DNA from: Phycisphaerales bacterium | Lineage (GTDB): Bacteria; Planctomycetota; Phycisphaerae; Phycisphaerales; SM1A02 | Reading direction: 5' to 3' | Assembly (NCBI GenBank): GCA_014238125.1 | Contig: JABABS010000011.1 | Location: forward strand, 1 to 64,000 | DNA: 64,000 nucleotides | Shown here: in pieces, positions 1 through 64,000 of the stretch | Position numbering within the stretch: the stretch's first letter is position 1 | Layout of the letters: every line of letters begins with the position of its first letter | Made by a program: the position numbers and the translations under genes | Notes under the pieces: model-generated | The model's input: the letters and a program-made list of their open reading frames with translations, nothing else | Databases searched by the model: none | What the model was told of the DNA's origin: nothing

Positions 1-707
1 ATGAGTAGGTCGAGTACATTGACGATGCCGTCGAAGTTGTACCGCTTCGATGGGGCGACATTCATTGGGATAAGGGAACCTTTACGGTTACAAGCCCCAA
101 GACAGCACACCACGATGGCAAGGGTGAACGTGTGGTTCCCATCTTCCCAGAGTTGTTGCCATTACTTGAAGAAGCATTCGACATGGCCGAGGAAGGAACC
201 GAGTACGTGATCCAACGCTACCGCAACCCTACCCAAAACCTACGAACACACATCCAAAGGATCATTCGTAAAGCGGGGGTCGAACCGTGGGTTAAGTTAT
301 GGCAAAACCTCCGTTCTTCAAGGGAAACCGAGTTGGTCGAACGGTTCCCAATTCAAGTAGTGACGGCCTGGCTAGGCAACACTCCAGCGGTTGCAATGAA
401 GCACTATTTACAGGTGACCGACGACCATTGGAAGCGTGCGGTATTGGAAGATACAACACACTCACAGGGTGGCACAGAATGCGCACCAGTACCTAGCGGT
501 TTGGGCATGAATCGCGTTGCATGTGGTTCAGGTGATAAAGTTGTAAGTGTTGACAGTGCAAGAAGAAACACCTACACGCAAGAACGTGCAGGTGTTAACA
601 ATGCGCGAGAGAGGACTCGAACCTCCACGGGATTTTACTCCCACCAGCACCTCAAGCTGGCGCGTCTGCCAATTCCGCCACTCGCGCTTAAGGGGAGGGA
701 ATTGTAG
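1..707 (+). pseudogene. Tyrosine recombinase/integrase remnant (5' end outside window), frameshifted; 3' reading frame runs through the antisense of tRNA-Leu
   Basis: Frame 3 reads [49 protein letters not shown]...[41 protein letters not shown], planctomycete-type integrase catalytic domain. Upstream homology (MPS|EVVPLRW) is in frame 1, and frame 3 has a TAG at 6-8, consistent with a 1-nt deletion near position 33. Confidence 0.65.
602..687 (-). tRNA. tRNA-Leu (anticodon GAG)
   Basis: Reverse complement GCGCGAGTGGCGGAATTGGCAGACGCGCCAGCTTGAGGTGCTGGTGGGAGTAAAATCCCGTGGAGGTTCGAGTCCTCTCTCGCGCA: 7-bp acceptor stem, CCAGC-TTGAGGT-GCTGG anticodon arm, long variable arm, GGTTCGAGTCC T-arm; no encoded CCA. 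Confidence 0.95.
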
Positions 708-757
708 CAGGGAACAACACCCTCGGCTCCCTTCATCTAGATGTAGAATAGTCGCCA

Positions 758-1444
758 ATGTCTGGTGATATTCTTAAAATTAATGAAATGTTTTCATCTA
801 TTCAAGGTGAGTCAACTTGGGCAGGTCAAGCTTGTACTTTCGTTCGATTACAAGGTTGTCCACTTCGATGTGATTATTGTGATACATCATATGCATTTCA
901 GAAAGGCAGTAAATTCTCGATATCAGAAGTTATTGAGAGAGTAAAAGAATTTAACATTCAAGTTGTGCAAATAACAGGCGGTGAGCCGCTCATTCAGCAA
1001 TCTGTACATAGATTAATTCAACAGTTATGTGATTTGGGTTACACAGTATTGATTGAAACAAGTGGGGTGTGCGATCTTAAGAAGTGTGATCCAAGGGCAC
1101 ACATCATTGTTGATATTAAAACACCAAACAGTGGTGCGCCCAATTCTTTTATTGAATCTAATTACAATTGTCTTGGCAATAAAGACGAAGTGAAATTTGT
1201 CATTACAAATCGTGAGGACTTCGATTGGTCGGTGCAAATCGTAAATGATCGCTCCCTTATCAATATGGTGAAGGCCATTCATTTCTCACCTGTAATGTTT
1301 CAAGAAGGAAATGATGAAGTAGAGGGGTGCGGAGCACTTGATCCGAAATTGCTCTCAAAATGGGTGATAGCAGAAGCGCCCTTTGCACGACTTCAATTGC
1401 AAATACATAAATACATTTGGCCACCAACGACTCGGGGTGTGTAG
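758..1444 (+). CDS. queE: 7-carboxy-7-deazaguanine synthase (radical SAM)
   Basis: FSSIQGESTWAGQACTFVRLQGCPLRCDYCDTSYAF: radical SAM CxxxCxxC motif in QueE context; followed by queD. Confidence 0.93.
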   Translation: MSGDILKINEMFSSIQGESTWAGQACTFVRLQGCPLRCDYCDTSYAFQKGSKFSISEVIERVKEFNIQVVQITGGEPLIQQSVHRLIQQLCDLGYTVLIETSGVCDLKKCDPRAHIIVDIKTPNSGAPNSFIESNYNCLGNKDEVKFVITNREDFDWSVQIVNDRSLINMVKAIHFSPVMFQEGNDEVEGCGALDPKLLSKWVIAEAPFARLQLQIHKYIWPPTTRGV

Positions 1445-1453
1445 AGTACTTAG

Positions 1454-1807
1454 ATGCGATTAGAAAAAACATTTCGTTTTGAAGCGGCTCACTGGTTACC
1501 CAATGTTCCTGAAGGACACAAGTGTAGGCGAATGCACGGGCATTCCTTTCGAGTTACAGTTGTTGTTGAAGGAAACATTGATCCAGAGGCAGGATGGCTG
1601 ATGGATTACGGAGTCATTTCAAAAGCTTTTGCACCACTTGATGCTCAACTTGACCATTATTTGTTGAACGAAATAGAGGGCTTAGATAATCCCACAAGTG
1701 AGATCCTCGCTATTTGGATTTGGGATCGGCTCAGCGATGCATTGCCTTCACTTTTCGAAGTAGTAGTAGAAGAGACCTGTACCTGCCGCTGTGTTTATCG
1801 AGGGTGA
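1454..1807 (+). CDS. queD: 6-carboxytetrahydropterin synthase (PTPS family)
   Basis: FRFEAAHWLPNVPEGHKCRRMHGHSFRVTVVVEG...GWLMDYGVI...LDHYLLNEIEGLDNPTSE: PTPS/QueD zinc-ligand and catalytic motifs. Confidence 0.93.
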   Translation: MRLEKTFRFEAAHWLPNVPEGHKCRRMHGHSFRVTVVVEGNIDPEAGWLMDYGVISKAFAPLDAQLDHYLLNEIEGLDNPTSEILAIWIWDRLSDALPSLFEVVVEETCTCRCVYRG

Positions 1808-1829
1808 TTGAAACTTGCGTGTTTTGAAT

Positions 1830-2381
1830 TTACACGTCTTCTCGTTCCACAATAGCTAAGTTGACACGTTCTCCTCGTCCCCGCAGTGGGTAGTCTTTTC
1901 TAAGTGGATGGGCGGGGTAATCTTTCCACATTAGAATGCGGCGAAGATCAGGATGATTATGGAATCTAATTCCAAACATATCGAAAATTTCTCTCTCTCT
2001 CCATTCAGCACCTTCCCAGATATCAGTTGATGAAACTAGAAAAAGCGAAGAGTCCTCGGTAATGCCAGAAGTTGGAATTGAGGGGTCAAGGAAAGTTTTA
2101 ACACGAACTCTAGAAGAAGTTTCTGTGTTTGCAAGTATCCACACGACAGCAAAACGCCCAAGTGTTTGTGCAGGGTAGTCAAGATAATCTACGGCAGTCA
2201 CATCACAGAGTAAATCAAAGTTGCAATCAGGATCATCACGAAGAAAGCGTAAGAGGCGATGGACATCCTTTGGATTTGCAATGAGTGATAATTCATCACG
2301 AAAATCAGTTGATCTAAGCGAAAGATCGGAAAGACCATCGCGTACGCGTTTGAGAATATGGTTGTTATCTGTAGTTGACAT
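1830..2381 (-). CDS. nuoC: NADH-quinone oxidoreductase subunit C
   Basis: GAEWREREIFDMFGIRFHNHPDLRRILMWKDYPAHPLRKDYPLRGRGE is the 30 kDa subunit signature. Confidence 0.93.
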   Translation of the reverse strand: MSTTDNNHILKRVRDGLSDLSLRSTDFRDELSLIANPKDVHRLLRFLRDDPDCNFDLLCDVTAVDYLDYPAQTLGRFAVVWILANTETSSRVRVKTFLDPSIPTSGITEDSSLFLVSSTDIWEGAEWREREIFDMFGIRFHNHPDLRRILMWKDYPAHPLRKDYPLRGRGERVNLAIVEREDV

Positions 2382-2405
2382 GAGTGCGGGGCATTCTACA
2401 AGAAT

Positions 2406-5390
2406 CTACTGCGTCGAGGAACCTTGTAATCCGTCAATCCTAATTGAATCAATATTAGGATCCATATTCCATACTATGCTCGTAGCGCGAACTGGATATG
2501 GAGTACCTTCTGTCACAATTGCAACTGTTTTGCCAGCGGTTGCAGAAAGTTTCGCAAGACCTGTTTGTAAGTTGTAGTCGAAAGTATCACAATCCACGCG
2601 TCTAGTAGTAGTTGAAACGTACACATTGTTTTCAGCTTTAATCTCTCTGACATCCATGCCACGCATCGTTACAGTAGAGTTATGTAGTTGCGTGCTTGCT
2701 GTCGTGTTTTTTGAAACAGCATCGATGGTATTAGCGGTGAGCATGCCAATCATGCCATCTAGCCCTTTGTGTAGCATTTGTACATTATCAGTCATTTTAA
2801 TACGATACAGATCATCAGAAATACTTGTTGTTCGTAAGTTTCCATCCCATGTAAAGTGTGTAATACCTCTGCCTGCAAGAGATGATTGATGAGTTGTGTT
2901 CAATGGCTTACGATTGTCTCGAATCACAAGTTCGCCATTTCCTACAGCTAAAAGCTCCGAAGTGTCTGTTTCATATTCAATGTGATCGCCGCCAATGTAA
3001 TACAAAACAGGCAGTTCTTCTGGGTGATCTATCTCCCAGAGGCGATGTTCAAACTTCGCTTCATCACGAGCAATTAACCGCTGGAGCCTTCTCTCGTTTT
3101 CCTCTAGTGTTGAATTCGGCAAAGGGTCTTTTGTAAATTCCAACTGTAAGTTTTCACTTTGTATTTCTGTGAGCTCTATTGATGATTGTCGGCTTCTTGC
3201 GATGACGTTGCCGCGAAAATCAATAAGGCCCCCGTCGTCATTGAAATGTTGGTCAATCGCCATCGTATCTTCCCAAGTGGCTCGCATTGAAACATGTTGT
3301 GCTTCTGGGTCATCAATTGTCTCGTCTGGATCTATATTGACAGAAGGGCGTTGCATGCGTTGATCTTGATTCACAAGCAATGGTTGTGTTAAAAATCGAG
3401 CTTGCCCTGGGCCTTCCCAAAGTCCCTTTCCAGTTGAGCGATTAATCTTAAACCTGGCATCATCTCCTCGGTCCATCAGCATTCGCTTATATGCAACAAC
3501 AACATTGCCTTCAAGTTCTGCAATCGATTGATTAATATCTCCGCGAAGTGTGTCGCAAAATGCTCTACCACCATCGTTAAGTAAAACTTGGACATCGCCA
3601 GTGGCTGTCATTTTGTCTGCTTGCATGGAACTAGCAAAATCTTCTGTTTCTTTGTAGCTTGGCGCTTCAACAAATGTCACTTCTGCTCTATCTGCCCAAA
3701 GTGTCTGCGTGTCGCTGATGCCTTTGACATCTCCTGTAGCAATTGCAAGATCAGGAGTTGAGGAACCCTCTCCATCCGATGTAAAAAGGATATCAAGCAT
3801 GTCACAGGTGAGTACGCTTTCCTCAGTCGTCATTCGTATTTCTTTGTTGCAAACAACTTGTTTAAGGATTCCGCCTCCGGTTGTATCCGTTGCGGGAGTC
3901 ATAGTAAAATCAACACCGCCTTCCCATGTAATAGTTGTTTTAACTCCTGCTTCAGGTTGTTGGACCAAGGACCCATTGCCAACAATTTTCCCGACGCCAC
4001 TCTTTTGCGAAAGCCAAAGATGATGTGCGTACGCAGTTGCGTCGTTCATCCCAACAACTACTTGCTGAGAATCATTTCCAAATAAATCTACACGATCCTG
4101 CTCAAGTTCGTAACGAACAATGTTTGCGCGTGCAGACATGTCTGATGCATGATCAATAAGAATTGCTGGTGTGTTTTGCGAACCAAATATTTCAAGCCGA
4201 GTTTCATCTGGGAAAGTTGGAAGTAAAGTTACGTCATCTAGGGGCAACATTGTGAGCCCACCGTTACAAGTTATGACAGTTGGAATAATGTCATCAGGTG
4301 GGACTTGAAAATCTAGTCCTGTCCGTTTCGTTGGTTCGAAGCTTGCTCCTAGAAGAGAGGCTGTGATTGTTGCATTTGCTGATAATGGGTAGCTTGGTTT
4401 ATGAATTGAGGAAGATGCAGTCTTTGTTTGAGAAAACGCAAATGCAATTGTCATCCGATCTCCATGACCCTCCTTCCCCGAAAGAACATCCCCTTGTTTA
4501 ATTAGAACATGATCTGCAAGAGTGAGTAGGTAGTACTGTTCACTCTCTTGAATTGCGCCTGCAGAAATATGATGGTTAGTGATTTTGTTGGAGTTTTGTA
4601 CTCGCGGAGAGTTGTAGGTTAATGTTTTTTGCGTTTTGTTTTGATACAAGGTGATTTTGTCGACCTCTTCTAATCTTAGATACTCTATCCTCCCATTTGT
4701 ATCGTTGAATCGGATAGAGAGTTGCCTTCCAATGAGCGACGAGTGGTCTGCAGAGACAATGCGAACTTCGCTCTTACAGGAAACTTCACCTAGAAAGTTA
4801 TCAAAACTTGCTTCTGGAGTGGTCATAACAATAGCAGGCGTATCAGTGAGCGTATTGATATTTATACCTTCAAATAATTCAATTCGTACATTTCCAAAGA
4901 TGTCACCCGACTCTAATGCTCGATTAGGAGCATTGGCAATTGCAGTATCTCCTGTGATACGCACAACTCGATTTCTACTTAGAAAGAGTTCAACATCAGG
5001 ATCAACCATCTCAATCCAACCAGCTGGCATGTTTGCTGGGGAGGGGTCTAATGAAGTGCAGCGGTATTGCTGCGCGAGATTGCCAACGTCATCTGTTTGT
5101 TGGATCCATCCACCAGAGGAAAGGGCAACGCCAACATCTTGAGAGGTTACTTCAGCAATATCGACAGACTCAGATTGTGCTTCTAATAATGCGACAACGT
5201 CATCACTCGGACTTACATTTCCTTGTGTTGGTTTTCGATCTGAAATTGCAAATAACAAAAGGATGAGAAGCGTGCAAAAAGACCCCGTTACCCCAACAAT
5301 CATCCATATAAGTTTTTTAGTTGCGAACTTGGTTGGGTGTGGTGGTGGTTCGGGGAGTATCGTATTTCTAGGAGATTCATTTGTGCTCAT
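2406..5390 (-). CDS. Large single-TM protein with repeated OstA/LptA/LptC-like segments
   Basis: 994 aa; TM near N-terminus (KKLIWMIVGVTGSFCTLLILLLFAIS); repeated A-x-G-(D/N)-V/(D/N)NVYVS-type strands (GDIFGNVRIELFEG, ADKMTATGDVQVLLNDGGRAFCDTLRG, AELEGNVVVAYKR, IDFRGNVIARS, IKAENNVYVSTTTRRVDCDTFDYN); adjacent to kdsC. Confidence 0.65.
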   Translation of the reverse strand: MSTNESPRNTILPEPPPHPTKFATKKLIWMIVGVTGSFCTLLILLLFAISDRKPTQGNVSPSDDVVALLEAQSESVDIAEVTSQDVGVALSSGGWIQQTDDVGNLAQQYRCTSLDPSPANMPAGWIEMVDPDVELFLSRNRVVRITGDTAIANAPNRALESGDIFGNVRIELFEGININTLTDTPAIVMTTPEASFDNFLGEVSCKSEVRIVSADHSSLIGRQLSIRFNDTNGRIEYLRLEEVDKITLYQNKTQKTLTYNSPRVQNSNKITNHHISAGAIQESEQYYLLTLADHVLIKQGDVLSGKEGHGDRMTIAFAFSQTKTASSSIHKPSYPLSANATITASLLGASFEPTKRTGLDFQVPPDDIIPTVITCNGGLTMLPLDDVTLLPTFPDETRLEIFGSQNTPAILIDHASDMSARANIVRYELEQDRVDLFGNDSQQVVVGMNDATAYAHHLWLSQKSGVGKIVGNGSLVQQPEAGVKTTITWEGGVDFTMTPATDTTGGGILKQVVCNKEIRMTTEESVLTCDMLDILFTSDGEGSSTPDLAIATGDVKGISDTQTLWADRAEVTFVEAPSYKETEDFASSMQADKMTATGDVQVLLNDGGRAFCDTLRGDINQSIAELEGNVVVAYKRMLMDRGDDARFKINRSTGKGLWEGPGQARFLTQPLLVNQDQRMQRPSVNIDPDETIDDPEAQHVSMRATWEDTMAIDQHFNDDGGLIDFRGNVIARSRQSSIELTEIQSENLQLEFTKDPLPNSTLEENERRLQRLIARDEAKFEHRLWEIDHPEELPVLYYIGGDHIEYETDTSELLAVGNGELVIRDNRKPLNTTHQSSLAGRGITHFTWDGNLRTTSISDDLYRIKMTDNVQMLHKGLDGMIGMLTANTIDAVSKNTTASTQLHNSTVTMRGMDVREIKAENNVYVSTTTRRVDCDTFDYNLQTGLAKLSATAGKTVAIVTEGTPYPVRATSIVWNMDPNIDSIRIDGLQGSSTQ

Positions 5391-5403
5391 GCGATGCGTC
5401 CAT

Positions 5404-5934
5404 TCATTGCTGCGCGGTTGTAGATTTCAGTTCGTTGATGGCATCCTGCCAACTTCCTGTTTCTTTCATAATATGTTTAATAGCGTCTCTAACTGCGCCG
5501 CGGCCACCATTTCTAGGTGTGACCCAATTCGCTATGTCTTTGACCTCTTGAGCGGCATCATTAACAGCGATTGCATATCCAACATGTTGCATGACTGCCA
5601 AGTCACCAAGATCATCGCCCACAAAAACGGTGTGTTCTCGCGTCGAGTTGATAGTGCGAAGTGTAGCTTCTAAATCCGCTATTTTATCTTTGCTTCCTTG
5701 AATAACATGCTTGATGCCGAGTTCTTTTGCTCGGGTGTTTACGCAATCTGCTTTGCGGCCGCTAATAAGAATTACTTCATTCCCTGCTCCTAGCCAAAGC
5801 GAAATTCCAAGGCCGTCGTGTACATGGAATTGCTTATTTTCTACACCTGTGATTTGAGAGAAGATGATTGTGCCATCTGTAAGGACGCCATCAACATCAA
5901 GAGCAAGTACTGAAATATTTTCTAGTGTTGTCAT
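5404..5934 (-). CDS. kdsC: 3-deoxy-D-manno-octulosonate 8-phosphate phosphatase (HAD family)
   Basis: VLALDVDGVLTDGTIIFS...HVHDGLGISLWLGAGNEVILISGRK...FVGDDLGDLAVMQHVGYAIAVNDA: KdsC HAD motifs. Confidence 0.9.
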   Translation of the reverse strand: MTTLENISVLALDVDGVLTDGTIIFSQITGVENKQFHVHDGLGISLWLGAGNEVILISGRKADCVNTRAKELGIKHVIQGSKDKIADLEATLRTINSTREHTVFVGDDLGDLAVMQHVGYAIAVNDAAQEVKDIANWVTPRNGGRGAVRDAIKHIMKETGSWQDAINELKSTTAQQ

Positions 5935-6500
5935 ATTGAGAGTTTGAGAACGTCAACAGCTCCGCCACACTGTAAGTTCATGGCAATTGCTGCATTAACA
6001 GCGTCAGTTGCAATAGATTCAATGTCATCTGTTCTGTTATACAGTGTATAAAGTACACCAATTGCGTACTCCCCACCTGACCCGATTGCGTAATAGCGGT
6101 TGAGAGGTGTAACGCCAAGATCAGAAGCCACAGTAAAAATACCCCCGGTATTTGCAATTAAGAATGTAGAGTCCAAATCACCAAAAGGTGAACTGGTATT
6201 CGCTGCTTGGTCATTGACGAATGTGTAATGCTCATGCAATGCTCGCCAAAAATCTAGGAAAAATGTAAATATTTTTCGAGCACTTGAAAGATCTGGCGTG
6301 GGTCTTGTTGAAAGGAAATCGTTGAGAATGTCGTCATACACAGCCCAACCAGCACCTCCAATGAGTGAATCACCTATGCGTCCGACTTTGGTCGCACGTG
6401 CGTTCTCTTGTGGCATGTGTTCAGAATCGCCAAAACTTGTGAGAGTATCAGCAGCCATGACGACTTGGTTTTGTTTTTTAATTGCAACGATTACTGACAT
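5931..6500 (-). CDS. HslV-like Ntn-hydrolase (proteasome-fold) protein
   Basis: MSVIVAIKKQNQVVMAADTLTSFGD...NARATKVGRIGDSLIGGAGWAVYDDILNDFL...YYAIGSGGEYAIGVLYTLY: HslV/proteasome beta-like fold motifs, with Ser rather than Thr after Met1. Confidence 0.75.
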   Translation of the reverse strand: MSVIVAIKKQNQVVMAADTLTSFGDSEHMPQENARATKVGRIGDSLIGGAGWAVYDDILNDFLSTRPTPDLSSARKIFTFFLDFWRALHEHYTFVNDQAANTSSPFGDLDSTFLIANTGGIFTVASDLGVTPLNRYYAIGSGGEYAIGVLYTLYNRTDDIESIATDAVNAAIAMNLQCGGAVDVLKLSI

Positions 6501-6502
6501 GG

Positions 6503-7540
6503 TTACTCCGTGACTACTTTCATCGCGATAAGATCTTGAACATCAATCAAACCGATGGGGTTGTTTTGATCATCTACTACTGGTATTTCATCTACTCGGT
6601 GTTCAGTGACGAGTTGTTTAGCGTCGCGGACAAGTGCGTTTATTGGCAGACGCCTTGGATTTTTAGTTGCAACTTCACCAATAATACATTCCATTGGTTC
6701 TGGATTATCAATCACCAATCTCCGGAGATCACCATCGGTAAAAATTCCGACAAGTTTGTTTTGCTCGTCAACGAGTAAAATTGCGCCTGCTCGGCGTTTA
6801 TTTTCAGTAGGTCGAGCTGTAAGGAGTGCTTTGCCAACAAGGGTAGTCGCTGGTACTGTTGTGAGGTTGTCGCCTACTTTGAATCGTAAAATTTCAGTAA
6901 TTGAACGAAGGCCAGCACCGAGCATGCCACCGGGATGGTGTTTGTGGAAATCATCTGCGGAAAAATTTCTTCTTCTTGAAACAGCAAGACCAAGGGCGTC
7001 TCCAATAGCAAGGGTTGCTGTAGTTGATGCAGTTGGCGCAAGATTTAACGGACACGCTTCGGTAATCTCGCCAGTTGCTAGGTGGACATCAGAAAGTTTT
7101 GCCAGTGGTGAGTCGTTAGAACAAGAAATGCTAATGCGCGGTACGTTGTCAGTTCGTAGAATTGCAGCTAAGTTGAGGACTTCTTCAGTGGTTCCTGAGT
7201 AACTCATTAGAATAACTACGTCATTGCTTTTAATCGAGCCAAGATCGCCATGCACAGCTTCAGCAGGGTGTACAACATGAGACGGTTGACCAATGCTTGA
7301 AAAAGTTGCAGATAGTTTTGCGCCAACTAGGCCGGATTTGCCCATGCCACTAAAAATAACGTGACCTTCGCATGCTTCGAGAATGTCAATTGCTTTGGAC
7401 CAATTCGCAAGAGTCGTTGTGTTTGAAGATATTTCATCCACGATGCGTGTAATCGCATCAGATTCTGCTTGAAGAACATCACAGATAAAGGCGCATTCTG
7501 TGGAAGGAGCGGATTTTTGTTGTGGGCGTGGCATGTTCAT
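6503..7540 (-). CDS. kdsD: D-arabinose 5-phosphate isomerase (SIS + tandem CBS domains, KpsF/GutQ family)
   Basis: GHVIFSGMGKSGLVGAKLSATFSSIGQPSHVVHPAEAVHGDLGSI...ADDFHKHHPGGMLGAGL...GIFTDGDLRRL: KdsD signature. Start placed at internal Met (MNMPRPQQ) because the longer ORF overlaps scpA. Confidence 0.9.
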   Translation of the reverse strand: MNMPRPQQKSAPSTECAFICDVLQAESDAITRIVDEISSNTTTLANWSKAIDILEACEGHVIFSGMGKSGLVGAKLSATFSSIGQPSHVVHPAEAVHGDLGSIKSNDVVILMSYSGTTEEVLNLAAILRTDNVPRISISCSNDSPLAKLSDVHLATGEITEACPLNLAPTASTTATLAIGDALGLAVSRRRNFSADDFHKHHPGGMLGAGLRSITEILRFKVGDNLTTVPATTLVGKALLTARPTENKRRAGAILLVDEQNKLVGIFTDGDLRRLVIDNPEPMECIIGEVATKNPRRLPINALVRDAKQLVTEHRVDEIPVVDDQNNPIGLIDVQDLIAMKVVTE

Positions 7541-7583
7541 AGGGGTTATGATGCAATTGTACCGCAGTAGCGGCATTGTGAAC

Positions 7584-8351
7584 ATGATTTTACACCAAGC
7601 ACAATTTAGAGTCTCATTAGAAGCCTTCGATGGCCCCCTTGACCTACTCCTGTACCTTGTTCGCCGCACAGAAGTGGATATTCAGGATATTGAGATTGCA
7701 AAGGTCACAGACGAGTACCTCGCAGTGCTCCATCACGCCACTTCGATTGATATTGACATGGCAGGCGAGTTTCTTGTGATGGCAGCGACGTTGATTGAGA
7801 TTAAGTCTCGTTCCCTTGTGCCCGCTGATCAACTAAGTGAGGATGGGACTGACGAAACGACTGGTGAATCAAAATTGGATCCCCGTGAGGATTTGATTCG
7901 CCAACTCCTTGCTTTTCAACGAATCCGAACTGCTAGCGAGGAACTCATTAAGAGGAAAGATTTGTTTGCCTTGCGATATCGAGCCCGTGTTCAAATTAAA
8001 GAAGTTGAATTTAAAGAAGAACCTGCACTTGAACTCGAAGATGTGCATATTTTAGATTTAGCAGATGCTTATGAGCATATTGCATCTTCAATCGATTTTG
8101 CTCGCCTAGGTGAACACCGAATTGAAATCGATGATACGCCAATTGAACTTTGCCAAGAAGATTTACTTGATCGATTAGCGCGTTCAAGTAAAGGTATTAT
8201 TAGTTTGAATTCAACTTTTGATGGTCTCAAGACAGTTGAGCGGGTTGGGATGTTTCTTGCAACCCTTGAACTTGTTCGAATAGGGAAAGTTACAGTTGCA
8301 CAGGAATCACAGTGGGGTGAGATTACAATTGTGCAAATCGAGAACGAGTAA
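7584..8351 (+). CDS. scpA: Segregation and condensation protein A
   Basis: FRVSLEAFDGPLDLLLYLVRRTEVDIQDIEIAKVTDEYLAVL...AATLIEIKSRSLVP: ScpA N-terminal signature; start at MILHQAQF. Confidence 0.92.
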   Translation: MILHQAQFRVSLEAFDGPLDLLLYLVRRTEVDIQDIEIAKVTDEYLAVLHHATSIDIDMAGEFLVMAATLIEIKSRSLVPADQLSEDGTDETTGESKLDPREDLIRQLLAFQRIRTASEELIKRKDLFALRYRARVQIKEVEFKEEPALELEDVHILDLADAYEHIASSIDFARLGEHRIEIDDTPIELCQEDLLDRLARSSKGIISLNSTFDGLKTVERVGMFLATLELVRIGKVTVAQESQWGEITIVQIENE

Positions 8352-8385
8352 TTTGGCGTTTCAGTGAAGTAAAGGTTTTAACTTT

Positions 8386-9207
8386 TTATTTAGCAGCTCT
8401 TTTAATTGCAGCAATTTCTTGCGGCAACAAATCACGCCACTGCCCAGTTCTCAGGCCCTTGAGTTCAAGTGGTCCAATCTGGATTCGGCGCAGCCGCTTC
8501 ACTGGATGTCCTACAATTGCAAGAATCCGACGAATTTGACGATTGCGGCCTTCTGAGAGTTCAATTTTCAGAAGACTTTTACCTCGATCAGTTCGAATAA
8601 GCTCAATCGATTCTACTTTTGCTCGGCGAGCTTTTTGTTGCTCATCATGCCTGGTATGAACATCTGAAATGAATATGCCCTTGCGTAATTTTTCGAGTGT
8701 TTCCTGCTCAACAGTTCCTTTTACGGAGACTTCATACACCTTAGAGACTTCATGTTTCGGATGGGTAAGTTGGTTTGTGAGTTGCCGGTCATTTGTAAGG
8801 AGCAACAGCCCTTGACTTTCCATGTCGAGTCGGCCGATCGGAAAAATACGATTTCCAGAATGATGTTGCACGATATCCCCAACGCAGCGTCGACCTTCTG
8901 GATCGCTTGCAGTGCATACAATCCCTCTTGGTTTGTAATACATGATATAGACGGGTTCTGCGTTAAATTTCAGTTTTCTATCTTTAACTGTAATTTTGTC
9001 TTGCGAGATATCTACCCACGCTGGTAGAAAATCAACAACCGTGCCGTTAACCCTAACTTCACCTTCTGCAATTAGTTCTTCACATTTTCGGCGAGACGCA
9101 ATTCCACCATCAACCATTACACGCTGCAATCGCACGCCTCTTGAGGCGTCGCGATAGATCGCTCTTGAATCATGATCGCCGCTTTTTTTGTCAACATTCC
9201 ACGCCAT
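8386..9207 (-). CDS. rluB: rRNA pseudouridine synthase, RsuA/RluB family
   Basis: S4 domain (RLQRVMVDGGIASRRKCEELIAEGEVRVNG) plus PIGRLDMESQGLLLLTNDRQLTNQLTHPKHEVSKVYEV and EGRNRQIRRI. Confidence 0.9.
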   Translation of the reverse strand: MAWNVDKKSGDHDSRAIYRDASRGVRLQRVMVDGGIASRRKCEELIAEGEVRVNGTVVDFLPAWVDISQDKITVKDRKLKFNAEPVYIMYYKPRGIVCTASDPEGRRCVGDIVQHHSGNRIFPIGRLDMESQGLLLLTNDRQLTNQLTHPKHEVSKVYEVSVKGTVEQETLEKLRKGIFISDVHTRHDEQQKARRAKVESIELIRTDRGKSLLKIELSEGRNRQIRRILAIVGHPVKRLRRIQIGPLELKGLRTGQWRDLLPQEIAAIKRAAK

Positions 9208-9227
9208 TTAGGCTTAGTCTACACGAG

Positions 9228-10148
9228 ATGCGACTATTACCCATTATCAAATGGCTACGATCTGCAATTCAGGATCCTTTCGAAGAACTTTCTAGGTGGG
9301 AAAAAATGGTGCGTTATATCTGGCAAGTCCTTCGTCAGGGTGCTTCACAACTCTCTGAAGACAGCGCAAGCACAATGGCAGCAGCATTGACCTACCGCAC
9401 TCTTTTTGGCGTTTTACCGATGACCGTAGTTGGTGCAGGCGTAGCGAGAGCAATTATGGGAGAACAGCGGTTTGAACAATTTCTCCATGATGCTATTGAA
9501 ATTTCCGGCCTCAATCTTGTCCGGATTGTGGATGACGGGGGCAAATCTTCACTTGGCAGTTGGCTCAGTGATTTAGTGACGAGTGGAATGAATGTAAGCA
9601 TTTCAGCTTTAACTTGGATTGGCGTTCTTGTCCTTCTCTACTCAGCACTTGCTCTTATGGTAAATGTAGAGACATGCTTTAACGTAATCTGTAGAGCAAA
9701 GAAGGGGAGATCGTGGTTCAAGCGAGTTCCTGTTTATTGGTTTATTTTGACATTTGGCCCTGTAGCCGCTGCTGTGGGCATTTGGGCAGATCAGCAAGTT
9801 GCTTCAATAATCAATGAGTATGTTGGGTGGACATGGCTCCTTTTGATTGCTCAAAAGATCTGGAGTTTTATCCTCTGCTGGGGTGTCCTTGTTTTAATGT
9901 TTAGAACCATTCCGACGGTAAAACTCAGCAGCGGACCAGTTTTAGTAGGTGCAGCAGTTGCAGCGATCCTCCTGATGCTTGGGCAGGCGTCTCTTGCGTT
10001 TTATTTTAACCATGCTCTTTCGTTAAAACAAATGTACGGGTCCCTCGGGTTGTTGCCAATTTTCATGTTCTGGCTGTATCTGATGTGGTTGATCGTTTTG
10101 CTTGGCCTTCAAGTTTCTTCCATCCTTGAATCTGTCTCAGACCGATAA
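9228..10148 (+). CDS. YihY/BrkB-family inner-membrane protein
   Basis: Multi-TM; DSASTMAAALTYRTLFGVLPMTVV and YGSLGLLPIFMFWLYLMWLIVLLGLQV are YihY-family motifs; start placed at MRLLPIIK. Confidence 0.85.
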   Translation: MRLLPIIKWLRSAIQDPFEELSRWEKMVRYIWQVLRQGASQLSEDSASTMAAALTYRTLFGVLPMTVVGAGVARAIMGEQRFEQFLHDAIEISGLNLVRIVDDGGKSSLGSWLSDLVTSGMNVSISALTWIGVLVLLYSALALMVNVETCFNVICRAKKGRSWFKRVPVYWFILTFGPVAAAVGIWADQQVASIINEYVGWTWLLLIAQKIWSFILCWGVLVLMFRTIPTVKLSSGPVLVGAAVAAILLMLGQASLAFYFNHALSLKQMYGSLGLLPIFMFWLYLMWLIVLLGLQVSSILESVSDR

Positions 10149-10271
10149 CGGGTTATTACTCACATCTTGAATAGTACATTTTATTGCTAATTAGGCTATT
10201 TATTCAATGTTTCGTGAAAGGATCTATATTTTTGATGGTTTTCTTAGTACTAACCCAAGTGGAGCCCAAAA

Positions 10272-10682
10272 ATGACCGAATACACAAACATGAACGGAAT
10301 CAACAAAACAAGTAACACCTCAAAGAAACGATCTCTCTTCGTCGAGACCACATTCAAAGGAGGCACTGTCTACGCGACACTAGTGGGTCCAAGGATTGGT
10401 GAACGCGAAGCAGCAATCATCGCTAATTCGGTCAACTTTAAACTTCGTGAATACGGTTCTAAGGTGAACAACCTCGTACTCGATTTTAGCGAAGTACAGT
10501 TCATTTCTAGCCTTGGTTTAGGAATGTGCATCGATGTTCGCAACACTGCAGAGCAGTGCAAAGCAGGGACTTCGATCGTTGGACTTACAAGCCACTTGCA
10601 AGAGCTCTTTGAAATGATGCGACTCGATCGTCTTTTTACGATCAGTTCAGTAGCAAGTTCGCCTTTTGGCAACGCTGCGTAA
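10272..10682 (+). CDS. STAS-domain protein (anti-sigma factor antagonist-like)
   Basis: NLVLDFSEVQFISSLGLGMCIDVRNTAEQCKAGTSIVGLTSHLQELFEMMRLDRLFTI: STAS fold motif with candidate phosphorylatable Ser. Confidence 0.82.
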   Translation: MTEYTNMNGINKTSNTSKKRSLFVETTFKGGTVYATLVGPRIGEREAAIIANSVNFKLREYGSKVNNLVLDFSEVQFISSLGLGMCIDVRNTAEQCKAGTSIVGLTSHLQELFEMMRLDRLFTISSVASSPFGNAA

Positions 10683-10763
10683 CACAAACAATTCGTATGA
10701 ACTTGTATCATTGGCTGTCACAGTGCTCCAAATCATTGTGGCAGTCTGTATCATATAAAGCTT

Positions 10764-11330
10764 ATGGGTCTCGAAGATGCCATTCCAGTAGACGGTTACT
10801 TGACAACGCAAATGAGTCGAGTCATCAATTGGGCACGACGTTCAAGCGTTTGGCCCATGCCTTTTGCAACTGCTTGTTGTGGCATCGAGTTAATGGCTAC
10901 AGCATCAAGCCGATTCGATCTTGCACGTTTTGGGGCAGAAGTTTTTCGTTTCAGTCCAAGACAAGCGGATTTAATGATTGTGGCCGGGAGAGTTTCTGTA
11001 AAGATGATGCCAGTCTTACAACGCATTTACCTTCAAATGACAGAGCCCAAATGGGTGATATCAATGGGCGCATGTGCTTCTACAGGTGGCGTATTCGACA
11101 CGTATGGAGTCGTGCAGGGAGTCGACCAATTCATGCCAGTCGATGTGTATGTCCCAGGGTGCCCCCCAAGACCCGAAATGCTAATCGAGGGTGTAATGGC
11201 AATCCAGAGGATCATCGACGAAGACAATATCCCGTACGACGGGGATGGCAAACGACACCCACTCGGAGTCGAACTTCTATCGTCTTCTGCAGAGCCAATC
11301 GATGTGACAATCAATCGAACCGGCGTCTGA
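10764..11330 (+). CDS. nuoB: NADH-quinone oxidoreductase subunit B
   Basis: [48 protein letters not shown]...[38 protein letters not shown]: NuoB Fe-S N2 ligands. Confidence 0.96.
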
Positions 11331-11394
11331 GGCGACCCAAACTTCCCACGCCAGTACAGTTATCTGATACAACTACATGTAAGATGGTGGCCGC

Positions 11395-12027
11395 ATGACA
11401 TATGCAGTATCTCTTGAACAACAAGTTCTTGTACTCAACAGAGGGTACAGTGCTGTGCGTATCGTCCCAGCGAGGGAGGCATTTACACTCCTATGTAGGG
11501 ATGCAGCTGAAATTATTTCCGATGAGGATGGACACTGGGCGACCTACAATTTGGCGAACTGGATTGATGTTGCTGCAATTCAAAAAGAATTTGAACCTGC
11601 TGAGCATTCTTGGATCCGCTTACCAAGTTTAGAGATTGCAATACCAAAAATTATTCGTTTACTTGCATTTGACAAAGTTATTAAACCGCAATTGCGGTTA
11701 ACTCGACGAAATTTATATGCCCGTGATAAAAACAAATGCCAATACTGTGGCAAGCGTTTTTCTTCTTCAGATCTAACACTAGATCACGTTGTGCCTCGTG
11801 TGCAGGGTGGGGGTAATTCTTGGACAAATCTTGTTTGCGCATGTTTGCGTTGTAATACAAAAAAGGGTGGTCGAACTCCACGGCAGGCAAACATGGCTTT
11901 AATCACGAAACCATTTAAACCAGCGAAGTGCCAGTCTCTTCGATTTCGGATTGGAAGACAGCAGTATAAATCTTGGAAAACATTTTTAAACAATGCCTAT
12001 TGGACAGTTGAGTTGCAAGAAGAATGA
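11395..12027 (+). CDS. HNH endonuclease family protein
   Basis: LYARDKNKCQYCGKRFSSSDLTLDHVVPRVQGGGNSWTNLVCACLRCNTKKGGRTP: HNH with CxxC zinc pairs. Confidence 0.9.
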   Translation: MTYAVSLEQQVLVLNRGYSAVRIVPAREAFTLLCRDAAEIISDEDGHWATYNLANWIDVAAIQKEFEPAEHSWIRLPSLEIAIPKIIRLLAFDKVIKPQLRLTRRNLYARDKNKCQYCGKRFSSSDLTLDHVVPRVQGGGNSWTNLVCACLRCNTKKGGRTPRQANMALITKPFKPAKCQSLRFRIGRQQYKSWKTFLNNAYWTVELQEE

Positions 12028-12055
12028 GTTTCAAATTAATGTGACTGTCACACTC

Positions 12056-13636
12056 TTAATGCCGGAAACATCGCTCGCCGGTGTGGAGAAGGGCAACTCC
12101 AGCATGCTCGCACACGTCAATAGTCTCTTTGTCACGCACACTGCCTCCTGGTTGCACAATGCATTTTATACCTGCATCAATTAATAATTTCGGTCCATCT
12201 GGAAAAGGAAAAAATGCGTCGGATCCAGCGACAGGATTGTTTGCCTCGGAAAGCGATATTCGAGCTCGTTGAATTGCAAGATTAGCAGCTGAAACACGAT
12301 CAACTTGCCCCATCCCGCTACCGATCAAAGAACCATTTGAAACAATTGAAATTGAGTTTGATTTGAGATGCGCACATGTAATCCATGCAATTGCGGCATC
12401 GTTTTGCATTTCTTCGCTAGGTTTTGGTCCAGCCATTAGTTCCCAGTTAGGAACGTTTGCAAGAATAGGTACTGCGCTTTGCGTAAGAAAACCGCCGGCG
12501 ATCGATCGGAATTGCTGCCAGTGTTCTCGTCTCGGATCATTTCCAACTGCGAGAAGGCGTACGTTTTTCCAACGATCAGTAAGGACTGACTTTGCTTCGT
12601 CAGTAAAAGTCGGAGCAATGATTACTTCTAGGAATTTTTCACCATGGGCAATTGCATGTGCTAGTGCTTTATCTACGTTTCCACTCAGGGCAACGATTCC
12701 GCCAAAAGCTGCTTGGGGGTCGCCTTTCCAAGCACGTTGAAACGCTTCAGTAAGATCAGATCCAAATGCTGCGCCACATGGATTTGTGTGTTTGATAATA
12801 GCAGCAGCAGGCCTTGTTTCATACGCATATAGATCTTGGACGAGCTCGAGTGCAGCTGCTGCATCGATGAGATTGTTGTAACTCAGTGGTTTGCCAGCAA
12901 CAATACTAGCAGTGACAACATTCGCCCCTTTTGCGGAAGAATCTTTGTATAGATTCGCTGTTTGGTTTGGGTTCTCCCCATACCTTAGTGTTTGCACAAG
13001 TTGTGCGTTGATTTGAATGTTATTTGTATTATTAGAATTTTCATCTCGCATCCACTTACTAATAATGGTGTCATATTCTGCTGTACGAGCAAATGCAGCT
13101 GTAGCCAAATCACGTCTGAGTTCGTGTGTGATTGTCCCGTTTGCTGCCTTAAAATCTGCATAAATTAATTTGTACTGTTTTGGATCTGTTACTACAGTGA
13201 CAAAATCAAAATTTTTAGCAGCCGATCGAATCATAGCTGGGCCGCCAATGTCAATCTGTTCTATTGCTTCTGTTGCTGTGACAGTTGATTTAGCAATAGT
13301 CTCCTCGAACGGATACAGGTCGATGCAAATTAAATCGATAGGAGCGATGTCATATTTTTGCATCGCTTCAACATGAGATGGTTTGTCTCTTCTTCCAAGA
13401 AGTCCGCCATGAATGATGGGGTGTAATGTTTTAACGCGTCCGTCTAACATTTCAGGAAACCCCGTCACTTGGTCAACATGCGTAACTGGCAAACCGGCTT
13501 GTTCTAAAACTTTTGCAGTGCCTCCAGTTGATATTATTTCAGCACCGCGGTCATGCAATATTCTTGCAAAATCAACAACGCCAGTTTTATCACTGACTGA
13601 TAGCAGCGCACGGTTGATCGGAAGTGAAGATGTCAT
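12056..13636 (-). CDS. purH: Bifunctional AICAR transformylase/IMP cyclohydrolase
   Basis: RALLSVSDKTGVVDFARILHDRGAEIISTGGTAKVLEQAGLPVTHVDQVTGFPEMLDGRVKTLHPIIHGGLL...LRYGENPNQ...IIKHTNPCGAA: PurH. Confidence 0.96.
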   Translation of the reverse strand: MTSSLPINRALLSVSDKTGVVDFARILHDRGAEIISTGGTAKVLEQAGLPVTHVDQVTGFPEMLDGRVKTLHPIIHGGLLGRRDKPSHVEAMQKYDIAPIDLICIDLYPFEETIAKSTVTATEAIEQIDIGGPAMIRSAAKNFDFVTVVTDPKQYKLIYADFKAANGTITHELRRDLATAAFARTAEYDTIISKWMRDENSNNTNNIQINAQLVQTLRYGENPNQTANLYKDSSAKGANVVTASIVAGKPLSYNNLIDAAAALELVQDLYAYETRPAAAIIKHTNPCGAAFGSDLTEAFQRAWKGDPQAAFGGIVALSGNVDKALAHAIAHGEKFLEVIIAPTFTDEAKSVLTDRWKNVRLLAVGNDPRREHWQQFRSIAGGFLTQSAVPILANVPNWELMAGPKPSEEMQNDAAIAWITCAHLKSNSISIVSNGSLIGSGMGQVDRVSAANLAIQRARISLSEANNPVAGSDAFFPFPDGPKLLIDAGIKCIVQPGGSVRDKETIDVCEHAGVALLHTGERCFRH

Positions 13637-13651
13637 CGCACTTGATTCCTG

Positions 13652-14827
13652 TTAGTTCAAAGAAAGACGAGGAATCAATTTAATGATTGCATCATCGTCA
13701 GTGATCAAAATTAGATTTCCATTTTTAAACTTATCTACAAGAACTTCTCTCACTGTTGGCAATGCTAAAGTCCCTGTAATCGAACCTAGTTTAGTATCTA
13801 CTTCTTGTAAAATACGGTTTTCACTGTCCCAGCATAAAAGACGATTGTTGGGAGTAGTTGTTATTACAATTCCATTCACTTTCTCTACAGCCCAGCGTTT
13901 TTCGCCTGTAATATCTGGTGCAAAAGCGGAAAAGGCTGTGAGACCAACTCCTGGAATTCTTTGGTACAGCGAGTCACCGATAATGATAGGGGAGTCTGTG
14001 AGTTCAGCGGTTGTTAAGTATTTCCATCGTGGCTTACCTGAATACAAGTCTATTGCCCTAAGGTATTGGTCAGTCCCAGCGATGTACACAGTTCCGTTGC
14101 TGATAGTTGGTGTTGCAACTACAGCATCGAGTAATTGAATCAACCAAAGTGCCCTCGCATTTTTTAGGTCAATTGAAGCAAGTGATCCATTGCCAGCAGT
14201 TGCAACGACAACACCGTCTTTCAAAGCGGGTTTTGTGCTCATCGTTTCTGCAATAGAGTATGTTTTCGAAGAAAAACCGATGCTACAATCGTGCCAGACA
14301 AGTTCGCCGTTCCTAGACCCGTACAAAAGAGTTGTGTCAGTGAGAATTGCGGGGGTATTGGCAGACCAGTGTAATTTTTGAACAGCTTTATCAGTTGCGC
14401 CTTGGATTGAATTTTCAGTGTGTGTTGGAAGATTGCCAGTATCAGATTCAAATGCATAGATCACAGAATCAGAATTAACGTACACCTGTCTTGTATCTTC
14501 ATTAATATTGATCCCAAGGAGTCGGTAGACATGATTTCCAACAGGGGAAGACCATCGCCATACGCCAGACTCTAGGTCGTAGCATACGAGATGTTCGTAC
14601 TCGTCTATTGCGTATAACGAATTGCCAGAGATTGTTGCTAAATGCAAATCTTTCGCAGTTTGTTGATTTACCCAGTCAATCCGATATGAAAGATCTCGCA
14701 ATTCTGAGAGGTTTACACCATGTGTTGAGCCGATTGTTGGGGCACTTTTTGACCTATCATCAGATAATGTCGAAAAACATACGAAGCCAACAGTGGCGAA
14801 AAAGCAAAGTAAAGGTATCTTGCGCAT
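13652..14827 (-). CDS. Exported PQQ-like beta-propeller repeat protein
   Basis: Signal-peptide-like N-terminus; repeats such as LVCYDLESGVWRWSSPVG, LASIDLKNARALWLIQL, LRAIDLYSGKPRWKYL. Confidence 0.78.
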   Translation of the reverse strand: MRKIPLLCFFATVGFVCFSTLSDDRSKSAPTIGSTHGVNLSELRDLSYRIDWVNQQTAKDLHLATISGNSLYAIDEYEHLVCYDLESGVWRWSSPVGNHVYRLLGININEDTRQVYVNSDSVIYAFESDTGNLPTHTENSIQGATDKAVQKLHWSANTPAILTDTTLLYGSRNGELVWHDCSIGFSSKTYSIAETMSTKPALKDGVVVATAGNGSLASIDLKNARALWLIQLLDAVVATPTISNGTVYIAGTDQYLRAIDLYSGKPRWKYLTTAELTDSPIIIGDSLYQRIPGVGLTAFSAFAPDITGEKRWAVEKVNGIVITTTPNNRLLCWDSENRILQEVDTKLGSITGTLALPTVREVLVDKFKNGNLILITDDDAIIKLIPRLSLN

Positions 14828-14924
14828 CTAGAACTCCATTTCAAGATCTGCATTTTACAGATCTGAGATGGGCAGTATAGAAGAGTAGGCCCAAAGAGTT
14901 AAGTCCATCTGAAGGGATGATGCA

Positions 14925-15533
14925 ATGTTTACTGGATTAGTGCAACGAATTGGAACAATAACAGCAATAGATGCTACAACAGCCGGAAAACGGCTCGTTC
15001 TCAAATGCTTGGCTTGGGATTCCCCAGCAATTGAAGGTGAGTCGATCTGTGTCAACGGGTGCTGTTTAACAGTTGTATCGTTCTCTTTGAAAGGAGATGA
15101 CCTGCAACTCTCCTTCGATGTTGTACCTGAATCACTCGAAAAAACGACCCTGCGGGAGATGGAGGTTGGTGCAGAGGTAAATATTGAGAGAGCGCTCAGA
15201 GCAGATTCTCTTCTTGGTGGGCATCAGGTGCAGGGTCATGTTGATGCGATCGAGGAAATTGTAGAAGTAAGCGAAGCTGGTGGTGATGAAACACGGATAC
15301 GTTGTTCAATGCGAATGGTTGATACAGATGCAGTTGTTCCTAAAGGTTCAATTACTATTGATGGAGTATCTTTGACAATTGCCTTTGTAGGTACCGAAAC
15401 TTTTGATGTTGCTCTTATACCAACTACGCTCCGAGATACAACACTTGGCAAGGCAAAAGCGGGCAATAAAGTGAATATTGAAACAGACATTATTGCAAGG
15501 ACCGTGGTCCGAGTCATTCGTAATATGAGTTGA
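14925..15533 (+). CDS. ribE: Riboflavin synthase alpha subunit
   Basis: MFTGLVQRIGTI...GESICVNGCCLTVV...SLEKTTL...NIERALRADSLLGGHQVQGHVD. Confidence 0.95.
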   Translation: MFTGLVQRIGTITAIDATTAGKRLVLKCLAWDSPAIEGESICVNGCCLTVVSFSLKGDDLQLSFDVVPESLEKTTLREMEVGAEVNIERALRADSLLGGHQVQGHVDAIEEIVEVSEAGGDETRIRCSMRMVDTDAVVPKGSITIDGVSLTIAFVGTETFDVALIPTTLRDTTLGKAKAGNKVNIETDIIARTVVRVIRNMS

Positions 15534-15535
15534 AA

Positions 15536-16717
15536 TCAAGCAGCAATGTTTGCAACATGTGGTGGAGCATGTAAGCAAAGCATTGTGAGATCATCGTGAT
15601 GGCAAGTTTTAGTATCAAGTACATTTTCAATTGCTTTTACAATATTATTATTAACGCAACCTATGTTGTACATTGCTTGCAGGTGGGCAGGTAACCCTGA
15701 TTTGATATTACATGTATCTAAAGCATCTTCGAAGCCGTCTGAATAAAATATTACACGATCATCTGAACCAATTTTTACTGTGTGCTCAGGGAAATCTGTA
15801 TCTTTGAAGATGCCAAGAAGTGGTCCCTCAGATTCGAGCATCTCAGTTTCACAAGAACCCTTCATCCATAAGGCAGCTGGATGACCAGCTCCAGCAATTG
15901 TAAGGGCACGTGTTTTGCAATCAATGACGCCATACATAGCAGTTGCAAAGCGCGCGTTATTTCCGTTTCTATCTAGAATTGCTTGATTGAGAGTACTTAA
16001 CACCTTAGAGGGAGAAGTGTAATTTCCCTCAGCATCAATTCTACATCCAGCTAGGGCCTTAGAAATAGCCATCGCTAGCATTGCCGCTGGCATGCCATGT
16101 CCAATCGCATCAGATATAAAAAATGAAATATGATCATCGTCGAGTTTTGTGATGTCGTACATGTCCCCACTAACTACACCAGTTGGACGCCAAAGTGTGT
16201 TGAAATACATGGAATGCACGGGTTCACAATGGCATGACATAAACTCCTGCTGAAGCATTGCTGCTGAGTTAAGATCAATATTTATTTGATCAATATCGTC
16301 TTGTAGGGTAGTACTCATTGTAGAAATAAGACCTACTTTACTACGTAGCACTGATAATTCATCCTCTCGTTGAAGCATTCCATATAGTATTCCTGAGGAA
16401 GTTGCCACATCTGTACTTGCACTTGCAACAATAATATCTAGTTCATTTGTAAGTTCAACAAGATGTTCTTGGTTGTCACAAAGTAATAGCACTGGGATTT
16501 TTTCAGAATGGAGTTGAAGTAGCGTGGGTAGAAGATCAAGCAATTCTTCAACTGTTGCAGCGTGAAGAAATGCTGCGTCAAGATGATTCGCAATATTATT
16601 TGTAAATTTAGGTGGAGTAGTTCCAGCCCAACAACGCACGATATCCATTTCTAGTTGAAGCGGTGTGGTACTTTGATTTTTGATATAAATAGTAGGGCGG
16701 TACATGAAGAAATCCAT
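15536..16717 (-). CDS. SpoIIE/PP2C-type serine phosphatase
   Basis: FNTLWRPTGVVSGDMYDITKLDDDHISFFISDAIGHGMPAAMLAMAISKAL...VIFYSDGFEDA...KTCHHDDLTMLCL: SpoIIE metal-binding motifs. Confidence 0.9.
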   Translation of the reverse strand: MDFFMYRPTIYIKNQSTTPLQLEMDIVRCWAGTTPPKFTNNIANHLDAAFLHAATVEELLDLLPTLLQLHSEKIPVLLLCDNQEHLVELTNELDIIVASASTDVATSSGILYGMLQREDELSVLRSKVGLISTMSTTLQDDIDQINIDLNSAAMLQQEFMSCHCEPVHSMYFNTLWRPTGVVSGDMYDITKLDDDHISFFISDAIGHGMPAAMLAMAISKALAGCRIDAEGNYTSPSKVLSTLNQAILDRNGNNARFATAMYGVIDCKTRALTIAGAGHPAALWMKGSCETEMLESEGPLLGIFKDTDFPEHTVKIGSDDRVIFYSDGFEDALDTCNIKSGLPAHLQAMYNIGCVNNNIVKAIENVLDTKTCHHDDLTMLCLHAPPHVANIAA

Positions 16718-16859
16718 AAATAGATAACTCTCTTTGAAGAAGTATCTTTCTATTAATAATTCGGTTTATTACTTGTTTGACGCTAACTGTAGGTGAAAAG
16801 CATTTTCGTGAAATGCCGGTTATTTCGATTATTCAGATAGGAAGCTCTCTAGAGAGCAG

Positions 16860-17351
16860 TTATCGGGCGATATTACGTAAGTTTTGTAAATCCAGGATGA
16901 CACGATCATTGACTCGCAGCTTTAACCGTTGAATAGAGCCCTCTTGAAGCTCTATAGCAAATCTTGCGGGACTGTTTGAATAATAGTGGTGTAGGCGCCT
17001 CTCATAGTCCCATTGTGATTCACCTAGATCTTGAGGAGCCTCTATTTTCATCTCGTGCGTCGCAGTAATGGTGCCCCGTGAATCAAGAAAAAGGAGGTCC
17101 ATGTTCACAAGGCAATTTGCCATCCAGAACGAACGATCTTGTGCTTCTGGAAAAACAAAGAGCATTCCGCCATTAGCCGGAATGGACGTTCTTTCCATAA
17201 GTCCGTGTACTCTTGAAGGCAGGTCAGTTGAGAGTTCAAGTGAAAATATTTCGCCACCAATTGAGACATCAACTGAAGTTTGTTGCGTTGTACTTGTGCA
17301 TCCAGTAGCGAGTGTAAAAATTAATAATGTTGTAATTAACCCAGTAGCCAT
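16860..17351 (-). CDS. DUF192-family putative lipoprotein
   Basis: Lipobox-like LATGCTS; LPSRVHGLMERTSIPANGGMLFVFPEAQDRSFWMANCLVNMDLLFLDSRGTI. Confidence 0.85.
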   Translation of the reverse strand: MATGLITTLLIFTLATGCTSTTQQTSVDVSIGGEIFSLELSTDLPSRVHGLMERTSIPANGGMLFVFPEAQDRSFWMANCLVNMDLLFLDSRGTITATHEMKIEAPQDLGESQWDYERRLHHYYSNSPARFAIELQEGSIQRLKLRVNDRVILDLQNLRNIAR

Positions 17352-18262
17352 TTTTCGTCCTCTTTAGTAAAAACGATATTCTCTGTGTTTACTTTTCGTA
17401 TGTCAAAAACTTGTAAAAATTCAGAAGATGAGAGCGTTTCGTGTATTTTTGTAATCTTACACCATTTAGCAATAAGCCCTATTATTTTTTCAGGTTGCAT
17501 ATCACTCTCGAAATAAGTAAGCAGCCTAGTGTCACCGTGCCTTTTAGCTAAGCGTAAGCCATCTTCTCCAACAACTAGAGGCAAATGCCACCACTGCGGT
17601 TCCTCAAGCCCAAGAGCAACGTAAATTTGCGACTGCCAAGCTGCAGATTCCAGAAGGTCATGTCCACGTACGACATCTGTTACGCCTTGTCTCGCATCAT
17701 CGATGACTACCGCTAGTTGGTACGCTGGTAAGTCATTCTTAGTCCATACGACAAAATCATTGAGAAGATTAAATCGTGTTTTGCCTAAAAGCTCGTCACA
17801 AACTACTTGTGGTTCATCATGCACTCTAAACCTCCAATTTGTAGACTGTTTGTCCCAACTTGTATTATGGGAAGAAATATCTAGGGGGCGTATCGCTTTT
17901 TTGCCTAAGGGATCATCGACATGGGGGGCACTTGCTGCTTGCTCAATTTCTTTTCGAGACAAATTGCAATGATAAATTTTGGATAAGGCGATGAGAGTAT
18001 TGAGAGCATCTTTGTAAGGGATGAGATCCAAACTCTGACGCAATACTTCACCATCCCAATCGACGCCAAGCCAAGTAAGAATTGACTGAGTGTCTTTAAT
18101 GCTAGAGAGATCGATTCTAGGGCCCACGAGATCTTCCATTCGCAATATGAGTTCCCAATTATTTTTTCTAGCAAGTGCCCAATTAATAAGAAAAGAACAG
18201 GCGTTTCCAAGATGGAGTGCGCCAGTAGGCGAAGGCGCTAAACGAGAACGCCGAACACTCAC
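17336..18262 (-). CDS. gluQ: Glutamyl-Q tRNA(Asp) synthetase
   Basis: RSRLAPSPTGALHLGNACSFLINWALAR...LRMEDLVGPR...LVVGEDGLRLAKRHGDTRL: truncated GluRS with HIGH- and KxxK-like motifs. Confidence 0.9.
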   Translation of the reverse strand: MSVRRSRLAPSPTGALHLGNACSFLINWALARKNNWELILRMEDLVGPRIDLSSIKDTQSILTWLGVDWDGEVLRQSLDLIPYKDALNTLIALSKIYHCNLSRKEIEQAASAPHVDDPLGKKAIRPLDISSHNTSWDKQSTNWRFRVHDEPQVVCDELLGKTRFNLLNDFVVWTKNDLPAYQLAVVIDDARQGVTDVVRGHDLLESAAWQSQIYVALGLEEPQWWHLPLVVGEDGLRLAKRHGDTRLLTYFESDMQPEKIIGLIAKWCKITKIHETLSSSEFLQVFDIRKVNTENIVFTKEDEKWLLG

Positions 18263-19311
18263 GCCGCCAATTTCTCTTTGACAAGCGTAGCTCTCTTTTC
18301 TTGGAGTTCAGTCTCGTTCAGGTCGCTGCCATATCGCCATTGCAAATGACCTTTTTGGATATCTATGAAAAGTTGATTGATCGCATTAATGTCAACGTTT
18401 GTTATACGCTCTAATGAAACGCCAAGTCGTACACGTCCCAAACAGTCCATTGCCTCGTCAAGCGGGAGAATTCTTGCGTTTTCCAATATGCCTTGTGCTC
18501 GGTAAACGCGGTCGTCAAGTTTTGCGCTATGTAGTTCTATGATCTTCATTCTTGCGTTGCGTTCGTTTTCAATAACTGTTGGAAGAAATTCATCTTCAAG
18601 CATCGATCTAAGATCTTCTTCATTGTATCCAAGAGTAACTTGGTTACTCAGTTGATAGAGATCGGCAATTGTTTCTGATCCTTCGCCGTGATATCCACGA
18701 ATGGCAATAGACATCCCCTGGCAAGCATTGTGCAGTTGTCGGAATCCTTTGGTAATTCTTAACGCTGGCAGGTGCAACATGACACTAAAACGTGCGCCGG
18801 TTCCTATGTTAGTTGGGCACGCCGTGAGAAAGCCAAATTGCTCGTCAAAAGCATATGCGACAAGATTTTCCATTCGTCGATCCATTGCCATGACATCATT
18901 GTGCGAGTTGAGCAAGTCAAGACCTGGCTTAATGGATTGAATTCGCAAGTGGTCTTCTTCGTTAATCATGATACTTCGTGCAAGTTCTGGTCCAACCATT
19001 ACGCCCCGAGGGTGTTTGGCGTCTGCGAAGTTTGTAGAGATGAGATGGCGTTCAGCGCACATGGAACGTTCTACAACTGAGAGTTCATGAAGGTCCACCC
19101 ATTCGAGAGGAAAATCATCATCACTTTTGCAAGCAGGTGCAAGAAGGAGTTCTACTTCTTCGCAATCACCAGCAGATGCGCAATTCACAAATGGAAAACC
19201 TTCTAAATTCCTCGCTAGTCTTGCACGGGAACTTAATACGACATCTCCAAAAGCAGTAGTTCCGCTAGCATAAGGACAATTTATATCAGGATCAAACTGC
19301 ATGATCATCAT
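18259..19311 (-). CDS. mcsB: Protein arginine kinase (guanido kinase family)
   Basis: VVLSSRARLARNLEGFPF...MINEEDHLRIQSI...TACPTNIGTGARFSVMLHLPAL; overlaps mcsA. Confidence 0.93.
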   Translation of the reverse strand: MMIMQFDPDINCPYASGTTAFGDVVLSSRARLARNLEGFPFVNCASAGDCEEVELLLAPACKSDDDFPLEWVDLHELSVVERSMCAERHLISTNFADAKHPRGVMVGPELARSIMINEEDHLRIQSIKPGLDLLNSHNDVMAMDRRMENLVAYAFDEQFGFLTACPTNIGTGARFSVMLHLPALRITKGFRQLHNACQGMSIAIRGYHGEGSETIADLYQLSNQVTLGYNEEDLRSMLEDEFLPTVIENERNARMKIIELHSAKLDDRVYRAQGILENARILPLDEAMDCLGRVRLGVSLERITNVDINAINQLFIDIQKGHLQWRYGSDLNETELQEKRATLVKEKLAA

Positions 19312-19786
19312 CCTTTTGGTGGAGTTCTCTGAGGGAGTCTCGGATGTCAGCAGCTTCTTCGTATGCTTCTTGCGTTACCGCACGTTCAAGATCTGTGAGC
19401 AAACGACGAATTGCAATATGACGATCAACATCAGCGCTTGCTCTTTTAGGCGAGCGACCCACGTGTTGTGTTTGTTTTTCTTGGAGGTTCGCAATGATGG
19501 GTAGGAGTTGTTCTTTGAAAGTGATGTAGCATTCTGGGCATCCAAGCAGTGTTTTTTCCTTGTAGTGAGTGAGTGTCATGCCGCAGTCTGGACAAGTACT
19601 AACACTTGGTGTGAAACTAAAACCCATTTTTTCAGAAGCGAGTGTAATTGAAATGCCATTTGGACCAATGTCAATACCGACTTCCTTTGCGTGGTCTTCA
19701 CAAAGGCTCAGTGTTTTTGTTTCACCGTTAAGCACTCGCGTATCATGATAGATCGCAGGGCGATCACAATAGTCGCAGGTGGTCAT
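19292..19786 (-). CDS. mcsA: McsA-like zinc-finger/UVR-motif activator
   Basis: CDYCDRPAIYHD...CPDCGMTLTHYKEKTLLGCPECYITFKEQL...IRRLLTDLERAVTQEAYEEAADIRDSLREL: two Cys pairs plus UVR motif. Confidence 0.9.
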   Translation of the reverse strand: MTTCDYCDRPAIYHDTRVLNGETKTLSLCEDHAKEVGIDIGPNGISITLASEKMGFSFTPSVSTCPDCGMTLTHYKEKTLLGCPECYITFKEQLLPIIANLQEKQTQHVGRSPKRASADVDRHIAIRRLLTDLERAVTQEAYEEAADIRDSLRELHQKDDDHAV

Positions 19787-20625
19787 GATTGCACCGATTC
19801 GCTTAACGAATTATTCAACTCCGCAATCGCTGCACAAGATTTGATCAACTCATCCATCACATCAAGTCGCTGCATCGTACTTGCATCTGATGCCGCATTA
19901 GTTGGGTCTGGATGACATTCCAAGAAAAGTGCGGGTACGCCAGCAGCAGTAGCTGCGCGTGCTAGTAATGCGGCTCGGTCTGGTCTGCCTGCAGTTTGAT
20001 TTTTTCCCGCACCGGGAAGCTGTGTTGAATGAGTAACATCAAAACAAACAGGGGGACCAATGTCCATGAGGTCTCCAAGACCAATGAAATCATTGACAAG
20101 TCGGTTGTATCCAAAAAACGTGCCTCGCTCAGTGAGTATGACATCGGTGCAATTTGATTCTCGTAGTTTATGGACAACATGGTTCATTTCATCGGGGGAA
20201 ATGAATTGTCCTTTTTTAACATTAACAGCCTTTCCCGTTTCGGCGCAAGCAACGAGCAAATCAGTTTGTCTGCAAAGGAATGCTGGAACTTGCAGAATGT
20301 CTGCTACTTGAGCAACTCTTGATGCTTGCGAAAGTTCATGTACATCAGTAGTTACAGGAACGTGGAGCTCTTCTTTTACATGCTGAAGGATTTCGAGACC
20401 TTCTTCAATACCGGGTCCTCGATTGGAAAGTAAACTTGTACGGTTTGCTTTATCAAAACTACCTTTAAAAATAAAGCCAACGCCGGCATCAAGACAAATA
20501 GACTGCAGAGTCGATGCAATGAGCATTGCTTGTTCCTTGGATTCAAGGACACATGGGCCCGCAATGATAAGTAGGGGAGCATCACTTCCTACACCTACAC
20601 CGTTAATTGATGTGAACTTCGACAT
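19783..20625 (-). CDS. kdsA: 3-deoxy-8-phosphooctulonate synthase
   Basis: PLLIIAGPCVLESKEQAMLIA...FKGSFDKANRTSLLSNRGPGIEEGLEIL...PVTTDVHE...FDVTHSTQLPG: KdsA. Confidence 0.95.
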   Translation of the reverse strand: MSKFTSINGVGVGSDAPLLIIAGPCVLESKEQAMLIASTLQSICLDAGVGFIFKGSFDKANRTSLLSNRGPGIEEGLEILQHVKEELHVPVTTDVHELSQASRVAQVADILQVPAFLCRQTDLLVACAETGKAVNVKKGQFISPDEMNHVVHKLRESNCTDVILTERGTFFGYNRLVNDFIGLGDLMDIGPPVCFDVTHSTQLPGAGKNQTAGRPDRAALLARAATAAGVPALFLECHPDPTNAASDASTMQRLDVMDELIKSCAAIAELNNSLSESVQS

Positions 20626-20770
20626 GCGGTATAGCGTACCAAAGGATGGCGATAGTCCGATAGTTCACGCTAAAAAACTTCAATTTTTGTGTAATTACTG
20701 TACTCGGCTTTAGGATGAGATCAATAAACCCGATATTCAAAGATAGGGGATAACGATAGGAATTTAAGAT

Positions 20771-21562
20771 ATGACACACATGCCACGAGAACCCGAAGCC
20801 TTTAGTGAACAAGTTGTAAGAATCTTGCGTCGACATTTTTCAGATCGAGAAGTTCGACTTGCTGGTCCAATGGATATTTACCTAGACGGACGACATCTCG
20901 GCCTTGAAAATCTTTATCGTATGGTCCAAAGTGAGCCACATCGAGGTGTTGACATTGTTGAGGATTTTCTTGATCGTTTGCTCGAAGGTGATGAAATATC
21001 TCATATGCCTTTACCACTGTCGATGGCAAAGGGGCGAATTATGCCACGAATTCAACCTGAATCTATTTTTGACCAACTTGATAAAGAGCAGGTAGCATTT
21101 CAACCATTTGTAAATGAAACAGTGATTTTATATGTCATTGATCTTCCTCGAATGACAGTCAGCATTACTATTGAACAGATGATGCGTTGGGGTGTTACTG
21201 TTGACGAGTTAGATACTTTTGCAAGAGAAAACCTTGCGGCGTACCAGCCAAGTTTGAAAATCCAAGTCGTTGAATCACCCGGAGGTGGACGTGCTGCTAT
21301 TTTTAATATGCAAGATGGTTACGATGCTTCCCGTATTTTACTTTCATCGCTTTGGCGCCGTCTCGCTCCGGAGCTTAAAGGAAATTTCTACGTTGCTGCT
21401 CCAGCAAGAGACGTCTTCATGGCATTCTCTTGCAAGCCCGAACCGCTTGTAGAAAAATTACAGCAACGTGTAACGCAGGATTTCAAACGCCTTCCTTATC
21501 CAATTTCTACTGATCTATTCCTTGTGACACAAGATGGCGTTGCTGGCACTCGCGCTGCTTAG
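20771..21562 (+). CDS. Conserved hypothetical protein, DUF1444-like
   Basis: 263-aa ORF; no catalytic motif recognised; DUF1444-like N-terminal organisation suggested only weakly. Confidence 0.5.
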   Translation: MTHMPREPEAFSEQVVRILRRHFSDREVRLAGPMDIYLDGRHLGLENLYRMVQSEPHRGVDIVEDFLDRLLEGDEISHMPLPLSMAKGRIMPRIQPESIFDQLDKEQVAFQPFVNETVILYVIDLPRMTVSITIEQMMRWGVTVDELDTFARENLAAYQPSLKIQVVESPGGGRAAIFNMQDGYDASRILLSSLWRRLAPELKGNFYVAAPARDVFMAFSCKPEPLVEKLQQRVTQDFKRLPYPISTDLFLVTQDGVAGTRAA

Positions 21563-21681
21563 TAAATTTGCAATGGTATAAATCGTATCACTTAGAAATT
21601 TTTGCGACAAGCCATAGTAGTGCAATGCCAGCATAATAGGTATTGCCACGTAGGTGCCTCCCATATGCGTATACTGCACAT

Positions 21682-22266
21682 ATGTTGTTAATTGTCGATA
21701 ATTACGATTCGTTTACCTATAACTTAGTACAACGAATTGGTGAAATTGGTATAAAGCAGGGTTCTATTCCAACTATGAAAGTTATTCGTAACGACGAACT
21801 GACAGTTCAGGAGGTCAAAGATCTAAACCCAAGCCGGCTTCTTCTATCTCCTGGACCTTGTACGCCGCATCAGAGCGGTATCTGCCGTGATTTAGTCAAG
21901 GTATTCAGGGGTAAAATTCCAATCCTTGGGGTTTGCTTAGGACATCAAGCCATTGCAGATGTTTATGGAATGACAGTCGAGCAATATGCATCCCCAGTTC
22001 ATGGCAAAACCTCCAGAGTTATACATGACAATAAAGGAGTTTTTGCGGGATTACCACAACCTTTTGTAGCCACACGTTACCACTCACTCGTGATTGATTC
22101 AGAAACAATTACAGACGAATTTGTTCAAAGCGCTTGGACAGAAGATGGACTTTGCATGGGCATTCGTTGGATAGGGGAGGGCTCGCCATTAGAAGGCGTC
22201 CAATTTCATCCGGAAAGTTTTATGACACTAGCTGGACCCCAGCTTCTTGCTAATTTTCTTCGATAA
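21682..22266 (+). CDS. Glutamine amidotransferase, anthranilate/aminodeoxychorismate synthase component II
   Basis: MLLIVDNYDSFTYNLVQ...LLLSPGPCTPHQSGI...ILGVCLGHQAIADVYG...GVQFHPES: PabA/TrpG; the two roles cannot be separated by sequence alone. Confidence 0.93.
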   Translation: MLLIVDNYDSFTYNLVQRIGEIGIKQGSIPTMKVIRNDELTVQEVKDLNPSRLLLSPGPCTPHQSGICRDLVKVFRGKIPILGVCLGHQAIADVYGMTVEQYASPVHGKTSRVIHDNKGVFAGLPQPFVATRYHSLVIDSETITDEFVQSAWTEDGLCMGIRWIGEGSPLEGVQFHPESFMTLAGPQLLANFLR

Positions 22267-22930
22267 AAGTGATGCTGTCCAAGAAAGAATTCCATTCGTT
22301 TTGGTGTAAACTAATTGTTTCTGTGGGACCAAGTAGTTTAAGAAATATATTCCCTTCTTCGAATTCAATCAATGCGATGCGCATGGTGTAGTTGTACCTA
22401 TGCCACGAAGCTCCCATTCCCATATATTCCCCTGAAATTTCAACAACAGTTGTAGGAAGTCCTGCAACTATCGTTTCTGAGATAATCGCTCTCACAGGAC
22501 CACCCTCGTTGGAACGAAAATGTTTTTTCCACCGTTCGATGTTCTTACTCAAATCACCGCCTTCATTTTTGTCAAATTGTATTACCGACAATTCAGCGAC
22601 ATCATTTTCTGCAGCAGCTTCAAGTGTGTAGTTGGCAATTCTCATATTTGATTTTGGTGTAGTCCATATCCAAGTAGTAGGTCTTGGAGACTTAAACTTG
22701 CTAAAAATAATCCAACGCGAATCAATTTCGAATCGAGGTTGATATTTGGCCTCATGGTCAATTTTTTCTCGTTGTTTATCTAAAAATGAAGAGTTTGAAC
22801 TGGCTAACTCCACAGGCAACTCAGGTTCAGAAGTTGGTGAAGAAACAGCGTTTTTTTCTGAAGAGTTCTCGCAGCCAATAATAAAAGGACTCAAGAGAAT
22901 AAATAGGATAAAAGTTTCTTTACGTGCCAT
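22250..22930 (-). CDS. Putative lipoprotein of unknown function
   Basis: Signal peptide with lipobox (FILLSPFIIGCENSS) from internal Met; no family recognised. Confidence 0.65.
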   Translation of the reverse strand: MARKETFILFILLSPFIIGCENSSEKNAVSSPTSEPELPVELASSNSSFLDKQREKIDHEAKYQPRFEIDSRWIIFSKFKSPRPTTWIWTTPKSNMRIANYTLEAAAENDVAELSVIQFDKNEGGDLSKNIERWKKHFRSNEGGPVRAIISETIVAGLPTTVVEISGEYMGMGASWHRYNYTMRIALIEFEEGNIFLKLLGPTETISLHQNEWNSFLDSITFIEEN

Positions 22931-22996
22931 AGCGTTAACGTTAACCTTCTGAGAGGATACGCACAGAGTAACATTCGGCTTCATTTAAGGGTCAAC

Positions 22997-24481
22997 GTGA
23001 GTAGAACCATCCATTTACATTCAGGAATTATCATTCTCGACCCTTCAGACGAGATATTTGCTTCATCTATTACCTTTTGTGATGGAGCCGTTTCTGCGAT
23101 AAATCAAGGTGCTCCCGAAGGTGCACTCAGTATTGACTTATGTGGTCAAACACTTGCTCCGGGTTTTATCGATTCTCACCTTCACCTCATGCTCGGAAGT
23201 AGTGGAAAAGGAGATGTTGATCTTTCTTGTTGTACTAATCAAATAGCTTTTCAACAATTACTACTACAGGGTTTGAATAAAGTAGAAGATGATCAGTGGC
23301 TTATTGCATCGGGTTGGTCTGAGGAAACGCTTGGAACTTCACCCACGCTTGAGTGGGTTGATTGTATTCAAAACCAACCTGTTCTTTGCTGGCGTACTGA
23401 TTTTCATGCAGCGATACTTAATACTGCAGCGTTGCAACTTCTTGATCTTCCTTCGATAAGGAATGTTGTAGGGGGGAACGATTGCATGCGTGGAATTGTT
23501 AAGGAGACAGCACTTTGGGAGCATGTTTCGCCTCGCATTCCTATTCCAAGCCCAACTCAAATTAGAAATCGTCTTAAAAAACTAGCTAAATCTTTACATG
23601 CTGATGGCATCACGCTAGTAGGCGCGATGGAAACTTTAGAAGATGTTGAAGGCTATTTGTTTCCTTTGAAAGAGTCGCTCCAAGTTCGAATGCGCATGAT
23701 GGTCTTTGACGAACCTACCAAAGAGAACATAATTCGATGCAATCAATTTACAGACGATCCGCTCCTGAGAGTTACTGGAATTAAAACATTTATTGATGGA
23801 ACGCTAGGTTCAAGAACGGCGAAGATGTATGTGCCTTATTGCGATGCCAATTCTTCAGGACTTTTTGTTTCACATGCATTGCATGACGATCTTGACGATT
23901 GGATTGAAGCAGTTGTCCAAGGCGGCTTTGCGCCTGTTGTTCATGCAATTGGCGATGAAGCTGTTGGGCTTTCATTGAAATTGCTTCATCGCATATCTTC
24001 TCAATGTATTGCAAGAATTGAACACGCGCAATTTATCGATGAAAGAGATTCAAAATTTCTTCCTGGGCAATGGTTTGGTGTGCAACCTTTGCATAAGGAG
24101 TCAGACGATGCAATTGCAGTACAGGCAGTAGGCCCTAAAAGAGCAAGACGACTTCATGATTGGAGAGCGATGCTTGATGCTGGAGCGAATCTTAGTTTTG
24201 GTTCTGATTGGCCAATTGCACCCCATCAACCAATCGACGCGATGTCAATTGCCATTAAGAGTGGACTATCTTCAAAAGAAGCGCTGGTGGCAACAACAGT
24301 CGATGCAGCTAAATCTCTCCGTGAACCAAAGGCAGGGATTTTGCGTATTGGTTCATTTGCAGATGCAACTGTACTTAGCTGTAACCCTTTTGAATGCGAT
24401 TGGGATGTTGAAACACCAAGGGTTACGATGACCATTGTTGGGGGCGTGATACAATTTAACGAGGAGCAAACAAATGCATAA
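22997..24481 (+). CDS. YtcJ-like metal-dependent amidohydrolase
   Basis: QTLAPGFIDSHLHLMLG...GIKTFIDGTLGSRTAKMYVPY...VVHAIGDEAV...NLSFGSDWPIAPHQPIDAM. Confidence 0.87.
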   Translation: MSRTIHLHSGIIILDPSDEIFASSITFCDGAVSAINQGAPEGALSIDLCGQTLAPGFIDSHLHLMLGSSGKGDVDLSCCTNQIAFQQLLLQGLNKVEDDQWLIASGWSEETLGTSPTLEWVDCIQNQPVLCWRTDFHAAILNTAALQLLDLPSIRNVVGGNDCMRGIVKETALWEHVSPRIPIPSPTQIRNRLKKLAKSLHADGITLVGAMETLEDVEGYLFPLKESLQVRMRMMVFDEPTKENIIRCNQFTDDPLLRVTGIKTFIDGTLGSRTAKMYVPYCDANSSGLFVSHALHDDLDDWIEAVVQGGFAPVVHAIGDEAVGLSLKLLHRISSQCIARIEHAQFIDERDSKFLPGQWFGVQPLHKESDDAIAVQAVGPKRARRLHDWRAMLDAGANLSFGSDWPIAPHQPIDAMSIAIKSGLSSKEALVATTVDAAKSLREPKAGILRIGSFADATVLSCNPFECDWDVETPRVTMTIVGGVIQFNEEQTNA

Positions 24482-24947
24482 TCAACTCACACATATCGAC
24501 GATAAAGGACAAGCTTCAATGGTCGATGTTTCTGCAAAACCGTTGGTTAAAAGGACAGCAATAGCAACTGGTTTTTTTATTGCAAAAAAGGAAACCCTTG
24601 ATGCTGTGATGAACGGCAATCTTCCAAAGGGTGAAGCCATTGCAGTGGCTAGAATTGCAGGAATACAGGCTGCGAAAAGTTGCGGATCTCTCATCCCAAT
24701 GTGTCACCCATTGCCCATTGAATTTGTAGGAGTTTGCTTTGAGCGGAACTTGCCTGAGAAGTTACAAATCACAGCAACGGCAACAATTACTGCAAGAACC
24801 GGCATTGAAATGGAAGTGTTGACGGCTGTCTCAATTGCTGCCCTGACACTTTGGGATATGACTAAAGCTATTGACAAGGATTTACGTATCGAAGGTATTA
24901 CGCTTATCCAAAAAACGAAAGGCAGCGTTTCGTCAAGTATTACTTGA
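24474..24947 (+). CDS. moaC: Cyclic pyranopterin monophosphate synthase
   Basis: MVDVSAKPLVKRTAIATG...KGEAIAVARIAGIQAAKSCGSLIPMCHPLPIEFV...GIEMEVLTAVSIAALTLWDMTKAIDK. Confidence 0.96.
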   Translation: MHNQLTHIDDKGQASMVDVSAKPLVKRTAIATGFFIAKKETLDAVMNGNLPKGEAIAVARIAGIQAAKSCGSLIPMCHPLPIEFVGVCFERNLPEKLQITATATITARTGIEMEVLTAVSIAALTLWDMTKAIDKDLRIEGITLIQKTKGSVSSSIT

Positions 24948-25562
24948 CGAAATAACTGCTTCGATAAATTCGCAGATAAGCGACGGGTCTTTAATCCCCC
25001 GGCTAGATTCAATTCCACTGCTTACATCAACTGCTGCAGGATGAATTTTTGAAATCACATCACACACATTTTTTGGAGTTAAGCCACCAGCAATTATGAT
25101 TGGTTTGTTTAGTGTTTCTTTCATGGCAATTAATTCGCCTAGATCGAACATTTTGCCTAAGCCTCCAGATGAGCCATCAATAAGAATCGCTTCAATGTGC
25201 GTTGATTGGTCTAATGCAATTACTTCCTCTTTATTCCATTGCAACGCTTTAATAACGGGGCATGAAGATGAGGAGATTGTTTGAACATCTTCATCGCCGC
25301 AGAGCTGAAGCCACCCTGGCCAATTCGAAAAATCACCCAAGTCTCCATAATTTTTCAGCACAGCAACGGGTAAAATTTCTGGAGGTAATTGAAGTAACAG
25401 TCTTTCTGCGTATGAACGATCGATAAAACGAGGTGAGTCTTCTACAAAAACAAAGCCAATTGCATCTGCACCAGCTCCAACTGCAACGTCGATTTCCTCT
25501 TCTGTTTTTAATCCACAGATTTTTATCGTGGTATTTTTAGTATTCAAAAAAGAGTATGTCAT
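24933..25562 (-). CDS. trpF: Phosphoribosylanthranilate isomerase
   Basis: TIKICGLKTEEEIDVAVGAGADAIGFVFVEDSPRFI...IIAGGLTPKNV...AAVDVSSGIESSRGIKDP. Confidence 0.95.
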   Translation of the reverse strand: MTYSFLNTKNTTIKICGLKTEEEIDVAVGAGADAIGFVFVEDSPRFIDRSYAERLLLQLPPEILPVAVLKNYGDLGDFSNWPGWLQLCGDEDVQTISSSSCPVIKALQWNKEEVIALDQSTHIEAILIDGSSGGLGKMFDLGELIAMKETLNKPIIIAGGLTPKNVCDVISKIHPAAVDVSSGIESSRGIKDPSLICEFIEAVISSSNT

Positions 25563-26740
25563 GCATTAGCCATTTCGGTTCGGAGTTGATCTGCAAGGCG
25601 TTTGTGTTCCACAGAAAATTGTTTATAAAATTGATCGATAAGTTTTAGACTCTTTTTCGGATTGCTTAAATTTCGAGCATATTTAGCAGCGAGAAGTAGG
25701 GCGACATCGCTAGCATCATCTGGAAGAGGTCTCTGGTTGAGGTGTTGTTCGTACAATGTTGCCGCCTCTGTAACTTTTCGAGAACGGAGTAATGTATTTG
25801 CAACTTCAACACGTGTTTTCGGATCTAGCATTACGGGAGTGTTAGTAGTTAGAGTTAGCAAGTATTCATTTGCAGCAACTTGGTGTTGACCAGAAGCAAT
25901 TGATTGTGCAATTGAAGTTCTTGCTATTTGTGCAGGAGTGAGTGGTTTATGTACTTCTTTTTTAGGTGTATGCGATTCTGAAACTACAGTGCGGAATTGT
26001 CTACGTCGTTTTGCTTGAGTAATTACTCGAAATAGATCGTATTCACCACGAGGAATCACTCCAATGACAAGTAAAAGATAAACTACTCCCAATCCTGATG
26101 CATACCCGCCCAAGTGCACCACCCAAGCAGTAGCTCCACCATCAGCACCTGCAATACTACCAATCAAATTTAGAGCATCAAAAACAATTTGGAAGATGAC
26201 GAGTAAGAGACCGGGGACTTCGATGATAGTGATGAGAAAAAAGATGAAAAGTATACGAATTTTAGAGCGTGGAGCAATCGCTGCAAACGCTGCTGTAATT
26301 GCGCAGACGGAGCCACTTGCACCAACTACAGGGTTGTCATAGAAAATTAGATGTAAACCGCCACCGACTGCCCCGCATCCTAGAAAAAGAGCTAAAAAGC
26401 CAATATGTCCCAGACGATCTTCAACTACTTTTCCAAACGGAAGCAGAAAAATCATATTTCCAATGACATGCCACCAACTAGCATGCATAAATTGATAAGT
26501 AAAAAGAGACCAAAAATGAAAATGAGCATTTGAAAGTTCGCAAGAGTCCAAAATGGATTGAATTTCGTAGATTGTCCCACTTGCAGATATTTCTTCAGAA
26601 ACACGCCCCACAGACCAGGAAACAGCGAAAAGCAACATATTTATTCCGATGAGAAAATATGTCACCGAAGGATATTTGCGTAATTGCACATCTGTTCCAA
26701 TAGGAAGTAGCATTTTTTGTATTGTAGGCTTGGATTCCAT
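25559..26740 (-). CDS. Rhomboid-family intramembrane serine protease with C-terminal TPR-like region
   Basis: FTYQFMHASWWHVIGNMIFLLPFGKVVEDRLG...NPVVGASGSVCAITAAF...VVHLGGYASGLGVVYLL: rhomboid HxxxN, GASG and H motifs. Confidence 0.9.
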   Translation of the reverse strand: MESKPTIQKMLLPIGTDVQLRKYPSVTYFLIGINMLLFAVSWSVGRVSEEISASGTIYEIQSILDSCELSNAHFHFWSLFTYQFMHASWWHVIGNMIFLLPFGKVVEDRLGHIGFLALFLGCGAVGGGLHLIFYDNPVVGASGSVCAITAAFAAIAPRSKIRILFIFFLITIIEVPGLLLVIFQIVFDALNLIGSIAGADGGATAWVVHLGGYASGLGVVYLLLVIGVIPRGEYDLFRVITQAKRRRQFRTVVSESHTPKKEVHKPLTPAQIARTSIAQSIASGQHQVAANEYLLTLTTNTPVMLDPKTRVEVANTLLRSRKVTEAATLYEQHLNQRPLPDDASDVALLLAAKYARNLSNPKKSLKLIDQFYKQFSVEHKRLADQLRTEMANA

Positions 26741-26745
26741 GACAG

Positions 26746-26822
26746 GTTTTGCTAAAATAAGGTGTTCAATAAACGCAAAGATCTCAGGTGGTCTTTTTTA
26801 GGGTGCGTTTTGCTAAATTAGG
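26746..26822. repeat. Pair of ~16-nt direct repeats in the gltA/rhomboid intergenic region
   Basis: GTTTTGCTAAAATAAGG (26746-26762) and GTTTTGCTAAATTAGG (26807-26822), 61 bp apart, the second next to the gltA start. Confidence 0.6.
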
Positions 26823-26831
26823 AGTTTTAAA

Positions 26832-27980
26832 ATGAGTGCTGTAATGCAAGAAATGCAAACTGATATTGGTCTAGTCTCAACTGTTGTTGCAAGGTCTTCT
26901 CTTTCCTTTATTGATGGCGAAAAGGGAATTCTTGAATATGTAGGGTATGACATCGATGACCTTGCCCGCAGTAGTACTTTCGAAGAAACTACATTTTTGC
27001 TTTGGCAAAAGCGACTTCCAAGCCATAGCGAACTTGCTGATTTTACAACTCGCGTACAGAGCAATTACGATTTATCTGACGCGATGTGGGACATGATCGT
27101 ATCCTTGCCACGAGACGCAAGTCCGATGCATGCCTTACGGACCTTGATTTCCTCTTTGGCATTAGAAGATCCAAATGCAGATGATCCATCCGAAGAAGCA
27201 AATGAGCGAAAGTCTCTTGCAATGCTCGCAAAAATGCCTGCATTGATTGCTGGTTTTGATCGGCATCGCAAAGGTCTTGATCTTGTTCGACCTGATACTT
27301 CAACTTCTATCGCTGAAAGTTTCCTTTACATGCTCTCAGGAGAGAAGCCAACACAGCGAATGGTAAGAGCGATGGATATTTGCCTTATTCTGCATGCTGA
27401 TCATGGTTTTAACGCATCGACCTTTGCTTCGCTCGTCACGATCTCAACGCTAAGTGATATGTATTCCGCTATCACTACGGCAATTGGGACATTGAAAGGC
27501 CCGCTCCACGGTGGTGCTAACCAAGGTGTGATGATCATGTTGCAAGAAATTGACGGAATTGAAAATGCAGAAGAGTTTATTATGGGTAAATTGTCTCGAA
27601 AGGACAAGGTCATGGGCTTTGGACACAGAGTCTATAAGTCAGTTGATCCGCGTGCTACGTATCTCAAAACTTTTGCAGAAGGCATCGCACAAGACACTGG
27701 TAATATTGAACTTTTTAATATAAGTAAACGCATCGAAGAAATCATGGATCGGGAAGTTGGAGCGAAAGGCATTTATCCAAATGTTGATTTCTACTCCGCC
27801 ACAACGTATTTTTCGCTCGGTCTTGATCTTGATCTCTTTACACCACTTTTTGCGATGAGTCGAGTTTCAGGTTGGACAGCTCATTGCCTTGAATACTTGC
27901 AAGACAATCGCCTGATTCGCCCACGATGTGATTATGTTGGACCTCATGAACAAGTATATGTGGATATTTCCCAGCGTTAA
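26832..27980 (+). CDS. gltA: Citrate synthase
   Basis: GVEYVGYD-like start (GILEYVGYDIDDLA), LHADHGFNASTFASLV, GPLHGGANQGVMIML, MGFGHRVYKSVDPRA, YPNVDFYSA. Confidence 0.94.
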   Translation: MSAVMQEMQTDIGLVSTVVARSSLSFIDGEKGILEYVGYDIDDLARSSTFEETTFLLWQKRLPSHSELADFTTRVQSNYDLSDAMWDMIVSLPRDASPMHALRTLISSLALEDPNADDPSEEANERKSLAMLAKMPALIAGFDRHRKGLDLVRPDTSTSIAESFLYMLSGEKPTQRMVRAMDICLILHADHGFNASTFASLVTISTLSDMYSAITTAIGTLKGPLHGGANQGVMIMLQEIDGIENAEEFIMGKLSRKDKVMGFGHRVYKSVDPRATYLKTFAEGIAQDTGNIELFNISKRIEEIMDREVGAKGIYPNVDFYSATTYFSLGLDLDLFTPLFAMSRVSGWTAHCLEYLQDNRLIRPRCDYVGPHEQVYVDISQR

Positions 27981-28082
27981 CTCCAATTTCAGGTGTTCCA
28001 CCGGAATATTTTGCAGCGAGAAATTTTCTTAGTGCAAAGCATGTGTTAGTGATTTATGAAGGAAGGAATAAATCACTGGCTG

Positions 28083-30350
28083 TTAGTTTACCTGCGGGTA
28101 AATTAAGACACGGTCATGGGCTAGCAAAACGACATCTGCATGCCCATCTCCCGTCAAATCAGCGATAAACACTTGACTTGGTTCATATTCACTTGGTTCA
28201 CCGCTTGAGAAAATGCGCGTTTCGAAAATTTTGAATTCGGTTGCGTACAACATTTTTCCACCTTCAGTAAAAGTAAAAATTTCTAGCATTTGCTCGCCCG
28301 CATCTAAGGCAATCATGTCTGTAAAGCCATCGCTATTAACATCGCCAATAGCAAGTTCGTGTTCGACCATTCGCTCGCGATCACTTCTCCACGATTGAAC
28401 TTCTTGAAGAGTAATGCGGTCGCCTGCGAGTTGTACAACAGCGAAGCCAGCATCCCCGACGGCGAGCATGTCGGAAATTCCATCAGAAGTAAAATCGGCA
28501 GCGTAAATTGGCCCGAATTCAAATCCTCTGACAAACAAACTGTCACCTTCGCTCCATTTGCCTTGAGTATTCTGTCCAATCAAAACTAAACGGTCGTTCT
28601 CTTCATCTGCGACTATTATCTGATTGTTAGATACAGCAAGTGAAATTAAATCTGATTCGCCATCAAGCAAATTAACTTGTTGCACCACTTGCCAGCCTGG
28701 GCTGATACTACTTGATGTTTCGGGTTCATACCGTACCGCTCGGACAAAATTGTCGTCAGCTATGAGCAGTTCAGGATAAGAGTCATTGTCAATATCTAGA
28801 ATTGCAGTATTTTCTGCAGATGCTTCTCGGACAAGACCAAACTGCCCCATGTCAGAATCTTCTAATAGAGTAAAACCATCGATAGTAGCTTGTAGCATCA
28901 TCATTGGCTTATCTCTAGTTAGTAGGAGTAAATCAATGTTGCCATCTTGGTCAGCATCAAAAGCAACAATTTCATTTGGACCCCGAGAAAGAGAGCCTAG
29001 GTCAACTGTCTCGATATTACCATCTGCATCGATAAGATCAAGTACGTAATTCCGCTTCTGTTTAGAAACGACTGCAATCTTCCATGTGTCACCAAGTTTT
29101 ACAGCATCAAGGGAAACTGGTGTGTTTCCTGTAGTAATTGGCATCGGTTTTGGGAAGGGGATGTCACCCACCGAAAGTGGTGAACGTCCTACAACCCCCT
29201 CGTTTTCACTGAGTACAAAAAGATCTTGGACGCCATCTTGATCTATATCACACACAGCGATTCCTTCAACACCAGATAGTGTAGGCGAGGGAACACCTGC
29301 AGCTAGACCTTTGGTAGCCGTTTGAGGATAAATAACAATGGTATTATCGTCGGTGTTTGTAGCAATAAGATCTAGAAGCCCATCGCCGTTTACATCTGCA
29401 ACCGTTTGATTTCTTTTTTCTTTTCCTTGAAATGGAAACACTTCTATCGAGGCTTCGCGATCACCAGAGGACTCAATAGTTTCAATTGCAAGTTCATATA
29501 GAACGATACGCTTAGAAGAGCGTTCAATTACAGCTAACATCGCGTCATCTCTGTTTGGTAATTCGATAGCTGCAAAATCACGCAACCCGGGCATTTCAAA
29601 TCGAAGTTGCGGTCCCATGCGGACTTCGTTCCCATCATGCTGGGCAAGCCAAAGCCGAACTGGTTCGGTGCTATCTTGAACTACTCCAGCAATATCGTGA
29701 AGACCGTTCCCATCGTAATCTGCAAGGATAAACCAACCAATTCTGTCTTCGGTTGTAAAGGTGATTGGTTTGCCTAGTACATCGCCGTTGAGTGGAAACA
29801 CCTGAATATTACCGTCAACTAGAGTGACTAATTCGGGCGCATCATCGCCAATAATATTTGAGACAACAAATCCAGACCTATTTGCATGTAATTTGCGAAG
29901 CCGATGTTGTCGTTCTTTCTCAAAAGTGCCGTCAGGTTGTTGTGCAAGAAAGACGATGTTTGAGGGGTTAGAAGCGTAAATAATGTCTGTTAATCCATCA
30001 TTATTAAAGTCATGCAACGTAATTGCTGAAATTTTGTGAGAAACCATCACATGCTCCTTATCGAAGCGCCAATGGTCAGGAATATCATTTGCTCGCGTTA
30101 CTTCTATTTCGTCTTCGGGAGTAGCGTTTTGCTTTTGGAGGAGGATGTCAATTCTACTTTTGTGGTTGTTAATGATTAGAAGATCGATCAAACCATCACC
30201 GTTGACATCGCCTTGATACATAGGTCCGGCGTTATTTCCGATTTTAATCGAATCTATAGATGAAAAACCAAAGTAATCGCCAAGTGGAGAAGGTTCAGTG
30301 TGTAGCATTGCCGTAGTTACGGTAATAAGTAGTGTTAAAAGCGTCATCAT
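28083..30350 (-). CDS. Exported VCBS/FG-GAP repeat protein
   Basis: N-terminal signal-like segment and many DxDxDGxxD repeats (DVNGDGLIDLLI, DFNNDGLTDIIY, DVNGDGLLDLIA, DIDQDGVQDLFV, DADQDGNIDLLL, DVNSDGFTDMIA). Confidence 0.9.
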   Translation of the reverse strand: MMTLLTLLITVTTAMLHTEPSPLGDYFGFSSIDSIKIGNNAGPMYQGDVNGDGLIDLLIINNHKSRIDILLQKQNATPEDEIEVTRANDIPDHWRFDKEHVMVSHKISAITLHDFNNDGLTDIIYASNPSNIVFLAQQPDGTFEKERQHRLRKLHANRSGFVVSNIIGDDAPELVTLVDGNIQVFPLNGDVLGKPITFTTEDRIGWFILADYDGNGLHDIAGVVQDSTEPVRLWLAQHDGNEVRMGPQLRFEMPGLRDFAAIELPNRDDAMLAVIERSSKRIVLYELAIETIESSGDREASIEVFPFQGKEKRNQTVADVNGDGLLDLIATNTDDNTIVIYPQTATKGLAAGVPSPTLSGVEGIAVCDIDQDGVQDLFVLSENEGVVGRSPLSVGDIPFPKPMPITTGNTPVSLDAVKLGDTWKIAVVSKQKRNYVLDLIDADGNIETVDLGSLSRGPNEIVAFDADQDGNIDLLLLTRDKPMMMLQATIDGFTLLEDSDMGQFGLVREASAENTAILDIDNDSYPELLIADDNFVRAVRYEPETSSSISPGWQVVQQVNLLDGESDLISLAVSNNQIIVADEENDRLVLIGQNTQGKWSEGDSLFVRGFEFGPIYAADFTSDGISDMLAVGDAGFAVVQLAGDRITLQEVQSWRSDRERMVEHELAIGDVNSDGFTDMIALDAGEQMLEIFTFTEGGKMLYATEFKIFETRIFSSGEPSEYEPSQVFIADLTGDGHADVVLLAHDRVLIYPQVN

Positions 30351-30426
30351 AATTAATTCCTATTATTGTGTGATATTGTATGCTATCACTTGTTGAACGA
30401 ATACATTACTTCTTTGAGAGCCAATT

Positions 30427-31389
30427 ATGAAAAACATACTTATTTTATGTCTATCCATCGGTGTTGTAACCTTTACATTGCAAGGAGACATTGTCCGTTT
30501 GCATGGGAACACAGAAGTGCATGGCACAATTTTGAAGCGTACTCAGCAACGTATTTGGATTGACATTGGACCCGAGGTGATTGCCATTGATATGGATCAA
30601 ATTACAGATGTTGTTCAGGATTCGTCTGCGGTATCTCAAGAGACAGCTGATGTCTCAACAATGTATAGAACAAACTCGAGCTTACCTGATCTTAGCCCAC
30701 GCGAACAAGCCAAAAGAGTTGGTCCTTCAGTCATAAAAGTTTCAACTCCTGGGGGATTAGGTTCAGGCGTACTTCTTAATGAAGAAGGGTACGCAATTAC
30801 AAACGCACATGTGATTCAAGGTGAAACCGATCTACGTGTAACCGTCTGGATCCCACAACTTGACGGAACATTGAAACGAACTACGATTGAGGATATTGAA
30901 ATAATTGCACTGAATAATCATCTTGATTTGGCACTTTTGAAGATTGAACATCCTGATCATAAACCATTTGAATTTTCGGCATTAGAAAATGCTGAAATGA
31001 TAGGTGTTGGTCAAACTGTTTTTGCAATTGGAAATCCCCTTGGATTGGAGCGTTCTATGAGTCAAGGTGTAATTTCAACAAAACAAAGAAGCATGGACGG
31101 CTTAACGTACATTCAAACTGATACTGCGATCAACCCCGGAAATTCTGGCGGTCCGCTCTTTAACACCCAAGGGGAAGTTGTAGGCATTACAAATATGGGT
31201 ATTCTTGCAGCAGAATCCTTGAATTTTGCAATTCCTACGCGTTATGTGAAGGATTTCATACGAAATCGAGAAGCTTTCGCGTATGATGAAAAAAATCCAA
31301 ACTCCGGTCATAAGTATTTGGTTCCCCCAAACCGTAAAAAAGTTGGTACCGCGCCCCAATTGAAAGACGGAACAGCAGATTCCAAATAA
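30427..31389 (+). CDS. Trypsin-like (HtrA-type) serine protease, no PDZ domain seen
   Basis: Signal peptide; GSGVLLNEEGYAITNAHVI, NNHLDLALLKI, TDTAINPGNSGGPLFNTQGEVVGIT catalytic triad motifs. Confidence 0.9.
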   Translation: MKNILILCLSIGVVTFTLQGDIVRLHGNTEVHGTILKRTQQRIWIDIGPEVIAIDMDQITDVVQDSSAVSQETADVSTMYRTNSSLPDLSPREQAKRVGPSVIKVSTPGGLGSGVLLNEEGYAITNAHVIQGETDLRVTVWIPQLDGTLKRTTIEDIEIIALNNHLDLALLKIEHPDHKPFEFSALENAEMIGVGQTVFAIGNPLGLERSMSQGVISTKQRSMDGLTYIQTDTAINPGNSGGPLFNTQGEVVGITNMGILAAESLNFAIPTRYVKDFIRNREAFAYDEKNPNSGHKYLVPPNRKKVGTAPQLKDGTADSK

Positions 31390-31434
31390 GACACCGAAGT
31401 AACAACCAGTTGCAAAACACTAAAGGAAACAAAT

Positions 31435-33189
31435 ATGTTGATTACATCAATTTTAATTAGTTCATCATTGATAGCAGTAGGCGATTTTCAAATCAAGGAT
31501 GTATTACCAACTGAAGCAGTCTTTTGTTGCTCAGTAGAGAATCTCAATCATGTGTGCGAATCTATGATTACAAAAACACAGCGTGAGCAAATTTGTGCAT
31601 TGATGGACGAAGCTTTTGCCGCTGGAGATGGTGACGAGATGTTCAGTGCGATCGAATCTCAGTGCAAAGAATTGTTGGCTCAATCTGGCTTACCTGATGA
31701 TTGGAAGCCAAGCATGCCTCCAGGGTATGCGGGCTTTGGCGTTTACCCAGTAGCGGATTATGAGGCAGGTACACTCGACATTGCGATGCTTGCTGTTCTG
31801 GAGTTACATAACCCCGAAATTGCAAAAGCCGCCGCATCTTTATGTGAGAACATTTCAGAAATGACCGATATTCAAGTCGAAACGGTAAATCTTGCTGGAG
31901 CAGATTTCTGGATGATGGACTCCTTTATTGATCCAAATCTAACTGCCGAAATTCCAATGGGTTTTGGTGACACATTAGCAATGGACAGAATATACTTGGG
32001 TTCTGTAAATGGCTACATGATCTGTGGAACTGAGGCAGATGGCGTCAGTAGAGCTATTGCTGCTACTTCAGGTGAGCTCGAATCTGATTCATTAGCTTCA
32101 AACGAAACATACATCGCGATGATGGATCAAATAGATGAGGGTGATCTTCACGCAGTAGTAATGTTCGACAACCTTGCAGATTATATTATTCAAGCAGATC
32201 AATCTCGAATGATTGGGATGTTTTTGCCAATGCTAAAGAGCGCAATTGGCGATGTTGATGGTTTTGCACAGTCAGTAACCCTTGCTCCTAGTGATGATGT
32301 ATTTTTAAATGCTTCATATACCATGTTGATGCCAAATCGTCGTGAAGGGTTGCTTGGACTAGCGAGCGCTGTTACTTCGCCTGCTTCAACACCTAATTTT
32401 GTTGGTGAGGACACAATTTCCTATTCACAAATTAATCTTGATTTTGAAAAAATCGCTCCTTGGTTACGCAATATGATGTCCATGAACCCAATGATGCAGA
32501 TTCCTCCTCAGCAGTTGGAGGGTATGGAGCAATCGGTTACTGCTGCGGTAGCCCCACTAGGTAATACAATGCACGTGGTTTCATCACTTTCTCTTCCATT
32601 AACTGAAGAGAGCATGGGATTCTTGCTGGCTGTTGAATGTGAAAAAAGCGAAGCAATGGAAACATATTTGTCATCGATGATGCCAATGATCGGTTCAGAA
32701 CCAAGAGAATTTCTTGGGTATCGCATGTATCCAATTGAAACGGCAGGCGCCGACATGATGACTGGCAGTATGGATTTACCCATATCCGTGGCCGTTGGTG
32801 GCGGTTGGGTGATGCTGGGCATGACACACTCAGTTGAGAATGCCTTACGCCTTTCAGCTAATCCTAATTCGAACAAATCTACTACTACCCAAAACAGCGC
32901 AATGGAAATGATTTCAACGAGTGATGCAACCGGATGGGGTTACGCAGATTTAGGCAAAAGTATGCTTGCTAGCGCTGAACTATCTGAAATGCAAATGACG
33001 AACATGATTCAGGAAATGGAAACCTTCGATCCTGAAATGGCTGCAGAAATGAAACAACAAGTTGATTTGCAAATGAAAGCGTCAAAGGCAATCAACGAAC
33101 TTGTCGCTTCGTTTCTCGGTGCAACCGCTTGGACAATGGAAGCAAATGACGAGGGATTTGTAGCACATGCAGTGCTCATGCGTCCGTAA
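31435..33189 (+). CDS. Exported Met-rich hypothetical protein
   Basis: 584 aa with signal-like N-terminus; Met-dense stretches (WLRNMMSMNPMMQIPPQQLEGMEQ; MQMTNMIQEMETFDPEMAAEMKQQ); followed by a terminator hairpin. Confidence 0.6.
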   Translation: MLITSILISSSLIAVGDFQIKDVLPTEAVFCCSVENLNHVCESMITKTQREQICALMDEAFAAGDGDEMFSAIESQCKELLAQSGLPDDWKPSMPPGYAGFGVYPVADYEAGTLDIAMLAVLELHNPEIAKAAASLCENISEMTDIQVETVNLAGADFWMMDSFIDPNLTAEIPMGFGDTLAMDRIYLGSVNGYMICGTEADGVSRAIAATSGELESDSLASNETYIAMMDQIDEGDLHAVVMFDNLADYIIQADQSRMIGMFLPMLKSAIGDVDGFAQSVTLAPSDDVFLNASYTMLMPNRREGLLGLASAVTSPASTPNFVGEDTISYSQINLDFEKIAPWLRNMMSMNPMMQIPPQQLEGMEQSVTAAVAPLGNTMHVVSSLSLPLTEESMGFLLAVECEKSEAMETYLSSMMPMIGSEPREFLGYRMYPIETAGADMMTGSMDLPISVAVGGGWVMLGMTHSVENALRLSANPNSNKSTTTQNSAMEMISTSDATGWGYADLGKSMLASAELSEMQMTNMIQEMETFDPEMAAEMKQQVDLQMKASKAINELVASFLGATAWTMEANDEGFVAHAVLMRP

Positions 33190-33204
33190 CTTTTAATTAC
33201 AAAC

Positions 33205-33242
33205 AAAGGGCGTTCGCGTGTAATCTCGTGAACGCCTTTTTT
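33205..33242 (+). terminator. Rho-independent terminator
   Basis: GGCGTTC...GAACGCC stem followed by TTTTTT, 16 bp after the stop of 31435-33189. Confidence 0.8.
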
Positions 33243-33260
33243 ATTACACTTTTGTTTGTT

Positions 33261-34091
33261 TTATGTCCAACCGAACTGGTAAAATACCAGGGTAAAAACC
33301 ATATCTACAATAACAATGGTCAGAATAGTTTGAACAACTGTATCTGTTGTTGCCTTGCCAACACCGGCAGCACCACCGCTTACTTTTAATCCATTGTGGC
33401 AAGCAATTGCTGCAAGAATCATCCCAAAGACAGCTGCTTTCATAAGGCCTGTTATGAAATCCGCAAGGACAACCTGACTCAAAGTATTGTCAATGTATAC
33501 GTCGTAGGGAACACCTAGGAATTGCACAGTGACAAAGCACGCTGCCACAATTGCAATAACATCGCCAATAATAGTCAATAATGTCAAACTTAAAACAGTA
33601 GCAAGGACTCTTGGCATCACCAGAAAACGAATCGGGTTTAAAGCTTGTGAGTGAAGCGCTTCGATTTCTTCTCCAACAACCATCGTCCCGAGTTCTGCGG
33701 CTATTGAAGCGCCAGCGAAACCAGTGAGTACAATTGCTGCTATCAAAGGGCCAAGTTCACGCAGTACAGCAACGCCGACGATGTTTGCGATTTTGTCAGC
33801 TTGCCCAAATTCTGCAAGAGGTGGTTGCATTTGTATTGCAAGTATCAAACCGATACAACCACAAACGAGGCAAACAATACCAATAGAGCGAACGCCAATG
33901 CGCACAATCTGCGTCACAAATGCACCTTTGCCAAATCTAACTCGGTTGAGAATACATGAAGTCCAAAGTAATTTAACAACCTCGGCGAGCAGCCAAATAA
34001 TCCCTCCAAGAAACGAAAAAAGTCGGACCGAAATAGACCCTAATATGTCGAGGAGTCGAAACGGAAAAAACATCTTCGTTCCCTTAGGCAA
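33261..34091 (-). CDS. MlaE-family ABC transporter permease
   Basis: FVTQIVRIGVRSIGIVCLVCGCIGLILAIQMQPPLAEFG...RELGPLIAAIVLTGFAGASIAAELGTMVVGEEIEALHSQALNPIRFLVMPRVLA. Confidence 0.93.
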   Translation of the reverse strand: MPKGTKMFFPFRLLDILGSISVRLFSFLGGIIWLLAEVVKLLWTSCILNRVRFGKGAFVTQIVRIGVRSIGIVCLVCGCIGLILAIQMQPPLAEFGQADKIANIVGVAVLRELGPLIAAIVLTGFAGASIAAELGTMVVGEEIEALHSQALNPIRFLVMPRVLATVLSLTLLTIIGDVIAIVAACFVTVQFLGVPYDVYIDNTLSQVVLADFITGLMKAAVFGMILAAIACHNGLKVSGGAAGVGKATTDTVVQTILTIVIVDMVFTLVFYQFGWT

Positions 34092-34413
34092 TGAGTGCTT
34101 CCTCTCGGTTGGATGTGATTATAAAAATAGTATCGAGGCGAGCAAGTTCAATGATTGAACGAACTCCATCTTGTAATCCACAAATGACAAATTGTTTCGA
34201 ATTTTGTTTGCAGAGTTGCAAGGCTTCAATCAAAGTTGCAATGCCAGAAGAATCCATATACTTCACGCCGGATAAATCAATAACAATACGTGATGAGGAA
34301 GATTCAAGGATTTGTTTGAGTTGATTTCTCAATGTATTTGATTCAATTGTGTCAACATCGCCATCAAGGGAAATAATGGTGGAATCATTAAGTATTTCAA
34401 TTTGAATATTCAA
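34084..34413 (-). CDS. STAS-domain protein (anti-sigma factor antagonist or MlaB-like)
   Basis: ISLDGDVDTIESNTLRNQL...IVIDLSGVKYMDSSGIATLIEALQLCK: STAS with conserved DSSG phosphosite. Confidence 0.9.
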   Translation of the reverse strand: MNIQIEILNDSTIISLDGDVDTIESNTLRNQLKQILESSSSRIVIDLSGVKYMDSSGIATLIEALQLCKQNSKQFVICGLQDGVRSIIELARLDTIFIITSNREEALIA

Positions 34414-34901
34414 TGTATTTTTCTCTCTTTTTTTAAATCGGCAAAATTGTTTATTTTATTTCCTTGTTTTTCCATAAGCAACCGCATGCCACCATTTTTA
34501 CGGTGTGACCAGATTGCCTCATCCATGATGGCTTTGATGAGATGTACGCCAAGTCCACCAGGCCGTACATCATCTAGTTCTCTGGATTTGATCTGATCGA
34601 TATCGATTTGATCTGCTCTATCCTCGATGCAAATCATGATTTTCCAAGTTTGATCCCTGTTTGCACTGAAGCCCTTAATCTCGATGTCGATCATTTCACC
34701 GTGAGATCCTTTGTACCCATGTCTATGAATATTGCTTACTGCCTCATCCAGGACCAGTGCAATTGATCCAGCGTCCCTGTCATCGACACCGCAGTTCCTG
34801 CAAAGTTGGATAGTAAGATTTCGAATAACACCGTACCAAGCAGGGGATGCAGGTAGTGTAAGTTTTACGGAAGCAGTACAGACTGTATTCTTAGGCTCCA
34901 T
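34410..34901 (-). CDS. RsbW/SpoIIAB-like anti-sigma regulatory ATPase (HATPase_c)
   Basis: [30 protein letters not shown]...[20 protein letters not shown] box and G box. Confidence 0.9.
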
Positions 34902-34909
34902 CTTTATTC

Positions 34910-36559
34910 ATGGTACCCTGTAACATTCTTATGAACATGCATAATTCAACAACTAATTCCCAATCTTCTACTATTTTGGATCCTGTGATCCCAGTTGGTG
35001 TAAATCAAGGTGAAACTGTGCTTATTCTGGATTTTGGGAGCCAATATGCACAGCTTATTGCCCGCCGAATTCGCGAAGCTGGTGCTTTTAGTGTTCTCCT
35101 ATCGCCAGATACTCCAATTGAAAAGTTGGCTTCTTACCAACCTGCGGGCATCGTTTTATCAGGCGGTCCCTCAAGTGTGAGCGAGATAGATGCTCCTCGC
35201 TGCGATGAACGAATCTTTGAATTGGGTGTGCCAATACTTGGCATTTGCTATGGAATGCAACTTGGATGTGAACTTCTAGGTGGCACAATCGAGGCGGCAC
35301 ATGCAAGAGAATACGGGAGATCAGTTCTCAAAATCCTTGATTCAAATGGGCTCTTTAAAGGCATGCCAACGAATACTGCTGCGTGGATGAGCCATGGCGA
35401 TCAAGTCGGAATTGTTGGTGATGACTTTACAATTCTTGCTGAAACCGAAACTTGTCCACTTGCAGCTGTCTCGCATAATACAATTCCATTTTACGGCGTT
35501 CAATTTCACCCTGAGGTAACACACACGCCCCATGGTGTTGAGCTCCTTCGTAATTTCCTATATGAAATTTGCGGAATTAAAGGTACATGGCGAATGGCTG
35601 ATTTTATGGAAGCCCAATGTGAAAAGATCCGAGAATCTGTTGGCGATTCCAAGGTTTTGTGCGGTCTTAGCGGCGGCGTAGATTCTTCGGTAGTTGCAGC
35701 ACTACTCCACCGCGCAATCGGCGATCAACTCGTTTGCGTTTTTGTTGACAATGGGTTGCTGCGAAAAAATGAACGAGATTTTGTAGAAACTACTTTTCGT
35801 GATCACTTTCAAATTGACCTGAGAGTTGTTGATGCAGCGAAAGAATTCCTTGACGATCTTAAAGGCGTTACCGATCCACAAAAAAAACGCACATTGATCG
35901 GTCATAGATTTATCGACGTATTCAAAGAAGCTGCAACTGAGATTGAATCTCATACAAACGAAACTATTCGTTTTCTAGCACAAGGCACCCTTTATCCAGA
36001 TGTAATTGAATCAGGTCATGGGTACAGCGGTGCAGCTGCTAATATAAAGTTGCATCACAATGTTGGTGGGCTACCAGAGGAATTGGGGTTTGAACTTATT
36101 GAACCTTTACGTGATTTGTTTAAAGACGAAGCACGCAAACTTGGTGAAGTGCTTGGACTTCCAGATGGAATTATTTGGCGCCACCCTTTCCCTGGACCGG
36201 GCTTAGCTGTTCGGTGTCTCAGCGAAGTTGTGGAATCTAAATTAGCGATACTCCGTGATTGTGATGAAATATTATTAGAAGAAATTGTTTCCGCGAATCT
36301 CTACCGAAGTACAGATCAAGTGTTTGCAGTTTTGCTCCCAGTCCAATCAGTTGGTGTCATGGGTGATGGTCGAACATACGAATCAGTTGTAGCTATAAGA
36401 GCAGTAGAATCACAAGACTTTATGACAGCAGACTGGGCTAGGATTCCTTATGAAATCCTCGCATCCATCAGTAACCGAATTATCAATGAGGTCCGAGGTG
36501 TCAATCGTGTCGTATACGACATTAGTTCAAAACCACCTGCCACAATAGAGTGGGAGTGA
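34910..36559 (+). CDS. guaA: GMP synthase (glutamine-hydrolysing)
   Basis: [22 protein letters not shown]...[17 protein letters not shown]...[36 protein letters not shown]...[22 protein letters not shown]. Start may be the internal Met. Confidence 0.97.
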
Positions 36560-36660
36560 TTTTGTAATATCTCTACGAGGGTACTGGGCTACGTTTTTAA
36601 AGAGTGTCTTATAAACAGAATAGAAGCATCACTTGATGGTGTACTGGATTTTAAGCAAGC

Positions 36661-37782
36661 TTAATCGGATGGACTCGCAAAAATCATTCTGCCAGCAGAA
36701 GTTTGTAGTGCGTTATTCACAGTGATGCGTATGGTTGAACCTATGAATTGTCCCGCCTCTTCAATAACAACCATTGTCCCATCTGGCAAGTAGCCAACGC
36801 CCTGTGATTCTGCTTCGCCATGTTTCATGATTTCAATTTCAAACTCTGCGCCTGGAACGGCTTGCATACGCACAGCGTGAGACAAGTTATTTAGGTTAAG
36901 AACCTGTACGCCTTCGATGAGCCCAATTTTTTCTAAGTTTGAGTCTGTCGTCAATACTCTATAGCCGCTGGACTCCGCAAGTGATAGCAGCGCTCTGTCA
37001 ACACCTTTGTCGGTAGGTTCAGTTGCTTCGACTGTGACTACAACGTCCTTTGCACTACGAAGATTTGCAAGAATAGACAGCCCACGTTTTCCTCTTGCTC
37101 TTTTAAGTTTGTCATGCGAATCCGAAAGAATATGGAGCTCATCAATTACAAACTGAGGAACAATGAGAGGCGCGTCTATGAAACGTGAACTTGCAAGTTG
37201 TTCAATACGGCCATCGATGATAATCGAAGTGTCAACAAGCAGCGGGCGAACACCTCTTACTTGACGCGAGAATTCGACGTAAGGTAATACAAGCCGTAAA
37301 TCATCTTTCGTGGTAATGACAATACTTATTGCAAGGTAACATAAGGTGATGCCAGTAGCCATTTTCAAAAGGGTGAGATATTGCAATGCAGTATCACCGC
37401 TTGAGAGTCCCCATGAATCAGCAATAAGGTCAATTAGTAATCCAACTGCAAGTGCTGCAAAAAGCCCTGCAACAAGCCCTAAATATATGCCAAAGACAGC
37501 CGAAAGTCTTTTTTTAGGAGTGAGAATATCGATGATAAGAATGATTGCTGCAAATGCCATCGTCGCAATTGCTGGACCTAAGTGATCCACAATGACAAGT
37601 TCAATCGGTTTTTGAGATCCACTTGCAGTTGCGACGAATGGAAGAACCGCAACAACGAACATAAATGAAACAAAAAGAAGGCGAACTGTCAATACAACAA
37701 GCCGTCTTGAACTCGCTTCACGTAGTTGTTCAAGTTGGAAGGGTGCAAGGGGATCGGCCTTTATTTTTCCGGATTCTGACAT
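36661..37782 (-). CDS. PIN/TRAM-domain membrane protein (YacL-like)
   Basis: Four TM segments, then LLVDTSIIIDGRIEQLASSRFIDAPLIVPQFVIDELHILSDSHDKLKRARGKRGLSIL and C-terminal TRAM-like segment. Confidence 0.88.
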   Translation of the reverse strand: MSESGKIKADPLAPFQLEQLREASSRRLVVLTVRLLFVSFMFVVAVLPFVATASGSQKPIELVIVDHLGPAIATMAFAAIILIIDILTPKKRLSAVFGIYLGLVAGLFAALAVGLLIDLIADSWGLSSGDTALQYLTLLKMATGITLCYLAISIVITTKDDLRLVLPYVEFSRQVRGVRPLLVDTSIIIDGRIEQLASSRFIDAPLIVPQFVIDELHILSDSHDKLKRARGKRGLSILANLRSAKDVVVTVEATEPTDKGVDRALLSLAESSGYRVLTTDSNLEKIGLIEGVQVLNLNNLSHAVRMQAVPGAEFEIEIMKHGEAESQGVGYLPDGTMVVIEEAGQFIGSTIRITVNNALQTSAGRMIFASPSD

Positions 37783-37845
37783 TCTTGCAGTGTACTATGA
37801 CATACGTTGGTCGTGAAGGCACGAGAGTGGTATCATGCCTACGAA

Positions 37846-37969
37846 TGGTGGGGAGAAGGACGGTCGGCCTCATAGACGGGCAGCCTGCGAACCTGGTCAG
37901 GGCTTGACGGCAGCAGCCATAAGTGGCGTTGTTCGAGCTTTGGGCAACCGGCCGTCCTTCTCACCATCA
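37846..37969 (+). ncRNA. ffs: Signal recognition particle RNA, small bacterial type
   Basis: Core GCGAACCTGGTCAGGGCTTGACGGCAGCAGCCATAAG matches SRP domain IV; ends pair (TGGTGGGGAGAAGGACGG with CCGTCCTTCTCACCA); directly upstream of dnaX, a classic location. Confidence 0.9.
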
Positions 37970-37988
37970 CATTAATTGGAGACCATAA

Positions 37989-39587
37989 TTGAGTTACACA
38001 GTACTAGCCCGAAGATACCGTTCAAAAACATTTGACGATGTTATTGGGCAAGAACCCATTGCAAAAACGCTCAGGAATGCAATTGATTCGGACCGAACTG
38101 CTCATGCATACTTGTTTTGTGGCACAAGAGGTGTTGGGAAAACTTCAATGGCAAGAATTTTCGCAAGAGAACTTAATTCTTCTAGTGAATTGAAGGAAAG
38201 TGAAGCAATCGGCGAAGCTGTTCTCCGAGGTGACGATTTAGATGTCATTGAAATTGACGGTGCTTCAAATAGAGGGGTACAAGAAGCCAGAGATCTCATA
38301 GCAGCATCAGGCTTAGCCCCAACACGCTGCAAATATCGAATTTACATCATCGATGAAGTGCATATGCTCACAACACCAGCCTTTAATGCATTGCTAAAAA
38401 CAATGGAAGAACCGCCTTCACATGTCAAATTCATATTGTGTACGACGGAACCACATAAAATTCCCGCAACAATTCAATCAAGATGCCAACGATTCGATTT
38501 TCGGACAATTCAAAGCTCGAAAATTGCGCAACATTTAACTAATATATTAAAAGAAGAAGGCATTCAGGCAGATCCAGAAGTAATTTCACAGGTCTCTCGC
38601 CTTGGGAATGGTTCGATGCGAGATGCACTATCAATTCTTGATCGCTTATTGGCAGGTGGTTCAAAGACTATTGCTAATGAAGAGATGGAAGAACTCCTTG
38701 GATTGCCATCGCAAACAGCAATCACCTCTATCTGTGATCACATTGTAGAATCGAATGTCTCGGGTGCAATTGAAAATGCAGCGACTTTACTTGGTGGCGG
38801 AGTTGCCATGGATCGCGCTCTTGAAGAAATTGCAACGTGTTTCCGCCAAACGCTTATTGCACGAGTTTGTGGCGAAAATTCATTGTTGCTAGAACTTTCA
38901 GATACAGCAAAAAAGGAAGCCGCACACAGGGGCTCTATGATCGATGAAAATTCATTGACTCATATCATTATGTTGTGCGATGCGGCTTCTAGGCAAGTTC
39001 GTCGCGGCGGAAGTGGAAGAGCACTTTTTGATGCAACGATCGCACGCCTTTGTTTATCAAAAGAACTTGCCCAAGCTGGCGCTACCTTAACGCAAGGCGC
39101 TCAATCGCGACAAGTTCAAATCAAAAAAAAAAGTAATACGCGCGTAATAAGTGAGCCTGCGAAATCTTTGCCATCAGTACCAAGAGTTACAATTCCAGAA
39201 AAAGTTGAATGGTCACAAATACAAGCAGTAATTTCACAAACGCCTGGATTAAAAAGAATAGCATCGTATTTATTATGCAAAAAAATGTCTGGGGGGGATA
39301 TTTCTCTCACGATTAATGAAGAGGGGAGAGAATCCTCCACTTACATTCTTGGACGGCGAAGTGAAATTGAACGAGTGTGCAGTGAAGTTGTGGGGAAACA
39401 GTGCACAGTTAAAATTGAAGGCAAAGCAATCTCTTCAATTACCAAAGATTCGACTATCGATCCTGAAATTGCTTCAAGCGAGATTGTAAAAACAGCATCA
39501 GATTTATTTGACGGAACTTTGCTACGAATTCGAAATTTAGAAGATGGTAAGGATTCGAATCCTTCCGAATCTGAGGTCAATTCCTAA
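37989..39587 (+). CDS. dnaX: DNA polymerase III subunit gamma/tau
   Basis: LARRYRSKTFDDVIGQEPIAKTLRNAI...AYLFCGTRGVGKTSMARIFAREL...YIIDEVHMLTTPAFNALLKTMEEPPSHVKFILCTTEPHKIPATIQSRCQRFDF; TTG start. Confidence 0.95.
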   Translation: MSYTVLARRYRSKTFDDVIGQEPIAKTLRNAIDSDRTAHAYLFCGTRGVGKTSMARIFARELNSSSELKESEAIGEAVLRGDDLDVIEIDGASNRGVQEARDLIAASGLAPTRCKYRIYIIDEVHMLTTPAFNALLKTMEEPPSHVKFILCTTEPHKIPATIQSRCQRFDFRTIQSSKIAQHLTNILKEEGIQADPEVISQVSRLGNGSMRDALSILDRLLAGGSKTIANEEMEELLGLPSQTAITSICDHIVESNVSGAIENAATLLGGGVAMDRALEEIATCFRQTLIARVCGENSLLLELSDTAKKEAAHRGSMIDENSLTHIIMLCDAASRQVRRGGSGRALFDATIARLCLSKELAQAGATLTQGAQSRQVQIKKKSNTRVISEPAKSLPSVPRVTIPEKVEWSQIQAVISQTPGLKRIASYLLCKKMSGGDISLTINEEGRESSTYILGRRSEIERVCSEVVGKQCTVKIEGKAISSITKDSTIDPEIASSEIVKTASDLFDGTLLRIRNLEDGKDSNPSESEVNS

Positions 39588-40231
39588 TGTCTTTGCGAGA
39601 TTCAGCAGCAACTCCTTTGCCTGTTCGTGAGCTTCTCGATGCATTGACTTCGCTGCCGGGCATCGGAAAGAGGAGTGCAGAAAGAATTGCGTTCTACTTA
39701 ATCAAGGCTAGTGAAGAAGAAGCGATGTTACTGAGCAGGTCAATAGCGGATGTCAAACATAATGTTTCTTGTTGTTCAATCTGTAATAATCTTGCAGATA
39801 GATCACCGTGTCTTATTTGCGATGACCCTTCTCGTGACGCGTCGGTTGTACTCGTTGTAGAGCAACCTAGAGATTTAATTAGTCTTGAAGCAACGGGGAT
39901 GTTCAAGGGTGTTTATCATGTTCTTACAGGACGAATTGAGCCACTTGCTGGTATTGAAGCGGGGGACATTACTGTTTGTGGTTTGCTCGAACGCATAGAT
40001 AATGCAAGCCTAAATGCCCAAGGCATTGAAATCAACGAAGTTATTTTAGGTTTAAATCCTAATTTAGAAGGAGACAGTACTGCCCTTTATCTTGCACAAG
40101 AACTTGCTGCAAGGTCCGTAAGCGTGACGCGCCTCGCACGTGGGTTGCCCAGCGGTTCACAAATTGAATATGCAAACTCCCAAGTCCTAGCAGATGCGAT
40201 TCAAGGTCGCCGAGGTATGCATAAAGACTAA
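39587..40231 (+). CDS. recR: Recombination protein RecR
   Basis: LDALTSLPGIGKRSAERIAFYLI...CCSICNNLADRSPCLICDDPSRDASVVLVVEQPRDLISLEATGMFKGVYHVLTGRIEPLAGI. Confidence 0.96.
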   Translation: MSLRDSAATPLPVRELLDALTSLPGIGKRSAERIAFYLIKASEEEAMLLSRSIADVKHNVSCCSICNNLADRSPCLICDDPSRDASVVLVVEQPRDLISLEATGMFKGVYHVLTGRIEPLAGIEAGDITVCGLLERIDNASLNAQGIEINEVILGLNPNLEGDSTALYLAQELAARSVSVTRLARGLPSGSQIEYANSQVLADAIQGRRGMHKD

Positions 40232-40237
40232 ATATAG

Positions 40238-41680
40238 ATGAAATTTGAGACTCAGCAAAATCTAACGACCTCTCAAAACATGCAATTGTCCCCGCGGATA
40301 ATTCAATCTATGGAAATTCTTCAACTCTCACTACCCGCCTTGCTTGAAAAGATTGAACAAGAACTTGAATCAAACATTGCACTTGAACTTGTCGAGCCAG
40401 AAACTGAACCTATTCACGATAGTGAAACTGAAGGCGATGCAGATTTTGAAAGACTTGCTGAATTTGAAGCTACAAGCGGAATCGAATTACCCGACCGCCC
40501 GCCTTCTTCCTCTTATAAATCGTCTGGTGAACGAGATGGCAAGATGGATGCGATGTCAAGCATTCGTGCAAAAGATAAAAGCCTTACCGAAGTGCTAGTT
40601 AATCAATGGAGTTTTGCCGAAGTTGAACTAGAAGTCCTTAAATGCGGAAAGGTTCTTTTGTCTTTTCTCGATGCAGACGGTTTTCTTACGATGTCCGATG
40701 AAGAGATGATTAAACAATTTGCTCTTATTGAGGAGGAAGTCCCAACGCTAGAACTTCTGGAAGAAACGATAATCCAATTGCAAAAATGGCTTGATCCTCC
40801 CGGACTTGCAGCAAGGAGCGTGCAGGAATCTCTTTTAATCCAAATTGATGATTTAATGCTAAAAGACAACTCTCACTGGAAAACAGTGAGGTTGTTGATT
40901 GCAGATTATTATGAAGAAGTTTTGGAGAATCGTTTACCTCGCATTGAATCAAAAACAAAAATTTCAATGGATGATATAAATGCTGCCATCGAAAAAATGC
41001 ACCTGTTGGTTTTAAGTCCCGGAAGATTGCTCAATACAGAAACAGTTTTACCCGTTATACCCGATGCATTTATTGATTTTGATGAAGTCAAAGACTGTTT
41101 TATTGCTGGCGTACGGGATGGTAATTTGCCGCCACTTCGCTTATCTGCTCAGTATGATGAAATGGCCAAAGACAAAGGTGTAGATGAAGTTGCCAAGAAA
41201 TTTTTACAACGTAATATTAATTCAGCACGCTGGATTATTGAAGCAATAGGGCAAAGAAGAACAACCCTCCTAAGAGTCGTTGAACTTGTTGCGCATCGAC
41301 AACGTGATTTTCTAGAACAAGGTGATGCTTTTCTTAGACCACTCCCGATGACAGAAGTTGCAGACATGCTTGGGATACACGTAGCTACAGTCAGTAGGGC
41401 AGTGTCTGACAAGTGGGTACAAACCCCGCGTGGTCTTTTTCCGCTGCGTCGATTCTTTTCTGGTGGAACCCAAAGTGAAAAAGATGGACAAATGAGTTGG
41501 GAAGCAGTCAAAGCAAGGTTGCAGGAAATTGTCAACGCAGAAGAGAAAAAGAACCCTTTTAGTGACGAGATGCTTGCGGCGAAATTAAGAGAGCAAGGAA
41601 TCGAAATTGCTCGTAGAACTGTTGTCAAGTATCGACAACAAATGGGGATACCCGCAGCGAGGTTGCGTAGGGAATATTAG
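40238..41680 (+). CDS. rpoN: RNA polymerase sigma-54 factor
   Basis: QNLTTSQNMQLSPRIIQSMEILQLSLPALLEKIEQELESN...EVADMLGIHVATVSRAVSDKWVQTPRGLFPLRRFFS...IARRTVVKYRQQMGIPAARLRREY. Confidence 0.96.
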   Translation: MKFETQQNLTTSQNMQLSPRIIQSMEILQLSLPALLEKIEQELESNIALELVEPETEPIHDSETEGDADFERLAEFEATSGIELPDRPPSSSYKSSGERDGKMDAMSSIRAKDKSLTEVLVNQWSFAEVELEVLKCGKVLLSFLDADGFLTMSDEEMIKQFALIEEEVPTLELLEETIIQLQKWLDPPGLAARSVQESLLIQIDDLMLKDNSHWKTVRLLIADYYEEVLENRLPRIESKTKISMDDINAAIEKMHLLVLSPGRLLNTETVLPVIPDAFIDFDEVKDCFIAGVRDGNLPPLRLSAQYDEMAKDKGVDEVAKKFLQRNINSARWIIEAIGQRRTTLLRVVELVAHRQRDFLEQGDAFLRPLPMTEVADMLGIHVATVSRAVSDKWVQTPRGLFPLRRFFSGGTQSEKDGQMSWEAVKARLQEIVNAEEKKNPFSDEMLAAKLREQGIEIARRTVVKYRQQMGIPAARLRREY

Positions 41681-41763
41681 GATTTAATCTCAGAGTGATG
41701 AGCCTCTGTACTTTAAATTGGTTGCTATACAACTATAGTAGGAACTTCACTTTGTAGGGAATA

Positions 41764-42330
41764 TTATATGGTTTGAATTTCGTCCGTCTTTGCTTTGCAT
41801 AAGTCATCAATTTTAGAAGTATGATTTTTCGTCAAAGAGTCAATTTCACTTTTGCCATGTTTGCCATTGTCTTCAGATTCATCATTTGATTTATCTTTTA
41901 CTTGCGTTTCAATGAGTTTAATTGCATCGCGACGTTCGTTTCGGATTGCAATTTTACTTTCTTCACACATTTTCTTAACTTGTGTAGCGAGTTGTTGTCT
42001 CCGCTCCGAAGACGGAGCAGGAATAGAAATACGAATCGTATCGCCATCAGCCTGTGGATTTAATCCAAGATCGGCGCCTTCTAGCGCTTTGATGATCTCA
42101 TTTTTTGAACCTGGGTCGTAAGGCTTGACAACTAGTTGGGTTGCATCACCAACGCTCACAGCAGCAATATCTCTAAGATCAGTACTTGAACCATAATAAT
42201 CTACTTTGACGTACTCAATTAGTGCTGTTGTAGCTCTGCCTGTACGTACACCTTTCAATTCACGTCCATAATATTCGATGGTTTTATCCATTTTTTTGCT
42301 GCAGTCTTTGATTATTTTTTTAATTAGCAT
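41764..42330 (-). CDS. frr: Ribosome recycling factor
   Basis: MDKTIEYYGRELKGVRTGRATTALIEYVKVDYYGSSTDLRDIAAVSVGDATQLVVKPYDPGSKNEIIKALEGADLGLNPQADGDTIRISIPAPSSERRQQL; start at MLIKKIIKD. Confidence 0.95.
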   Translation of the reverse strand: MLIKKIIKDCSKKMDKTIEYYGRELKGVRTGRATTALIEYVKVDYYGSSTDLRDIAAVSVGDATQLVVKPYDPGSKNEIIKALEGADLGLNPQADGDTIRISIPAPSSERRQQLATQVKKMCEESKIAIRNERRDAIKLIETQVKDKSNDESEDNGKHGKSEIDSLTKNHTSKIDDLCKAKTDEIQTI

Positions 42331-42346
42331 TGGATTCTTTCGAACT

Positions 42347-43105
42347 TCAGTGTGACTTAGCCATCTCTGTTTCAGAATTAGTGACGAGAGTACCGATAGA
42401 CTCGCCGGCAATGACACGGCAGATATTGCCATGTGTTTTAAAGTTGAAAACGATAACTGGTAGGTCGTGTTCCATACACATGGAAAGGGCTGTGAGATCC
42501 ATTACGCCAAGTTTCCGATTGATTGCATCGGAAAAAGTAAGTTTGTCAAAGCGCGTGGCATTCTCATCTAAATTTGGATCTTCGTTATATACGCCATCGA
42601 CCTTTGTCGCTTTAAGTAAAATATCAGCACCAAGTTCAATTGCTCTCAGCGATGCGCACGTGTCTGTTGTAAAGAATGGATTTCCTGTTCCTGCCGCAAG
42701 AATCAGAACTCGTCCTTTTTCAAAGTGTCGCAACGCTCTTGCACGAATAAATGGTTCCGCTACTGATTCGATATCTAGTGCAGAGAGGACTCTTGCAGGT
42801 TGCCCGTGTTTTTCTATTGCCTCTTTTAACGCTAGTGCATTGATTACAGTCCCGAGCATGCCCATGTAATCAGCTGTAGCTTGTGGGATTCCAACACGAG
42901 TTGAAAGTTCAGCACCGCGGATCATATTGCCCCCGCCAACGACAACTGCAAGTTGGGTCCCGTTTTGTACTGCCTCGGCAATTTGGCTAGCGATAATATT
43001 CAGTTCATCAGGGTCAATTCCAAGGACTCCTTGGGTTGAAAAACTTTCACCGCTAATTTTAAGAATGGCTCGTCTGTATGCTGGCTTTGACATTGTCGCT
43101 CTCAT
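42347..43105 (-). CDS. pyrH: UMP kinase
   Basis: RAILKISGESFSTQGVLGIDPDELNIIASQIAEAVQNGTQLAVVVGGGNMIRG...KATKVDGVYNEDPN...SMCMEHDLPVIVFNF. Confidence 0.96.
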   Translation of the reverse strand: MRATMSKPAYRRAILKISGESFSTQGVLGIDPDELNIIASQIAEAVQNGTQLAVVVGGGNMIRGAELSTRVGIPQATADYMGMLGTVINALALKEAIEKHGQPARVLSALDIESVAEPFIRARALRHFEKGRVLILAAGTGNPFFTTDTCASLRAIELGADILLKATKVDGVYNEDPNLDENATRFDKLTFSDAINRKLGVMDLTALSMCMEHDLPVIVFNFKTHGNICRVIAGESIGTLVTNSETEMAKSH

Positions 43106-43207
43106 GGTTGGTGTTCACAGAAAAAAGAAATGAGATAAATACAGTTCATCAGTAGAATACCAAACTTATGGTAGTCTAAACAGTTCAGAGGAGCAATAAT
43201 AGACCAC

Positions 43208-44215
43208 ATGGTTCAAGGACAACATGAAAGACATTCGCCTCAGGCTGATCATTCAGATCCTGCCCCATCTGGGTACGTATCAACAGTTTGGAATTTACGT
43301 TGCGATATACAGGATCGGTGGAAACGAAGTGTCATTATTCTTCTAGTTTTAGGTGCAATTTTATCTATTATTATTCATATCCTCATAGGAGCCATATTAA
43401 GTGGTTACGGTAAAAGCCCTGGTGTGAGAAAAGTCAATTCGGATTCTGCGATTGTAGAATTCGCTGTATCGGATTCTGAATCACTCACGGAGTCACCCAA
43501 GGCTACTTCACTAGAAGAATCTGATTCTGCGCCAGCTGCTCTTGATAGTCCACTCACGGCTGAATCTGTACTAGAAGCAACATCATCTTCAGCTTCAGAA
43601 TTACTTGCCAATCAATCACAAGTGCCAACACTTGGAGGTGCTGGCGGCGGAAATCTTGGTTCTGGAATGGGCGGCTCTGGTGGCGCAAGTGGCGGAACAT
43701 CTTTCTTTGGCATTTCTTCACAGGGCTCTCGCTTTTGTTACATCATGGATATTTCAGCTTCTATGCTTCAAGGCACGCGGCTCGATGCTGCGATTACAGA
43801 ACTTGTTTCATCTTTAAGAAAGCTACCTAATTTTTCTCAGTTTTATGTTCTGTTTTATTCAACTGATTTTACTGAGCCTCCATCTCAACATGGATGGAAC
43901 ACAGCGAGGCGCTCAACCTTAACTAGAATCATTAATGAAATTCATCGAGTACAGGCGCATGGTGGAACATTGCCTGCGCCGGCATTTAACAAAGCCATGG
44001 AACTTACACCATTGCCCGATGTAATTTTCTTTCTCACTGATGGACAAATTCCGAAATCATTTATAGATGAATTACGAAATATGCTCCCAAGTGGAAAGCG
44101 AATTGTCGTACACTCAGTTGCATTTGGAAGCGGTGCAGACATTAGTCAAATGAAAGAAATAGCAAAACTAACCGGTGGGCAATATAAAGAAGTCAAAGTG
44201 CAGGCTTCCCCATGA
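43208..44215 (+). CDS. Membrane-anchored VWA-domain protein
   Basis: Single TM (SVIILLVLGAILSIIIHILIGAIL), acidic/Ser-rich plus Gly-rich linker (GGAGGGNLGSGMGGSGGASGG), then VWA domain with MIDAS DISAS and FFLTDG. Confidence 0.85.
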   Translation: MVQGQHERHSPQADHSDPAPSGYVSTVWNLRCDIQDRWKRSVIILLVLGAILSIIIHILIGAILSGYGKSPGVRKVNSDSAIVEFAVSDSESLTESPKATSLEESDSAPAALDSPLTAESVLEATSSSASELLANQSQVPTLGGAGGGNLGSGMGGSGGASGGTSFFGISSQGSRFCYIMDISASMLQGTRLDAAITELVSSLRKLPNFSQFYVLFYSTDFTEPPSQHGWNTARRSTLTRIINEIHRVQAHGGTLPAPAFNKAMELTPLPDVIFFLTDGQIPKSFIDELRNMLPSGKRIVVHSVAFGSGADISQMKEIAKLTGGQYKEVKVQASP

Positions 44216-45180
44216 AGTGCACCCTGGTTCTAATTCTTGCATGCTTGGGAACAAGGGCACTTGCTGAAACTGTCTTGTTCCGAGACGGTGCAACTCCAGT
44301 CAACTGCACTATTGTGAGTTGGAGTACAGAGGGATTGCGAATATCTAAAGATGAAATTTCAACTCAAGAAGTAATACCGTGGTATCTCATTTCAAAAGTC
44401 TCATCTGAAGAAATTGGTGTTATGTTTCAAAAATATCTCACGCGCGGCGAAATGTTGTGGCGTGCAAAGCTAAGACTTCTCAGAGGAGATATTGCATTGG
44501 CAGCGCCCCTATTTAGGGAAGTTTTTATGCAACTCAAAAATAGTGAAGGCTTGGATGCTTATCTTGCAGCGGAAGGTTTGTTGCGTTGTAACTTAGCAAC
44601 TGGGAATTTGAATGAATCTATTGCACCATGGCTCGTTGTCGTTGATCATGTTCAATCTGGCAGGACTTCACAACTAGAAGCATTGGCGCCTATTATTGAT
44701 CCGAGTACTTTACTTTGCTCACATCTTCCGCCAGTTTGGAATGCATCTTTTGTTGACAGATCCATCAATAATTTAGAACTACGGAGTGATGTCGCACAAT
44801 CATTCTATGCTATTATTTTGTCTCCTAATCTACCTACTAAACAAACACTGGATGGTCCTTCATTTTTGCAGCATATTCTTCTTTTAAAAGATGCCGAACA
44901 AAATGGTCTATCAGAATTAAAAAAATTACAACCTTGGCAACAGTGCTGGCTATTGTTTGCTGAGGCTTCTGGCTTACAAAAAAAAGGTCATGAAAACGAA
45001 GCGATGTTAAAGTTTGCGGAAGTAGTAGCAACGTACGAGACAACACAACCATGGCTTGCTGGCGCATCTCTAGCTGCTCTTTTAGAATCATTTGATCGCG
45101 CTGGGGACACAAAAATTGTAAATAATATTCAAAATGAATTTTCTAGAGTTTTACCAAATCACCCATTACGGAAGGAATAA
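44212..45180 (+). CDS. Exported protein of unknown function, operon partner of VWA/TolQR genes
   Basis: Signal peptide MKCTLVLILACLGTRALAE; overlaps the upstream VWA gene by 4 nt; helical TPR-like content. Confidence 0.65.
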   Translation: MKCTLVLILACLGTRALAETVLFRDGATPVNCTIVSWSTEGLRISKDEISTQEVIPWYLISKVSSEEIGVMFQKYLTRGEMLWRAKLRLLRGDIALAAPLFREVFMQLKNSEGLDAYLAAEGLLRCNLATGNLNESIAPWLVVVDHVQSGRTSQLEALAPIIDPSTLLCSHLPPVWNASFVDRSINNLELRSDVAQSFYAIILSPNLPTKQTLDGPSFLQHILLLKDAEQNGLSELKKLQPWQQCWLLFAEASGLQKKGHENEAMLKFAEVVATYETTQPWLAGASLAALLESFDRAGDTKIVNNIQNEFSRVLPNHPLRKE

Positions 45181-45182
45181 AA

Positions 45183-45875
45183 ATGGTTGTATTGAATGTT
45201 TTATATTTCATTGGCCAAGTTTCGAAGAAGCCTGACACAACATCGTATTTAGACACTCTTTGGAAGGGCGGCCCAGTCGGTTATATCATTATGGCATTGA
45301 GCATTGTCGCACTTTCTCTTATTGTGATGCACTTTGTTCAAATCAGGCGGAAGAAATTGTTACCAGCTGAGCAACTCAGCGTACTTGAGTCATATTTAGC
45401 CGGTGGTCATGTACAGGAAGCGCTTGAGTATTGTGTTGATCCCGTCAATGATTCCTTTTTAACACGTATCCTCTCAGGAGGACTCCTTCGGTATCAACGC
45501 TCAGCATTTGGACCGTTTGAATTAAAGAACGCGCTCGAAGAAGCTGGTGAGGATCAATCAGCTCGTTTGTATCGCTCAACTGATGCACTGGGTGTGATTG
45601 GAACGATTGCCCCCTTGCTTGGACTTCTCGGTACTGTTCTTGGTATGGTTGGGGCATTTGAGACAATTGGCAAAACTTCTTCAAGCAATAATGAAATGCT
45701 TGCGACGAACATAAGCGAAGCGTTGGTTACAACTTTGCTAGGCCTCATTCTTGCAATCCCATGCGTCGCATTATTTAGTTTTTTCAGAAATCGAATCGAT
45801 GGTTTGAGTTCGGAAACAGCTGGGGAAATTGAACGTCTTGTTTTGCACCTTGAGGAATCAAGAAACGAAGACTAA
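45183..45875 (+). CDS. MotA/TolQ/ExbB-family proton channel
   Basis: GVIGTIAPLLGLLGTVLGMVGAFETIG...NISEALVTTLLGLILAIPCVALFSFFRNRID. Confidence 0.93.
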   Translation: MVVLNVLYFIGQVSKKPDTTSYLDTLWKGGPVGYIIMALSIVALSLIVMHFVQIRRKKLLPAEQLSVLESYLAGGHVQEALEYCVDPVNDSFLTRILSGGLLRYQRSAFGPFELKNALEEAGEDQSARLYRSTDALGVIGTIAPLLGLLGTVLGMVGAFETIGKTSSSNNEMLATNISEALVTTLLGLILAIPCVALFSFFRNRIDGLSSETAGEIERLVLHLEESRNED

Positions 45876-46297
45876 TGCAATTTAGTAGGAAAAAATCTGA
45901 AGATACAGATTCAATTGTTGAAATGACTCCTATGATCGACATTGTTTTTTTGTTAATTATATTTTTTATGGTTGCCGCACAATTTGCTCAGCAAGCACGG
46001 TTAGAGATGCAACTTCCACAAGAAAGAGGGGAATCCCTTAAAGATTCACAGAGCACTGGCCTTGTGATTAATATTAGAAAAGATGGGGCAATTATTTTAG
46101 ATGTTGATTCGCCGCCAATTACAATTGATGCACTAGATGAAAAAATTAAATTGGCGATTTCAAGTAAAACTGCGCCATGGGAAAGTCTACTTATTCGCGC
46201 CGATCAAAATGCTTCAAGCACTACGCTCAATGAAGTCTTCAGACTTTTAAATAAACATGGTCTTTCTGCGACAAGACTTGCGACTGAGGTGCCTTGA
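45875..46297 (+). CDS. ExbD/TolR-family protein (first copy)
   Basis: VEMTPMIDIVFLLIIFFMVAAQF: TM with conserved Asp; stop/start overlap with upstream ExbB. Confidence 0.93.
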   Translation: MQFSRKKSEDTDSIVEMTPMIDIVFLLIIFFMVAAQFAQQARLEMQLPQERGESLKDSQSTGLVINIRKDGAIILDVDSPPITIDALDEKIKLAISSKTAPWESLLIRADQNASSTTLNEVFRLLNKHGLSATRLATEVP

Positions 46298-46716
46298 TGC
46301 GATTTTCGTCGAGCCAGAAAAAACATAAGTTGAATCGCACTGCAGTTAATTTATCGAGCATGATTGATGTAACGTTTCTGCTTCTTGTTTACTTTATTGT
46401 TACGACTGTACTCGCAACACCGGAGGATTTACTTTCGCCGGCACTTAAAGTTGAGGAAGGAACATCACTTTCTATTGATGAATTAGATCCCCAAATTATT
46501 GAAATTCGATTACAAGATGGAAAGCCTTTGTACGTTATAGGTTCACACCTTTGTCCTGACCGAGAAACTCTCGCTGAAGTCCTTGCATCTTTGCCAATTG
46601 AGCCAGGACTTATTCTCCGTGTCAGTAATGGAGTTCCTGTTGGTTTTGCTGTTGCTGCGATACAGGTTGCCCGTGATGCCAACTTTGAGAAGGTGACGTA
46701 TGTTCCTGTACAGTAA
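46294..46716 (+). CDS. ExbD/TolR-family protein (second copy)
   Basis: VNLSSMIDVTFLLLVYFIVTTVLATPEDLLSPAL: TM with conserved Asp; overlaps upstream gene. Confidence 0.92.
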   Translation: MMRFSSSQKKHKLNRTAVNLSSMIDVTFLLLVYFIVTTVLATPEDLLSPALKVEEGTSLSIDELDPQIIEIRLQDGKPLYVIGSHLCPDRETLAEVLASLPIEPGLILRVSNGVPVGFAVAAIQVARDANFEKVTYVPVQ

Positions 46717-49210
46717 CACGTTTATTTGCTTAAAAAGAATGTATTTCGCCTTATGTTTTACAGGTTTGCTTGCAATTCCAGTTCAAGTTAAGGCTGACGA
46801 TCCAACTTCCAATTGGTTAAGCCGTATGGAATGCAATGAGTTGTTATCGTTGCATTTAGAAAACCGACTTGATATTGGTTCCGCAAAAGAACAATCTCGA
46901 GCAGCCCAAGCACTCGCTGATCTCTATGCATCGATGCTAGCAACAGCCGACGATGAGACAAGAAGTAATTTACTCGCAAACGCGAAAGCTCTTCTAACGA
47001 GAAAGCCACATTTAACAACCACAGATTTAAAATTGCAACTTCTTCGTGGAACTTATTTGTCCTCTGAACTAGTAATAGAACAATATCGTTTTAGAGTTGT
47101 TGACTTAGAATCACACGTAGTGGCCATTTCACAATTAAGAGAGGTCTATGACGGATTTGCTGATTTGCGTCCTGCACTCATGAAGGGAGTTCGTTCCTCT
47201 AGCGGTAAATCAAATTTACTTAAAGCAAGAAGTGCTGAGTTGTGTACTTCCTTACTCGCATGGTCGGGCTATTACCTAGCAAGGCATGATCATGATCCTG
47301 AAATGGCTATTCGATCAGCTGTTCTGTTTGCTGAATTACTAGGCTCTTCAAGTGCAAGTTTGCAGGAAATCTCTACGGATTTAAGTATCCATGATTACGG
47401 CGCAAGAGCGATTCTAGGCATTGGTTTATGCAAGGAAATAGCAAATGATCCTGCAGGTTCTGAGCCTTGGCTTGAATTATTAGAAATGCCAGATGTTTGG
47501 TCAGAAGTCAGGAAACAAATCCCGCTTTGGAGATTACATATTCTCATTGACTCAAAGAAATGGGGCGAGGTTTTATCTTTGCTAGATGAAGAAAATACAA
47601 GTAGTGGCCTGAGAGATTTTTGGCTACTTTTAATTGCTTCACGGGCTTTAGAAGATGCTTCTAATATCAATGCGCAAATTGTTTCAGCAACTGCAATAGA
47701 GAAGTTAGTCCAATTGGGTCAGCTGAATATGGTGAGTAGATTAGTCGATCGCTTCGGGCAACAAATTCTTAACGAAACTGATTTTGTAGGAAAGTATATT
47801 CTTGCAGATTTGCAGTTTCAACAGTTACGTGTATCTTGGAATGAAGTATTCCCAAGTGATAATCCAGAAATTCAAAGTACGTTTTCTATTGTTTCAAATT
47901 TACTTCTTGCGGCGATTTCATCGAGTGATGCGAATGAATTTCCTTTTGCAAAATCAAACTGCCAATTCCTGCTTGCGCACTCACAATATCAAGCTACTAA
48001 TTTTAACGATGCTGCTATTACTTTTTATGGACTAGCTGTAGGTCCGAGGATGGAAGAAGCACTTTGGATGTCAATTGTATGTTTGAATTATATTAAGGCA
48101 AGGACATACGAACAAAACGAAATGAGAGATCTTGCAATAGAGGAATATATTTCTGCTTTTCCTTCTTCTGAAAGAGCTCGCCAATTGATCGTCCATCGAT
48201 CTTTTGATGAGAATCAAGATAACCGCAGTATAAATGAATTGCTTTCAATTCCGTACGACGATCCAATTTACGACAAGGCTAGGCGTAGAGCAGAAGATTT
48301 GTTGTATATGGCCTGGAGAAATGCATCACTAAAAGAAAAGGTTGCTGCTGGAAATCAATATTTAGAAATAGCTAGGCCCTTGTTATTTGTAGATGCTAGC
48401 TCTTCTGATGTAGATATCAACAAAACCATAAAAAGGTCAAGGCGAATTCTTGATGTCGCACTCCACAATGATGTCCGTCGTGTTCTTGCGGCAGAAAATG
48501 TATTTAAGATAATTGAAATATATGAAATACAAGAGCAAGAAGTACGAAATGAGTTTGCGTATAGACGATTACAGTTGCACCTGCTCAAGGATGAATTGGA
48601 AAACGCGATCACTGTTGCAATGGCACTGTATGGTAAGTTCCCCGAGTCAACATGGAATGAACATGCTGCAGTTTCAATAATAAACGCGATGCGTGGAGTA
48701 ACACTGAGTCAGAAAAATGATTTTAGAGAGCGATATTTTGATCTAGTGTTCGCGTATTTAAACACTCGCAGCGATGAACAACTCTCTTCTTCTTCACTTT
48801 TTTCACTCGGAATTGAAGCTGTAGAGGATGGTTTTATCTTAGTAAAAGAACGCAATTCGCATGCTTTTACTGTGAAAGTTTTGCAGTTAGTGCGTAGATT
48901 ATTAACTTTATATCCTAAGAATCGTTCCTTGCTGCGTTTTGCTGCAAATCTTGAAGAGGATGCTGGCGATATCCAAATTTCTTTAGAGCATTGGAAAAGA
49001 TTGAGTGACGGACTGCCCAGCGGCACAGTGGAATGGTTTGAAGCTAGGTACAGATTTATTTTATTACTTGTTGAAACTAATATAACACTTGCTGACAAAC
49101 TATTCGCACAACATCTTGCTCTCTATCCTGAATATGCAATATCGCCTTTAGATATTCAATTTAGAGAATTGGAACGTCTTATTTCACGAACTCTTTTGGA
49201 GAATGATTAG
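46700..49210 (+). CDS. Large exported helical/TPR-like protein of unknown function
   Basis: 836 aa; signal-like YFALCFTGLLAIPVQVKAD; helical repeat composition; overlaps upstream exbD-like gene. Confidence 0.6.
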   Translation: MFLYSNTFICLKRMYFALCFTGLLAIPVQVKADDPTSNWLSRMECNELLSLHLENRLDIGSAKEQSRAAQALADLYASMLATADDETRSNLLANAKALLTRKPHLTTTDLKLQLLRGTYLSSELVIEQYRFRVVDLESHVVAISQLREVYDGFADLRPALMKGVRSSSGKSNLLKARSAELCTSLLAWSGYYLARHDHDPEMAIRSAVLFAELLGSSSASLQEISTDLSIHDYGARAILGIGLCKEIANDPAGSEPWLELLEMPDVWSEVRKQIPLWRLHILIDSKKWGEVLSLLDEENTSSGLRDFWLLLIASRALEDASNINAQIVSATAIEKLVQLGQLNMVSRLVDRFGQQILNETDFVGKYILADLQFQQLRVSWNEVFPSDNPEIQSTFSIVSNLLLAAISSSDANEFPFAKSNCQFLLAHSQYQATNFNDAAITFYGLAVGPRMEEALWMSIVCLNYIKARTYEQNEMRDLAIEEYISAFPSSERARQLIVHRSFDENQDNRSINELLSIPYDDPIYDKARRRAEDLLYMAWRNASLKEKVAAGNQYLEIARPLLFVDASSSDVDINKTIKRSRRILDVALHNDVRRVLAAENVFKIIEIYEIQEQEVRNEFAYRRLQLHLLKDELENAITVAMALYGKFPESTWNEHAAVSIINAMRGVTLSQKNDFRERYFDLVFAYLNTRSDEQLSSSSLFSLGIEAVEDGFILVKERNSHAFTVKVLQLVRRLLTLYPKNRSLLRFAANLEEDAGDIQISLEHWKRLSDGLPSGTVEWFEARYRFILLLVETNITLADKLFAQHLALYPEYAISPLDIQFRELERLISRTLLEND

Positions 49211-49212
49211 CA

Positions 49213-51963
49213 ATGGAAATAGATCGTGCTATTTTTCTAATCCTTGGAATTCGTAACACTCAAACTCCCGAACAGTTACTTGGAATTCCAAAATGGAATG
49301 GAAGCCCAGCTTCACTTGAATCTGCAATTAGAACAAGAGTTGCACAAATATTATCCCATCCGATGAAGCATTCCGAAGAAGCAAAACTCGTTCGGCAAGC
49401 TATCAAGGAAGCGGGCAAACTTCTTCGCAATCAGTGTAAGACTTATACAAAAGAATTCCAACCTAAAAAAGAGCACTCACACGAAATGACTAAGCTTGAT
49501 CGCTCAATTATTGCTGTTTTAGTTTCTGAAGGTGGCTGGAACCGAAAAAGTAGAGCACGTCTTGTTGCAGTCGCTGCTGCTTATGGATTAACCGTTGGAG
49601 GTCTACTTCGCATTCTTACTGCGCTTGCTGATTCTTCAAGAACTGGCAGCGGTCCTCTTTCGCAACAAGAAAGAAGCGAAAATATGCCAGATAGATCTTG
49701 GGCTACGTTGCCTATCTCTGAAAATAAACAGAGTGTTGTAGATGATTTAATGGATGAAATTGCTAATCGGTTTTTACCAGAACTAAAAGAATACTCAACA
49801 GTTGGAACTATTAAATTATCTGCTCTTTTTGGTTTGCTCACAATTCTTGCGATTGTCCTTGGATTACTCCTTATCAACAGAGCTGATGAATTTGCTCTCA
49901 AAGTCGTTGATGCCGGTGCAGTTCCAGCAGTAACAATTGCTTCTGAAACATCAAAACCGGTGAATATGTCATTTCACAACCCTAGTTTTGAGTTATACCC
50001 ATCTTTTGATGAAGTAATTTTCACTGAAGAAATAGGATCTCTTGTAGACAACGCTCCTCAATTGCCAAATTTACTACGCAATATTTATCAGCAAATTGGC
50101 AGCGCTGCTGCTCAAGGAATGTTTGTTGAGAATAAGTTATTAGAGGACTGGAATAATTCCATTCATGTTATTTCCTCAATTTGGCCATTTCTAGATACAC
50201 CACTTCAAGAAGAAATAGGCAAATTGATTCAAGAATGTGTTTCTATTTCTCCCCAAGTAGAAGGTCTCTCAGCAAAACTCCTCTTGTCATTGGACATTGC
50301 AGTTAAAACAAACACGTTGGATGCTAATGCTTTTAAAAAACCTTGGGCAGTCGGAGAACTGTCCCGCTTGGCATGTTCAGATTCCTTAATTTCGTCATTA
50401 ACAGCATTAGTTAAAAAAACCGCATACTCATATCCCCTTGATTGTGATGTCTATGAAACAAGACGGCAAGTCATTCGACTTATTGCAATAGATCTAATGA
50501 GAATGACGGAACTTGAAACTCACAGTTTACTTCTCTGGGAGCAATGGTTGGCTATGGTTGATAGAGAGGATAGTCTGGAAGCTCGAACTGCTTTAAAATT
50601 AGATGTAATACAAATTATTCTACAAAACTCAGTAGATTTGACTAGAAATAGTAATACCAGAAAAGTACTTGGCCGCCTAGTTCAAGAAATAGATTGGGTT
50701 CGTAGTGATCAAGCTCGTGTATTACTGTTAGATATCTACTTAGATAAAACTATTACAACTGTTGACGTTTGGGCTATCTCAAATATGCTTGTTGATTTAC
50801 ATGCAGTGCCTTGGTTTTTATCAAAACATGCAATACAACTCGATGATAATTTTGTTAAAAGAGAACAAGTTGCTACTGAACTCCATGGATTATGGCCTAC
50901 AATTGAAACGCCAACAACGGCGGTACATTCACTTGTGTTGCCTGCTGGATACGACCCCGCACTTGTTGATGTATGGATTGAACTTTCCCTCTTCAGTGAA
51001 GACATGACACATCCACCCGCTGAACGTTTTTTGCATGCAAGAAAGTTAAACGAAATAGCTGCCTCGCTTTGGGTTGGCAGACCAAGCCGGGCATGGGAAT
51101 TGATTGACAACCTTGATCAAACAACTTTTTACGAGGAACTCGCTGATCTATCACGTGGTGGACGCAGTAAAGGAGAGTTGGTGAGGCGTTTTCCAAATAC
51201 TAATCGTAATGAAGATGAGATGTTAGAACTTCTTAATTTTGTACGGAGTGCCCAGTATGACAATTTGCATCCTAGAGATGCAGCGATCGTCGCAAGAACA
51301 GCGCTTTTTTATCGAGATGCAGGTATTAGGCAAGAAGCGGTGTTACTCATTTGTGAACAATTTTCAAACAGCGCAGTGGTTGCTGAAGCAATTGTAAATG
51401 TTTTTACACCGAATGCCAAAACTGAACAAATAGAAGCTTTAGTTGCATTTTTAACAGATGATATTTTGCCGCCTAGACATTATCAAACTTGGATTACTGC
51501 GGCAAGAAGAGCTCTTATCCAACACGCCCTTACTGCGGGAAAAACGAATTTAGTTGGTCTTAATGAAGCTGCAGCGTCCGCAAGTGTTTCAGCATTGGGG
51601 GAAGCGCTTCTAGTGGATCCAAGCCGACTGCGACCAACTCATGAAGTAGGTGTGGCTGATTCTTATCATCTTCTTCTTGAATCATGGCGAATGAAATTAG
51701 GTGCAAGTTACACTCGTACAATGCATCACACGGCTGGAGTCTTAGAGCTTCAACTGCAACAACAATTAGAATACTTGCGTTTGATCCAGCAACTTGAATT
51801 AGTGTGGACAGGGGAACTATCACACATTGACGACATTTTTCCCATCAGCAAGGCTACAACACTTCTCGAACAAATCAGTCAAGCTGAATTTGCAAGTTTG
51901 CAAGTATGGAAACGCATGCTTACACTTGCGAATAAAGAAGCTGCAGGAGACTCCCAACAATGA
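49213..51963 (+). CDS. Large membrane protein of unknown function; N-terminal cytoplasmic J-domain-like helical region, one TM, large C-terminal domain
   Basis: 916 aa; N-terminus LGIPKWNGSPASLESAIRTRVAQILSHPMKHSEEAKLVRQAIKEAGKLL; TM LSALFGLLTILAIVLGLLLI; 2 nt after upstream stop. Confidence 0.6.
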   Translation: MEIDRAIFLILGIRNTQTPEQLLGIPKWNGSPASLESAIRTRVAQILSHPMKHSEEAKLVRQAIKEAGKLLRNQCKTYTKEFQPKKEHSHEMTKLDRSIIAVLVSEGGWNRKSRARLVAVAAAYGLTVGGLLRILTALADSSRTGSGPLSQQERSENMPDRSWATLPISENKQSVVDDLMDEIANRFLPELKEYSTVGTIKLSALFGLLTILAIVLGLLLINRADEFALKVVDAGAVPAVTIASETSKPVNMSFHNPSFELYPSFDEVIFTEEIGSLVDNAPQLPNLLRNIYQQIGSAAAQGMFVENKLLEDWNNSIHVISSIWPFLDTPLQEEIGKLIQECVSISPQVEGLSAKLLLSLDIAVKTNTLDANAFKKPWAVGELSRLACSDSLISSLTALVKKTAYSYPLDCDVYETRRQVIRLIAIDLMRMTELETHSLLLWEQWLAMVDREDSLEARTALKLDVIQIILQNSVDLTRNSNTRKVLGRLVQEIDWVRSDQARVLLLDIYLDKTITTVDVWAISNMLVDLHAVPWFLSKHAIQLDDNFVKREQVATELHGLWPTIETPTTAVHSLVLPAGYDPALVDVWIELSLFSEDMTHPPAERFLHARKLNEIAASLWVGRPSRAWELIDNLDQTTFYEELADLSRGGRSKGELVRRFPNTNRNEDEMLELLNFVRSAQYDNLHPRDAAIVARTALFYRDAGIRQEAVLLICEQFSNSAVVAEAIVNVFTPNAKTEQIEALVAFLTDDILPPRHYQTWITAARRALIQHALTAGKTNLVGLNEAAASASVSALGEALLVDPSRLRPTHEVGVADSYHLLLESWRMKLGASYTRTMHHTAGVLELQLQQQLEYLRLIQQLELVWTGELSHIDDIFPISKATTLLEQISQAEFASLQVWKRMLTLANKEAAGDSQQ

Positions 51964-52661
51964 TCAATTATTCATTTTTATGTGTAATCACACTCTTTTG
52001 TTTAACTTCGTATGATCCTGCAACACCAACTCTTGATGGTACTGATGGATTGGCCTACATTGAAATGGCGGAAGATATTCTTGCTTCTGGTAAAAGTGAG
52101 CGTGGTATCGCTTTTGCTAGAAAATGCTACGTACTCTCTGCAATAGTGGATCCAGAATTGAAGAGGTCCGCCATACTTGGCTTGATTGAAATTGATAATA
52201 ATGAACAACGCTCAGCGCAATTGTTAGCATCCCTTCCTTCTGGCAAATTACTTTTGGGTGAAGTCGTTGTCCACGTAGATGCGGTAAGACCAATTGCTAC
52301 ACCCAAGGCAGTTATCTCCGCTTGTAAAGAAGTGCAAAATCTGAGAATTTTAGATAAAATACAATTAACTGAAAGAGACGATAAGCGTATTGAGTTATTG
52401 CGGTTTGCTTCATTATCACTGCCAAGTACACTTCGGAAAGTACTACTAGAAGGCGGAAAAGTATCGCGAAACAAGCATGTTGTTAGTGATTCTCTAAAGG
52501 CAGAGTTGAAATTACTCGGAGGAACAACGCAGTGGTCAGCAGCGGTTCTCGTCGAGGGAAATATACCCCTAAATGTTTCGGGAACAGTTGACTTGGCAGC
52601 GTTGATGGGTATAGACGCTTCAACATCTATTTTTGAGAACGGTAAATGGCGTACGCCTTAG
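51960..52661 (+). CDS. Exported hypothetical protein, last gene of the VWA/TolQR operon
   Basis: Signal-like MINYSFLCVITLFCLTSYD; 4-nt overlap with upstream gene. Confidence 0.6.
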   Translation: MINYSFLCVITLFCLTSYDPATPTLDGTDGLAYIEMAEDILASGKSERGIAFARKCYVLSAIVDPELKRSAILGLIEIDNNEQRSAQLLASLPSGKLLLGEVVVHVDAVRPIATPKAVISACKEVQNLRILDKIQLTERDDKRIELLRFASLSLPSTLRKVLLEGGKVSRNKHVVSDSLKAELKLLGGTTQWSAAVLVEGNIPLNVSGTVDLAALMGIDASTSIFENGKWRTP

Positions 52662-52666
52662 ACCCT

Positions 52667-53119
52667 TTAAGTATCTTTAAAGATAAAGTTATATTTACTT
52701 TTAAGTACAGGCATTACATCCTCAACAGCATTAGGGGTGGGGATAAGCCAGTACGCCCAATTTGTATCGTGTGGAGGCATCGCTAGTTCTAAACCATCTC
52801 GGACAAACCGCTTGAGACGACGGGTTGAGAGTTGATCAATAAACTCATGCGATAATTGAGATGCGATCATTATGTCTTCTGGAGAAGGGACAATAATCGC
52901 TAGGGGGTCATCACTGCCTTTTGGGAAGAAAGCAACAGCCCAAAACCAAGCTTCTCCATACCAGTGTGGGCGAGTTTCAAAATCGCCGAGAGCTTCAACT
53001 TTGGTTATTGTTTTGTCAAATGCTTTTTTGGCATCGTTAATGACGAGTTTTCGTAGATCATCGATCTTCGGTGTATTGAACTCATCGGTCCATTTGGATG
53101 GTGGGGCATATTTTGGCAT
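52667..53119 (-). CDS. Hypothetical protein
   Basis: 150-aa ORF convergent with the upstream operon; no family recognised. Confidence 0.55.
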   Translation of the reverse strand: MPKYAPPSKWTDEFNTPKIDDLRKLVINDAKKAFDKTITKVEALGDFETRPHWYGEAWFWAVAFFPKGSDDPLAIIVPSPEDIMIASQLSHEFIDQLSTRRLKRFVRDGLELAMPPHDTNWAYWLIPTPNAVEDVMPVLKSKYNFIFKDT

Positions 53120-53131
53120 AGAGTACCTCTA

Positions 53132-53617
53132 GTGTGCGGTGTAGAATCTACCATGATAGCATACGCACGAAGGACATTACAAGTGACTGACTCTACTCCA
53201 CAATCTGACGTTGATTTTTCCGCATCCACTATTCTGCTTGTTGACGATAATGTTCAAAATCTTGAGCTAATGCAAGCTTTTCTAGAGGAATTGCCATGTA
53301 CGATTCAAACTGCTTCCGACGGCATTGAGGCAATAGAAAAGATAGAACACAACGTACCCGATCTTCTGATACTTGACGTCATGATGCCTCGAATGAGCGG
53401 ATTTGAAGTTTGCCAGAAGGTAAAGTCACAGCCATCGACTCGAGATATCATTGTTATCATGGTGACAGCACTCAACGAAGTGAGTGATTACGAACGAGCC
53501 GTTGAGTGTGGCACAGATGAATTTATCACGAAGCCCGTCAACAAACTTGAGTTGCTCACTCGAGTTCGCACACTCTTAGAACTTGCAGCGGTAAAGCAGG
53601 GTTTTAAAGGTGAGTAG
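53132..53617 (+). CDS. Single-domain response regulator (CheY-like receiver)
   Basis: TILLVDDNVQNLELMQAFLEELP...VPDLLILDVMMPRMSGFEVCQKVKSQPSTRDIIVIMVTALNEVSDYERAVECGTDEFITKPVNKLELLTRV. Confidence 0.93.
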   Translation: MCGVESTMIAYARRTLQVTDSTPQSDVDFSASTILLVDDNVQNLELMQAFLEELPCTIQTASDGIEAIEKIEHNVPDLLILDVMMPRMSGFEVCQKVKSQPSTRDIIVIMVTALNEVSDYERAVECGTDEFITKPVNKLELLTRVRTLLELAAVKQGFKGE

Positions 53618-53796
53618 AGTAGTTTAGATTTGGACTTCATTGTCAACCTCCCAAAGATCTTCAAATTCTACTTCACTTGTACTTCTTAGTGAGCTACGCA
53701 CCTTTAAAGTGATTCTTTGATCTATTGTCTAAAATATTCGCCTTTTTTCGTGATATTTTTATAATGTACCGAGTACAGGATCCAATATCCCTAACT

Positions 53797-53880
53797 AAAA
53801 CAGCGGCCTGTCCCACACTCTGCGAGAGGTTGCGTTGGGAGTATTGCAACCTCTGACAAAGGGAGGAACAGGCCGCTGTA
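53797..53880 (-). terminator. Nested GC-rich hairpin, likely terminator or structured RNA downstream of the small ORF
   Basis: Outer 12-bp perfect stem ACAGCGGCCTGT (53800-53811)/ACAGGCCGCTGT (53868-53879); inner 9-bp stem AGAGGTTGC (53825-53833)/GCAACCTCT (53846-53854); on minus strand the outer stem is followed by a TTTT run. Confidence 0.6.
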
Positions 53881-53902
53881 GCAGTCTGCTATTCAGCTAT
53901 AA

Positions 53903-54103
53903 CTAAGCCGCAGGGCGACGTGTAATGACAGCTGGGGTATCACTCATTCGAACCCAACCACGAGTTCCTCGTGGCTCTAAGGTGATAAGAAGGTGTTCGT
54001 AGTATCGTCGTAATGCTGATAGATCGAATCCAGAGAGCCAATCAATTGGAGCAGTGGGGTTTAAGCGGCAAATTGCGTCGATAACTTGATTTTTTGTAAG
54101 CAT
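53903..54103 (-). CDS. Small (66 aa) conserved-looking hypothetical protein
   Basis: MLTKNQVIDAICRLNPTAPIDWLSGFDLSALRRYYEHLLITLEPRGTRGWVRMSDTPAVITRRPAA; flanked by hairpins; start chosen at internal Met. Confidence 0.6.
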   Translation of the reverse strand: MLTKNQVIDAICRLNPTAPIDWLSGFDLSALRRYYEHLLITLEPRGTRGWVRMSDTPAVITRRPAA

Positions 54104-54237
54104 TGATGATTCCTTCCATATGTTGCGATAAAAATGAGATCGGGAAGTTCTATCTAATCTCTGTATTTGATAACAAATCAACATGACGTGATTTTAAGGC
54201 TGATTTCTAGAACATACGATTGGTTGTGCACCTATAG

Positions 54238-54268
54238 AAACAACACCCACAAGATATTGTGGGTGTTG
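54238..54268 (-). terminator. Hairpin terminator candidate downstream of the acetolactate-decarboxylase-like gene
   Basis: Perfect 12-bp stem CAACACCCACAA/TTGTGGGTGTTG with 4-nt loop; minus-strand readout followed by TTTC. Confidence 0.55.
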
Positions 54269-54311
54269 GTCTTAATGGACTCAAAAGTTTTTTTTAAAGA
54301 AGAATCGGACG

Positions 54312-55019
54312 TTACATAGACGGTACAAAAATCGTTGATCCCAGGAGAACTTCGATGGTATCGAGATGACCTGAAACGACTTCTTTTCCAGATGTAACAA
54401 TTCCGTGCATGTGTATGTTCGATCCGTGATGTGTCATCACGCCCTCTTGGTTCTTCGCAAAGAAGCCAACTACTAAGATGTCAGTTTCTTTACCGTGTAA
54501 GCGCCAAGGCTGATCTTCCTTAGGGAGATCAAGTGATGCAATCGGACAAAAACCGTTGATGACATGCATGTCGAAGCTGCTTTTTATTGCGTGCATATAA
54601 AAAGGGAATGGTTTATCTACATCAACTCCATTTCTTTTTGCGATAGTTTCGACTGCGGATTCAAAATCCATATTTTCTGGAATTGTGTCCTTTGCCCAAT
54701 TTTTTACGTACGCTACAGTAAGCAAAGTTGCAGACTGGTCTGCTAACCCTGTAGTTGAAGAGGTCGTTACACCATCTGGTGTTGTTGCAACGAGTATTTG
54801 ACCATCAACTATAGTGATTTCGCCTTCAAGATTTGTTAATGCGCCAACAGCAAAAGCGTGGGGTTTAGAAGATATTTCCTTAAACGTAATACGACTTTGC
54901 GTGTTGCCCATTCTAAGCACATCTCGCATGCCACCATGTTGTTCAACAAATTGGTTTGTTTTACCGCATCCAACAAGAACAAATGAAGCAATTATTATGA
55001 ATCGCAAGAGCAAGAACAT
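54312..55019 (-). CDS. Lipoprotein with alpha-acetolactate-decarboxylase-like domain
   Basis: Lipobox [47 protein letters not shown] and [23 protein letters not shown] resemble the AlsD/BudA HxH...GGH zinc-site region. Confidence 0.65.
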
Positions 55020-55651
55020 CCGCAATTATCTGTTGCAGCACCGTAGAGTGCTGCAACAGCTGCCCAATTAACAACATCCCACCATGCGGAAACATAATCT
55101 GGCCTGCGATTTTGATAAAGTAAGTAGTACGCATGTTCCCAAACGTCTAACCCAAGAATTGGCGTGTTGCCGCACATTCCGGCATCTGTCATAAGAGGAT
55201 TATCTTGATTTGGAGATGAGCACACACAAAGTTTTCCAGCATCATCAACGGTGAGCCATGCCCAGCCAGAACCAAAACGGGTAGCGGCTGCGTTGGCAAA
55301 CTCATCTTTTAGTTTGTCCAAAGAGCCGAATGTTTCATTAATTGCAGCAGCAAGCGATCCAGAAGGTTCACCACCACCTTTGCCATTCATGATTTTCCAA
55401 AAGAAAGTGTGATTCCAATGACCGCCACCATTATTTCGTACGGCGCCTCTGATATTGTCAGGAAGTGCGTTTAGATTTTTGCAAAGATCATCTATTGATA
55501 CGTCTTCCCATTGCGTGCCTTCCACTGCAGCATTCAACTTTGCAACATATGCTGCGTGGTGTTTGGTGTAATGGATTTGCATCGTCTTCGCATCAATATA
55601 CGGCTCAAGTGCATCGAAGGCGTAAGGTAATTCTAGTTGTGTAAATGTCAT
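54995..55651 (-). CDS. Fe/Mn superoxide dismutase with Cys-rich C-terminal tail
   Basis: [38 protein letters not shown]...[13 protein letters not shown]...GSGWAWLTV...[31 protein letters not shown]; ends [11 protein letters not shown]. Confidence 0.95.
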
Positions 55652-55670
55652 TGTTGTAGTTCCTTTTATA

Positions 55671-57311
55671 TTATTGTACTTGTTGGAGCAAAGAATGAAA
55701 ACCAAGATCGAAAGATTCATACGTACTTCTTGATCCATCGGGCCAATAAACGTCAATGTCCTTTATTTGCTTTTGGTTGCCTAATCCAATGTGAACTCGA
55801 GGGTCATTTGCCGCCATATAACTCCAAGAGGACTGAGCAGCAAAAGATATTCGGTTTTCACCAACTGTTGCAGTTACAAGGGCACCAATGGCAGGCTTAT
55901 TATGGGCGTCTCGGAGTGCGAGGGTAATAAAATTACCTTTATTTTCTGTAGTATTAATCAGTAGATATGCAGGCGCATCACGATTAATTACTAGAACATC
56001 TACAAAACCATCATTATTAACATCACCAAAAACAGCGGCTCTGCTCGTGTGAACTAAATTGGGATCCATCGCGCCCTCTAATAGCTCCCAACCACCAACT
56101 TGCCCGCGTAGAAGATAATTTTCCTCAGCATATGGATCGGCAGTCCGCGGGGTACCTATTTCTTGAACAAGACCATTTGCTTCAAATAAATCTAACTTGC
56201 CATCGTTGTTAAAATCGACCCAGCCCAAACCAAAACGGGTGGCATGTCTGGTGCTTGTTCTGATTCCATGTGAGGCAGTTACGTCAGTGAAAAAGTTACC
56301 ATCGTTGCGATGTAATGAATCACTTTCTCCCGTGATGTTACAAACAAGAATATCTAAATCACCATCGAAGTCAAAATCGGCACTGGTTAAACCCATTCCT
56401 GCTTTAGGTTGCCCCTCATCATCAAGGGCGCATCCACGCATGGACGCAACATCGGTAAAAGTCCAATTCCCATTATTCATCCAAAGCTGATCTGCCATCC
56501 CATCATTGGCAACAAATATATCAATGAGTCCATCACCGGTGTAATCATTGCACAGAACACCGAGCCCAGTACCCAAACGAGTGCCAATGCCTGCTTTCTC
56601 TGATAATTCAGTAAATGTTCCATCGCCATTGTTTCTATAGAGAAGATCTCTTGCAGGAGCCATATAATTAGTTGGTGAACAATAAGCCAATTTGCCCCTT
56701 GCATTAAAACAATCTAAATCTAAACCATCAGACCACACCAAATAATTAGTCGCGTAAAGATCAAGATCGCCATCCTTATCGAAGTCCGCAAAGGAAGTAC
56801 TCGCACCCCAACCTGAATCGCCAACTCCTGCTTGATCTGTAACATCTTCGAATGTCCCGTCTCCATTGTTTTGAAGTAATGCATTGTTGCCAACATTTGT
56901 AATATAGATGTCTACAAATGAATCATTGTTGTAGTCACCAATAGCAACCCCCATGCCATACCCCGTGTTTCCTGTATTGCTTTGTGCGGTTACATCGACA
57001 AAATTCCCGTCATCATTTCGAAAAAGCACATTGGACTCAGTTTTTGGAGAACCGAGGTGTCCTCCTTGGATAAAATACAAATCAAGATCGCCATCATTGT
57101 CATAGTCAAGCATTGCAGCTCCGCCACCAATTATTTCTGGCATATTAAATTTGCCAGTATCTCCACTAATCCACGTAAAATTTATGCCCCTTGATTGTGC
57201 TTCATCAACTAGCCATGGCTTTTTTATTTCTACCTCTGGCTGCACTTGAGGCTTTGTGTTTGAATCGCATCCAATAAGCAAAAGTGAAATACAAGTTAAT
57301 CGTTTCATCAT
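55671..57311 (-). CDS. CRTAC1-type protein: FG-GAP/VCBS repeats with ASPIC/UnbV C-terminus, lipoprotein-like
   Basis: Lipobox [60 protein letters not shown]/UnbV tail [26 protein letters not shown]. Confidence 0.92.
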
Positions 57312-58669
57312 TTCACGCCTTGTTTAGTGAGAAAGTTTGCTGCTCTTACAAGGTTCGGATCATTAGGAAACCGGGAAAGTGCATTGTTCAAAACTTGTTT
57401 AGCCTCCGAAGTTTGCCCATTGTTAAAAAGAGCAATTACAAGTCCGCCAATGGCAAGGGTTCCATCTGGAGAAATGCGCAATGCAAAATTAAATTGCTCG
57501 ATAGCTTTATCGCTTTTACCAAGATCAAGATATGCCAAACCGAGCATCTCACGATCATTTGGGTCGTTAGATCCTATAGAAATTGCTCGTTCAAAATACG
57601 TTGCTGCTTCATGTACCTTTCTAGTTTGAAACGCAATGTTTCCTGCAAGTGCTTGTGCTCTTGCATTTGCGGGTTCTAGTTCGATTGCCTTTTGAACATA
57701 TTGAGAGGCTAGCTCAAGTTCATTTTTATGTAAAAGAAGAAGTGCCATATTCATTTGCGAAGTTGCGTGGTTTGGGTTCCATCTGATTGATGCAGTGCAC
57801 GTTGTGTACGCATTATCAATTTGACCAAGTTGCATTTGTACGGTTGCTAAGTTTGTAAGAACGGCGGCATTTCTAGGGTTAGTTCTTGCTAATATTTGCA
57901 GATCGCCTAATGCTCCTACAATGTCGCCATCGTCAAGTTTTGCAATTGCCCGTGTAATAGATGCAGCAAAGCCTCTTTGATAAGTGGTCATTTCTAGTAA
58001 CCAAGGGTCGTCCCATTTAGGGGGACCCTTAACTATTTCTTGGAGTAGAGGCGCTGCTTTTTCGAAGTCTCCTGCCCTCTGATACGAAGTTCCTAAAAGA
58101 TAACTTAAGTAGGGATGATTTCCACCACGGTCTCTAATTTCTTCAAGAATCTGCACTGCTTGGCTAGGTTTATTTTGTTGTAACCAAGCCCTTGCAAGTC
58201 CAACCATCGCGGCAACTGCAGTTTTATCAATTTCGAGTGCTTTTTTAAAATGCAATTCTGCTTCTTCAATTTTTCCAAGATCAATCAACCAAAACCCAGA
58301 TCTCCAATACGCAGGGGCGTAGTTTTCATACTGAGAACAACTCTCAAGAGCTTGTTTATATTCCCCAATTGTTGCCAAGGTAATTGCGAGCCAATAGTTT
58401 GTCTTCGTTGGAGTGTTTGGAAGTTTAGCAGCAGCTTGATACGAAAGGGCAGCCTCTTCATAGAGACCGTGCGCTTGAAGGTAGAGTCCAAGGGTTGTCA
58501 AATCTTGCGAAGATTGAGATGTTTCTAATTTTTTAACCGCATCGGTAATAGCAATGCCCGCTTCTTGGGTGAGTCTAGTGAAATCAATCTCAGGGATATG
58601 TACTTCCTTTGAAGATTTCTCACATCCAAAATGAAGTAAAACAAAAAGTGTAAAAAATAACCAGCGCAT
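57308..58669 (-). CDS. TPR-repeat lipoprotein
   Basis: Start at MRWLFFTLFVLLHFGCEKS (lipobox); multiple TPRs (ALEIDKTAVAAMVGLARAWLQQNKPSQAVQILEEI, AIELEPANARAQALAGNIAFQTRKVHEAATYFERAISI). Confidence 0.88.
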   Translation of the reverse strand: MRWLFFTLFVLLHFGCEKSSKEVHIPEIDFTRLTQEAGIAITDAVKKLETSQSSQDLTTLGLYLQAHGLYEEAALSYQAAAKLPNTPTKTNYWLAITLATIGEYKQALESCSQYENYAPAYWRSGFWLIDLGKIEEAELHFKKALEIDKTAVAAMVGLARAWLQQNKPSQAVQILEEIRDRGGNHPYLSYLLGTSYQRAGDFEKAAPLLQEIVKGPPKWDDPWLLEMTTYQRGFAASITRAIAKLDDGDIVGALGDLQILARTNPRNAAVLTNLATVQMQLGQIDNAYTTCTASIRWNPNHATSQMNMALLLLHKNELELASQYVQKAIELEPANARAQALAGNIAFQTRKVHEAATYFERAISIGSNDPNDREMLGLAYLDLGKSDKAIEQFNFALRISPDGTLAIGGLVIALFNNGQTSEAKQVLNNALSRFPNDPNLVRAANFLTKQGVK

Positions 58670-58673
58670 ATAG

Positions 58674-59813
58674 TTATTGTAGAGTAGTTGTAGAAATTGG
58701 TTCACCGCATTCGGGACACAGTTTTTTATCTGTTCCGCTAAGGTCATATTCACACGCTCTGCAGTTTGGGGACTCAAATAGTACCTTGAAATGTAAATTG
58801 CAAGTAGGGCAAGTACTTTTTCCTTGTTGAAGAATAATTTTATCTTCACATCTTGGACAAATAGCGTGCAAAGGAACCGAACTTTGTACCACGTACATAC
58901 TCATCGTTAATACTTGAGTTATAAAAACAGCAAGTACTGAAGTTCCGCCAAGAATTGATGAAGAAATTGCAAACTGGAACAGGATGCCAGATTCATTACC
59001 CGTAAGATCAGTCCACGCATATGCAAAACAGAATGCTAGTGCAAGGGAGGCTATTGTAGTTGCCGCAACTTCTGATTTCCTAATTGCGTACGCTTCTCTC
59101 CTTAGATTCAAAAGGTACCAAAGCGAGATGAAACATGGAATCCAACCAATAATAAAGATTGCTGCTAAGGGTATTGAATTTTCTTTCCAATCGTTAACTG
59201 TTACTCCATACCACTGCCAAATAACACAGGTAATTGTTAATAAGATTAGCGCTGGAACTGATTTGGGCCACCGCAGGAGCAGCAAGACAGAAACTGGGGA
59301 ACACCACGCAATGGGAATTGCAATTGCTTCAATGTAATTATAGGTACCAATTGCTCCTCTCCAAATATCAAAAATCCAAAGAACAATTAGTAATGTCCAA
59401 CAGAACATCAGAAAATAACCAGAAAGTTTCCATTGTTTATTTGTAATTAATCTAGCGCCAATGGTGAGGGGAATGCCGCAAAAAAATACAACAACTGAAG
59501 TTAGTGCCAAATGGCCAATCGCCTTATTACTAACAAGCGCAATTTCATCTAGCCAAATAGTGAAATAAATCAGAGTCAAAACAATGCAGATGATGAGTCC
59601 AATCGCTGCTCCAAACGGACGAGTCTTTGGATTTTCTAGTCCTTTTATAGCAATAAGCATAAAACCAGCACTTATACCAGTTGCAATGGCAGTGCCTAGT
59701 AACCGTCCAAGGATGCTAGAGTTTGTAGGGGCAAAAACAGCAATAATACCCGTCAGCGAAGCAAATGCAAGAGAGTAATAAAGCACGCGGATCGCGACTA
59801 ACCGATAATTCAT
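58674..59813 (-). CDS. Polytopic membrane protein with C-terminal zinc-ribbon pair
   Basis: Many TM segments; C-terminus CPRCEDKIILQQGKSTCPTCNLHF...NCRACEYDLSGTDKKLCPECGEPIS. Confidence 0.75.
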   Translation of the reverse strand: MNYRLVAIRVLYYSLAFASLTGIIAVFAPTNSSILGRLLGTAIATGISAGFMLIAIKGLENPKTRPFGAAIGLIICIVLTLIYFTIWLDEIALVSNKAIGHLALTSVVVFFCGIPLTIGARLITNKQWKLSGYFLMFCWTLLIVLWIFDIWRGAIGTYNYIEAIAIPIAWCSPVSVLLLLRWPKSVPALILLTITCVIWQWYGVTVNDWKENSIPLAAIFIIGWIPCFISLWYLLNLRREAYAIRKSEVAATTIASLALAFCFAYAWTDLTGNESGILFQFAISSSILGGTSVLAVFITQVLTMSMYVVQSSVPLHAICPRCEDKIILQQGKSTCPTCNLHFKVLFESPNCRACEYDLSGTDKKLCPECGEPISTTTLQ

Positions 59814-59837
59814 AGTCGCATAGTAACGACAAGTACG

Positions 59838-62591
59838 CTATTGAATGCAAATTGAGAGATCATCGATATCGTCAGGGTCGAGTTGAAACCAGCCACTGCC
59901 GTCATTTGTCGAAGAGGTGCCATCACCATTGGGTGAGCACATCCACAAGAACCAACAATCTAACCCATCGCTGTTCGATTGAACTGAAATATGATCAAAT
60001 GCCGCAGTAGAAATTTCAAACTCGTATTGAATGAGTTCGTACTCGCCACCAAAAATTTCACCTGTTGGCGTCCTTGTAGGAGTAAACGAAAGCACTTGAT
60101 CTAAAATCGATCCTGGTAAACCTGCGCCATCATCTGCAAACGTTGTTATTTTAAATGTATTCAAGTTGTTGCATGATTGCCAGCCACCAAGGTTGGCTGC
60201 TTCAATACCCCAGATAGTGAATGAACTCATCGCCGAAACTTGTACGTTGGCAGCAGATTCATAAAAGTAATCATTTGTCGGATCGTCAGCAGACGAACGG
60301 GCTTGCCATGCGTCGCTGTTTGCGTAGGGACTTTGACTCACAGATGCGTTTGGGCAGAGAGGCTCTTGGCAAACAATGTTTACGCAAAACGTATCCGTTG
60401 TCCAAGCACCTGAAAGTGATTGGCAATCTGATTCACTCATTTCACCCACACAATCACCTAGGACACAGCATCCACCAAACGCATCAACGCCGGTAGGCAA
60501 AATAGAGATCGTGCCAATACCTACAGCAGCTTTCCATCCACCAACTCGAAGAAAATACGTTTCACCAGAAATGAGGTCGTACTCGAGTGAGGAGTAGAGT
60601 GGTTGGCAGCCAGTTTCGGTATTTCCATCACCGCTGCATGAAACTTGGCTCGCCGCATCGGAGCAATTCCCTTGATAGAGAACGATTGAAGTGTCATAAC
60701 TATTTGGATCACATGTACTAAATCGGTACATTGCATTTGATGGCGCTATAAACGAATACCAGATGTCAGGGCTACAAACATACTGACCGAAATCATCAAA
60801 TCCACACCACATCAGGTTCAGACATCCTGCGTCATCGGTCTGCAAAGGGCTTGAGGTTGCGAGTGTTGTGTCAAAAAGAGTTTGTCCAACAAATATCTCC
60901 TCTGCAGTCGAGCAATGGTCATTTGCAGGTGGCTCTGGTAACGCACACAAATCAAGCTCATCGCACGTTGATCCAACCATGAAAATCCCGCCAAAGAGGA
61001 GGCAACTTGCTGAATCGAATTCTGGCATGCAGTTTTCATTTAAACAGCAGACCCCATCACCAGAAGGTGGCGGTGTAATTGTTAGAGTTCCGATGCCAAC
61101 ACTTTCCCCATTCCAGGAACCAATTCGGATGTAATATGTTTCACCAATATCAACGTTGTAAACGATTGAAGAGTAAAACGCTTGACAGCCAGATGGGTCA
61201 ATATCGCTATCACCGTTGCAAGCAACTTGATCATTTGGTTCGCAGCCTGCCTCGTACAGTGCAAGTGAAGTATCGTAAGAATCATAGTCACACGTTGTGA
61301 ACGTGGTTGGACCAGCAGCAGTGGGGATATAGATATACCAACCATCTCTTGAATTGTTCCAGTCAAAATTAGTGCCCCAGCAAGTCCAACTCGATCCGTT
61401 GTGATACCCACTACTACTTGGTTCAGGAACACTTGGTGTCATCATTGAGGTATCAAACGGGTTCGCGCCCTCATAGACTTGTGTTGGGTCATTGCATTCA
61501 TCTCCTTCGAGCATACAGATGACTGTAGCGCAAAAAGAATCATTCCCACGGTAGATTCCGCCAAGTTTCCCGCAGGACCACGTGGTGACATCGTCAATGC
61601 ATTCAGTTTCGCTAAGGCAACAAGCACCAATTCCACATTCCTCAAAAATGCAATACGTGCCTTCTCCAAGGAATAGGCCTCCCGTGGACTCGCAAATATC
61701 GCTTCGCATGTCATCTGTACACACACCTGTATCAAAGCAACAGGCACCTATCGGTGTGCAGTCGTATACGTAGCCCCATTCGCTAATTACGCGTAGAAGA
61801 TCTTCGACATCAACGCAGCAATCGCCTACAGGTAAGGGCGCAACATCGCCCGCTGGACGATACGATCCATCACCGCATTCTCCCCAGTGATCGATGATGG
61901 CAAGAAGGTCACCAATAGCAACGACTGTGTCGCCATCTATATCAGCAGCGCAATAGGACAAATCTAAAATGCAAGGATCAATGGCTACATCATTTTCTAA
62001 ACGGTACGCGAGTTCGAAAGATATCTCCCCTTGGATGCCATTCCCAAAACCGTTGTCTGGATTTGCCCAAATTGCAGGAATTGCATCACCGATGAGTGAC
62101 TCGGCAATTCCAACTTGCCCAGCAGTAGTGATTGGATTTGTACAAACGATGCCAAAGTAGTAATCACCTGTTTCAATTGTGAAATCTGTGGAAATTGATG
62201 CTAAGAAACCAAAACCAAGCCACTGGGGCTCAATGATCACATCAGCAGGATCTACGTCAACAGAAAATACATCACCTATCAGATTCTGAGAAGCTGCTAC
62301 TGGTGACGAGTACAAGTTAAGCTGATAGTTTGAAATTGAACTTGGGTCAATGAAACCGATCCAACCCATAAGAATAGTTTCCGTTTTTGTTACAGATGCC
62401 GAACTTGAGATTGATATATTGTCTGCTGCGACGATGTCGTAGGGTTCATAGATAGAATCGAAATCTTGGCTCACATACCCTGTTGTTCCAACTCCTGACC
62501 CATCCATTGGGCCAATTTGATCAAATAAAGGAACGCCAAATGAAGAAGTTGCCAACAGGGTGAGCCCGAGAATTGCCGAATAAATGTGCAT
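59838..62591 (-). CDS. Large secreted Cys-rich multimodular protein with dockerin-like segment
   Basis: Signal peptide; GACCFDTGVCTDDMRSDICESTGGLFLGEGTYC repeats; DTSLALYEAGCEPNDQVACNGDSDIDPSGCQAFYSSIVYNVDIGETYYIRIGSWNG modules; dockerin-like DIDGDTVVAIGDLLAIIDHWG...DCCVDVEDLLRVISEWG. Confidence 0.8.
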   Translation of the reverse strand: MHIYSAILGLTLLATSSFGVPLFDQIGPMDGSGVGTTGYVSQDFDSIYEPYDIVAADNISISSSASVTKTETILMGWIGFIDPSSISNYQLNLYSSPVAASQNLIGDVFSVDVDPADVIIEPQWLGFGFLASISTDFTIETGDYYFGIVCTNPITTAGQVGIAESLIGDAIPAIWANPDNGFGNGIQGEISFELAYRLENDVAIDPCILDLSYCAADIDGDTVVAIGDLLAIIDHWGECGDGSYRPAGDVAPLPVGDCCVDVEDLLRVISEWGYVYDCTPIGACCFDTGVCTDDMRSDICESTGGLFLGEGTYCIFEECGIGACCLSETECIDDVTTWSCGKLGGIYRGNDSFCATVICMLEGDECNDPTQVYEGANPFDTSMMTPSVPEPSSSGYHNGSSWTCWGTNFDWNNSRDGWYIYIPTAAGPTTFTTCDYDSYDTSLALYEAGCEPNDQVACNGDSDIDPSGCQAFYSSIVYNVDIGETYYIRIGSWNGESVGIGTLTITPPPSGDGVCCLNENCMPEFDSASCLLFGGIFMVGSTCDELDLCALPEPPANDHCSTAEEIFVGQTLFDTTLATSSPLQTDDAGCLNLMWCGFDDFGQYVCSPDIWYSFIAPSNAMYRFSTCDPNSYDTSIVLYQGNCSDAASQVSCSGDGNTETGCQPLYSSLEYDLISGETYFLRVGGWKAAVGIGTISILPTGVDAFGGCCVLGDCVGEMSESDCQSLSGAWTTDTFCVNIVCQEPLCPNASVSQSPYANSDAWQARSSADDPTNDYFYESAANVQVSAMSSFTIWGIEAANLGGWQSCNNLNTFKITTFADDGAGLPGSILDQVLSFTPTRTPTGEIFGGEYELIQYEFEISTAAFDHISVQSNSDGLDCWFLWMCSPNGDGTSSTNDGSGWFQLDPDDIDDLSICIQ

Positions 62592-62707
62592 ATATAGTTC
62601 TCCTGCTCTTAGTGTAGTCAACTGCTTGGTTTGAACAACAAAAACTTCTGTTTTTTCGCGTAATTTTCACTTTTTGGGGTTTTACAATGAACTCCCCACG
62701 AGGTAAA

Positions 62708-62742
62708 TAAAAAACAGCCCCCCGACAAGAGTCGGGGGGCTG
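62708..62742 (-). terminator. Strong Rho-independent terminator
   Basis: Perfect 12-bp stem CAGCCCCCCGAC/GTCGGGGGGCTG with 4-nt loop; minus-strand readout followed by TTTTTTATTT; downstream of the 62784 gene stop. Confidence 0.92.
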
Positions 62743-62783
62743 CGTGAAATCTCAATGAGATTTGGTCACTTGACTACAACTGA

Positions 62784-64000
62784 TTAGTTGATATTCAAGG
62801 TACCAGCTCCACCAGGTCCGCCATTCCATTCACCAAGACGAATATAGTATGTTGCACCAGCAACACAGTTATATTCAATAAAGGAGCTGTATGCTTGGCA
62901 TCCAGCTGGATCGACATCGATATCACCATTACATGCAACTTGATTATCACATGCATCTTCATAAAGAACCATTGAAGTGTCAAATGAAGAACCGTCACAA
63001 GTATCAAAAGTGGTCAAACCACCTGTTGCTACATACATGTACCAACCATCATTAGTGTTGTTCCAGTCCATAGCAAAAGGACCAGTACAAGCAGCTTCGT
63101 CAGGTTGTGGTTGACTTGGAGTCATAACTGAAGTGTCAAATGCAGTTGCACCATCGCTTACAGCAATAGCTTCTGTACATTCATCACCTGCAGCAGCAGC
63201 TTCACAAACAGCTGTTGAGCAGTCTTGTGAACCATCAAATGTACCACCTGCAGCAGCACAATCAGCTGCGTACATGTCCATACATGAGAGGTCTTCCATA
63301 CAGCAAGCACCAAGTGTGGCTGCTTCTGCACTGATAGTAATGACATAGTTTTCCAAACCACTACCACAAGTCCATGCTGTATTCCATTCAGAAGCTCCTG
63401 CGATTACTGAGTAATCGCCAGCACCAAATGCAGCAAGGGTTACGGTACCTTCATAACCGCCTGGCATGACATAAGCTTCGACGAAAGCGCCGCTCACATT
63501 GTCAAGAATACCAAACAGAAGATCAGCACCAGAAGTACCTGCAGTCATACTGAAGTTACCACCAGCATTAACAGCTGCGTTAGTAAACCAGTCTAAGTCA
63601 CGGTAAGTACCGCCTGTAGGTCCATCTACGAATACAGTAGTTGTACCGCACATAGGAACGTCAAGCGTAATATCTTGCCATGCTGGAACACCAGCATTTA
63701 GACCACCGTTGCAGTCTAGAGTACCGTCATCACCATCTACAGCGCAATCATCACAGTTGTAATCAGAACCTGCAGGGCAACCTGAGTAAGGTTGTGGGCA
63801 GTCAGCCTCAGCACACATGATGGAACCATCATATGAACCACCAGCTGCAGCACAGTCAACAGATAACATGTCCATACATGAGCCATCAGGCAAGCAGCAT
63901 GAAGCTACTGAGTCATCAGCAAATGTAATTGTACATGTACCAGCACCTACAGCGGCATTGTAACCACCGAGACGAATATAAATATCCGAACCATCTACTG
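62784..64000 (-). CDS. Secreted Cys-rich multimodular protein (5' part outside window), paralogous to 59838-62591
   Basis: Same modules (GACCMEDLSCMDMYAADCAAAGGTFDGSQDC; DTSMVLYEDACDNQVACNGDIDVDPAGCQAYSSFIEYNCVAGATYYIRLGEWNGG); frame stays open upstream of the listed start to the window edge (SDIYIRLGGYNAAVGAGTCTITFADDSVASCCLPDGSC). Confidence 0.85.
   Translation of the reverse strand, partial: VDGSDIYIRLGGYNAAVGAGTCTITFADDSVASCCLPDGSCMDMLSVDCAAAGGSYDGSIMCAEADCPQPYSGCPAGSDYNCDDCAVDGDDGTLDCNGGLNAGVPAWQDITLDVPMCGTTTVFVDGPTGGTYRDLDWFTNAAVNAGGNFSMTAGTSGADLLFGILDNVSGAFVEAYVMPGGYEGTVTLAAFGAGDYSVIAGASEWNTAWTCGSGLENYVITISAEAATLGACCMEDLSCMDMYAADCAAAGGTFDGSQDCSTAVCEAAAAGDECTEAIAVSDGATAFDTSVMTPSQPQPDEAACTGPFAMDWNNTNDGWYMYVATGGLTTFDTCDGSSFDTSMVLYEDACDNQVACNGDIDVDPAGCQAYSSFIEYNCVAGATYYIRLGEWNGGPGGAGTLNIN

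Follow-up and report, generated by a model that had tools for sequence, protein, structure and literature searches.

Described transducers and the layout of the locus

To our knowledge, motors of the ExbBD, TolQR and MotAB type have been assigned only a small number of tasks. Among the described systems with which the present locus can be compared, the nearest are the vWA transducers reported from Planctomycetes (Mol Biol Evol 2025; PMC12204202), which are encoded beside a tolQ gene, a pair of unlike tolR genes and a gene for a TPR protein, and which were described without an assigned function. These proteins combine a transmembrane (TM) helix bearing Ser and His, a linker of about 100 residues and a C-terminal VWA domain, the Ser/His (SHLS) motif being the one that TonB and TolA use for binding to their motors (PMC12204202). 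In PVC bacteria the vWA gene frequently comes after those for the TPR, TolQ and TolR proteins, an order that is not a defining trait (PMC12204202). A similar composition has been described in Myxococcus, where AglR resembles TolQ, AglQ and AglS both resemble TolR, and the Glt set includes TPR proteins (PMC3169522).

The locus considered here lies in a window of 64,000 nucleotides (the whole stretch of DNA that was analysed), taken from a 2.07-Mb draft assembly that is 96% complete with 5.9% contamination and that belongs to an order which we take to be Phycisphaerales. Eight genes occupy positions 43208-52661, all on the + strand, with overlaps of 4 nt or tiny gaps between neighbours, and a check of the open reading frames agreed to the base with the extent given in a preliminary description of the window. 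The first gene (43208..44215) encodes a VWA protein of 335 aa (Pfam VWA_3, 3e-10) and is followed by the gene for P322 (44212..45180; 322 aa), a protein predicted to be exported, with a small N-terminal domain preceding TPR-like helices. The motor is encoded next, as an ExbB/TolQ channel (45183..45875; 230 aa; Pfam MotA_ExbB, 3e-29) in which the Thr residues of the proton path are present, and two ExbD/TolR proteins of 140 aa each: ExbD1 (45875..46297; ExbD, 5e-25), with the membrane residue Asp22 in TPMID, and ExbD2 (46294..46716; TTG start; ExbD, 3e-13), with membrane Asp25 in SSMID. The last three genes encode P836 (46700..49210; 836 aa), a TPR alpha-solenoid with predicted export, P916 (49213..51963; 916 aa), a single-pass inner-membrane protein, and P233 (51960..52661; 233 aa), which is also predicted to be exported and has a fold without assignment. 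No significant Pfam or NCBIfam family was detected for P322, P836, P916 or P233 of the window. The genes for ExbD2 and P836 overlap by 17 nt (46700..46716, +), an overlap of 17 or 20 nt being found in most relatives across the order, which suggests translational coupling; the median intergenic gap in the relatives' operons is -4 nt.

Upstream of the operon, pyrH and frr are encoded divergently, with dnaX, recR and rpoN beyond them, while a small protein with a weak likeness to DUF3788 and a response regulator are encoded downstream. The divergent pair of pyrH and operon (43105-43208) occurs throughout the order and was not seen in f63, a family of another class (family codes are arbitrary labels of the search set). 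Elsewhere in the window (55671-58849, - strand), an ASPIC/UnbV FG-GAP protein is encoded beside a large TPR protein, an arrangement conserved in the same family; apart from a weak TPR similarity to P836, these proteins are unrelated to those of the operon.

When compared to the published vWA transducers (PMC12204202), the locus shares the Ser/His TM helix, the linker and the C-terminal VWA domain, as well as the adjoining tolQ, two different tolR genes and TPR gene. It differs in that every complete locus found here begins with VWA, whereas the usual PVC order places it downstream, and in that two TPR proteins are encoded, together with the 916-aa single-pass protein and the 233-aa exported protein. 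To judge from its sequence, the operon belongs, in an enlarged form, to the force-transducer class that was described in 2025. The system had been presented in the preliminary description as undescribed, which does not hold for the combination of VWA, tolQ, two tolR and TPR genes (PMC12204202) but stands for the 916- and 233-aa parts and for the order-wide eight-gene form with its 322- and 836-aa TPR proteins, of which no earlier description was found; PMC12204202 was likewise found to make no mention of these two parts, of a motor-less form or of component fusions.

A second cluster in the same genome (L120, G000:C26:1766-5999), located behind a DoxX-like gene, resembles the operon in encoding a VWA protein with S-x3-H, ExbB, two ExbD proteins and then a large helical protein, here of 572 aa. 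Unlike the operon, it has no genes for the 322-, 916- and 233-aa proteins, and its ExbB is placed elsewhere in the ExbB tree; L120 looks like the smaller published kind. A cluster resembling L120 is also present in a genome of the same genus, G006 (L132).

The probable VWA transducer and its proton motor

The VWA protein comprises a short cytoplasmic N-terminus, one TM helix ending near residue 64, a low-complexity linker of about 110 aa and a C-terminal VWA domain, the VWA_3 match extending over residues 179-327. A positive-inside bias at the TM helix was seen in 28 of 30 cases. Within this helix, S53-I-I-I-H57 (codons at 43364..43378, +) forms an S-x3-H motif of the kind by which TonB and TolA dock on their motors. 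The mean column identity in an alignment of 29 VWA orthologues is 27%, and the few invariant columns include S53 and H57 together with all residues of an intact MIDAS (D181-x-S183-x-S185, T254 and D278); a Leu at +11 is common and the last Ser of SHLS is not conserved. The S-x3-H motif has also been detected in ten VWA proteins of motor-less operons and in the VWA paralogues that were read. The docking helix and the intact MIDAS indicate that the VWA protein is probably a force transducer of the TonB/TolA type, and it fits the published vWA-transducer class (PMC12204202) in its predicted architecture. An absence of TonB and TolA from the cluster had been emphasised in the preliminary description, a statement that has to be revised given that the VWA protein itself bears their docking helix; the accompanying proposal of an envelope machine driven by the proton motive force (PMF), with VWA as its energised effector, gains support.

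The ExbB protein was matched to ExbB and TolQ of solved motors, and the alignment of the window ExbB with the E. coli protein spans both Thr-bearing helices, with the conserved Thr positions present. In the ExbB tree, whose deep forks are weakly supported, the ExbB proteins encoded in the operons, both in the order and in f63, are separate from the own-genome paralogue. Both ExbD proteins keep their TM Asp, as had been noticed earlier, and D22 and D25 are retained throughout their respective orthologues in two distinct sequence contexts, which makes an ExbD1-ExbD2 heterodimer inside an ExbB pentamer plausible. A relation to the Zorya defence system was considered and rejected, given that ExbD1 matches ZorB only weakly (2e-4) and ZorA, ZorC and ZorD are absent.

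Motor and docking helix are both shared with the Ton system, from which the operon differs by having a VWA domain in place of TonB_C and two ExbD proteins. The TonB-like helix would suit a function in active uptake, in which VWA, like TonB, would be the arm that opens a gate in the outer membrane. Nonetheless, searches of draft assemblies with one Pfam model for each domain gave no match to TonB_C in the window genome, which has three ExbB genes, and no TonB-receptor Plug domain in this genome or in four congeners, while a TonB system and the operon occur together in three other genomes (G021, G298 and G229). The plug-less congeners and the TonB-bearing carriers indicate that the operon does not encode a TonB system and is more than a replacement for one at TonB receptors. 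Uptake through TonB receptors, one of the processes considered in the preliminary description, is unlikely in the window organism because neither Plug nor TonB_C was found in its genome, and active uptake of this type as the task of the operon is regarded as quite unlikely.

A different task is suggested by the AglRQS-Glt machinery of Myxococcus, which likewise has one TolQ-like and two TolR-like proteins, periplasmic TPR proteins and the involvement of a VWA protein. By analogy, the operon could encode a surface adhesion or gliding motor that drives a VWA adhesin and TPR complexes spanning the envelope; the precedent for a VWA adhesin has been discussed, and gliding proposed, in PMC12204202. 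However, the VWA protein here has a TonB-like helix as its inner-membrane anchor, whereas CglB is an outer-membrane lipoprotein, and no outer-membrane barrel, lipobox or other recognised outer-membrane protein was seen among the operon products. A motor for adhesion or gliding is accordingly considered unlikely.

Conservation of the gene set and departure of the motor

Profiles of the relatives, run over 40 loci, revealed 24 further complete operons in the order, each with all eight genes collinear and on one strand. Contig ends truncate 13 more loci, whose remaining genes are in order, and three loci are exceptions. In f63, all eight genes are found in the same order at four loci with different flanks. 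The P836 gene was detected (E <= 1e-20) in 147 of the 201 genomes of the order, and a VWA protein of the operon type or its paralogue in 192; strong VWA matches are present even in several small genomes in which P836 was scored as absent, and in G303 the operon is visible with diverged parts. VWA and P836 lie at most 6 kb apart on one contig in 135 of the 137 genomes of the order for which coordinates of both were listed, and are split between contigs in the other two. The linkage of the large proteins to the VWA and exbBD genes in relatives, on which the preliminary description had made its proposal depend, is thus conserved. Members of the P916 family in a phylum-wide sample occur chiefly in the own order, with weak matches elsewhere, and the closest named relative is a Planctomycetota MAG (72% identity over P916). 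No P836 or P916 was found in the families f5 and f6 of the order, nor any trace of the eight-gene operon in G006, a 97% complete genome of the same genus.

Smaller relatives of the gene set occur in f63 (L140, with the order VWA-TPR-ExbB-ExbD-ExbD-TPR) and in another order of the class (L114, with VWA-ExbB-ExbD-ExbD-TPR and then a gene for a single-pass protein of 786 aa). In a genome of f30 (G210), a VWA-TPR-ExbB-ExbD-ExbD cluster has a gene for an LspA-like lipoprotein signal peptidase inside it (L134:4333-8880).

In 14 genomes, VWA and P836 are separated by only 1.1-1.5 kb, and no ExbB or ExbD genes were found in any of these loci (L064, L069 and L150-L161). Where they read cleanly, the genes for VWA, P322, P836, P916 and P233 are still adjacent. 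The absence of the motor genes from these operons indicates that the motor is separable, and the mechanical module probably outlives its linked motor and borrows another. One genome (G036) holds a detached exbB-exbD-exbD set whose ExbB groups with an ExbB of the operon type; another (G054) has two separate sets of the paralogous type, with no VWA gene alongside. A stand-alone exbB-exbD-exbD set in the latter genome (L123:8457-12515, on G054:C4) lies directly upstream of apparent genes for a LolC/E-type permease and a LolD-type ATPase, a hint that motors of this kind may be connected with the trafficking of lipoproteins.

Two component fusions have also been detected. P916 and P233 are joined in one frame of 1418 aa at L055, and P322 and P836 in one frame at L069; in each case the downstream part begins past its signal region, and no hydrophobic helix is found at the junction.

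The motor and the large proteins might instead be separate neighbours without a common function, held together by regional conservation of gene order, since the dnaX-recR-rpoN and frr-pyrH flanks are also conserved within the own family and the motor genes are able to leave the operon. The same eight-gene order with other flanks in another class argues that general conservation of gene order is not the whole cause of the linkage, and the fusions and the persistent adjacency of the remaining genes once the motor has gone point in the same direction. Such an association is considered very unlikely. A set kept together across the whole order very likely represents one machine.

Probable periplasmic partners and a possible role in the envelope

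Signal-like hydrophobic stretches occur at the N-termini of P836, P322 and P233, and one strong TM segment is present in P916 near residue 203 (about 203-221), as seen by hydropathy and inspection; the preliminary assignment of three exported proteins and one single-TM protein is borne out by these features. In P916, an N-terminal domain of about 200 aa precedes the TM segment, which is followed by a helical domain of about 690 aa. The positive-inside bias places the N-domain in the cytoplasm in 26 orthologues against 6, so that the larger domain would be periplasmic. Considering that the downstream signal peptide is lost in both fusions, P322, P836 and P233 would lie entirely in the periplasm, together with the C-terminal domain of P916, and these parts may well be tied to one another there.

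Structure prediction with AF2, for which only the window and L001 sequences served as input, gave a usable model solely for the C-terminal half of P836, an alpha-solenoid with pLDDT of about 80; that of P916 was unusable (mean pLDDT 40). The folds matched by the P836 model are of a generic solenoid kind, at TM-scores near 0.2; one of them is a chain of the periplasmic scaffold in the flagellar motor of Campylobacter, and these matches are not counted as evidence. A profile search of the P916 family against the PDB gave no match. A DnaJ-like N-domain in this family is a lead only, suggested by a sub-threshold Pfam match of a possible distant homologue (E 0.019) and by a weak profile match with a probability of 33%. 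The P233 proteins of f4 (L056, L061, L062 and L067) contain a Cys-rich insertion in which several CxxC pairs recall a zinc finger of the DnaJ type; the window P233 has no such insertion.

From gene content, synteny, motifs, fusions and distribution, all of which are read directly from the sequence, we infer complex formation, force transmission, a target and a Tol-like role. With a probability of about 70%, the eight genes encode one PMF-driven trans-envelope machine, in which VWA is the force arm, the periplasmic proteins form a scaffold and the work is Tol-like; we are fairly sure of the mechanism class. ExbB and the pair of different ExbD proteins would make up an inner-membrane proton motor of the TolQR type, and the S-x3-H helix of VWA would dock on the outside of this motor, as in TonB and TolA. 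The flexible linker would then carry force across the periplasm to the VWA domain, which may grip its target through the MIDAS metal ion. P322, P836 and P233 would constitute a scaffold in the periplasm, which P916, with its N-domain facing the cytoplasm, would link to the inner membrane. What the VWA domain first acts on, or is guided by, is most likely this scaffold. The object of the work is most likely the outer membrane or the wall, and a Tol-like coupling of the envelope is the leading guess for the cellular task.

A TolQ/TolR-type motor, an inner-membrane transducer and a periplasmic TPR protein (CpoB/YbgF in Tol-Pal) are common to the operon and Tol-Pal, whereas TolB, Pal and the C-terminal domain of TolA are not encoded in the operon. 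In Planctomycetes, the Tol-Pal set has been reported to be largely reduced (PMC8871954) and FtsZ to be absent (PMC5147048). A more specific form of Tol-like coupling can tentatively be proposed, in which the machine replaces Tol-Pal, pulling the outer membrane to the wall at the division site and keeping the envelope tight in planctomycetes without TolB. No TolB_N was found in nine genomes, including that of the window, while the same search was positive in E. coli, Caulobacter and a Bacteroides; this absence is based on a single Pfam model and, for the window genome, on a draft assembly. Two OmpA-domain proteins of the window genome, encoded on contig C55 beside unrelated genes and unlinked to the operon, are possible Pal-like anchors, and the operon is kept in genomes of about 2 Mb, beside housekeeping genes. 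On the other hand, no Pal-, TolB- or peptidoglycan-binding domain is present in the operon, and its large parts were not found in f5 and f6. The main text of a study on the essential genes of Planctopirus (PMC10632474) makes no mention of Tol, ExbB or von Willebrand.

The operon brings out families of 836-, 916- and 233-aa proteins for which the window sequences gave no Pfam match, and it offers residues for direct tests of mechanism, namely S53, H57 and the MIDAS residue D181 in VWA, and D22 and D25 in the ExbD proteins. The parting of the mechanical module from the motor genes constitutes a natural experiment on motor sharing. It is a bolder and rather doubtful idea that the whole order runs envelope constriction and integrity by this machine instead of Tol-Pal, its proton motor pulling on the periplasmic TPR scaffold by way of a metal-dependent VWA grip, with the single-pass protein reporting load to the cytoplasm. 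Taken as the PMF-driven machine favoured here, the operon would represent a different type of transducer, strongly conserved and with defined parts, in a phylum for which a reduced Tol-Pal and the lack of FtsZ have been reported.
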